Shown piece after piece: positions 1 to 31,153 of a stretch of 31,153 nucleotides of DNA. The stretch lies in the IMG/VR virus record IMGVR_UViG_3300032299_000212, positions 1 to 31,153 of that record; one strand, 5' to 3'. The notes beneath the pieces are model-generated. The model saw nothing but the letters and a program-made list of their open reading frames with translations. It searched no databases and was not told the DNA's origin. Origin of the DNA: a virus. Each line of letters opens with the position of its first letter. Within the stretch, counting starts at the first letter, position 1. A program made the position numbers and the translations under genes.

Positions 1-189
1 TAAAGCGATACCTGTTTCCCCCAACCCACGCATGAAACCGCGCTTGAGGAGGGTGCCAATCCCTACTTCGGGTTTTGGCATTCTAAAATCGTACTTCTTT
101 TCAAGCCTACCCAATTCAGCCTGTAACTGTTCGGGTGTTAACTCATCACTAAATTTAACAGGGCCAAGTTTGGGCAGGTCGATAATCAT
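1..189 (-). CDS. N-terminus of a large virion (internal/ejection-type) protein, truncated by window edge
   Basis: Reading frame open from ATG at 189 to the left edge, 63 codons with no stop. The visible protein starts MIIDLPKLGPVKFSDELTP and continues with a charged helix (residues 20-35), then KYDFRMPKPEVGIGTLLKRG and ends at GLGETGIAL. This start resembles the first residues of very large internal or ejection proteins at the end of late operons in aquatic podoviruses; that comparison is from memory. A short AGG-containing purine stretch lies about 10 nt upstream. It follows the 584-aa ejection-type gene by 15 nt, so it is probably the last and largest member of the ejection module. Function (DNA ejection, perhaps with a lytic domain further on) is inferred; nothing catalytic is visible here. 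Confidence 0.7.
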   Translation of the reverse strand, partial: MIIDLPKLGPVKFSDELTPEQLQAELGRLEKKYDFRMPKPEVGIGTLLKRGFMRGLGETGIAL

Positions 190-204
190 ACTTACTTACC
201 TATT

Positions 205-1959
205 TTAATATTCGCCGGATGGACGTGCGCTTAAAGCATCTATTGCTTGGCCTCTGATATCTGCTAAATAGGCTTGTTTACGTCTGTTAAATATATCTGC
301 GGCCTGTTGACTACGCAAGTCTTTAGCAGTCAGGAAATTAGGGCCATAGTCTTTGGCAAGTTGCGCTCTAAGTTGGGCACCTTCACCCATCATAAAGTCA
401 TTAAGACCTTTTGCAGTTGCTTGCATGATACGTGCTCTATTCGCCTCGTCCATTCCGGCATATCGTTTTTCTTGTGCGGCAAGTTGTGCTTTAGCAATTG
501 ACCCTTGTTGTGCAAGTTGTGCAATACCCAGTGCGTTACGGTTCTGTTGATCAACTGCGGACAGTTGTAACTGCTGTCCCTGATTAAGTACACTGGCGCT
601 ACCAATGTCACTTTGCGAAAGGGCGTTATACATGTTAATAGATTGAGCGTTACCTGCTTGAGCGCCAGTCAACGAAAGTTGAGTAGCAGCTTGCAGGTCT
701 CTACTTGCTTCCCTACCCGCAGTTTGAGCGGCGCTGTAGTTACCTTTCTTAGCGGCAACTTTCTGTTGCTCAAGGTTGTCTCGCATATCTTCCAGTCTGT
801 CCTTGGCGGCGCGTTTTGCGGCCTCACCACGAATGAGGTCTTCAATACCTTGACTGCCTTCGTTAGCCAAAGCACCTGCAAGGGTACGCTCTTTACTACC
901 GGCAATACGCAAACCTGTTTTGATACCGGTCAAGGCGCGGCTAATTGCGCTTTCTTTTTCAATGCCAGCTTCACGTTCGCCAAGTCGGCCTTCACGGGAT
1001 TCAAAACCGGGTTTATCAAAACTTTCTAACTCTGCTTGAGAGGCTTTAACAGCGTCCCCAAACGCTGCTTTTGTTTTTTTATCCATGTCCTTGGTAATTG
1101 CGTCAAGGTCGGTTAAGTTACCCATCGTACGTTCTGGCACAGTTGCAATAGTTGGCTTGTATGTCTGCATAGCAGGCATCTTAAAACCAATATCAGCGGA
1201 AGCCGCAGGGGGGACGGGAGGAGCTGGGGGAGCTGGAGGTTGAGCTTGAGCCGCAGGTGTAGGGGTTGGGGCTACAGCTTGAGTAGGCGCGGCAAAACTA
1301 GCAAGCGCAGATGGCCCTTCTGCCGCAAGTTGCTGTAACTGCGGAAAAGATAAGTTTGGTAGTGCCGCCGCAACAGCTTTAGCGGCTAGGCGTTCTTCAT
1401 CAGTTTGTCTCATAAACAAACCGGGTACAGCGGACGCAGGGCCATACTGCATTTGCAGTTTGTTGCGTAGTTTGGCCATTTCATTAGCCTCAGTAAAATT
1501 TTGTCCTAGACCACTAAAGTAACGACCCGCTGGAGTTGTACCTGTATACCCTGCGCTTTGATAACGCTCAACTTGGCCACCATCTTCAAACGCAATGATG
1601 CCACCACCGGCATAGGACTCGGGCAAATTAGATTGCAGAGCTTCAAGACCTTGAGACTGATCTGCTTGAGCGGCTTGCGCCATAACTTGTTGAGCAATCG
1701 GAGCACCGCCCTGTTGTGGTTGTTGCATGCCAGCACCGGCAATGCTTTGCGCCATCTTGGCTTTAACTTCTGACAACTTGTTGGTAAGTTCTTGGATGAG
1801 GGGAATACCCACATACGGTTTAATCGTACCGTTCTGAACACCCGCCACAAGACTTTTCTGTATAGCTTCAATTTGGTCTGGGCGGTTTGCACGTTTAGCC
1901 ATTGCCGCCATAGAAGCGGCGCGGCGTGACATATCATCTTGTAGGCTATTGAGGCTCAT
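205..1959 (-). CDS. Internal virion / DNA-ejection-type protein (584 aa)
   Basis: Long Ala/Gln-rich, mostly helical protein with no enzyme motif. The N-terminal approximately 75 residues look alpha-helical. A Gln-rich stretch precedes the motif YAGGGIIAFEDGGQVERYQ (about residues 116-134), a type I know from phage internal proteins. A Pro/Ala-rich linker lies near residues 225-255 (APPAPPVPP), followed by long charged helices (about 280-580). It is preceded by AAGG seven nt before ATG and sits 9 nt after the 608-aa gene. Composition and place with the other low-complexity proteins suggest a capsid-packaged protein ejected with DNA to form a channel. This is inference; a structural scaffold role is possible. 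Confidence 0.65.
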   Translation of the reverse strand: MSLNSLQDDMSRRAASMAAMAKRANRPDQIEAIQKSLVAGVQNGTIKPYVGIPLIQELTNKLSEVKAKMAQSIAGAGMQQPQQGGAPIAQQVMAQAAQADQSQGLEALQSNLPESYAGGGIIAFEDGGQVERYQSAGYTGTTPAGRYFSGLGQNFTEANEMAKLRNKLQMQYGPASAVPGLFMRQTDEERLAAKAVAAALPNLSFPQLQQLAAEGPSALASFAAPTQAVAPTPTPAAQAQPPAPPAPPVPPAASADIGFKMPAMQTYKPTIATVPERTMGNLTDLDAITKDMDKKTKAAFGDAVKASQAELESFDKPGFESREGRLGEREAGIEKESAISRALTGIKTGLRIAGSKERTLAGALANEGSQGIEDLIRGEAAKRAAKDRLEDMRDNLEQQKVAAKKGNYSAAQTAGREASRDLQAATQLSLTGAQAGNAQSINMYNALSQSDIGSASVLNQGQQLQLSAVDQQNRNALGIAQLAQQGSIAKAQLAAQEKRYAGMDEANRARIMQATAKGLNDFMMGEGAQLRAQLAKDYGPNFLTAKDLRSQQAADIFNRRKQAYLADIRGQAIDALSARPSGEY

Positions 1960-1968
1960 AATTTAACC

Positions 1969-3795
1969 TTATCGTGGATTCAAAGCGTTGTTCAATGCCA
2001 AAGCACTAACACCGGCTGTACCAAAACCTGCGATCTGATTACCAAGTGTAGGCTGTGCTTGATACTGAGTTGTAGTAGTTCCGGGAACGGCGTAGCCGCG
2101 CAACAAAGCGTTGTACTGATTGAACGCAGTCATCGGCGCTTCTTGCGCTTGTGCATAGTTCTGGATCGCTTGGTTAATAATCTGCTGTTGCTGTGCTTGT
2201 TGCTGTCCACCGATCTGATTCTGCAAGCCAAGAATACCCTGCTGTGCAGCAAGTTGCTGTGTGCCAAGTGAACCAAGAGTCCCAGCAGCCTGATTAGCTA
2301 AACCATAACCAGCTTGTTGTCCTGAGACACCTTGAAGACCAACTTGTGCGCCCTGCATACCTTGTGCTGTACCTGCTAGGCCGCGATCTGCGCCTGACAG
2401 AGCAAGTTGTCCAGAAGCCAAAGCGCGATCTACACCTGAAAGACCAACTTGAGCACCCTGCATACCTTGGGCTGTACCGGCAAGTTGAGCATTAACACCC
2501 TGCAAGCCCATACCTGCGCCTTGAATGCCAGTCTGGTACGCTTGATTTGCGGCGTTAAGACCTGCAAGACCTGCCTGTGAACCTTGCATACCGAGGCCGT
2601 ACATCGCGCCTGCTTGACCGACACCAGACAGAGCACCTTGCTGACCTGCCAAGGCTTGACCAATACCTGATAAACCAAGTTGACCGCCTTGCAAGGCAGT
2701 ACCCAGACCAGATTGCGCACCGCCCAAACCTTGAAGACCAAGATTGGAGCCGTACTGCATAGCTTGAATTGCCTTGTCATAGGCAGCTTGTTGACCTTGG
2801 GCGCGAATTGAACTCATCTGTCCGGCCAATGCACGATTAGCTTCGGCGTTTTCAATAGCCTGACGTGAACCACCAAACGCACCTGATCGAGCGGCTTGCG
2901 CACCGCGAACGGTACTGGCAATATCAGCTTGACGTTGAGCCGCTTGTATTTGAGGATCAATAACAGCGGCAGTATATGGATTCATGTACTGCTGAACCGC
3001 ATACGGATTAGTCATTTGCGCGGCGTATTGTTGCCCTGCGGCGGCTTGTTGACGTGCTAAATCTTGCGATTGCGCAGTAATGCCTTGGCCAGTCTGTTGC
3101 GCTTGAAGCGCCATGTCGCCAATAGTAGAGGCACGTTGGCCGTAACCTAAAGCAGTATTAGCCAATTGAGCGGCTTGAGCACCATAGCCTGCGCCCATAC
3201 CACCATAACCTTGAGCTTGACCGGCTAATCCTGCGGCTTGTTGACCATAACCTGCGCCTTGACCACCGTAAAAAGCGCCCCCTTGCGTACCAATTTGTTG
3301 CCCCATCAGACCGGATTGTTGGCCTTGTGCACCATAGCCGTAAGCCGCACGTTCACCCATAGCGGCACGTTGCGCCGCCTGTTGCGCCGCTTGCATACCT
3401 AATTGCTGACCCATTTGGCCAGACTGAAATCCTGCATTGCCATAACCTGCGGCTTGAGCGGCAGTGCCTAGACCGCCTTGAGCGGCGGCGTTAGCGTAAC
3501 CCGTAGCCTGATTAAACTGGCCGGGCATTTGTAAGTTGGCCGCGTTGTATTGAACTTGCTCTTGCAGGGGGCTAAAGCCCGCTACATATTTAGAGGGGTC
3601 ACTGCTGTAAGGAACAAACGGTTTAGTGCCCGTAATCTCTTCGGTAATTTCACCTGTAGTTGGATCAGTTACTTTTTTAGTTTGGAACAAGTTTTTGCCC
3701 GCACCCATGAGTACGTTTTCAACTTGTGGACGTAACCAGTCAGGCACATTAGATTGCGTAACTGTTGAATTTGTAGGCCCGCCGCCACCACCCAT
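1969..3795 (-). CDS. Gln/Gly/Ala-rich internal virion (ejection) protein (608 aa)
   Basis: Starts MGGGGGP and is strikingly low in complexity. Residues about 90-250 carry GYGxQ/GQ repeats, and about 355-500 a regular series of LxG-type heptads. Near residues 280-345 there is a conserved-looking helical block (AQRQADIASTVRGAQAARSG, then AFGGSRQAIENAEANRA) of the kind found in ejection proteins of podoviruses. A 35-residue unit containing LAGTAQGMQGAQVGL is duplicated. AAGGAG lies just upstream of ATG and the stop is 9 nt before the next gene. Probably packaged inside the head and released with the genome. Assignment rests on composition, the motif and the neighbours, not on a solved homologue. 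Confidence 0.65.
   Translation of the reverse strand: MGGGGGPTNSTVTQSNVPDWLRPQVENVLMGAGKNLFQTKKVTDPTTGEITEEITGTKPFVPYSSDPSKYVAGFSPLQEQVQYNAANLQMPGQFNQATGYANAAAQGGLGTAAQAAGYGNAGFQSGQMGQQLGMQAAQQAAQRAAMGERAAYGYGAQGQQSGLMGQQIGTQGGAFYGGQGAGYGQQAAGLAGQAQGYGGMGAGYGAQAAQLANTALGYGQRASTIGDMALQAQQTGQGITAQSQDLARQQAAAGQQYAAQMTNPYAVQQYMNPYTAAVIDPQIQAAQRQADIASTVRGAQAARSGAFGGSRQAIENAEANRALAGQMSSIRAQGQQAAYDKAIQAMQYGSNLGLQGLGGAQSGLGTALQGGQLGLSGIGQALAGQQGALSGVGQAGAMYGLGMQGSQAGLAGLNAANQAYQTGIQGAGMGLQGVNAQLAGTAQGMQGAQVGLSGVDRALASGQLALSGADRGLAGTAQGMQGAQVGLQGVSGQQAGYGLANQAAGTLGSLGTQQLAAQQGILGLQNQIGGQQQAQQQQIINQAIQNYAQAQEAPMTAFNQYNALLRGYAVPGTTTTQYQAQPTLGNQIAGFGTAGVSALALNNALNPR
2337..2376. repeat. Direct repeat, copy 1, inside the 608-aa gene
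   Basis: This 40-bp stretch is nearly identical to 2442-2481, 105 bp away, which is exactly 35 codons. On the minus strand it encodes part of AGTAQGMQGAQVG. It marks an in-frame tandem duplication that lengthened the low-complexity helical region. Confidence 0.8.
2442..2481. repeat. Direct repeat, copy 2, inside the 608-aa gene
   Basis: Second copy of the 40-bp repeat at 2337-2376, with about five mismatches. Most mismatches fall at third codon positions, so the protein motif is kept while the DNA drifts. Confidence 0.8.
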
Positions 3796-3805
3796 AATAT
3801 TCTCC

Positions 3806-4237
3806 TTAGACCAGTGTTTCCACTAGCGTGTTGCGCGGTTCAAAACCGGCCCGTGACAAAAGACGTACCATAGATTCCCGGCAGAATGCCTGTATCTTAG
3901 TCGCACCGTGAAGTTTTACCAAGGCTTTTAACTGCTCTAAAAGCTCAGGATTTGCAATAAATTTACCGCCTGTGGTGGTTACAAACGCTACCCGATGTAG
4001 GGGGTAGTTAATAAACGAAACCGTCATAGCCCCGTGGATTGCTCTTTCTTCATCCACCGCAACCAGAAGAAGCCATTGCCCACTTGTGACAAAACTTTGT
4101 ACGTGGTGCACATTATAAGAAGCCGCATACTCAGGGAAATCCCCACCCTTATCAAGAGCCTCTTGCACGTAGCCCTGCACCATAGGCCAGACTTGCTGGA
4201 TATGATTAACATCAACGGGGCGAACGGTTAGGCTCAT
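3806..4237 (-). CDS. GNAT-fold protein resembling T7 gp13 (internal virion-associated)
   Basis: 143 aa. The C-terminal half reads like a GNAT fold: a strand (HGAMTVSFINYP), a second strand and turn (HRVAFVTTTGGKF), a helix (LEQLKALVKLHG), then the C-terminal strand-helix-strand (KIQAFCRESMVRLLSRAGFE). The Q/R-x-x-G-x-G/A acetyl-CoA loop is not obvious, so activity is doubtful. T7 gene 13 encodes a protein of similar size, needed for virion assembly and placed next to the internal core genes; this gene lies between low-complexity ejection proteins in the same way. Its start overlaps the previous stop in ATGA. A true acetyltransferase acting on virion or host proteins is the alternative. Confidence 0.6.
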   Translation of the reverse strand: MSLTVRPVDVNHIQQVWPMVQGYVQEALDKGGDFPEYAASYNVHHVQSFVTSGQWLLLVAVDEERAIHGAMTVSFINYPLHRVAFVTTTGGKFIANPELLEQLKALVKLHGATKIQAFCRESMVRLLSRAGFEPRNTLVETLV

Positions 4238-5232
4238 GCAACATCATCCATCAAAGATGCAATACCACCTTCAGCACGACGTGCCGTTCTATTACCAAGG
4301 CCAGAACCCGCAAGACGTACTTCAGGTTGTGCCGCAGGTTGTGCCATCGGTTGCATCATAGGTTGTTGATAACTAAATGGAGTCTGCATCTGAGGCATGT
4401 AACCACCATAGCCACCACCATAGCCACCGTTATATCCACCAAAACCACCAGAGCCAGAACTATTGGTGTAAGGATTAAATGGATTTTGCATCTGGGGCAT
4501 AGACATCTGGGGGCCGTAGTTATTTACACCACCAAATGCTTGAAAATCATTACGGTTAATGCCTTGTCCCCGCATAAAATTTAATGTGTCACTCATGGAC
4601 ACACCCATAGGGTTATCCCGATAATTAGTGTTATAAAAAGTATTAAGCGCGTTATTAACATTGCCACGCGATGTTTGATTTAGTAATGGCGAGTTAACGG
4701 GCTGTGTGCCGTATGTGCTGACATCAAATTGCGTAGCAGGACGTGCATAGTTTTGGTATGACGTGTTGTAGACGGGCTGAAAGAATTGATCAGAACCCGC
4801 CATAGGTCTGCCAGTAGGAGAAGTCATAGCCGCATTTTGGACTAAGAATCCATAGTCGGAATCCGATACTGGCCTACCCTGAGTAGTCAAAGCGCCTCTA
4901 ATATCGTTACCAGTAAAACCTTGTTGTAGTAATGAGTTATAGAGTCCACCTGCTTGGTTATACGGCACACCCCCCATACTCTTAAACGAGGAATTGTCAC
5001 GTATATTTGAAGTACCCGCAGTGTTACCAGTACTATTAAAGTTCATGCCTGTAACAGACCCGCGATTGGTATTTACGTTTGTGTTTCCGGTGTTTGTGTA
5101 AGTTGGAGTGTAAACATCACTAGGGCCACCTCCACCATCACCATCACCGCCGCCACCCCCGCCACCGCCACCGCCGCCAAAGCAACGGCGAACACCATTA
5201 TGAAAGCCATTAAATTTACTTGGGATGATCAT
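4234..5232 (-). CDS. Gly/Asn/Tyr-rich internal virion protein (332 aa)
   Basis: The N-terminus (IIPSKFNGFHNGVRRCF) leads into a run of eleven glycines and a DGDGGGG stretch. The middle is Asn/Thr-rich without recognisable domains. Around residues 265-285 come GGY/GGGY repeats followed by Met/Gln/Pro-rich sequence. The protein ends AEGGIASLMDDVA, a GGI motif also seen in the neighbouring 336-aa protein. The start is set by AAGGA about 7 nt upstream; the stop overlaps the next gene (ATGA). Probably an ejection or internal core component. Largely disordered; no function can be read directly. Confidence 0.6.
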   Translation of the reverse strand: MIIPSKFNGFHNGVRRCFGGGGGGGGGGGDGDGGGGPSDVYTPTYTNTGNTNVNTNRGSVTGMNFNSTGNTAGTSNIRDNSSFKSMGGVPYNQAGGLYNSLLQQGFTGNDIRGALTTQGRPVSDSDYGFLVQNAAMTSPTGRPMAGSDQFFQPVYNTSYQNYARPATQFDVSTYGTQPVNSPLLNQTSRGNVNNALNTFYNTNYRDNPMGVSMSDTLNFMRGQGINRNDFQAFGGVNNYGPQMSMPQMQNPFNPYTNSSGSGGFGGYNGGYGGGYGGYMPQMQTPFSYQQPMMQPMAQPAAQPEVRLAGSGLGNRTARRAEGGIASLMDDVA

Positions 5233-5241
5233 GGCTATTCC

Positions 5242-6252
5242 TTATGCGTATGTAGGCATGTATTTGCGCGGATCAATCTCTTTACCCTGAGACTTACGCC
5301 CCGTGCGGGCTTTGCGCACTTTGTCCATCATGGCGTAGAGTTGTTTAGCACCTGCATCAGAGGAGCCGTTACCAAGGTGGGAGACTACATCGGCGGGAAC
5401 TACAAACTCTTCAGTGGCTAAACGAGCAGGGCGCTTACCTCCAATGCTTGCAGGGATGCTGTCAGACATGCCATCACCCGGGCCTTTGAGCATACGGCCA
5501 CCCCGTGCGTAATCAGAGTAACTACCTAGATCGGAGATACCACCTCGCGCCATATCCTGTGGGTACATAGGCGCTTCGCCAACCATACGGTCATAACCAC
5601 CTGCGGCTAAATCAGTAATGCCACCCTCTGCGTAGGGGGTAACGCCACGATAGTCTGAGCTAAGACGGAAACGCTTGAGGGGGCCGTTGTATTCTTCAGG
5701 GGAATATGGGTCGGGCCTCGCGCCAATAGCACCTGCTAAACCAGCAGAAGCGGCGGTAAAAGGATTAGCTTTTAAAGACGCCATTGGATCGCTGGCAAAC
5801 TTAGCCATACCTTCGCCAAAAGTCGGGGGGGCTATAGGGGGAGCTACCGGAGGTGGGGTGGGTATAAATGGAGAAGTAGAAGCGGCGGGTAAACCAGAAA
5901 TACCTGCATTTGCCGACAATGGAAACGCCTGATTCATTGCCGCATCAATGCTTTGATTTGCAATAAAACTTTGACCCGTGGGAAACCCACTAGTGATAGG
6001 GGTAGTTAGATTAGAAGAAACCGGCAAAGCATTTGCCATCGCCGCATTTGTAGCCGCCTCAGTACCCGCAGTAGCCAAAGCCGCTTCTGTGCCAGCCGCA
6101 CCGCCTAAAGCACCGCCAATACCCGAACCGACACCGCCGGTCAAGCCCCCAAGAAGGGCACCTTTAAGAGGATCGCCACCAGTCAAAGCGGCAGAGCCAC
6201 CACCCATTGCCGCGCCAAGCAGCATCGCTTCACCAATTCCAGCTCCGGCCAT
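5242..6252 (-). CDS. Internal virion protein with Gly-zipper N-terminus and GGI/EEFVVPADVV motifs (336 aa)
   Basis: Residues 1-60 are a hydrophobic Gly/Ala-rich stretch (GALLGGLTGGVGSGIGGALG), a glycine-zipper pattern able to insert in membranes. A Pro-rich linker follows (about 130-145). The C-terminal half holds repeated AEGGITDL / ARGGISDL / ARGGRML motifs, then GPGDGMSDSIPASI and LATEEFVVPADVVSHLGNG, and a basic tail. The last block is familiar from internal and tail proteins of many aquatic phages. AAGGAG precedes the start. A glycine zipper plus a packaged-protein context fits a membrane-penetrating ejection protein; this is inference. Confidence 0.65.
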   Translation of the reverse strand: MAGAGIGEAMLLGAAMGGGSAALTGGDPLKGALLGGLTGGVGSGIGGALGGAAGTEAALATAGTEAATNAAMANALPVSSNLTTPITSGFPTGQSFIANQSIDAAMNQAFPLSANAGISGLPAASTSPFIPTPPPVAPPIAPPTFGEGMAKFASDPMASLKANPFTAASAGLAGAIGARPDPYSPEEYNGPLKRFRLSSDYRGVTPYAEGGITDLAAGGYDRMVGEAPMYPQDMARGGISDLGSYSDYARGGRMLKGPGDGMSDSIPASIGGKRPARLATEEFVVPADVVSHLGNGSSDAGAKQLYAMMDKVRKARTGRKSQGKEIDPRKYMPTYA

Positions 6253-6286
6253 ATCAGGCTCCTTTATAGAGAATTTTTGCCATTTT

Positions 6287-6316
6287 ATTGTATTAAATCA
6301 ATCTAAACAATATCAT
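6287..6316 (-). promoter_or_regulatory. Putative sigma70-type promoter for the ejection module
   Basis: On the minus strand ATGATA (6316-6311) and TACAAT (6292-6287) are separated by 18 nt. The 60-bp AT-rich gap at 6253-6312 is one of the few real intergenic spaces in the operon and leads into the AAGGAG of the 336-aa gene. The -10 matches consensus at 5 of 6 positions, the -35 at 4 of 6. No terminator precedes it, so it would boost rather than replace read-through. Confidence 0.4.
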
Positions 6317-6585
6317 AATGAAGTCTTTATGCGAAGCATTTGACTGTTTACTTGCACGCCGTCTTGTGTGTCTCGGTACACATCGCCAATCCTCAGATTT
6401 GGCAGGTCTGCTTCAGTAGGCAGCGTGTTTATGTTGAAGTTCATGCTTGCCGCAGCCAAAGGCCCCGGCGTACTAGTCTGATTAAAAAAGAGGCGTAACG
6501 CATTGTTCAGCTTGTCCATGTACTGCCTGTCGTACTGTTCTGGAGCAAGGGGTAGACTGGGTGGGGTTACATTGGTCTGGGACAT
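6313..6585 (-). CDS. Small virion-associated protein of unknown function (90 aa)
   Basis: Start chosen at ATG 6585 because AGGAG lies 5 nt upstream and the nozzle gene stops one nt before it; the frame is open further upstream but that would overlap the nozzle gene. Contains LPLAPEQYDRQYMDKLNNAL, then LRLFFNQTSTPGP, and ends in a short beta-like stretch (RIGDVYRDTQDGVQVNSQML). Its place directly after the nozzle suggests a tail or fibre attachment component. I do not recognise a family with confidence. Confidence 0.7.
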   Translation of the reverse strand: MSQTNVTPPSLPLAPEQYDRQYMDKLNNALRLFFNQTSTPGPLAAASMNFNINTLPTEADLPNLRIGDVYRDTQDGVQVNSQMLRIKTSL

Positions 6586-6586
6586 G

Positions 6587-8689
6587 TTATCTCCTACCGT
6601 CTTGACGGATGTCGATACGCGGCGCACCTAACTGCCACGTTGTTCCTATTTGATTGGACTCAATCTTAAAGATCATCTGACGACCGCGCATGCGAGTGTA
6701 TATCTGCCCTGTAAATTCTTCAGTAATAACATACGTAGAACTACTTGCTACGGGCGCACCAGCATTACTTGTAGAACCTGAGCCGGAGTTAGTCAGGCCG
6801 TACAAAGTCATTGTAACTTGGGGCGCTACATTAGTAGGTGAATTAACAGAGTTAGAGAACGTCAGGTCAGGCAGTACGCGCCATACAAAACCAAAGTTGT
6901 GTCCATCACCAATGTCAAACTCAGAGGAAGAGATATAGGCGTTAATAGGCGCTGTTGTAGCCGAAATATTGTCATCAATGCCATCTTCATGGTTGACTAA
7001 ATTATTAACTAACGTTGCGGCTACAGGATACGAGCGTAAACCCGAGTCAATCCAAGCAGTGCGGGCCATTGTGCCGTAAGACCAAGCCCGTTCTATATAG
7101 TTGTAAATGACATACTTGTCAATTTGGGTACTGTTTGCAGAACAGTAGAACCACCAGACTTCATTGAAGCCCTCATTAGTCCCTGCAAACACTTGCTCGT
7201 TCTGGGCTGCATTAAAGTCATTAAATATGTAACGGCGCAGGTCACAGTTAAGCGTCTGTACACGACCATCATATACATAGAACTTATCAACGCCCATCCA
7301 GTAAATAATGCCAGAGGCAATAACCGCTGCGTTAGCACCTATGATAGAAACGTTGTCACCTAAAATTTGTGTAGCCCATACAAACGGGGGGCCGAGATAC
7401 TGCAACGAATAAACCGCAGAATCAGTAAACACCACAATCTCTTGGCGGGTCTGTATTGTTGTAATAATTTCGGAACCGTGAGACACCGTAAGACTACCAG
7501 CTTGGTTTGTAATGCTAGGCGTCCAGTTGTATAGATCGTCTTGATTAGACCAACGAATTAACATTGGATTAAGCGTAGCACTACCGTAATCATTACAGCC
7601 AAACGCTATAACAAACCTAGAAGTATCGGACACGGTAAAAGTGTTAACCGTTGTTGGTACATCAACAATTAAAGAGATATATACGCCTGTACCTGTACTA
7701 GTTGTGTTAATTAAAGTACCAGCAGAATCAGCAATGTTAAAAGTTAACCCATTAACATTGGTAGCGTAGTATGTAGTATTAGCTGCAACGCCTGTTGGCA
7801 TAGAAGTAGTTGCCGCAAATTGAAGCGCCGCGCCTTCAGTAAATATAGTAGTAGCTGTTACAACAGTTGGTGAAGCATTAGTAAACGTAACACTACCACC
7901 AAGAGAGCTTAGTAATACACCTCGTGTAGTTAACGTAGTGTTTGCATTCCAGTAATAAATACCACCACTACGGGGCCCAAATAGTAAGTCCTGCCCGTAG
8001 TTAATCTGGTTCCATAACTGTAAGGATAAAGAATCGGGAGTGCCAATACCCCAAGGGCCAGCGCCCCAAGCACCAGCGCCCCAACCAGTCAAAGGTATTT
8101 GAAACTCTGGGCCAGCATTAAGTTGATACGCTGCTACAACGGCAGCCCCACCACCGGGAGAACCTGCAATAGCTGTAGCATTTGGTACTACAGAAATTGT
8201 TATAGTGTATGAATTAGCATCTACAACTGTGAGTTGAAACTCTTGATTAAGTACCGCAGCGGTAACGTTTGTACCGCCACCGCCAATATTAACTGCGCCA
8301 CTAAAAGTAACAAATGAGCCAGTAGTCGCGCCATGCGCAGTGTCCGTAACAGTAACCGTAGTTGAAGCCGTTAGAGTAAATGGATTGTTATTGATTGTGA
8401 CTGTTGTACGGATAGGCGTTATGTCGTTGTACCCACCACCGCTTTCAATGTAAAACTTAACGTTTGTACCAACACCCATTAAGTTAGCACCGCCAAGCGT
8501 AATCCAATTCCATAAAGAACGGCATACGCCAAGAAAAAAGTTGGATGATATACGCGTCCAACCACCAATAGCTTCTGGGTTGCCCTGACGAAAACGGATT
8601 TTGTCACCCTCGTACCAACCACCCTCGGTTGTGTACCGCGTGTTCTCTTTATTCACGCCCGGCTTAAACAGGATTTTTTGTAATGGCAT
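6587..8689 (-). CDS. Tail nozzle / P22 gp10-like stabilisation protein with inserted beta domains (700 aa)
   Basis: The N-terminus (KPGVNKENTRYTTEGGWYEG, DKIRFRQGNPEAIGGW) is typical of P22 gp10-type packaged-DNA stabilisation/nozzle proteins. Repeated Trp-containing blades (RWSNQDDLYNWTP, IYWMGVDKFYVYDG, NEVWWFYCS, YNYIERAWSYGTM) fit a beta-propeller. Two Thr/Ser/Val-rich segments, about residues 97-190 and 264-340, interrupt the propeller and look like inserted beta domains. The protein closes the tail and holds DNA in the head in related podoviruses. AAGG lies about 8 nt before ATG and the gene follows the holin by 9 nt. Confidence 0.75.
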   Translation of the reverse strand: MPLQKILFKPGVNKENTRYTTEGGWYEGDKIRFRQGNPEAIGGWTRISSNFFLGVCRSLWNWITLGGANLMGVGTNVKFYIESGGGYNDITPIRTTVTINNNPFTLTASTTVTVTDTAHGATTGSFVTFSGAVNIGGGGTNVTAAVLNQEFQLTVVDANSYTITISVVPNATAIAGSPGGGAAVVAAYQLNAGPEFQIPLTGWGAGAWGAGPWGIGTPDSLSLQLWNQINYGQDLLFGPRSGGIYYWNANTTLTTRGVLLSSLGGSVTFTNASPTVVTATTIFTEGAALQFAATTSMPTGVAANTTYYATNVNGLTFNIADSAGTLINTTSTGTGVYISLIVDVPTTVNTFTVSDTSRFVIAFGCNDYGSATLNPMLIRWSNQDDLYNWTPSITNQAGSLTVSHGSEIITTIQTRQEIVVFTDSAVYSLQYLGPPFVWATQILGDNVSIIGANAAVIASGIIYWMGVDKFYVYDGRVQTLNCDLRRYIFNDFNAAQNEQVFAGTNEGFNEVWWFYCSANSTQIDKYVIYNYIERAWSYGTMARTAWIDSGLRSYPVAATLVNNLVNHEDGIDDNISATTAPINAYISSSEFDIGDGHNFGFVWRVLPDLTFSNSVNSPTNVAPQVTMTLYGLTNSGSGSTSNAGAPVASSSTYVITEEFTGQIYTRMRGRQMIFKIESNQIGTTWQLGAPRIDIRQDGRR
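7670..7900 (-). other. Inserted beta-domain segment in the nozzle gene (second)
   Basis: Residues about 264-340 contain FTNASPTVVTATTIF, MPTGVAANTTYYATNVNG and FNIADSAGTLINTTSTGTG. They interrupt the propeller between the YYWNANTTLTTRG blade and the VDVPTTVNTF segment. The pattern is that of small beta modules repeatedly inserted in phage adaptor and tail proteins. Boundaries are approximate. Confidence 0.5.
8120..8401 (-). other. Inserted beta-domain segment in the nozzle gene (first)
   Basis: Residues about 97-190 contain TVTVTDTAHGATTGSFVTFS and later FQLTVVDANSYTITIS. The composition differs from the Trp-rich flanking blades, and the segment looks like a beta module inserted after the first blade. 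Boundaries are approximate. Confidence 0.5.
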
Positions 8690-8698
8690 GGGCTACCT

Positions 8699-9136
8699 TT
8701 ATTTACTGGCAACGCCTTTGGTCTTCTCAAAAGAACGCATACCGGCAATGCCCAAGATGCCTGATAATATCACCCAAAGCTGGTCTGCGTCTAGTACCGG
8801 AGGAGGATCCATGCCCAACGGAACCCAACCCATAGCTTGCAAGTATTTCCAGCACCACTGGAACAAGGGATACAGCAAAAACTGATAGCCCATAGCCGCT
8901 ACACCAATCCATCCAATAGCTGGCCTCCAGCCGCTGACAAACACACTGGATGACGCAGCTTCAATCTTGTTAACCTCAATCTGTGCTAGGTCTGTAGCTT
9001 GGTCAATACGCTTCTCTTCAAGATCAAGCTTACGCTGCTCAATCTCCATTTCCATGCGCTCTTTGTCGGTAGTGACCAGATCACCAGCAACCTTACCCAC
9101 GGCTTCAATAATTGATCCAACGCCTATCAAACTCAT
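8699..9136 (-). CDS. Holin of the GTA/3-TM type (145 aa)
   Basis: A short hydrophobic or amphipathic N-terminus (residues 1-20), a charged helix (24-60), then FVSGWRPAIGWIGVAAMGYQ (66-85) opening a membrane segment to about residue 92, and a second segment (WVILSGILGIAGMRSFEKTKG, 121-141). The SGWRPAIGW and G-x-x-R-(S/T)-FEK-x-KG elements are hallmarks of the GTA-type holin family as I recall it. Holins time lysis by permeabilising the inner membrane. The start overlaps the endolysin stop (ATGA), so the two are translationally coupled. Length is usual for the family. Confidence 0.85.
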   Translation of the reverse strand: MSLIGVGSIIEAVGKVAGDLVTTDKERMEMEIEQRKLDLEEKRIDQATDLAQIEVNKIEAASSSVFVSGWRPAIGWIGVAAMGYQFLLYPLFQWCWKYLQAMGWVPLGMDPPPVLDADQLWVILSGILGIAGMRSFEKTKGVASK

Positions 9137-9648
9137 TTCAAACCTTTCAGTGTGCGGTTTAGCCAGCCTTTGAGGAACTTAACCTGCACGGGGTTTTTGT
9201 TGCATATCTCAACGTAGCGGGCAATCTTTGCCAAGGCGTAGGACTCTTTAAACCGCTGGCCATCCGTAACTTGGTTGAGTTTCTCTACGGTCTTAGCACC
9301 GATTCCGCCGTCAGGGGTAGCGCCCACAATCAACTGAGCCAGCTTTACAGCCATGCCCATGCCTGCATTTACACCAAAGTTAAAGATGGTATTAGCTACG
9401 TCTTGGTTAGAAATCTCATTCCCACGCATCTTGTCCCAGAACTCGACTCGGTAGAACTCACGCACCATAGGGGTCAGGGAGCCACCAAACTCCTTCTTAT
9501 CCACAAGCGCCCAGCCGGGCCACTGCGGGTTTTTGTTACGGGCAATGCCAGCGTAGGTCATGCCGCCCGTGTCGCCGGGCACTTCGTGGAGGACGTAGCC
9601 GCCCTCGTCTTGCATCATTTGCTCAAAAGCTGGTTCAAACTGCGCCAT
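9133..9648 (-). CDS. Endolysin, GH108 muramidase with C-terminal peptidoglycan-binding domain (171 aa)
   Basis: The N-terminal domain has DEGGYV with Glu15 as the expected catalytic acid, followed by PGDTGGMTYAGIA (24-36), the GH108 signature. The C-terminal half (NFGVNAGMGMAVKLAQ, VGATPDGGIGAKT) matches the PG_binding_3 domain. Together they make the usual single-polypeptide lysozyme-like lysin of about 170-180 aa that cuts glycan strands. No signal peptide is visible, so it needs the holin. The start overlaps the upstream stop as TAATG and the end overlaps the holin start, placing lysin and holin in one coupled cassette. Confidence 0.9.
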   Translation of the reverse strand: MAQFEPAFEQMMQDEGGYVLHEVPGDTGGMTYAGIARNKNPQWPGWALVDKKEFGGSLTPMVREFYRVEFWDKMRGNEISNQDVANTIFNFGVNAGMGMAVKLAQLIVGATPDGGIGAKTVEKLNQVTDGQRFKESYALAKIARYVEICNKNPVQVKFLKGWLNRTLKGLK

Positions 9649-9941
9649 TATTTGTCCTTGCAGGGGGGATTGCTTTTAGTGTCTTCATTTTGCATGAGTT
9701 TGATACCACTCAGGAACCCAATCATGCCGCCGATAAGAGTAGAAAAAGCGGGTGAAATCATTTTGAAAATCTCTGCGTTGTCCACTTCCTTGGCCCACAG
9801 ACCCAACATAAAGGCAACCACCATAGCCAATACGGAGATACACAGGGTCGTGCTTACCATTAGCGTGACGTACAGCGTCAGTTTTTCCTTGGTGTCCGGC
9901 ACATACTGTGGCGGCTTTTTGGGTATCGGCTTCTTGGTCAT
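9648..9941 (-). CDS. Two-TM membrane protein in the lysis cassette (97 aa)
   Basis: Lys/Pro-rich cytoplasmic-looking N-terminus (residues 2-12), one membrane segment (LTLYVTLMVSTTLCISVLAM, about 22-50), a short charged loop, a second segment (FSTLIGGMIGFLSGIKLM, about 66-83), and a polar tail. No convincing SD; the start overlaps the previous stop as ATGA, so translation is probably coupled. Its place between the coiled-coil protein and the endolysin makes a second holin or holin antagonist plausible, but no family signature supports either. Confidence 0.75.
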   Translation of the reverse strand: MTKKPIPKKPPQYVPDTKEKLTLYVTLMVSTTLCISVLAMVVAFMLGLWAKEVDNAEIFKMISPAFSTLIGGMIGFLSGIKLMQNEDTKSNPPCKDK

Positions 9942-10177
9942 ACGTATTTGTCAAAATGTTTTGTGCTGTTAAATATTTCCAACTCAATCGTGTTTTGTCT
10001 TGCCCGTTTGTTGTACAACTCAATCTCAAGTGCGTCAACTGCTTTGTTTATCTTTTCATACTCAACAGCCAGCTTGTACTCATACTCCAGCCGTTCCGCC
10101 CTACGCTCCGAAGCTATTGCTCGGACATCGTATGGAGAGGGGAACACAAACGGAAACCATTTGCGAAGCTGAATCAT
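9938..10177 (-). CDS. Small coiled-coil protein in the lysis cassette (79 aa)
   Basis: After a short aromatic N-terminus (RKWFPFVFPSPYD) the protein is a long charged helix from about residue 20 to 70 (ERRAERLEYEYKLAVEYEK and on), compatible with a coiled coil. Both ends overlap neighbours by ATGA. Spanin subunits also have long coiled coils, but there is no N-terminal membrane anchor here, so I do not call it one. Function unknown; a lysis accessory or regulatory role is inferred from context only. Confidence 0.65.
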   Translation of the reverse strand: MIQLRKWFPFVFPSPYDVRAIASERRAERLEYEYKLAVEYEKINKAVDALEIELYNKRARQNTIELEIFNSTKHFDKYV

Positions 10178-10461
10178 TTCTTTTCACGTTTAATCGCTTC
10201 TTCATAACCACGCAAAATTAAAGATCGGGCTTCCGCCGAATCTGCTGTACCCGCCCACATAGGCAGATTGTTCCAGATCACTACATAATCTTCTGGCTTG
10301 CAATACTGTGCATTGTTCTTTAGCCACGCAACCATTTGCTGATGGCGCTCGGATGGGTTGTGGATTGTATAACCAATTCCATAGAACTCGCGCACATGGC
10401 AGCCATTCTTGGCTACGGCTCCAACTAGCCCCAACAACAGTAACAGAATAAGCCAACGCAT
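10174..10461 (-). CDS. Exported or membrane-anchored small protein in the lysis cassette (95 aa)
   Basis: The N-terminus MRWLILLLLLGLVGAVAKNG is a classic signal or signal-anchor sequence, followed by a Cys at 21 that lacks a canonical lipobox. The mature part (about 75 aa) has Cys, Trp and His residues (HQQMVAWLKNNAQYC, NNLPMWAG) but no motif I recognise. It starts 3 nt after the stop of the 30-aa peptide gene and overlaps the next gene by ATGA. A periplasmic lysis or superinfection-exclusion role is possible; the evidence is only localisation and position. Confidence 0.7.
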   Translation of the reverse strand: MRWLILLLLLGLVGAVAKNGCHVREFYGIGYTIHNPSERHQQMVAWLKNNAQYCKPEDYVVIWNNLPMWAGTADSAEARSLILRGYEEAIKREKK

Positions 10462-10464
10462 TTA

Positions 10465-10557
10465 TCACACCAAACTCCATGCAATTATGTACGTGCCAAA
10501 AATGACGAAGGCCACAAGACAGGCTGCGGCAATGAGTGCTTCAGCCCAATCTCGCAT
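10465..10557 (-). CDS. 30-aa single-TM peptide
   Basis: Small ORF: ATG at 10557, TGA at 10465-10467. It encodes MRDWAEALIAAACLVAFVIF followed by GTYIIAWSLV, almost entirely one membrane helix after a short polar head. A strong SD (GTGGAG) lies 5 nt upstream, overlapping the end of the oxygenase gene, and the next gene starts right after its stop with a TGATAAATG junction. The SD, the tight packing and the clean hydrophobic helix argue it is real. It is placed like a lysis-regulatory or pinholin-like peptide, but 30 residues are too few to assign a family. Confidence 0.65.
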   Translation of the reverse strand: MRDWAEALIAAACLVAFVIFGTYIIAWSLV

Positions 10558-10559
10558 GG

Positions 10560-11171
10560 TTACTCCACTGCAATTAAATCAGGGGTAACAGTCACGCCTG
10601 CCCGCATCATTTCTTGTTCGGATATAAAGCTAAACCAACCCGTAATGATATATTTTTCTTGGGTTGGCGAAACAATACCACGATGCGTATGCGTCCAATC
10701 AGCAGGCCAAATTAAGGCCAAACCTTTTTTTGGTTGAGTAATTAACTTTTGGTGAACAAACTCAGTACCGCCTTCATCAGTCACATCATTTAAGTAAATC
10801 ATAAAAACTAAATGCCGAACTGCGTGTATTAAATTATCGTCTGACCGTTCGGTATGAAAAGTTTTAAATCCTTGGCTTGGTAAATAATGTTGTATATTTA
10901 TAGATTCACACACGCGCCAAGGGGCGTACGCATTACACCAAGGAAATTTTTCTATGTACGCATTAACTACTTCTTGTAACTGCAAGAAAAATTTAATAGA
11001 CAATTCTCCACTTCCTAGCATTACATCTGTACTGTCTTTAACGCTTTTATTTACATGACCTGCGCCTATTCTTCCTTCTATCTTTAAATTAGAATTTTTA
11101 TGGTACGCAATTAACTCATCACAGATATTTATATCTGATAAATATTGTTGGTGAATAAAAGATTCGCTCAT
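10560..11171 (-). CDS. 2-oxoglutarate/Fe(II)-dependent oxygenase (203 aa)
   Basis: The double-stranded beta-helix pattern of prolyl-hydroxylase-like oxygenases is visible. FHTERSDD (105-112) supplies an H106-x-E108 metal pair, YLNDVTDEGGTEFVH (126-140) is the typical central strand, and PADWTHTHRG (156-165) carries the distal His, most likely H163. EKYIITGWFSF (172-182) supplies Lys173 for 2-oxoglutarate binding. Such enzymes hydroxylate proteins, nucleotides or small molecules and recur in aquatic phages. The start overlaps the fibre chaperone stop (ATGA), so it is co-expressed with the fibre genes. The substrate is unknown; fibre or adhesin residues and host surface molecules are candidates. 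Confidence 0.8.
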   Translation of the reverse strand: MSESFIHQQYLSDINICDELIAYHKNSNLKIEGRIGAGHVNKSVKDSTDVMLGSGELSIKFFLQLQEVVNAYIEKFPWCNAYAPWRVCESINIQHYLPSQGFKTFHTERSDDNLIHAVRHLVFMIYLNDVTDEGGTEFVHQKLITQPKKGLALIWPADWTHTHRGIVSPTQEKYIITGWFSFISEQEMMRAGVTVTPDLIAVE

Positions 11172-11533
11172 AGTGAAGGCTCATCAGGCCAAATATTCCA
11201 CATGTCTTTGGGGTCTTGCAAGCTATTTGGAAGATCGCGTAAAGCCTGACGATATGCTGACCACTCAGTTTTTTGAGTATCAGTTAAAGAACTCCATCGG
11301 TCTGGCAATACCATTACATCAGATTTAGCAAGCATGGCGTTTCTTGTTTGGCGCACTACGGCCCATTCACTTTCAAGATCACGCACTTTAGTAAATACAC
11401 CGTTAATGTACGTAGCGCCCATCACACCGTCAGGGTTATTTTCTACATCTATCCAGCCTTGAGCCAGACCAAAAGCTTCATCAGCCTCTGCAACATTAAC
11501 AACAATTCCATTTTTAACAATAGCAAATTTCAT
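11168..11533 (-). CDS. Tail-fibre assembly chaperone (121 aa)
   Basis: Start taken at ATG 11533, 8 nt after the adhesin stop, with AAGGAACG just upstream; a longer reading frame upstream would overlap the adhesin. The N-terminal half is a small beta domain (KFAIVKNGIVVNVAEADE). The C-terminal half has the family pattern of phage tail assembly chaperones: VVRQTRNAMLAKSDVMVLPD, then LTDTQKTEWSAYRQALRDLP and a Trp/Pro ending. These proteins act catalytically in fibre folding and are usually encoded just after the fibre, as here. Confidence 0.75.
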   Translation of the reverse strand: MKFAIVKNGIVVNVAEADEAFGLAQGWIDVENNPDGVMGATYINGVFTKVRDLESEWAVVRQTRNAMLAKSDVMVLPDRWSSLTDTQKTEWSAYRQALRDLPNSLQDPKDMWNIWPDEPSL

Positions 11534-11541
11534 ATCGTTCC

Positions 11542-12483
11542 TTACCATGATGTGACTACACAATAGCCAGCGCCACCTGCAGCGCCGTTCCCAACGCCTC
11601 CGTTACCGGCACCGCCGCCACCGCCGCCACTTATTCTTCCACCAGTACCACCATTGCGTCCGGTACTGCCGCCGCCACCTCCGCCGCCACCTTGAAAATC
11701 GCCACCGGCGCTTCCCGCCGTATTGGCTGTACCAGCAGCTCCACCACTACCTCCGCCTAAACCAGCCGACGTAACCGTGCCACCACCAGCAGTTGCGGGA
11801 ACAGTATTAGCAGTTGCGCCAGCGCCTCCTCCAGAACCACTGATAAAACGATTACCGCCGCTAGAGCCGCCAGACCCCGAAGTTCCTCCACCGGCCCCAC
11901 CATAACCCCCCGGTGTCTCGGAACTACTGCTTTGTGATGAAGCATCAGAGCCGCCAAAACCGCCGCCAAAAGATGAGCTGTTTGGCGCTGATGCTCGTGG
12001 AAGACCTGATGCATACGCGCCGCCGCCTCTACCCCCCGCAGAAGATAGAGCAGACGAGTTGCTAGTCTGCCCAGCGCTTCCACCTAAGCCACCAAAGGCA
12101 AAAAGGCTAGTACCAAATGAAGTGACGCCGCCTGTATTACCAGCATTACCAGATGGCTGGGCACCAGTTCCACCATTCCCAGCGCCACCAATAGTTACGG
12201 TAACAGTTGCTGCAAGGTCACTAGCTAAGAAGGTTTGGTCAACATACGCGCCGCCACCGCCACCCCCACCGCCGGTAGAGTAAGCTCGTCCATCATTAAA
12301 AGCGCCGCCGCCACCACCACCACCAGCGCCCCAAACCTCCACACGAACAAGCGTTTTACCGGCTGGTTTTGTCCAAGTGCCAGTTGATGTAAAAGTTTGT
12401 ACGTTTGGCGCAGCGCCAGCCGCTGTGGTTTGAATGGTTGAATCGGGAAATTGAACGCCCGTGGATACAAGGGATGTTGGCAT
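11542..12483 (-). CDS. Polyglycine-rich receptor-binding / fibre-tip protein (313 aa)
   Basis: The N-terminus (VSTGVQFPDSTIQTTAAG) is typical of short phage fibre attachment regions. TFTSTGTWTKPAGKTLVRVE leads into VWGAGGGGGGG, the start of a glycine-rich domain that runs almost to the C-terminus with many GGGGGG and GGSGG stretches. Phage adhesins of this composition can fold as packed polyglycine-II helices whose loops bind receptors. The protein ends GGAGYCVVTSW, a closing beta strand. It lies between a fibre-like protein and the assembly chaperone; TAGGAG precedes the start. Likely host-range determinant. Confidence 0.75.
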   Translation of the reverse strand: MPTSLVSTGVQFPDSTIQTTAAGAAPNVQTFTSTGTWTKPAGKTLVRVEVWGAGGGGGGGAFNDGRAYSTGGGGGGGGAYVDQTFLASDLAATVTVTIGGAGNGGTGAQPSGNAGNTGGVTSFGTSLFAFGGLGGSAGQTSNSSALSSAGGRGGGAYASGLPRASAPNSSSFGGGFGGSDASSQSSSSETPGGYGGAGGGTSGSGGSSGGNRFISGSGGGAGATANTVPATAGGGTVTSAGLGGGSGGAAGTANTAGSAGGDFQGGGGGGGGSTGRNGGTGGRISGGGGGGAGNGGVGNGAAGGAGYCVVTSW

Positions 12484-12496
12484 TTAAAAGCTCCTA

Positions 12497-13285
12497 TTAA
12501 GGTGTACCGTTACCGGTGATATCACTAATTGTAGTAAACACGCCAGCACTTGTCATGCTTGCAATTGTCGTTGCGCCGTACTTAAAAATCAACTTGCCGC
12601 CTGATTCTTCAATACTAAAATTTGTTGTTGTTAATTTTGGAACCGTGCAATTTACAAGATTACCAGATGTTGGAGTCCCAAGTACTGGCGTAACTAATGT
12701 TGGGGTATTAGCAAAAACTAAAGCCCCTGTACCTGTTTCATCTGTAACCGCCGCTGCTAAGTTAGCACTTGAAGGTGTTCCTAACCATGTAGCCACACCA
12801 GAACCAAGACTTGTAATTCCTGTACCCCCACTGGCTGGTAACAATGGTGTTGCTAATGTAAGAGAAGTCAGGTGGGTAATAGCTGCGCCAACATCTGTAC
12901 CGTCGTTGTAAACCAAACAGCCTTTGCCGTTAGGAATTGATACGCCTGTCAGACCACTTACCTTGACTGTTACAGCAAAGCCTCCAACAGAATTGTTTAA
13001 AACTAAATAAGGCTTCTCAATTGCGGGCACAACAACCGTACCCGCCGCACTCAGCGTAGCTGTAACGTTTAAACAAAATGCGCGGAAGTTTTGGGCTGCG
13101 TTGCTGTTCGTGTAAGGAAGTGTTGCTATGTTGGAGATAAAATCCCCAGAAGCTAACGTAGCCATACCCACAATTGATTGCTCAATTGCAGTGCCAATGT
13201 TTGTGTTGGTGATGCCACCCCATAGCCCGCTAGAGCCACCAACTTCAATGATCTCAAACTTAAGATCGGAATACGTGCTTGACAT
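12497..13285 (-). CDS. Fibre-like tail protein (262 aa)
   Basis: The N-terminal approximately 125 residues (EVGGSSGLWGGITNTNIGTA, FRAFCLNVTATLSAAGTVVV) resemble a conserved phage fibre module. The C-terminal part repeats fibre-shaft motifs (LPASGGTGITSLGSGVATWL, NTPTLVTPVLGTPTSGN), familiar from aquatic phage tail fibres. There is no chaperone domain, so it probably folds alone or with the long fibre. It follows the 962-aa fibre by 2 nt. Probable component of the distal fibre or its connection to the adhesin. Confidence 0.7.
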   Translation of the reverse strand: MSSTYSDLKFEIIEVGGSSGLWGGITNTNIGTAIEQSIVGMATLASGDFISNIATLPYTNSNAAQNFRAFCLNVTATLSAAGTVVVPAIEKPYLVLNNSVGGFAVTVKVSGLTGVSIPNGKGCLVYNDGTDVGAAITHLTSLTLATPLLPASGGTGITSLGSGVATWLGTPSSANLAAAVTDETGTGALVFANTPTLVTPVLGTPTSGNLVNCTVPKLTTTNFSIEESGGKLIFKYGATTIASMTSAGVFTTISDITGNGTP

Positions 13286-13287
13286 AG

Positions 13288-16176
13288 TTATCCTTTCGCT
13301 TCAAGAGCGGCGACTTTGGCTTCAAGTTCTTTGATGGCCTCAATCAGCAATGGTACAAGTTTATCGTAATGAACAGTCAAATACTGCTCATCAATTGGTG
13401 CTGGTACAACTACTTCAGGAAGCACGGCTTGTACAGACTGCGCAGAAACACCAACTTCGCGTATAGGTTTATAGCCTAAAGCTTGGGCTGTTTCATTAGC
13501 CTCATAGTAGAAGCCATCCAATGTTTTAACTTTAGCTAACGCGCCTGTAATGTTACCAAAACGAGTTTTGAGTCGGTCGTCTGAAAAATGCGCAGTAATG
13601 TTGCCTGTAGCGGTAATAGTTGTAGCCGCTACCGTACCGCCAGAAAGATTAGTTGCCGTAGTAGCGGTTGTAGCTGTAGTTGCTGTGGTTGCACTTGTGG
13701 CTGACGTAGCCGTAGACGCATTACCTGACAACGTGGCTGTAATCGTACCAGCAGAGAAGTTACCTGACGCATCGCGGGCAACAATGGTTGAAACTGTGTT
13801 TGCACTTGTTGCGTTTGAGGTAACAGTAAAGGTGGCGTTAGTTGCTTGGTTAGCAGTAAATGTCTGCGATCCAGTCAAACCCGTACCAGACACCGCTAAA
13901 GTCAATGTGCCGTTGTTTGCTACGGGGGCCGCAACCCATGAAGGTGCTGCTGCGCCATTTGATTGTAAAAGTTGTCCGGAAGAACCCGCAGCCAACATAG
14001 CCGTAGTACCAGCCGCTGATTGATAAGGAATCGTACCTGCTGAACCGCTAGCCAAGTTGGTGGCTGTCGTTGCACTGGTAGCTGTAGCAATGTTAGTTGC
14101 ATACGCAAACGCAGAACCATTCCAAGACAGGACACTGCCTGTTACCGTTGGAGCTACAACAAATGCGGTTGTTGCCGCAGCAGTTTGATACGGAATTTGA
14201 TTGGCTGCGCCAGCAGAAATATTGGTAGCCGCAGTTGCTGTTGAAGCATTACCACTTAATGCCGCTGTGATTGTGCCTGCGGAGAAGTCACCAGAAACAT
14301 CCCGCGCTACAACCTTAGAGGCTGTATTAGCTGACGTGGCATCAACTGTAGCTGTCACAGCCGCAGAGCCATTAAAGCTTGTGCCTGTCAGATATGTACC
14401 TAGAGTCAAGGCGTTAGCTACTGAACCTGCGGAGCCTGAAATGTTTCCTGTTACATCAGCGCCGTCCACAGTACCCCAAGAAGGAGCCGCAGAAGCTGCG
14501 CCCGTACCCGTTTGGATTAAGAACTTCTTGGTAGTTGTAGTGTTACCCGGCAAAGCAATCAGCGTGTTGGCCGCGCTTGAATAGATTGTGTCGCCAAGAA
14601 CGTATGAACTAAGACCTGTACCGCCGTTAGTAGCGCCTAATGCACCAGACACTGCGTTTGATTGATTTAAAGCAACCGCATTCCACTCAACGTTGGTTGC
14701 CGAAGCATCCATAATTAAGGATCTATACGCCGTGCCTTTTGGTAGTTTGCTCCACGTATTTGTGGCTGAACCGTACAGCAGATCGCCCGTAGTTACAGTA
14801 TTAACTCCCGTGCCTCCGTTTGTAGGGGCTACCGTACCTGTTAAAGAAATTACCGTGCCGGAAACATTGATGTTTGTGCCGCCGGTGTAAATCTGAGAAG
14901 CCGCAAACAAATCAAACGGAAGAGCAGTTGTACCAATTGTAATGGCTGCGGTTTGTGCAAGCACCCAGCTTGAGCCAACGTTTGTTGTTCCTGCAGTAAC
15001 AAAAAAATATGCGTTGTTTGCTACTTCACCTGCAGCCGCCGTATCAAAATCTGAAGCACGGGTCAGGATGTACGGAGCGCCCCCACTACCTGTTTGAGTT
15101 ACAACATACGCGCCGTTGTTGGCAGGTGCTGCTTCATTTTTTATCAACACGCGATCACTTGTTGCAACAGCAACGCCATCAATTGACAATGCGCCGTTTG
15201 CATTAGCGGTTAGAGTTGCCCCAACACCACCTGTACCATTGTTATATGTATTAGCCGCAAGAGCTGCGGTGGTCGCTAAACGCACTGCTGGGTGCACAAC
15301 AAACGCAGTTGATGTGGCTGTATCAACATACGAACGAGTAACCAACTCCGTTGAGCTTGGGCTTGCCATAGAAGACGTAGTAGTTACAGGAGCAGTAAAC
15401 GAACCACCTATACCTGTCAGCGCACCGCCAAGAGTTAAGCCTGCTTTAGTTAAAATAGACTGATTAGTGCCTGAAATACGTGCAGCCCAATCGGTTGCTG
15501 CTACACCACCGGCAAACAACAACACATCTTTAGTTGCAGTGGCAGTACCAATAATCAGTTCACCGCCATCGTTATAAACATAACCCGAAGCAGGTGTAAA
15601 AATAGGATAAGCAGCTTCTGTGTAGTTAGAGCTACTAATGCCCATGTCAATAAAGTTATTTGTGCCGTCACCTAAATTGTTGTAGGCAACAATATCCGTA
15701 GACGCAGAAGCACCGCCATTTAAGTTTTGTGCATATAACTGCGCAAAACTGTTGAGATTGGCATAAAACTCACCTAAAGCTGCGCCGAATGTTGTGTAGC
15801 TTGTAACGCCTGAACCAACCACCGTGATGGGGCCGCCATCAATCAGGACGTTGCCTGATGTCTCTTCGTAAATGGCCTTAGAAGATGGGTATGTACAAAA
15901 TACATCTACTGCGCCTGTAAAGTTAACCAACGCACCAGCGTTAGAAGAAGACAGGGGTGTAGCATTACGGCTTAGTGTTGTACCAGAGGATGTGTACGTA
16001 CCGTAGTTAACTTCCCATGCGCCTGAAGCGGAGTCAACAATTGCAAAGTAAGTAACGTTGCCGTTGCCAATAGCGGAGAAGGCTTGAAAGCCAGTGGGCG
16101 TGGTCTGAAGTGTAATCGTGCCTGTGCCCGGCGCAGTTGCGGTTTGTTTGACCCGATCTTTTAAAACAATAGGCAT
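13288..16176 (-). CDS. Long tail fibre with C-terminal S74 intramolecular chaperone (962 aa)
   Basis: The N-terminus has a phage fibre attachment-type beta domain (residues 1-110), then a long Ser/Thr/Ala shaft with repeated motifs (IPYQ-x-AA, ARDxSGxFSAGTITA, LSGNASTAT). The last 100 residues are a Peptidase S74 / endosialidase-type chaperone: SDDRLK puts Ser865 and Lys870 at the spacing of the Ser-Lys dyad. It ends in a trimeric coiled coil (LLIEAIKELEAKVAALEAKG). Such domains drive trimerisation and then cut themselves off before the Ser. The mature fibre is therefore expected to end near residue 864. GGATTC lies upstream of ATG. Confidence 0.88.
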   Translation of the reverse strand: MPIVLKDRVKQTATAPGTGTITLQTTPTGFQAFSAIGNGNVTYFAIVDSASGAWEVNYGTYTSSGTTLSRNATPLSSSNAGALVNFTGAVDVFCTYPSSKAIYEETSGNVLIDGGPITVVGSGVTSYTTFGAALGEFYANLNSFAQLYAQNLNGGASASTDIVAYNNLGDGTNNFIDMGISSSNYTEAAYPIFTPASGYVYNDGGELIIGTATATKDVLLFAGGVAATDWAARISGTNQSILTKAGLTLGGALTGIGGSFTAPVTTTSSMASPSSTELVTRSYVDTATSTAFVVHPAVRLATTAALAANTYNNGTGGVGATLTANANGALSIDGVAVATSDRVLIKNEAAPANNGAYVVTQTGSGGAPYILTRASDFDTAAAGEVANNAYFFVTAGTTNVGSSWVLAQTAAITIGTTALPFDLFAASQIYTGGTNINVSGTVISLTGTVAPTNGGTGVNTVTTGDLLYGSATNTWSKLPKGTAYRSLIMDASATNVEWNAVALNQSNAVSGALGATNGGTGLSSYVLGDTIYSSAANTLIALPGNTTTTKKFLIQTGTGAASAAPSWGTVDGADVTGNISGSAGSVANALTLGTYLTGTSFNGSAAVTATVDATSANTASKVVARDVSGDFSAGTITAALSGNASTATAATNISAGAANQIPYQTAAATTAFVVAPTVTGSVLSWNGSAFAYATNIATATSATTATNLASGSAGTIPYQSAAGTTAMLAAGSSGQLLQSNGAAAPSWVAAPVANNGTLTLAVSGTGLTGSQTFTANQATNATFTVTSNATSANTVSTIVARDASGNFSAGTITATLSGNASTATSATSATTATTATTATTATNLSGGTVAATTITATGNITAHFSDDRLKTRFGNITGALAKVKTLDGFYYEANETAQALGYKPIREVGVSAQSVQAVLPEVVVPAPIDEQYLTVHYDKLVPLLIEAIKELEAKVAALEAKG
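13711..13818. repeat. Fibre-shaft repeat, C-terminal copy
   Basis: Encodes SANTVSTIVARDASGNFSAG and the following TITATLSGNASTAT on the minus strand. It corresponds to 14231-14340, about 520 bp away, at protein level and largely at DNA level. Such shaft repeats are recombination-prone. Confidence 0.7.
14231..14340. repeat. Fibre-shaft repeat, N-terminal copy
   Basis: Encodes SANTASKVVARDVSGDFSAG and the following TITAALSGNASTAT on the minus strand; partner of 13711-13818. Confidence 0.7.
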
Positions 16177-16185
16177 TTTGAATCC

Positions 16186-16872
16186 TTACGACGGTAGGTC
16201 GTTCCAACCGGGGGTTTGTGTATTTGTAATATTTTGCCAGTTTGGGTTCTGGCTGTCATCAATTTGCGCCCAAACAAGTACATTGCCAATAGATACTAAA
16301 AGCTGAATACCTGTAGGATACACGTTCAATGTCTTAACCACTGTAAGTGTAGCAAGGGCGCTGGCAAGTTCTTCTATTGAAGCGTTAGCAGAAAGGCTTC
16401 TTGTTTGTGTGTCTGTGCCTGTAGCTGATTCTGAAACCGTAACTGTATAGAGACGACTACCAATATAAGAATCTGATCCTATTACGGACTCTGCAATTGC
16501 AGCTAACACAGTAGAAATAGCACTTTGAACATCTGTAGCTGTAGCTGATTCTGATTGAGCCGCTATCATTGTTGCAATAGCAGTTTGCGTATCTGTTGCT
16601 GTAGCTATTTCTGCTTGCGCGGCAAGCATATTTGCAATAACAGTTTGGGTCGCCGCTGCCGCCGCTGTTTCAGAAGAAGTTGCAGTTAACGTATTGTTTA
16701 GGCTAACAACCAAATCAGTGCCTGTAGCTGTCTCCGCTTGTAGCCCTCCACGTATAACACTAGGCGCAGAAACAGAATCAGATGCTACCGCAGACTCACT
16801 TAATGATGAGGCGAACGTTGCCCCGCCTAAAGCGGCGAAGGGTGTCTGGGCAAATGTAACATCTCCAAACAC
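16186..16872 (-). CDS. Repeat-containing tail/fibre-associated protein (228 aa)
   Basis: Starts with GTG at 16872 (AAGG about 8 nt upstream; the previous gene stops 12 nt before). After an N-terminal segment (MFGDVTFAQTPFAALGGATF) residues 26-167 are about seven units of 20-21 aa beginning E-(S/T/I)-A-x-(A/G)-(T/S)-D. A last segment (WAQIDDSQNPNW, TNTQTPGWNDLP) has the DDSQxPxW pattern found in small phage tail proteins. It sits just upstream of the long fibre. The repeats look like a thin beta-helical or trimeric stalk. The function is inferred as a fibre or connector; I do not recognise a full-length family. Confidence 0.65.
   Translation of the reverse strand: MFGDVTFAQTPFAALGGATFASSLSESAVASDSVSAPSVIRGGLQAETATGTDLVVSLNNTLTATSSETAAAAATQTVIANMLAAQAEIATATDTQTAIATMIAAQSESATATDVQSAISTVLAAIAESVIGSDSYIGSRLYTVTVSESATGTDTQTRSLSANASIEELASALATLTVVKTLNVYPTGIQLLVSIGNVLVWAQIDDSQNPNWQNITNTQTPGWNDLPS
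16372..16797. repeat. Seven tandem repeats of about 60 bp
   Basis: Protein units begin at residues 26, 47, 68, 88, 108, 128 and 148 of the 228-aa protein (minus strand), each starting Glu-(Ser/Thr/Ile) with an Asp six residues later in most units. At DNA level the plus strand shows recurring gtagctgattctg-like stretches. The repeats are diverged and in frame, so they are protein repeats, not a CRISPR array. Confidence 0.75.
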
Positions 16873-16884
16873 CGCGCTACCTTA

Positions 16885-17463
16885 TTAGGCTGCGTCAAGA
16901 GAGAACGTGTAAGTCACATTCAACGTGTCGCCGCTATCAACGGTTTTATCACCGCCGCTAAAATCACCAGCGGAGAACAATACACCAGAAGTACCCGTAG
17001 CCACAGTACACAACAGTGCGCCAGCAACTACAGTGCCGTTAACCAACATAGCAAAAGATGAAGGTGAAGCAGAATTAGTAATTACTGAAGGGTCAGCAGT
17101 TGTTGCTGTACCAAAAGTAACCGAAGGGCGGTTGCCTGTATAAGCGGTGCCGGGAACCAACTCAGTCCAACCTGCATGAGTAGCCAAGGTATTACCAGCG
17201 GCGTATGTAGTGCCAGAACCGGGGCCTTGAACCAAACCTAAGAAAAAGGCACCCGTATAACCAGAACCTTTAAAATAGGTCTGGTTCATGTTTTGCAAAC
17301 CTTCATTCACAACCAAGTTATGGAAGGTATCAACCCACTTTTCAACGCCATCAGCGCCTACGCAAGTTACGGTAAAAACACCACCAGCACCAACGCGCTC
17401 AGTGGCTCCTTTGTTTGTAACCAGATTTGCGGTTACTTCGTCTTTAGCTGAACTGAATTCCAT
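16885..17463 (-). CDS. Probable tail/virion structural protein (192 aa)
   Basis: Contains EKWVDTFHNLVVNEGLQNM followed by QTYFKGSGYTGAFFLGLVQG, then a Thr/Ser/Gly-rich beta-type second half (TAYTGNRPSVTFGTAT, FSAGDFSGGDKTVDSGDTLN). This order is familiar from structural proteins of aquatic podoviruses, but I cannot name the family. TAAGGA lies before ATG and the gene is closely spaced between another small structural gene and the repeat protein. Probably virion, perhaps near the fibre base. Confidence 0.65.
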   Translation of the reverse strand: MEFSSAKDEVTANLVTNKGATERVGAGGVFTVTCVGADGVEKWVDTFHNLVVNEGLQNMNQTYFKGSGYTGAFFLGLVQGPGSGTTYAAGNTLATHAGWTELVPGTAYTGNRPSVTFGTATTADPSVITNSASPSSFAMLVNGTVVAGALLCTVATGTSGVLFSAGDFSGGDKTVDSGDTLNVTYTFSLDAA

Positions 17464-17472
17464 GATGAGTCC

Positions 17473-17919
17473 TTAGGATATGCGCACGATGGCGCTGTTG
17501 GCATCGGGGGTTGGGAAGATAATTTGGAAAGTATCGTTGGTTACAGTTTTGTCTGAACCAAAATCTAAAACAGCTACAGACTTATTGCTTTGCGTAGAGT
17601 TATAAATCAAAGCACCACGGCAAGTAAATGTGGCATTTGTCCAAGTTGAATTATTGAAAGAAACAAAAGCAGTGGGGACGCCGCCGGTATTGTTACCAGA
17701 AGTTGGAGACACCGATATCACTAACGTATTACCACCTGCCGTATACCCAGTACCGGTTATTTCATTAGAAGTTGTATAGACAGTTGTAGTAGGGCCGATG
17801 TTTGCCGCTGCTGTGTACAACGCTATTTTAAAAGTATTAGGCGACGTTGGGCCAAAGTTATGAACTGCCTGAAGCAGTTCAACTTTAAAACTTGTGGTTG
17901 CTGTTTGTTGTACTGACAT
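17473..17919 (-). CDS. Probable virion structural protein (148 aa)
   Basis: The motif NTFKIALYTAAANIGPTTT, then TSNEITGTGYTAGGNTLVIS and later FVSFNNSTWTNATFTCRGAL, is a pattern I recall from many phage proteins of unknown structure. All-beta in appearance. It starts one nt after the adaptor stop, so it is expressed together with the neck protein. A tail-completion or fibre-base role is possible; no specific function can be assigned. Confidence 0.65.
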   Translation of the reverse strand: MSVQQTATTSFKVELLQAVHNFGPTSPNTFKIALYTAAANIGPTTTVYTTSNEITGTGYTAGGNTLVISVSPTSGNNTGGVPTAFVSFNNSTWTNATFTCRGALIYNSTQSNKSVAVLDFGSDKTVTNDTFQIIFPTPDANSAIVRIS

Positions 17920-17920
17920 A

Positions 17921-18577
17921 TCAAGTTACCGCCTGTCTATATTGACCAGAACGATATGCGTCCTGACGTTCCATACCATCAGCTAAACGTTTAGCCAACG
18001 CAAGAGCTTCTTTATACTTTTGATTGTACAGCGTCATCATATCCGGCTCACCCTTCATGTAGGTGTAGGCTTCAACTAATGAGCCGTACAACAACACAGA
18101 GTCAAAGTTATCACCTAACCAAGAAGTACCCGCAGTCACAATAGACTCTGGATAATAGTAATAGTGCAGCTCAACACTATACGTAGCGTTTGGAGTAGGG
18201 CCCAAAATAAACGTTAACTCGTTAGCGGCATTAGTCTGAGAACCAAACAACGCATAATATTTTGGAATGGCCGTATCAGTTGGTTGCGGGTATGCTTGAC
18301 GAATATAGTTAACGTCTTTGTTTAGCAAATACTCGTAATTTCCAGTAGCATCAATAACCGCCATTGAATACACCGCCAAAAAGTCACTGGGGCATCCAAG
18401 ATATTTATTGTTTGCTGATGTAGAACCAGTCACGTTCTTGCGAACGGACGGAAACTGCATAGAATTATAAATACGCTGTTCAGCTTGCTGCACGAACACG
18501 GGTATCTCAGCAACAAAATTTGCTTCGGTATTCTCCGTATACGCTTGAATAGCGGCGCTGAGTTGCGTGTAATTCAT
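17921..18577 (-). CDS. Head-tail adaptor, SU10/T7 gp11-like (218 aa)
   Basis: The N-terminal helix pair (YTQLSAAIQAYTENTEANFV, IPVFVQQAEQRIYNSMQFPS) and C-terminal helices (LLYGSLVEAYTYMKGEPDMM, LYNQKYKEALALAKRLADGM), with a beta domain between (TFILGPTPNATYSVELHYYY), match the podovirus neck adaptor family typified by SU10 and T7 gp11. It would form the dodecameric ring between portal and nozzle. The ATG overlaps the stop of the 88-aa gene (ATGA). Length is normal for the family. Confidence 0.75.
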   Translation of the reverse strand: MNYTQLSAAIQAYTENTEANFVAEIPVFVQQAEQRIYNSMQFPSVRKNVTGSTSANNKYLGCPSDFLAVYSMAVIDATGNYEYLLNKDVNYIRQAYPQPTDTAIPKYYALFGSQTNAANELTFILGPTPNATYSVELHYYYYPESIVTAGTSWLGDNFDSVLLYGSLVEAYTYMKGEPDMMTLYNQKYKEALALAKRLADGMERQDAYRSGQYRQAVT

Positions 18578-18840
18578 GCCATTGGGCCTCGTGCCATCAC
18601 GCCTTTGGTAGCTGCGCCAGTACCGCGCACTTTAATACCAGAAGTTTTTGGGGCGGGGTAGTCGTCGCGGCTAATATTACCAACAGACATGTTTACGTCG
18701 TTGGCTTTCATGCGATTACCACCTTGGTAGCCACTGTTTTTAATGTCCACACCTGCTTCACCAGTCATAGTGTGTGGCTCTGCATAGACGCTGGCATCGC
18801 CAACTTCTTTGCCCATAACTTTTTTGCTAAAAGTAGCCAT
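18574..18840 (-). CDS. Small Gly-rich protein of unknown function (88 aa)
   Basis: Start set at ATG 18840, with GGAG 6 nt upstream and the previous stop one nt before. Begins MATFSKKVMGKEVGDASVYA and ends SGIKVRGTGAATKGVMARGP followed by MA. The C-terminal GIKxRGxGAATKGxMARGPMA pattern recurs in small phage proteins near neck genes as I recall. It is one of a series of small basic proteins in this region. Overlaps the adaptor start by ATGA. Function unknown. Confidence 0.7.
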   Translation of the reverse strand: MATFSKKVMGKEVGDASVYAEPHTMTGEAGVDIKNSGYQGGNRMKANDVNMSVGNISRDDYPAPKTSGIKVRGTGAATKGVMARGPMA

Positions 18841-18841
18841 A

Positions 18842-19045
18842 TTAAGCTCCTTTTTTATAGGTAAAAGAAGACTTCTTCTGGTTAGCCACTTTGGCCAAAC
18901 CACGACCCAGAGCTTTCATCTGAGCATTTGTCTTACCACCCTTGGCCAATTTGGTCATGGGTTTACCGGGATGCAGCTTCTTCTCGTGCTTATGCACGGC
19001 TCCAGCAATCATCTTCTTGTCTTGTGCTAAATCTTTCTTGTCCAT
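18842..19045 (-). CDS. Small basic protein of unknown function (67 aa)
   Basis: Lys-rich, with DLAQDKKMIAGAVHKHEKKL and HPGKPMTKLAKGGK, then NAQMKALGRGLAKVANQKK. No Cys and no membrane segment. It starts one nt after the stop of the zinc-ribbon gene. Composition fits a nucleic-acid-binding or packaged internal protein; no function is known to me. Confidence 0.7.
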   Translation of the reverse strand: MDKKDLAQDKKMIAGAVHKHEKKLHPGKPMTKLAKGGKTNAQMKALGRGLAKVANQKKSSFTYKKGA

Positions 19046-19046
19046 A

Positions 19047-19478
19047 CTAGGCTCCTATCTGTATCGTTACTGTACCAATTTGTACGCCTAACAACAAGTA
19101 GTTTGGTGTTAATGCTGTATCAAAATATCTTGCCCCGCCAACGGGGTTCCAACCCCACTGAATATCACGACTACCCTGACTTGGGTATCCAAACCCATCT
19201 TCAGTTGTGCTATCAGTCAACAAAATTTGCAAACCAGTTTGGCCAGACTGCAAATAACTCACATCAGGACGCGGCTCACGCACAGCTTGCGGGTCATTAA
19301 CTGGATACATACCCAGTTGCAACTGTGGCTGATCGGGATCCCAACATGCCGGGCAAACCTTGACCTTAAATGGTTTAGTCTTGACCGTCTGTGTCTTTAA
19401 TTCCTTGAGCATGTACCTCTGCGCACAACGGTCGCATTCAGCAATTGCATGCTTACCAGAGGCAAACCGATTAGGCAT
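19047..19478 (-). CDS. Zinc-ribbon-containing phage protein (143 aa)
   Basis: Start taken at ATG 19478 (AAGGA about 12 nt upstream, inside the end of the adaptor gene); a longer frame begins at 19499. Two CxxC pairs, Cys15/Cys18 and Cys42/Cys45 (ECDRCAQ, VCPACWD), form a probable zinc ribbon. It is followed by the conserved-looking QLQLGMYPVNDPQAVREPRP. The C-terminal half is beta-like, with aromatic and Gly residues (FGYPSQGSRDIQWGWNPVGG). Co-localises with the neck adaptors; role unknown, perhaps virion structural. Confidence 0.7.
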   Translation of the reverse strand: MPNRFASGKHAIAECDRCAQRYMLKELKTQTVKTKPFKVKVCPACWDPDQPQLQLGMYPVNDPQAVREPRPDVSYLQSGQTGLQILLTDSTTEDGFGYPSQGSRDIQWGWNPVGGARYFDTALTPNYLLLGVQIGTVTIQIGA

Positions 19479-20403
19479 AGAACAAGTTCCTTGGCACAAA
19501 CCTCAACGGAGAGGTATCGCGGTCTTCTGACTGGGCCAATTCCCACTGTTGTTCATATTCAGCCTTTAATCCTATTACACGCTGGGGGTCAACATCTGGC
19601 AACTTCATGCTCAACAAATAGGCCAATCCTGCCACCATGCAGGGGATAAAACGGAATGGGATATCTTGCACATTTACACCGGAGCCAGCGTCCTGAATAC
19701 GGCGCATGCGATAGTACACAAACATGTACTGGTCACCGGGAGCGTTAGGTGTAGGCCACACGTTAATAGCGGGCAAGTTTTGCACAGTGATGGCCGCGCC
19801 GGTAGTATGCGCCGCAGCAGTTGTACCGTTCTGTCCACGGGCACAGTTGAGCAACTGGTTGTTTACAGGGTCTACGTTAGGGTAACTGATAGTCTCATTA
19901 TCAATCTTGATAAATCCAGCAGTGGTTAGACTATCCACATTAGACACCGTGATCGTGGTGGCTGTAGATGAAATGGTTCCGTTAAGGGTAACCGTAGTGC
20001 TGTTCTCTTGACCAGATTGGCGGTTGTACCAGACCTGAATTGGGCGACCTTGTGCCAACTTGTTTGGCAACGACATATAGGTGGATTCTGAAATGCCGCT
20101 GATGTTGATGTCGATCTGGTTAGATGTGGCGTTACTCTGGCGTATAACCATGTCTAGGAGATTGATTGTGTCCGTAGGCATAGGGTAGATAGCCTGACCC
20201 GTCACCATTGGAATCTGGCCCTGTTCTACAGTCCAGAAGTTTAGACCACGGTTTGCCCACTCAATCGTCAGCAGATTCAACGACCGACGTGCAGTGCGGA
20301 AGTTATAACCCGTGCGGAGTTCTTGACCACAACGCTCAAACGCCTCCTCAATGAGGTCATTCATGTCGAGGTCAAAAACTGAGGTTCCGGTGGTCTTAGC
20401 CAT
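19471..20403 (-). CDS. Neck/tail accessory protein, P22 gp4-like, with an inserted beta domain (310 aa)
   Basis: The N-terminal helical part (DLDMNDLIEEAFERCGQELR, RRSLNLLTIEWANRGLNFWT) and the C-terminal helices (IPFRFIPCMVAGLAYLLSMK, PQRVIGLKAEYEQQWELAQS) match the podovirus tail accessory/adaptor fold. Residues about 132-208 are an added beta module (TITVSNVDSLTTAGFIKIDN, LLNCARGQNGTTAAAHTTGA) splitting QVWYNRQSG from PAINVWPTPN. The protein would link portal and nozzle. The start overlaps the previous stop by one base (TAATG). Confidence 0.7.
   Translation of the reverse strand: MAKTTGTSVFDLDMNDLIEEAFERCGQELRTGYNFRTARRSLNLLTIEWANRGLNFWTVEQGQIPMVTGQAIYPMPTDTINLLDMVIRQSNATSNQIDINISGISESTYMSLPNKLAQGRPIQVWYNRQSGQENSTTVTLNGTISSTATTITVSNVDSLTTAGFIKIDNETISYPNVDPVNNQLLNCARGQNGTTAAAHTTGAAITVQNLPAINVWPTPNAPGDQYMFVYYRMRRIQDAGSGVNVQDIPFRFIPCMVAGLAYLLSMKLPDVDPQRVIGLKAEYEQQWELAQSEDRDTSPLRFVPRNLFYA
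19780..20010 (-). other. Inserted beta module within the neck protein
   Basis: Encodes residues about 132-208 of the 310-aa protein. Thr/Val/Gly-rich with an IDNETISY strand and an NCARGQNGTTAAAHTTGA turn, unlike the helical flanks. Boundaries are approximate. Confidence 0.5.
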
Positions 20404-20738
20404 TATCTATACCCTGCGGTTTTCTTTGCGATTGTTTTGGGTTGGGCTACGAATTGTTTTCCGGCTTTTTTGCCAGCACGTTTTGCACGCGTTGTCGCAG
20501 CATACTCACTTGCACTGAGACTTTTAATCGCAGCAGCAGGAAGGTATCTTTCACCTGTGTCAGAAGATTTTTTACCACTTTTGGTTCTCCATTTTTGGTC
20601 GCCCCAATCCTTGAGAGACTGTTGCGGTTTAGCCAATCCACCACCGGCCATTTTCTTACTTGCGCAATGTGCCTTCTCTGAAAAACCTTTTGGGGCGTCG
20701 CAGTTTACGGCTTTCTTACGCTTGTCAGACCATTTCAT
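20403..20738 (-). CDS. Small basic protein of unknown function (111 aa)
   Basis: Very Lys/Arg-rich. It has AVNCDAPKGFSEKAHCASKK near the N-terminus and a block with DWGDQKWRTKSGKKSSDTGE, RYLPAAAIKSLSASEYAATT and RAKRAGKKAGKQFVAQPKTI. I recall this WxxQKWRTKSGK...RYLP...EYAATTRAKR pattern from small proteins of large aquatic phages. Starts by ATGA overlap and ends by TAATG overlap with the neck gene. Possibly DNA-binding; function unknown. Confidence 0.7.
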   Translation of the reverse strand: MKWSDKRKKAVNCDAPKGFSEKAHCASKKMAGGGLAKPQQSLKDWGDQKWRTKSGKKSSDTGERYLPAAAIKSLSASEYAATTRAKRAGKKAGKQFVAQPKTIAKKTAGYR

Positions 20739-21019
20739 TTATAGCCACCACCTGCGGCTTTATACCGTTTGGCCATAACCTGTGCTTTACGTGCTGACCA
20801 CTGACCTGCACCAGTACCCACAATCGCAGCAGCTTTGACGCTGTTGAAAATGCGTTTACGTAAACCGGGCTTGGTGTAGTTACCAGCTTCGTTAACTTTA
20901 GACTTTACCTTACCACCCTCTTTGAACTGGGTGAAATCAGTGTCATCCCGTCGCGCCTTTGTTTTAGCGCCGGGCATTTTTGAGGGGCGGATTGCGCCCA
21001 TACCACGGGATGGCATCAT
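20735..21019 (-). CDS. Small basic protein ending WSARKAQ...GGGYK (94 aa)
   Basis: Contains FKEGGKVKSKVNEAGNYTKP, then GLRKRIFNSVKAAAIVGTGA and GQWSARKAQVMAKRYKAAGG. The GQWSARKAQ...YKxxGGGYK ending is widespread in phage and giant-virus small proteins (I believe the DUF5872 group, not verified). Two adjacent ATG codons (21019 and 21016) could start it; no good SD, but the previous stop is 3 nt upstream, so coupling is likely. Basic composition suggests nucleic-acid contact. Confidence 0.7.
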   Translation of the reverse strand: MMPSRGMGAIRPSKMPGAKTKARRDDTDFTQFKEGGKVKSKVNEAGNYTKPGLRKRIFNSVKAAAIVGTGAGQWSARKAQVMAKRYKAAGGGYK

Positions 21020-21022
21020 AAT

Positions 21023-21286
21023 TTAACAGGCGTAACCGCCGCCTTTCATGGTGATCATAGTGCCGCGAGTTTTGCCTTTGACAGCGCAACCATCAGCCCG
21101 CTTAGAAGCCGAGCCAACAGAACCACCTTTAGCGTAACCACGCTGACCGCGAACTGCGTCACGCGGGTCTTTTTTCTCAGGCGCGTATTCAGTAGTAGTC
21201 AAAGACTTTGTATACGCTTTTTCGGTGGCGTCTTGCATCTTGCGGTCAGCCATTTCTTCCCGCGCTTGTTTTTCTGCTGGACTCAT
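21023..21286 (-). CDS. Small basic protein with C-terminal Cys (87 aa)
   Basis: A charged N-terminal helix (SPAEKQAREEMADRKMQDAT), then RDAVRGQRGYAKGGSVGSAS, then DGCAVKGKTRGTMITMKGGG and the ending YAC. The DGxAVKGKTxGT motif and the Ala-Cys terminus recur in the neighbouring 141-aa protein. TAAGGAGCC lies upstream. Function unknown; probably a virion or packaged protein given the context. Confidence 0.7.
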   Translation of the reverse strand: MSPAEKQAREEMADRKMQDATEKAYTKSLTTTEYAPEKKDPRDAVRGQRGYAKGGSVGSASKRADGCAVKGKTRGTMITMKGGGYAC

Positions 21287-21296
21287 TTAAGGCTCC

Positions 21297-21722
21297 TTAA
21301 CAGGCTTTACCGCCGTAGGCCATCTTCTTGGCTTTAGTCATGCCGCCCTTTTTCATTACACGGGAACCGATGCCACCGGGGACACCAGAACCAGCCATCT
21401 TAACTTGCGTACCCTTGGTCTTGCCTTTGACAGCAACACCGTCTTTACTAGGAGCCGCAGTTTTAACAGCGCCCATGGCAGAAGCCTTAACGGAGCCACC
21501 TGCTGCCATTTTGCTAGTGCCTTTTTTCTTGGCCATCATTGCCATGAAGCCGGGGTTCATTTTAGAAGCCATAGTATCACCACCTTTTGAAAATTTGCGG
21601 CCCTTGTCCGCAGTTGTAAAATCTTTGCCCACGGATTGTGGGACGCCTACCTTCTTAGCAAACGATGGCGAATTTGCAATCGCTGCCATGAAATTGTGTT
21701 GTTTTCTAGAACTACTCGGCAT
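21297..21722 (-). CDS. Basic protein with PSSSRKQHNFM start and C-terminal Cys (141 aa)
   Basis: Start set at ATG 21722, which has CGGAG 8 nt upstream and overlaps the end of the membrane-protein gene; an in-frame ATG at 21764 lies inside that gene. Begins MPSSSRKQHNFMAAIANSPS and FAKKVGVPQSVGKDFTTADK, a start I recall from many phage proteins. Met/Lys/Gly-rich middle, then SKDGVAVKGKTKGTQVKMAG and the ending YGGKAC. The second half resembles the 87-aa neighbour. Confidence 0.7.
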   Translation of the reverse strand: MPSSSRKQHNFMAAIANSPSFAKKVGVPQSVGKDFTTADKGRKFSKGGDTMASKMNPGFMAMMAKKKGTSKMAAGGSVKASAMGAVKTAAPSKDGVAVKGKTKGTQVKMAGSGVPGGIGSRVMKKGGMTKAKKMAYGGKAC

Positions 21723-21906
21723 CTTTTTTTCTCCGAATAATTTCAGCAAAGGGTTTACCCGCAATCATTTCAGTAATACGCATCACTGTCCAGACCGCGC
21801 CAATAAGACCGAATACAGGAGTAAACATTTCCAAAAATGATCCTACGGTTGCAAACACTGAAACAACATCCAGTGTGTTTTTAACTGTGTCTGAATTTGT
21901 AGTCAT
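21712..21906 (-). CDS. Small membrane protein (64 aa)
   Basis: One or two hydrophobic segments (LDVVSVFATVGSFLEMFTPV, then FGLIGAVWTVMRITEMIAG, about residues 13-50) with a basic C-terminus (KPFAEIIRRKKDAE). Starts one nt after the previous stop and its last codons overlap the next gene. Far from the lysis cassette and among virion genes, so holin activity is not implied. Function unknown. Confidence 0.65.
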   Translation of the reverse strand: MTTNSDTVKNTLDVVSVFATVGSFLEMFTPVFGLIGAVWTVMRITEMIAGKPFAEIIRRKKDAE

Positions 21907-21907
21907 A

Positions 21908-22153
21908 TTAGCAGTTCCAAGCCCTAAGGCTCTTGTTGATGCGTGAGTTCGGGTCGTTTGCCGTCTTCGCGCTGGTCAGCTTCTTTTTCATGCCACTCAT
22001 CCTTGCACAAAAGGAGTCGCGCCGTGAGCCGCCTTCCGGCTGGGGACGTTTCAAGTTCATGCCTTGCGCTTTCGCAGAGGCGCGACCTTTGGCGTTCAAG
22101 CCGCCCTTCTCGGACTTGCCCTCTTTGCGTTGCCATGCTGGTGACTTAGCCAT
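21908..22153 (-). CDS. Small basic protein, DUF6321-like, with C-terminal Cys (81 aa)
   Basis: Begins MAKSPAWQRKEGKSEKGGLN followed by AKGRASAKAQGMNLKRPQPE, then SRRDSFCARMSGMKKKLTSA and the ending INKSLRAWNC. The SPAWQRKEGK...GGLNAKGRxS...RRxSFxARMxGM pattern is that of small phage/bacterial proteins I recall as DUF6321 (not verified). Overlaps the previous stop by TAATG. Function not known; basic and possibly DNA-binding. Confidence 0.7.
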   Translation of the reverse strand: MAKSPAWQRKEGKSEKGGLNAKGRASAKAQGMNLKRPQPEGGSRRDSFCARMSGMKKKLTSAKTANDPNSRINKSLRAWNC

Positions 22154-22647
22154 TATGCGACCTGCGTCACGGTAACAATAACTGACGGAGTTGTTGGGCG
22201 TGTTGGATTTGTTCCAGCCGCTGACGCCAACAGTTCAATATTTGCATCCGTGCTTGACCAATACAGTTGAAAATAATCACCCGAACTAACGTCTGCTAAA
22301 TAGTTCCATGCGGCAATATTCCTACCGCCACTTAAGGGGACATTTACCTGACCATTAGAACCTGCAACATTAGCGCCATTTTTAGCCAGCCACACCTCTA
22401 CAGTAGCAAATCCGGTACCAGCGGCACGAGCAAATTGTGCAGAAAATTGGATGTTGTAAATACCGGTAGTCGCAATAGTTATGCGTGACCCACTAACAAC
22501 TGATACCCCGTTGGAATAATCAGTTGTGCCCAACAACATTAAATTAGCGCTTGTAGAACCGCCGCTGAGTTGGGTGGTGTTATCTTCGAACATACCGTAG
22601 TTAGCGGCAAAGTTTCCTGCTGCGGGGTTATTGACAACAATTGCCAT
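22153..22647 (-). CDS. C1q/TNF-like jelly-roll virion protein (164 aa)
   Basis: The second half shows a C1q-like order of strands: GSRITIATTGIYNIQFSAQF, ATVEVWLAKNGANVAGSNGQ, AAWNYLADVSSGDYFQLYWS and SSTDANIELLASAAG. Such trimeric jelly-rolls occur in phage fibre tips and head decorations. It starts 2 nt after the previous stop. Most likely displayed on the virion surface; whether on head or tail cannot be told from sequence. Confidence 0.7.
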   Translation of the reverse strand: MAIVVNNPAAGNFAANYGMFEDNTTQLSGGSTSANLMLLGTTDYSNGVSVVSGSRITIATTGIYNIQFSAQFARAAGTGFATVEVWLAKNGANVAGSNGQVNVPLSGGRNIAAWNYLADVSSGDYFQLYWSSTDANIELLASAAGTNPTRPTTPSVIVTVTQVA

Positions 22648-22649
22648 GA

Positions 22650-22976
22650 TTAGCCTTTCATGTACACGGAGACTATTGCCCCTGTACCAGAGATAGCTGT
22701 CACGTTAGCGCGGTAGTACTCATACGTATTAGCAACTGCAAAGCCATCTGATGTAGGAGCAGTGCCTAACGTTAAAGTAATTGTGCCCAACGTAAAGAAG
22801 TTTGCGCCGTCATTGCTAACTTGAATTGATATGGTCGCCGCGCCAGTAGACGTAGATGTGTTACCTACAGCTTGGAAGCTGTGATAAGCATACGTGGCAT
22901 AAGCCGACGTATCTCGTGGACGCCACGCCGTACCCGCGCCTGTGCCGGTGGCGTTAGAGAGGAGTATCTGTGCCAT
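22650..22976 (-). CDS. Small beta-rich virion protein (108 aa)
   Basis: After MAQILLSNATGTGAGTAWRP it has a discoidin- or lectin-like beta appearance (ATISIQVSNDGANFFTLGTI, TYEYYRANVTAISGTGAIVS) and ends VYMKG. The pattern of noise-tolerant sensor-like strands with SNDGxNF is common in phage structural proteins of unknown location. GGAG lies 7 nt upstream and the start overlaps the previous gene by 23 nt. Function unknown. Confidence 0.65.
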   Translation of the reverse strand: MAQILLSNATGTGAGTAWRPRDTSAYATYAYHSFQAVGNTSTSTGAATISIQVSNDGANFFTLGTITLTLGTAPTSDGFAVANTYEYYRANVTAISGTGAIVSVYMKG

Positions 22977-23130
22977 TTTGTTGCTCCGGTTCTGGTGCTT
23001 CTAGCCTGTTTATGAGCATCTTGTACGCTTGGATTGTGCCTTGAGCCTGAATCAAAAAGGTTTGGGCCTTCTGTGCTTCAGTCTCAAGGTCACGAATCTC
23101 AGTCTCCAAGAATTCCTTGGTGATCTGCAT
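22954..23130 (-). CDS. Short coiled-coil protein (58 aa)
   Basis: Start at ATG 23130 directly after the previous stop (TAAT-ATG) rather than the upstream in-frame ATG at 23178 inside that gene. MQITKEFLETEIRDLETEAQ continues as one charged helix with a heptad pattern to about residue 45 and a polar tail. Small coiled-coil proteins of this type, often near structural genes, are frequent in phages. No SD, so termination-reinitiation is likely. Function unknown. Confidence 0.65.
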   Translation of the reverse strand: MQITKEFLETEIRDLETEAQKAQTFLIQAQGTIQAYKMLINRLEAPEPEQQNGTDTPL

Positions 23131-23131
23131 A

Positions 23132-23734
23132 TTAAGAGAACGTTGCGTAAGCGGGTACGTAGTAAACAGTGCCGCCAATCATCACTTTGATTGCTTTAGA
23201 CACAGTAGTCACGCTAGTTGCTGTAGGCGCAATCGTAGCGGCGGGAGCTGTTTCAATGTTCATCAACAAAGGAATCTCACCCGTGTTTGTACCGCTGTCA
23301 GACACGCGAATGAATGAAGCAGTTGCGGGTAAAGTAGCGTTAACTGTGTAGGCGGTGTCTAGTTGAATAACAGACAAAGTACCGCCGGGAGTAGCATCAG
23401 AGCCGCCCAAAGTAGCACGAATTGCATTAGCCGCACCAGAAATAGTGGCTGATGCGCCGTCAATACTTAAAGAAATGTGAGCGCCGTTGATCGTGCCGCC
23501 TGTTGCAGCATCAGTGCCGGTTACAACGGAGAAAGCACGGAGAGTCTCACCTGAACCTGTAGAGGTAAAGGTCAGTTTGTTGTAGCTCAAACGCGTGTCG
23601 CCGGTAGCGGCAGAGGTCGTAGCGTAAGACTCAGAGATGTTGCCAGAAGTTGTTACTGCAATTGGGGAAGCTGCTGTGCCGCCAATAAAACCGTTTAACG
23701 ATTTGACGGGGCCGGAGAATGTGGTCAATGCCAT
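23132..23734 (-). CDS. Beta-rich virion protein (200 aa), first gene of the second structural unit
   Basis: Starts MALTTFSGPVKSLNGFIGGT; the rest is Thr/Ser/Ala-rich with TGSGETLRAFSVVTGTDAAT, GGTINGAHISLSIDGASATI and SFIRVSDSGTNTGEIPLLMN. The pattern resembles capsid-associated or fibre proteins of aquatic phages, but the family is uncertain to me. Translation starts at ATG 23734 with AAGGA 6 nt upstream. That SD is directly preceded by the 3' arm of a predicted pseudoknot, and a putative promoter lies about 90 nt upstream. Confidence 0.65.
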   Translation of the reverse strand: MALTTFSGPVKSLNGFIGGTAASPIAVTTSGNISESYATTSAATGDTRLSYNKLTFTSTGSGETLRAFSVVTGTDAATGGTINGAHISLSIDGASATISGAANAIRATLGGSDATPGGTLSVIQLDTAYTVNATLPATASFIRVSDSGTNTGEIPLLMNIETAPAATIAPTATSVTTVSKAIKVMIGGTVYYVPAYATFS

Positions 23735-23745
23735 GATGTGTCCTT

Positions 23746-23801
23746 ACATACAAGTGAAGTGCATTAGTCTGTATGTCGTCAGCCGGGACTGTCTAATGCA
23801 C
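23746..23801 (-). promoter_or_regulatory. Predicted H-type pseudoknot in the mRNA leader of the 200-aa gene
   Basis: On the minus strand, in RNA order: GTGCATTAG (23801-23793), ACATACA (23776-23770), CTAATGCAC (23767-23759), TGTATGT (23752-23746). The first and third pair (9 bp), the second and fourth pair (7 bp), and the arms interlock in pseudoknot order with loops of 16, 2 and 6 nt. The last arm touches the AAGGA Shine-Dalgarno (23745-23741) of the gene starting at 23734. This arrangement could modulate ribosome binding. The complementarity is seen directly; folding and function are inferred. Confidence 0.6.
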
Positions 23802-23823
23802 CGGATAACCCCGGATTACTGTG

Positions 23824-23852
23824 TTTATATCACGGTATTTTTAAGTGCGCAA
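23824..23852 (-). promoter_or_regulatory. Putative sigma70-type promoter for the second structural unit
   Basis: TTGCGC (23852-23847), a 17-nt spacer and TATAAA (23829-23824) on the minus strand. A start near 23817 would give an approximately 80-nt leader containing the pseudoknot. It sits in the 159-bp gap between the divergent GNAT gene and the 200-aa gene, after a terminator and two opposite-strand genes that would otherwise block the late transcript. No equally good plus-strand promoter for the GNAT gene was seen in this gap. Confidence 0.55.
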
Positions 23853-23893
23853 CAATTATTTTTCTTGTCACAATCTCCCGGCATTATGGAGGT

Positions 23894-24334
23894 ATGAAAT
23901 ACAGCATTGTCCACGCCGATATTGATCTACCAGAGATAGTAGACCTATTGACTTTGCTTCAAAAGACGTGCCTTCCCCACGACAAAATTTACCCGCTTAC
24001 AAAAGGATATTGGTATGTTGTTTTTTCAGAAACCGGTGAAGCGGTTGGCTTTGGTGGTATTGTCCCCTCTACTCGTTGGGCTGACACTATGTACCTATGT
24101 CGCGCAGGCGTTGCACCAGCTCATCAAGGACAGGGACTCCAGAAGCGGCTTATCCGACAGCGCCTTAAAGTGGCCAAGAGATTAGGCATGAATTGGGTCA
24201 TTACTGATACCAATGAAAACCCCGCTTCTGCTAACAGTTTGATAGCTATAGGTTTTAAAATGTTTGAGCCATCTAAACCTTGGGGTTTCAAAACGGCGTT
24301 GTACTGGCGGTATCGGATCAAACATGCCGTATAA
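23894..24334 (+). CDS. GNAT-family N-acetyltransferase (146 aa)
   Basis: Plus strand, opposite to the virion operon. The fold is readable: YVVFSETGEAVGFGGIVPST (41-60) is the beta2-beta4 region, and CRAGVAPAHQGQGLQKRLIR (69-88) is the acetyl-CoA motif with Q78-G-Q-G-L. WVITDTNENPASANSLIAIG (101-120) and FKMF give the C-terminal strand-helix-strand. It would acetylate an amine; the substrate is unknown. GGAGG lies only 1 nt before the ATG, a poor spacing, so the start may be used weakly; no better in-frame start exists. Its end overlaps the HNH gene by 11 nt. Confidence 0.8.
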   Translation: MKYSIVHADIDLPEIVDLLTLLQKTCLPHDKIYPLTKGYWYVVFSETGEAVGFGGIVPSTRWADTMYLCRAGVAPAHQGQGLQKRLIRQRLKVAKRLGMNWVITDTNENPASANSLIAIGFKMFEPSKPWGFKTALYWRYRIKHAV

Positions 24335-24704
24335 AGACCCAAAAGTTAAGCAAACTAAACAAAAGACGTACGCAAACACGTACTATGAAAAAAATAAAGC
24401 AACTGTAATTGCGGCAAGTAAAGCCTCGGCCAAGGCATATAAAGATCAGTGGCGTAGCTTTAAAGCTACATTAGCCTGCGTAAAGTGCGGGCAAAACCAC
24501 CCGGCCACGTTTGACTTCCACCACATAGACAGCGATACCAAAGAAGCCTCGGTTAACAAGCTAATAAAAAACCGTGCCTTTAAGCGTGCTATGGAAGAAG
24601 TCAAAAAGTGCGTTGTGCTCTGCGCCAACTGCCACCGCATTCACCACCATGATGAACGTATGGCTAAAAAGGCCAAAAAGAAAAAAGGGGCCGAAGCCCC
24701 CTAA
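24324..24704 (+). CDS. HNH nuclease (126 aa)
   Basis: Start taken at ATG 24324, inside the end of the GNAT gene. A basic N-terminal helix (residues 1-45) precedes a zinc-binding HNH core: C52-VK-C55, DFHHID (64-69) with the His pair of the first beta hairpin, and C100-AN-C103-H104-RIHHH. This CxxC...FHH...CxxCH order is typical of small phage HNH proteins. The last residues (KKAKKKKGAEAP) are encoded by an opposing transcription terminator. It may be a free-standing homing-type nuclease that entered the operon together with GNAT; a DNA-processing role is the alternative. Confidence 0.8.
   Translation: MPYKDPKVKQTKQKTYANTYYEKNKATVIAASKASAKAYKDQWRSFKATLACVKCGQNHPATFDFHHIDSDTKEASVNKLIKNRAFKRAMEEVKKCVVLCANCHRIHHHDERMAKKAKKKKGAEAP
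24675..24700 (-). terminator. Rho-independent terminator for the acidic gene (minus strand)
   Basis: On the minus strand GGGGC-TTCG-GCCCC (24700-24687) forms a 5-bp stem with a cUUCGg tetraloop, followed by TTTTTTCTTTTT. It lies 7 nt after the stop of the 78-aa acidic gene and inside the 3' end of the opposing HNH gene. On the plus strand no T-tract follows, so it acts in one direction. Confidence 0.85.
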
Positions 24705-24707
24705 GTA

Positions 24708-24944
24708 TTACTTGTTATCAGCAGCTTCTTCAGCGGCTTCAACTTCAGCGCCGTCTAACTCTTCTTCAGTGTCATCTTCGTCTTCAAACTCTTCGTCGTC
24801 AGGTGCGGCTACGTACTCAACAGCCCAACCGTAATTTTCTTGAAATTCCACGAACTTTTGGAAAATTTCAATCATCTCAAAATCGTGTGTCTCAATAGAC
24901 AACTTGTTGTTACCAAAGTAACCAAATTCCATTTCAAATTTCAT
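24708..24944 (-). CDS. Small, highly acidic protein (78 aa), DNA-mimic-like
   Basis: Start taken at ATG 24944 (GGGG about 8 nt upstream); the same frame is open to 25037 but runs through a terminator. The N-terminal half is a beta/helix segment (MKFEMEFGYFGNNKLSIETH, DFEMIEIFQKFVEFQENYGW). The last 32 residues have 18 Asp/Glu (DDEEFEDEDDTEEELDG and on). It has its own putative promoter and terminator, the layout of a phage moron gene. Acidic small phage proteins sometimes mimic DNA and block host nucleases; that is only a hypothesis here. A metal- or protein-binding structural role is also possible. Confidence 0.75.
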   Translation of the reverse strand: MKFEMEFGYFGNNKLSIETHDFEMIEIFQKFVEFQENYGWAVEYVAAPDDEEFEDEDDTEEELDGAEVEAAEEAADNK

Positions 24945-24962
24945 GATGTGCCCCTGTGTTAG

Positions 24963-24981
24963 TGCAGCCACAGCGGCTGCA
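24963..24981. promoter_or_regulatory. Perfect palindrome at the predicted start of the acidic-gene transcript
   Basis: TGCAGCC and GGCTGCA arms (7 bp, 5-nt spacer) lie directly downstream of the putative -10 (24987-24982) and about 20 nt before the ATG. No T-tract follows, so it is not a terminator. Its position over the transcript start fits an operator, or a 5' stem-loop protecting the mRNA. Confidence 0.55.
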
Positions 24982-25009
24982 AATCTATCGTAGTTTAACT
25001 TTGTGACAA
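24982..25009 (-). promoter_or_regulatory. Putative promoter for the acidic gene
   Basis: TTGTCA (25009-25004), a 16-nt spacer and TAGATT (24987-24982) on the minus strand. It starts right after the T-tract of the capsid terminator, so transcription would restart here for a single gene. The -35 matches consensus at 5 of 6 positions, the -10 at 4 of 6. Confidence 0.45.
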
Positions 25010-25010
25010 C

Positions 25011-25033
25011 AAAAAGGCCACCCGAAGGTGGCC
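25011..25033 (-). terminator. Strong rho-independent terminator after the capsid gene
   Basis: On the minus strand GGCCACC-TTCG-GGTGGCC (25033-25016) makes a 7-bp stem with a cUUCGg tetraloop followed by TTTTTGTT. It lies 27 nt after the capsid stop. A weaker hairpin (AGCC...GGCT, 25041-25055) stands between them. It would stop or greatly reduce read-through from the head module. Confidence 0.9.
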
Positions 25034-25060
25034 CCAAATAGCCCTCGTGAGGCTGTTTTA

Positions 25061-25969
25061 TTAAGCGCCGGAAGAACCGAACATGCCCAATGGATCAGAC
25101 CAGCCGAAGCTGTAACGCTCACGAGACTTGTAACGAACGTTACCAGTGTCGAAGTCGCCGTCCATTGACTGAGCCAAAGGCGAACGCACAAAGTGCTTCA
25201 TACCGTTAGGCACGTCTGTGCACAAGAACCAAGCGTTGGTATCAGTCAAGAAGTGGTTAATGGTATATCCACCGGGGATAGAACCATTGTTCTTCAATGC
25301 GTTGATATCGTTGTCAGCAGTAGACACGCGCAATTCAGTCTCAAGCAAACGAGTTGCCGTGAACTGCAATGCAGGTGGAACCACCAACTTGCTAGGTTTA
25401 GCAGCGATCAACAAGCCGCGCTCGTCTGTCCACAAGCTAATCTGAATAACAGCGTTTTCCAACGATGTTTCATTCAAGTCAGCAGGTGTAGAAGGAACGT
25501 TACTGTTAGTACCGCCAGAGACCAAGGGGTGTGCGTTGGAGAACAAAGCAACACCATCACCACCGGGGTAAGCGCTAGAGAAACCGTTGTTCAAAACAGC
25601 GGCAGCTTTAACTTGCTTAGTGTATGCCATAGCGCGGGCCAAAGCCTTCGTGTAACGAGCAGACAGTGAGTCATACAAGTTATCTTCGATAGCTTCTTCA
25701 GTCAAGCTGAAGCCCAAAGCAATGGTTTCGTGGTTGTATCGAGCAGTCCATGCTTCCTGTGCATTGTCATAAGCGATGGCAGAACCCTCGTTTTTGACTG
25801 GTGCAGCAGAGAAACCAGACAGTTTGGTCTCTTCTTCAAATGAACGCTCAGAGGTCTCTGTTTCATAGATCTCTTTGTGCTCTTCGCCGTATTTAGCATA
25901 CTCCAGACCGAACAAAGCGTTCAGACCGGGGAGCAGCTCTTTCAATAGTTGTGCGCGTGAAATAGCCAT
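25061..25969 (-). CDS. Major capsid protein, Mu gpT-like HK97 fold (302 aa)
   Basis: Resembles the Mu-like major head subunit gpT family: FEEETKLSGFSAAPVKNEGS (44-63), AYDNAQEAWTARYNHETIAL (66-85), GFSLTEEAIEDNLYDSLSAR (86-105). Next come AVLNNGFSSAYPGGDGVALF followed by SNAHP, then KLVVPPALQFTATRLLETEL and a C-terminal YKSRERYSFGWSDPLGMFGS. These are the helix, P-domain and exposed loops of an HK97-type shell protein. It follows the scaffold-like and surface protein genes and is closed by the strongest terminator of the window, as expected for the most abundant product. AAGGAG precedes the start. Confidence 0.8.
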   Translation of the reverse strand: MAISRAQLLKELLPGLNALFGLEYAKYGEEHKEIYETETSERSFEEETKLSGFSAAPVKNEGSAIAYDNAQEAWTARYNHETIALGFSLTEEAIEDNLYDSLSARYTKALARAMAYTKQVKAAAVLNNGFSSAYPGGDGVALFSNAHPLVSGGTNSNVPSTPADLNETSLENAVIQISLWTDERGLLIAAKPSKLVVPPALQFTATRLLETELRVSTADNDINALKNNGSIPGGYTINHFLTDTNAWFLCTDVPNGMKHFVRSPLAQSMDGDFDTGNVRYKSRERYSFGWSDPLGMFGSSGA

Positions 25970-25981
25970 GATTTAAGCTCC

Positions 25982-26806
25982 TTATGCTACGTAATAGCGA
26001 TGTGCGCCGAAGTTGAACTTAACCAACACTTCGGGGGTTTCGACCAATACAACAGTACCGGCGACTTGAGTTGCAATCGAAGTCACAGTAAGAGTTGTAC
26101 TACCAGTGGTTGTTACAGTAGAAGCAGCGCTCAAGGTAGAACCTGTGAACTGCAACTGACCATTTACCAAGTTATACACGTCAGTGCCGATTGGCAAGAA
26201 CGCACCAACTGGCAAACCAGATACAACAACAGAAGTTGCTGAAGGAGCGCCACCAGACACGTATGTGCTTGAAAAGCTAACTTGTGTATCGGGAACCAAG
26301 TTCAAAACACGGAAGCCGCCACCAGAGGTTGTAGCAGACGCACCAACAACAGACATGCTACTGTTACCAGTAGATACTGAGCCAGTTTGTGTGCCGCCAG
26401 CCATGTTAGCGCCAACGAGAATTGAAGAAGCTGAACCAATAACTACACCGCCAGCGGTTGTAGTAACAGCGACTTTCATCACTTGGTCAGGATCGTCACC
26501 GATGATCGCAGTAATGTCACCAGCAGTGATATTGCCGGGGTAGTACTGTGAAAACTGACGTTGCTTAGTCGTAGGGTTTGTGTAATAGCAACCCAAGAAC
26601 ACACCAACAGTAGTGTTGGTAGTGCTAACAGGGTAAGTTGCGAGTACAACATAACCAGCCAACAAAGTAACTAAGTCACCGTTAAACAGAGGGGTGCCAT
26701 AGTTGTACTGAATAGGTAGATTACGAGTAGAACCCGCAAATACCTGTCCACCGATCAAATTGACCGGTTTAACGCCGTAAGGGGCGTCGATAGTGGGATA
26801 AGCCAT
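25982..26806 (-). CDS. Probable virion surface/decoration protein upstream of capsid (274 aa)
   Basis: The start MAYPTIDAPYGVKPVNLIGG (1-20) and QVFAGSTRNLPIQYNYGTPL are features I recall from capsid-associated proteins of aquatic phages. The rest is Gly/Ser/Thr-rich and beta in character, with GFRVLNLVPDTQVSFSSTYV and VLVETPEVLVKFNFGAHRYY. It lies directly before the major capsid gene, the usual place for decoration proteins or a protein binding the shell. AAGGAGTC lies before ATG. Location on the capsid is inference. Confidence 0.65.
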   Translation of the reverse strand: MAYPTIDAPYGVKPVNLIGGQVFAGSTRNLPIQYNYGTPLFNGDLVTLLAGYVVLATYPVSTTNTTVGVFLGCYYTNPTTKQRQFSQYYPGNITAGDITAIIGDDPDQVMKVAVTTTAGGVVIGSASSILVGANMAGGTQTGSVSTGNSSMSVVGASATTSGGGFRVLNLVPDTQVSFSSTYVSGGAPSATSVVVSGLPVGAFLPIGTDVYNLVNGQLQFTGSTLSAASTVTTTGSTTLTVTSIATQVAGTVVLVETPEVLVKFNFGAHRYYVA

Positions 26807-26825
26807 TTAAGACTCCTTAAAAAAT

Positions 26826-27284
26826 TTAAGTACCTTTGCCAAAGCTAGACGAGGACTTACGCTCTTGGAAGAGCGGCATCCGCGCATCACTTTGACGCAT
26901 GAAACTATTGTCCACAGCATCTGTCTGAGATTGAGTGACTTTGGCAAAATGGGAATTTCGCTGGTCTACAAACTCAGTAGGTGTCTTGCAAAGCAATAAT
27001 CCACCAACCTCAATGTTGTCTTTAAAACGACTATTGGGATCGGCTAACAGTCTAAATTTCGGTTGTTCTTCAATGGCAACGGGTTCCCAACCTTCTCGGA
27101 GTTTGGCCGATAAGTTACGTGGGTCAGCGTTGTTCATCGTAGAAACACGAATCCAGCGGTAGTTGTATCCGGGCTGTTTGTCTGGCTCGGGCAACAGTTC
27201 AGGTTGCGCCCACTGCTTGGGACGTTCCTGTACCGCACGGGTTGTCAACTCGCGTGTGAGTTTGTTATCTTTAATATCAGCCAT
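26826..27284 (-). CDS. Conserved head-module protein of unknown function (152 aa)
   Basis: Start at ATG 27284, with TTGGAGGC 6 nt upstream and an 8-nt overlap with the scaffold gene; an in-frame ATG at 27302 is less likely. Notable stretches: QPGYNYRWIRVSTMNNADPR, KLREGWEPVAIEEQPKFRLL and NIEVGGLLLCKTPTEFVDQR. The WxRVSxxNxxDxxNLSxKLxEGWEPV pattern recurs beside scaffold genes in aquatic phages as I recall. No enzyme motif. Possibly a small head-assembly factor. Confidence 0.65.
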   Translation of the reverse strand: MADIKDNKLTRELTTRAVQERPKQWAQPELLPEPDKQPGYNYRWIRVSTMNNADPRNLSAKLREGWEPVAIEEQPKFRLLADPNSRFKDNIEVGGLLLCKTPTEFVDQRNSHFAKVTQSQTDAVDNSFMRQSDARMPLFQERKSSSSFGKGT

Positions 27285-28236
27285 TACGGGCCTCCAATTC
27301 AAGTTGTGCCTTCACATATTGCTCTGGCGTTAAACCCAGTTTTCGGGCTAGGTTTACTTGGCTTTGCTTTAGCTTAACCTTATGAGGGGCCGTGCTACGA
27401 ACTGCCGGGGCGACTACAGTACCGGGTCTTGTCCGGGGCTGCTGTCTATTGTCTTCTTGGCTTTCAAATTTCTCTGAAAACCGTTTGCGCATTGTATTGT
27501 CCAATTCGCGGTAATACTCATCAGAACCAACCTCTACGCCGTTGTCTCTCAGGTCTTCGTGTAAACCAAGAGCAAAGGCCGTCATACTCCGATCTTGTCC
27601 AAACCAGCTATTGCGCTTTTGCCACGCTACTGCTTTATTGTCAGGTTCAGGTACATACGGTGCAGGTTGATACTGCACAGGTTGCTGTTGTACAGCAATT
27701 TCTTCCTCTTGTAAAGAGGGCATGCGAAAGTTTTTTACCTGCATGGATTTCAGGTTGGCCATCTGCAACGCTTGATTGGCCTCCATCATCTTGTCAGAGT
27801 CACCTGCCTCATACGCTTCTTTATAGGCGCGTTGAGCAATCTTCAACTCCATATCAGCATTACTCTGAATGGTAGAGACGTACTCTTTCTCGCCGTTAGT
27901 AAGAATGCCTTTGATGCGCTTATTCTCTTCAAGCAAGCGTTGCGCTAAACCGACAGCTTCTTGCTGTTCACGCAGGGCAGACTCTTTCTCACGGCGCTCG
28001 TCGTGCCAAACCTTGCGCATTTGCTTGAGTTTGGTCTTTACGTTGTCGTCGTATTGGTCTAGCTCATCCTTCTCTAATTCTTCAACCAGAGGTTTGGGCA
28101 GGGGCTGTCGGCCACGGTCTTCAGCGGGGGCGTCGTCTTCAATCTCGATTTCGATACTGACGTCCGTATCTACGGGTTTACCCTTACTTTCAACTTCGTC
28201 TGGAAACTTGAATTCTGTGTCGTCGTCTAAAGGCAT
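27277..28236 (-). CDS. Scaffolding-type protein (319 aa)
   Basis: Acidic N-terminus (DTEFKFPDEVESKG, IEIEIEDDAPAEDRG), a long coiled coil about residues 65-175 (DERREKESALREQQEAVGLA, RLLEENKRIKGILTNGEKEY), a Gln/Pro linker (about 182-200) and a basic C-terminal helix (HKVKLKQSQVNLARKLGLTP). Acidic helical body plus a short basic C-terminus that binds capsid protein is the usual design of phage scaffolds, and it lies between portal and capsid genes. AAGGAGC precedes the start. No protease motif is visible, so scaffold release rather than cleavage is assumed. Confidence 0.75.
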   Translation of the reverse strand: MPLDDDTEFKFPDEVESKGKPVDTDVSIEIEIEDDAPAEDRGRQPLPKPLVEELEKDELDQYDDNVKTKLKQMRKVWHDERREKESALREQQEAVGLAQRLLEENKRIKGILTNGEKEYVSTIQSNADMELKIAQRAYKEAYEAGDSDKMMEANQALQMANLKSMQVKNFRMPSLQEEEIAVQQQPVQYQPAPYVPEPDNKAVAWQKRNSWFGQDRSMTAFALGLHEDLRDNGVEVGSDEYYRELDNTMRKRFSEKFESQEDNRQQPRTRPGTVVAPAVRSTAPHKVKLKQSQVNLARKLGLTPEQYVKAQLELEARNG

Positions 28237-28248
28237 TTTGTGCTCCTT

Positions 28249-28677
28249 TTATTTACGTTTGATACCACGGGGATCGTCTACGACGGCCTCGACAGTATCG
28301 TCATTGATGATGCGGAACTCACGGCCATGTATGACCAAGCGAGAACCTGAATGTGGGCGCACGAGGACAAAATCCCCGGGTTTACACCACGGCCCAGTAG
28401 GGAACTTAGATGGGTCTTTATAGCAGTCTGGCCCCATATCAACAACAAACAAGACCGTTGTGAGGGTCTCTTCATTGCGCATGGTTTCATCAGCTTTGAT
28501 AATTCCAATCTCACTGTCCTCAAACTCTTTCTCTACCTCTGGTATTGCACAAAGGATTCGATAGCCAGATGGCCTTGGTAATTGCTTACCCTTCTCCTCC
28601 ATTGATGATTCCCAGTTATAGGTTCCCACGACTTGTGGGTTATTGGCGTCTGTAGCCAATAGGATGGAACTAGTCAT
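28249..28677 (-). CDS. GroES-like co-chaperonin (142 aa)
   Basis: GroES pattern: PRPSGYRILCAIPEVEKEFE (first strand), a mobile-loop region with EIGIIKADETMRNEET, VLFVVDMGPDCYKDPS, then the closing KPGDFVLVRPHSGSRLVIHG and FRIINDDTVEAVVDD, which match the last strands of the barrel. At 142 aa it is longer than bacterial GroES (about 97 aa), with an N-terminal extension. Phage co-chaperonins such as T4 gp31 pair with host GroEL to fold the major capsid protein. The start overlaps the 62-aa gene by 8 nt. Presumably it folds the capsid encoded downstream. Confidence 0.75.
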   Translation of the reverse strand: MTSSILLATDANNPQVVGTYNWESSMEEKGKQLPRPSGYRILCAIPEVEKEFEDSEIGIIKADETMRNEETLTTVLFVVDMGPDCYKDPSKFPTGPWCKPGDFVLVRPHSGSRLVIHGREFRIINDDTVEAVVDDPRGIKRK

Positions 28678-28858
28678 CCGAAGTCTCCAATCGTTGTTTC
28701 AGGTCTAGGGTGTATCCCCGCATGATGAGTAGACCACGAACCTCACCACACAGTTTCTTGTAATCCTCAAAGGACTCGGCCTTGCCCTCGGCCAAGTAGT
28801 CCTTGAGTTGATCAATCTTCTCATCCGCTTGTTGGATAAGAACTTCAAATCCGTTCAT
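28670..28858 (-). CDS. Small helical protein after portal (62 aa)
   Basis: MNGFEVLIQQADEKIDQLKD and YLAEGKAESFEDYKKLCGEV form one or two charged helices, followed by RGLLIMRGYTLDLKQRLETS. The start is immediately after the portal stop (TAAATG) and the end overlaps the co-chaperonin gene by 8 nt. Small proteins of this shape are common right after the portal gene in this phage group. Function unknown. Confidence 0.7.
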   Translation of the reverse strand: MNGFEVLIQQADEKIDQLKDYLAEGKAESFEDYKKLCGEVRGLLIMRGYTLDLKQRLETSDD

Positions 28859-31153
28859 TTATTCCCCTTTAGGTTGTCTTTGTCTCATTTGGATGCGCTC
28901 CTGCATTTGTCGCAGTTGCTCTTCTGCACTCTTGTTAGAGAGTTGTTTGAGGACATCTACACCCATGTCCATCATGTGACGCTGCTTGTCTTCCTGCATT
29001 TGCGCGGCCAACTTCACTGCGTCCATCTTGATGCGTTTGTCATCAGTGGCCTGCTGTGTCTGGATGCGATCACGCTCGACCTGCAACTGCGCCGCTTTGA
29101 TAGCGGTATCGGCTTGGTCTTTAGCAGCTTTACGCTGGTTCTCTTGTGCCTTGAGTTGTAGCTCTTGCATCTGCATCTGAACAATCGGATCTTGCGCTTG
29201 TTGTTGCGCTTGAGCCTGCTGTGCTTCTGCCTGATTCTTCTGGAGCAACTGCTGCGCGGCTTGCGCCAACATCGGAGACAGACGTGCTTCAACTTCTGGA
29301 GACATCTGAACTTCTTCACCAGACTCGTCTAGCTGCGCTGGCAACTGCATACCCAATGTCTCTTCGATCTGCTTGCGATACTCAAAGCCCAAGTGCTCGT
29401 TGATGTGAGCCATCATGGCTGACTGCATAGCTTGCGCCATCGGGTTCTGTTGCAAGAGTGCCTGAATCTTGGGATCCTGCATCGCGGCCATGTGCACAAC
29501 AATGTGAGCTTTATGATCTTGCGTGAGGAACGCTTTGACCGGCTTGCCCTTGAGCACATTCTGATTCTCTGACACTGGGTCAGTCGGCTTCTGGTCATCG
29601 TCCATCGGCACAAGTTTTTGCGCATCTTTGATACCCAACACATCGAGCATCTGACGATGTAAGAGTGGCAAGTTGTAGAGTTGAGGCGCACCTTGAGCCA
29701 ACTGAAGCACAGCTTGGTACTGCACAATCTTCTGCGCCATTGTTGACGCATTAGGATCACTGACAGGTATGACATCAACATCATCATAGTCAGACTTCTT
29801 CGCTTTACGGCTACCTTCTGTAGGCTGGTAGTCATAGTCGTCTGGTGTGTACTCAGCAATGATGTGCTTCAAGAGACCCAACTCTTGCTTCATTGAGTAG
29901 TGAACACGTGCCTGAATGGCAGACATGTTCTTCAATGTTCTCTCTAAAATTGCCAAGGTAGTACCTACAGGCGCTTGCGCACTCATATCACTGAGTGTTA
30001 AATCAGCCGTGTTAGCAAAGCGTCTACCTTCTTCAACAATCTGACCAAGCAATGTCATCAATGTTTGGCTTGGCTCTTTATAAGGCAACGGTAGTAAGTT
30101 ATCTTTCAGTGTGCCACTTGCTACGTCTGCATCACGCCATTCACCGGGAGCGATTGGTGTGTCGTCGCCTTTGACTCGCATGCCACGAGTTTTGAAACCA
30201 CCGGGCAAGTTACTAAGAGTGCCAGCATCGACAAGCTGACGAATAAGAGAAGTACCCGACTTGGCAAACGCGCCAATAAGGTGAATAAGTCCGAAACAGT
30301 AGAAACCAAATCCGGGCACGTATCCATAATGGACGAAGTGTTGTCGTTTTTGGCAGGTCTCATCATCAGGCTCCCAGTTACGGCGAATGGCCAGCACATT
30401 GCTGGTTCCCTTTTCAATCGTGACTACATAAGGTAAGGCAATGCCAGTCTTATTACCTTTCTTGTCTTTGTGCTCATAGCCTTCCAAGTCAAGGTCTACG
30501 TTCATCTCCAAAAGTTTGAAGCGATCATCGGCAGTGGCTCTAAAGCCCATCTTCTCTGCAATCTTCTTCTCAACTTCATCGAGCACGTTATCAGGTGTAC
30601 CCAAGTCCACGTCCATGTAGAACCCAGCCACTTGTAACTTGCGCAACTCGTTCTCGGTCTTACGCATCACATGAGTAATACGTGGAGAAGACTCTAAATT
30701 AGACGCACCGTAAGGCACAACGATGTCTTCAGCAGGAACAAAGAAAGACACCTGACGATCAAGCGACGGATCAAAGTACACCTTCTTAAACGCATTGCCA
30801 GACAGACCCAAGCCCCACAACATGCGCTCATGCTCTGGCCTGTATTCCTTCATCACATCAGTGAGTTGGTAGTTCATGTCGTCTGCCACACGCTGTGCAG
30901 ACTCTTTCTTAGCAGGTGTCTCTTTACCAATGATCTGGGTCTTGACTGGCCCAGCGGCAGGAAACGTTGCCATCATTGTTTCTGACTGGAACTTCACCAG
31001 AGCTTCAGACAACATGGGGTGGAACACACCACACGCACCTTCCCAAGGTTCTGTTCGTTCTTCAATCTTCATGCCCAGAAGTTCTAGGCCATCAACGTAA
31101 GTTTGCATCCAGTCTTTGCGACTGGCTATGTCTTCGTCGTAGTCGCTGATCAA
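28859..31153 (-). CDS. Portal protein (at least 764 aa; N-terminus beyond window)
   Basis: Open to the right edge; the first visible codons need not be the true start, so the gene is partial. Portal features: ASRKDWMQTYVDGLELLGMK and RTEPWEGACGVFHPMLSEAL near the N-terminus, TMMATFPAAGPVKTQIIGKE, MLWGLGLSGNAFKKVYFDPS, PYGASNLESSPRITHVMRKT and TGIALPYVVTIEKGTSNVLA. A long helical C-terminus follows, with a Gln/Ala-rich coiled coil (AQAQQQAQDPIVQMQMQELQ) like the barrel of P22-type portals. The dodecamer is the DNA gate and starts capsid assembly. It is the first visible gene of the head module. Confidence 0.85.
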   Translation of the reverse strand: MISDYDEDIASRKDWMQTYVDGLELLGMKIEERTEPWEGACGVFHPMLSEALVKFQSETMMATFPAAGPVKTQIIGKETPAKKESAQRVADDMNYQLTDVMKEYRPEHERMLWGLGLSGNAFKKVYFDPSLDRQVSFFVPAEDIVVPYGASNLESSPRITHVMRKTENELRKLQVAGFYMDVDLGTPDNVLDEVEKKIAEKMGFRATADDRFKLLEMNVDLDLEGYEHKDKKGNKTGIALPYVVTIEKGTSNVLAIRRNWEPDDETCQKRQHFVHYGYVPGFGFYCFGLIHLIGAFAKSGTSLIRQLVDAGTLSNLPGGFKTRGMRVKGDDTPIAPGEWRDADVASGTLKDNLLPLPYKEPSQTLMTLLGQIVEEGRRFANTADLTLSDMSAQAPVGTTLAILERTLKNMSAIQARVHYSMKQELGLLKHIIAEYTPDDYDYQPTEGSRKAKKSDYDDVDVIPVSDPNASTMAQKIVQYQAVLQLAQGAPQLYNLPLLHRQMLDVLGIKDAQKLVPMDDDQKPTDPVSENQNVLKGKPVKAFLTQDHKAHIVVHMAAMQDPKIQALLQQNPMAQAMQSAMMAHINEHLGFEYRKQIEETLGMQLPAQLDESGEEVQMSPEVEARLSPMLAQAAQQLLQKNQAEAQQAQAQQQAQDPIVQMQMQELQLKAQENQRKAAKDQADTAIKAAQLQVERDRIQTQQATDDKRIKMDAVKLAAQMQEDKQRHMMDMGVDVLKQLSNKSAEEQLRQMQERIQMRQRQPKGE

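Follow-up and report, generated by a model that had tools for sequence, protein, structure and literature searches.

The window analysed here is the whole 31,153-nt stretch of IMG/VR virus record IMGVR_UViG_3300032299_000212. Its minus strand carries a major capsid protein (MCP) gene and, downstream of it, a leader predicted to be structured and a gene in the capsid cement slot. The features are listed in the direction of transcription.

25061-25969, minus strand: MCP gene (Mu gpT/HK97-type; Pfam PF25209 and PF10124, PHROG 371), upstream of the leader and marking the slot
23847-23852, minus strand: putative -35 box TTGCGC, read from the sequence; relatives have TTG-rich -35-like hexamers with 16-18 nt spacing
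23824-23829, minus strand: putative -10 box TATAAA, 17 nt from the -35 box; predicted transcription start near 23817
23810-23814, minus strand: 5' strand of P0, CCGGG, whose partner is the P2 loop
23793-23801, minus strand: 5' arm of P1, GTGCATTAG
23780-23791, minus strand: P2 hairpin CAG-UCCCGG-CUG within loop 1, covarying; stem strands CAG (23791-23789) and CTG (23782-23780)
23783-23787, minus strand: 3' strand of P0, CCCGG, part of the P2 loop and pairing with CCGGG at 23814-23810
23777-23779, minus strand: junction ACG between P2 and P3, near-invariant in the window clade; GACG is also found in the HTVC023P and HTVC027P groups
23770-23776, minus strand: 5' arm of P3, ACATACA
23768-23769, minus strand: loop 2, GA; AGA is conserved, and A67-G68-A69 is invariant in the window-clade alignment
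23759-23767, minus strand: 3' arm of P1, CTAATGCAC, covarying with the 5' arm
23753-23758, minus strand: loop 3, TTCACT, of differing length among relatives
23746-23752, minus strand: 3' arm of P3, TGTATGT, with the Shine-Dalgarno sequence adjoining directly 3'
23741-23745, minus strand: Shine-Dalgarno (SD) sequence AAGGA
23732-23734, minus strand: start codon ATG
23132-23734, minus strand: gene of 200 residues, assigned to the cement/decoration slot by its position after the MCP gene; N-terminal tag MALTTFSGPVKSLNGF

As reconstructed from the comparison of related sequences, the leader of the window clade is a pair of interlocked pseudoknots of about 75 nt that reaches from near the predicted transcript start to the SD. 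One is an H-type knot formed by P1 and P3. In the other, the loop of the hairpin P2, which lies within loop 1, pairs with the 5' end of the leader through P0. An earlier note on this DNA had described two perfect pairs of arms (9 and 7 bp) with loops of 16, 2 and 6 nt, and all of its coordinates were re-read from the minus strand and agree. It took the structure for a single H-type knot; that knot is present, but the inner hairpin P2 and its pairing with the 5' end had been missed. From 5' to 3' the order is P0, P1 arm, A, P2 with its loop paired to P0, ACG, P3 arm, (A)GA, P1 arm, the variable loop 3, P3 arm, SD, 6 nt (in the window) and AUG. The P0 strands read CTCGG/CCGAG in locus L019, CTAGG/CCTAG in L077 and AGGGT/ACCCT in L017, and P2 is longer in some relatives (CUACGU/ACGUAG in L017, CAGUC/GACUG in L175).

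The slot and the tag point to a cement protein as the product of the downstream gene. In position and in its tag MA-TTFSGPV the gene agrees with the cement slot of the HTVC023P, Pag-Yong1 and DSL-LC04 type, for which the fold is seen in the DSL-LC04-family protein. The annotations of DSL-LC04 and Pag-Yong1 name the product of the slot gene as a cement or minor capsid protein (cement protein in DSL-LC04). The DSL-LC04-family protein gives a confident structure model whose first four PDB matches are the cement proteins of Pam1, KHP30, GP4 and KHP40, while the window protein is predicted poorly (pLDDT 46, no confident fold). The earlier note's "structural gene" thus stands as a virion gene and is narrowed to the capsid cement slot. 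Over the first 16 residues, the products at loci L001-L200 keep one constant tag, MA-TTFSGPV-S-NGF, and behind it their C-terminal regions are of many unrelated kinds.

Covariation of the leader helices

The evidence for the fold comes from covariation. The window holds a single perfect 9+7 bp H-type knot with similar loops, against 0.025 expected per composition-matched shuffled window with both strands counted. Nested RNA folding of the window leader is unremarkable (z 0.06 and 0.57), since energy models without pseudoknots do not see them, and a permissive pseudoknot scan of single sequences gave shuffled leaders (up to 21.5) scores about as good as those of real leaders. With these two null results, the argument for the fold is carried by the covariation, and that signal is strong.

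All four helices covary in the window clade. The alignment of 67 distinct leaders covers P0-P3 with 25 pairs, of which 16 show double changes, and 91.4% of its cells are paired. There are 145 double-change cells compared with 28.6 in shuffled alignments, a value reached by none of 500 shuffles; four of the five covariation measures gave 0/500 and the remaining one 1/500. Sliding the partners by 1-3 columns lowered the pairing to 22-42%. Most of the signal comes from P1, where 9 of 10 pairs (one an added G.U) have double changes and a U.G wobble occurs at one pair in 18 of the 67 sequences. P0 has double changes in 4 of 5 pairs, and P3 is near constant within the clade (2 of 7). In the HTVC023P/DSL-LC04 set, 74 double-change cells were found against 18.3, with P1 changing at 10 of 10 pairs and P3 at 5 of 6; this set is the better test of P3. 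The HTVC027P-type set has 46 against 15.0 (P1 8 of 10, P3 1 of 5). These last two alignments cover P1 and P3; complementarity of the P0 type can be made out by comparison in most sequences taken singly. A covariance model of the window clade found the HTVC023P leader, which was outside its training set, with an E-value of 4e-6. The earlier note had named drift of the arms without compensatory changes as what would speak against its knot; the comparison was made, and P1 shows compensatory changes in the window clade and the HTVC023P/DSL-LC04 set, at the pair counts given above. The window leader is almost certainly a structured RNA, and the double-pseudoknot leader is real, new and deeply conserved.

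It is scarcely credible that the conserved stretch is mainly a DNA element, either an operator or a recombination anchor for the exchange of cement bodies, with the pairing incidental. Cement bodies are clearly exchanged beneath the leader, and homing-endonuclease genes also enter the gap between the MCP gene and the leader, as such an anchor would have it. However, the arms change by compensation that includes G.U pairs, and wobble pairs already disfavour a DNA reading. The same pairing is moreover kept between clades whose arm sequences are wholly different. Compensation, wobble and divergent arms together indicate RNA pairing and not DNA homology.

A candidate hairpin between the 5' CCGG and a second CCGG before P1, which may be an alternative state of the leader, is 92% paired but has only 5 double-change cells (11 of 500 shuffles), and is absent by eye from the diverged groups. 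Leaders of the STTQSIWRSGGGD-type genes (L097, L104, L108, L111, L136, L144, L158 and L182) show, by eye, what looks like a tandem U-U mismatch in P1 that could serve in recognition.

Distribution of the leader and its companion genes

The leader fold is found in hundreds of aquatic phages, among them kin of very abundant ocean viruses. IMG/VR contains at least 514 relatives of the 200-residue window protein, from which 80 loci were kept, and a leader pattern search added at least 120 further loci. The pattern-found 120 are biased to the window type, as some leader sequence was required; the protein-fetched loci are free of this bias. The genomes are kin of the Pelagibacter phages HTVC023P and HTVC027P, Planktothrix phage Pag-Yong1, DSL-LC04 and Roseobacter phage CRP-902. 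Among named phages, blastn and tblastn gave no match to the window gene or leader, and the kin were reached only through portal and MCP. HTVC023P and HTVC027P are cultured phages that carry the fold, and an infection RNA-seq study of HTVC027P has been published (PMC12753301). A near-identical leader occurs on L395 and L396, contigs from two unrelated bins (Nitrosomonadales and Armatimonadetes), which are probably phage contigs binned into MAGs. A match of the R1 model in DSL-LC04 (E 0.05) lies in a different place and was taken as chance.

The leader occupies one slot in these genomes. It is downstream of the major capsid gene at 182 of 182 loci with an MCP gene in reach, usually by 13-100 nt and by 600-950 nt where other genes are inserted, and all 13 records of 36-67 kb have one copy each. 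In the window two or more ORFs stand between the MCP gene and the leader. The gap gathers extra genes: in the window these lie at 23894-24334 (plus strand) and 24264-25037 and comprise a GNAT acetyltransferase and a C/H-rich HNH-like ORF, the latter without Pfam support, and in relatives they include GIY-YIG endonucleases (gap inserts at L165, L195, L105, L038 and L139).

The restriction to this slot bears on whether the leader could be a metabolite or ion riboswitch with an SD-occluding pseudoknot, in the manner of preQ1 or SAM-II. Such translational riboswitches place a compact pseudoknot beside or over the SD, and the small ones resemble the leader in size, topology and conserved junction nucleotides. 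The leader nevertheless precedes a single virion gene slot across phages of unlike hosts and is never found before a metabolic gene, and it matches no Rfam riboswitch. A riboswitch is therefore very improbable. The earlier note had recognised no known class, and the database agrees: Rfam 15, riboswitch classes included, gave no match in the window at the gathering threshold. In E-value mode (E up to 5) the region 23720-23900 gave only chance-level snoRNA and miRNA matches.

Leader class goes with the MCP more closely than with the cement protein, as far as a coarse classification can tell. Among pairs at or above 80% MCP identity, 94-100% have the same leader class, against 74% among pairs at 80-90% cement identity, in a pairwise and not tree-based comparison of four classes defined by regular expressions (a coarse proxy), where many locus pairs are not independent. 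On the same footing, 1261 pairs with at least 60% cement identity have different leader classes, and 11860 pairs share a class at cement identity below 25%. The regular expression for DSL-LC04 matched no locus, and that clade lies outside the comparison. The slot proteins mainly have the N-terminal tag in common and otherwise different bodies, and two further kinds, STTQSIWRSGGGD and HYSGPLQYSGKG, have no such tag. Cement/decoration domains thus appear to be swapped as cassettes beneath the leader.

These results weaken the earlier note's suggestion that the product regulates its own synthesis. Under that explanation, modelled on T4 gp32, surplus unbound cement protein would bind its own leader. 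In its favour, the leader stands before the cement gene in every case, and most of the products share the tag. But a single leader class is shared by genes for unrelated cement proteins, similar cement proteins are encoded behind leaders of different classes, tagless STTQSIWRSGGGD-type products are found under the same leader, and the tag is not basic. Because the class follows the MCP more closely, simple autoregulation by the cement protein is disfavoured and the cement body is weakened as a ligand; this explanation is improbable. The association of leader and MCP fits a trigger from the capsid lineage, and it also fits plain backbone inheritance or host adaptation.

Transcription start and Shine-Dalgarno junction

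Most leaders are predicted to be transcribed from their own promoter. A -10 box that matches TATAAT in at least five of six positions, at a constant distance from the structure, is present in 87 of 124 unique leaders and would start the RNA within a few nucleotides of P0. The putative promoter of the earlier note is thus supported: in most relatives a sigma-70-like promoter would put the start at the structure or beside it. In about 12 leaders (L076, L084, L106, L117, L143, L145, L179, L185, L056, L061, L395 and L396) the intrinsic terminator of the MCP gene runs directly into P0, no promoter is visible and the fold is kept. Expression of the cement gene in these cases apparently relies on transcripts that read through the terminator or are processed. 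The retention of the fold in these leaders indicates that a 5'-terminal position is not essential to its function.

The 3' end of the fold is tied to the SD. Among 45 unique leaders from loci fetched by protein similarity alone, the end of the P3 core is 0-1 nt from the SD in all 45, while loop 3 and the gap between SD and ATG vary. Together with the covariation, this upholds the earlier description of an H-type pseudoknot next to the SD of a virion gene and shows the knot to be conserved. The P3 of HTVC027P-type leaders, CCUAG/CUAGG, extends over the first AGG of the SD. The covarying model of the window clade leaves the SD (AAGGA in the window) unpaired, so closure of the SD there is a steric argument.

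It is likely that the leader acts on translation of the cement gene. A modest preference goes to the reading that it is a cis-acting translational gate on that gene, with the SD occluded, and it is moderately probable that the folded state is the one that represses. P3 and a coaxial P1 stack would then lie within the 30S footprint and close the SD, and cement protein would be made only once the fold opens or goes unstabilised. The fold could equally well present the SD rather than close it.

An unlikely explanation, though one of some weight, is that the leader serves mRNA stability and ribosome loading. The 5' end of an mRNA in heavy use would be shielded by the fold from RppH and RNase E, and a clean SD would be left at the 3' edge of the fold; expression would be raised constitutively with nothing sensed. 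The predicted start a few nucleotides from P0 in most relatives agrees with this, as P0 would tie up the 5' end, and so does the separation of P3 and SD in the window clade. Cement protein is also required in hundreds of copies (540 in GP4, PMC9698820). On the other hand, the fold persists behind terminators where no promoter is visible, half of the SD is overlapped by P3 in HTVC027P-type leaders, and the conserved junction nucleotides (A, ACG and AGA) go beyond the needs of a plain clamp.

Related leaders and a possible link to capsid assembly

Another RNA family occupies the same slot in some relatives. Mu-gpT-DE (Rfam RF03012, gathering score 49), filed as an sRNA and reportedly from Weinberg 2017, was found there in CRP-902 and six metagenomic relatives at 60.6-72.3 bits (L206:7996-8048; L300, L306, L311, L314, L317 and L349). 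The window leader does not match it. The two are alike in lying after a gpT-like capsid gene (the window MCP matches the Mu-like gpT family PF10124), in running up to the SD and the AUG start codon of the cement gene and in having a structure that involves the SD. They differ in that Mu-gpT-DE is a 53-nt model in which an outer helix encloses one hairpin; in the Rfam consensus CCUG pairs with the CAGG of the SD-containing CAGGAG and the model ends at the AUG, whereas the SD of the window leader is unpaired. By this pairing, occlusion of the SD recurs in the slot. The slot, the terminal AUG and the pairing of the SD together suggest that Mu-gpT-DE belongs to the cement gene as its 5' leader and is neither an sRNA nor a downstream element. 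In work with CaCoFold, Mu-gpT-DE is one of the families for which covariation supports more than the database structure displays (PMC7657543).

Pag-Yong1 was also considered. A knot drawn by hand upstream of position 8008 in L201, GACCCGGGG/CCCCGGGTC with CCGTCTCC/GGAGACGG, would cover the SD (GGAG) in that single sequence; the pseudoknot scan chose another fold, metagenomic relatives show a terminator-like hairpin, and the drawn knot is kept as a lead.

Comparison with better-known leaders gives partial likenesses. The preQ1 and SAM-II riboswitches differ from the window leader, which has no Rfam match and precedes a gene that is not metabolic. The T4/T2 gene 32 leader is also an H-type pseudoknot in a phage leader thought to control translation. 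The start codon there is about 67 nt downstream of the knot, which nucleates cooperative binding of gp32 (PMC3014915), whereas the knot of the window touches the SD and has a second pseudoknot interlocked with it; gene 32 encodes a single-strand DNA-binding protein and the window gene a virion protein of the cement slot. The S15 (rpsO) mRNA has a pseudoknot in its translational operator (PMC3014915), but there a ribosomal protein regulates itself, and the Rfam scan detected no sequence relation to the window leader.

A phage protein as the trigger of the leader is conceivable at somewhat below even chances. With less confidence, the stabiliser of the fold may travel with the capsid lineage; unassembled MCP is one candidate and a different conserved morphogenetic protein another, and cement output would in this way be matched to shell assembly. 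The fullest form of this proposal is a widespread phage RNA checkpoint: capsid assembly, its state conveyed by free MCP or another capsid-lineage protein, would open the double pseudoknot for cement translation. As a whole it is doubtful.

The leader fold is listed for these phages in no RNA catalogue searched and is a new and well-supported structured RNA. The protein that locks the shell is probably switched at translation by this fold. The question of how tailed phages match their cement supply to their shells becomes testable, and a role as leader of a capsid cement gene is proposed for Mu-gpT-DE. If the checkpoint were true, the shell would be locked only when there is a shell to lock, and Mu-gpT-DE would represent a second version of it, either independent or diverged.
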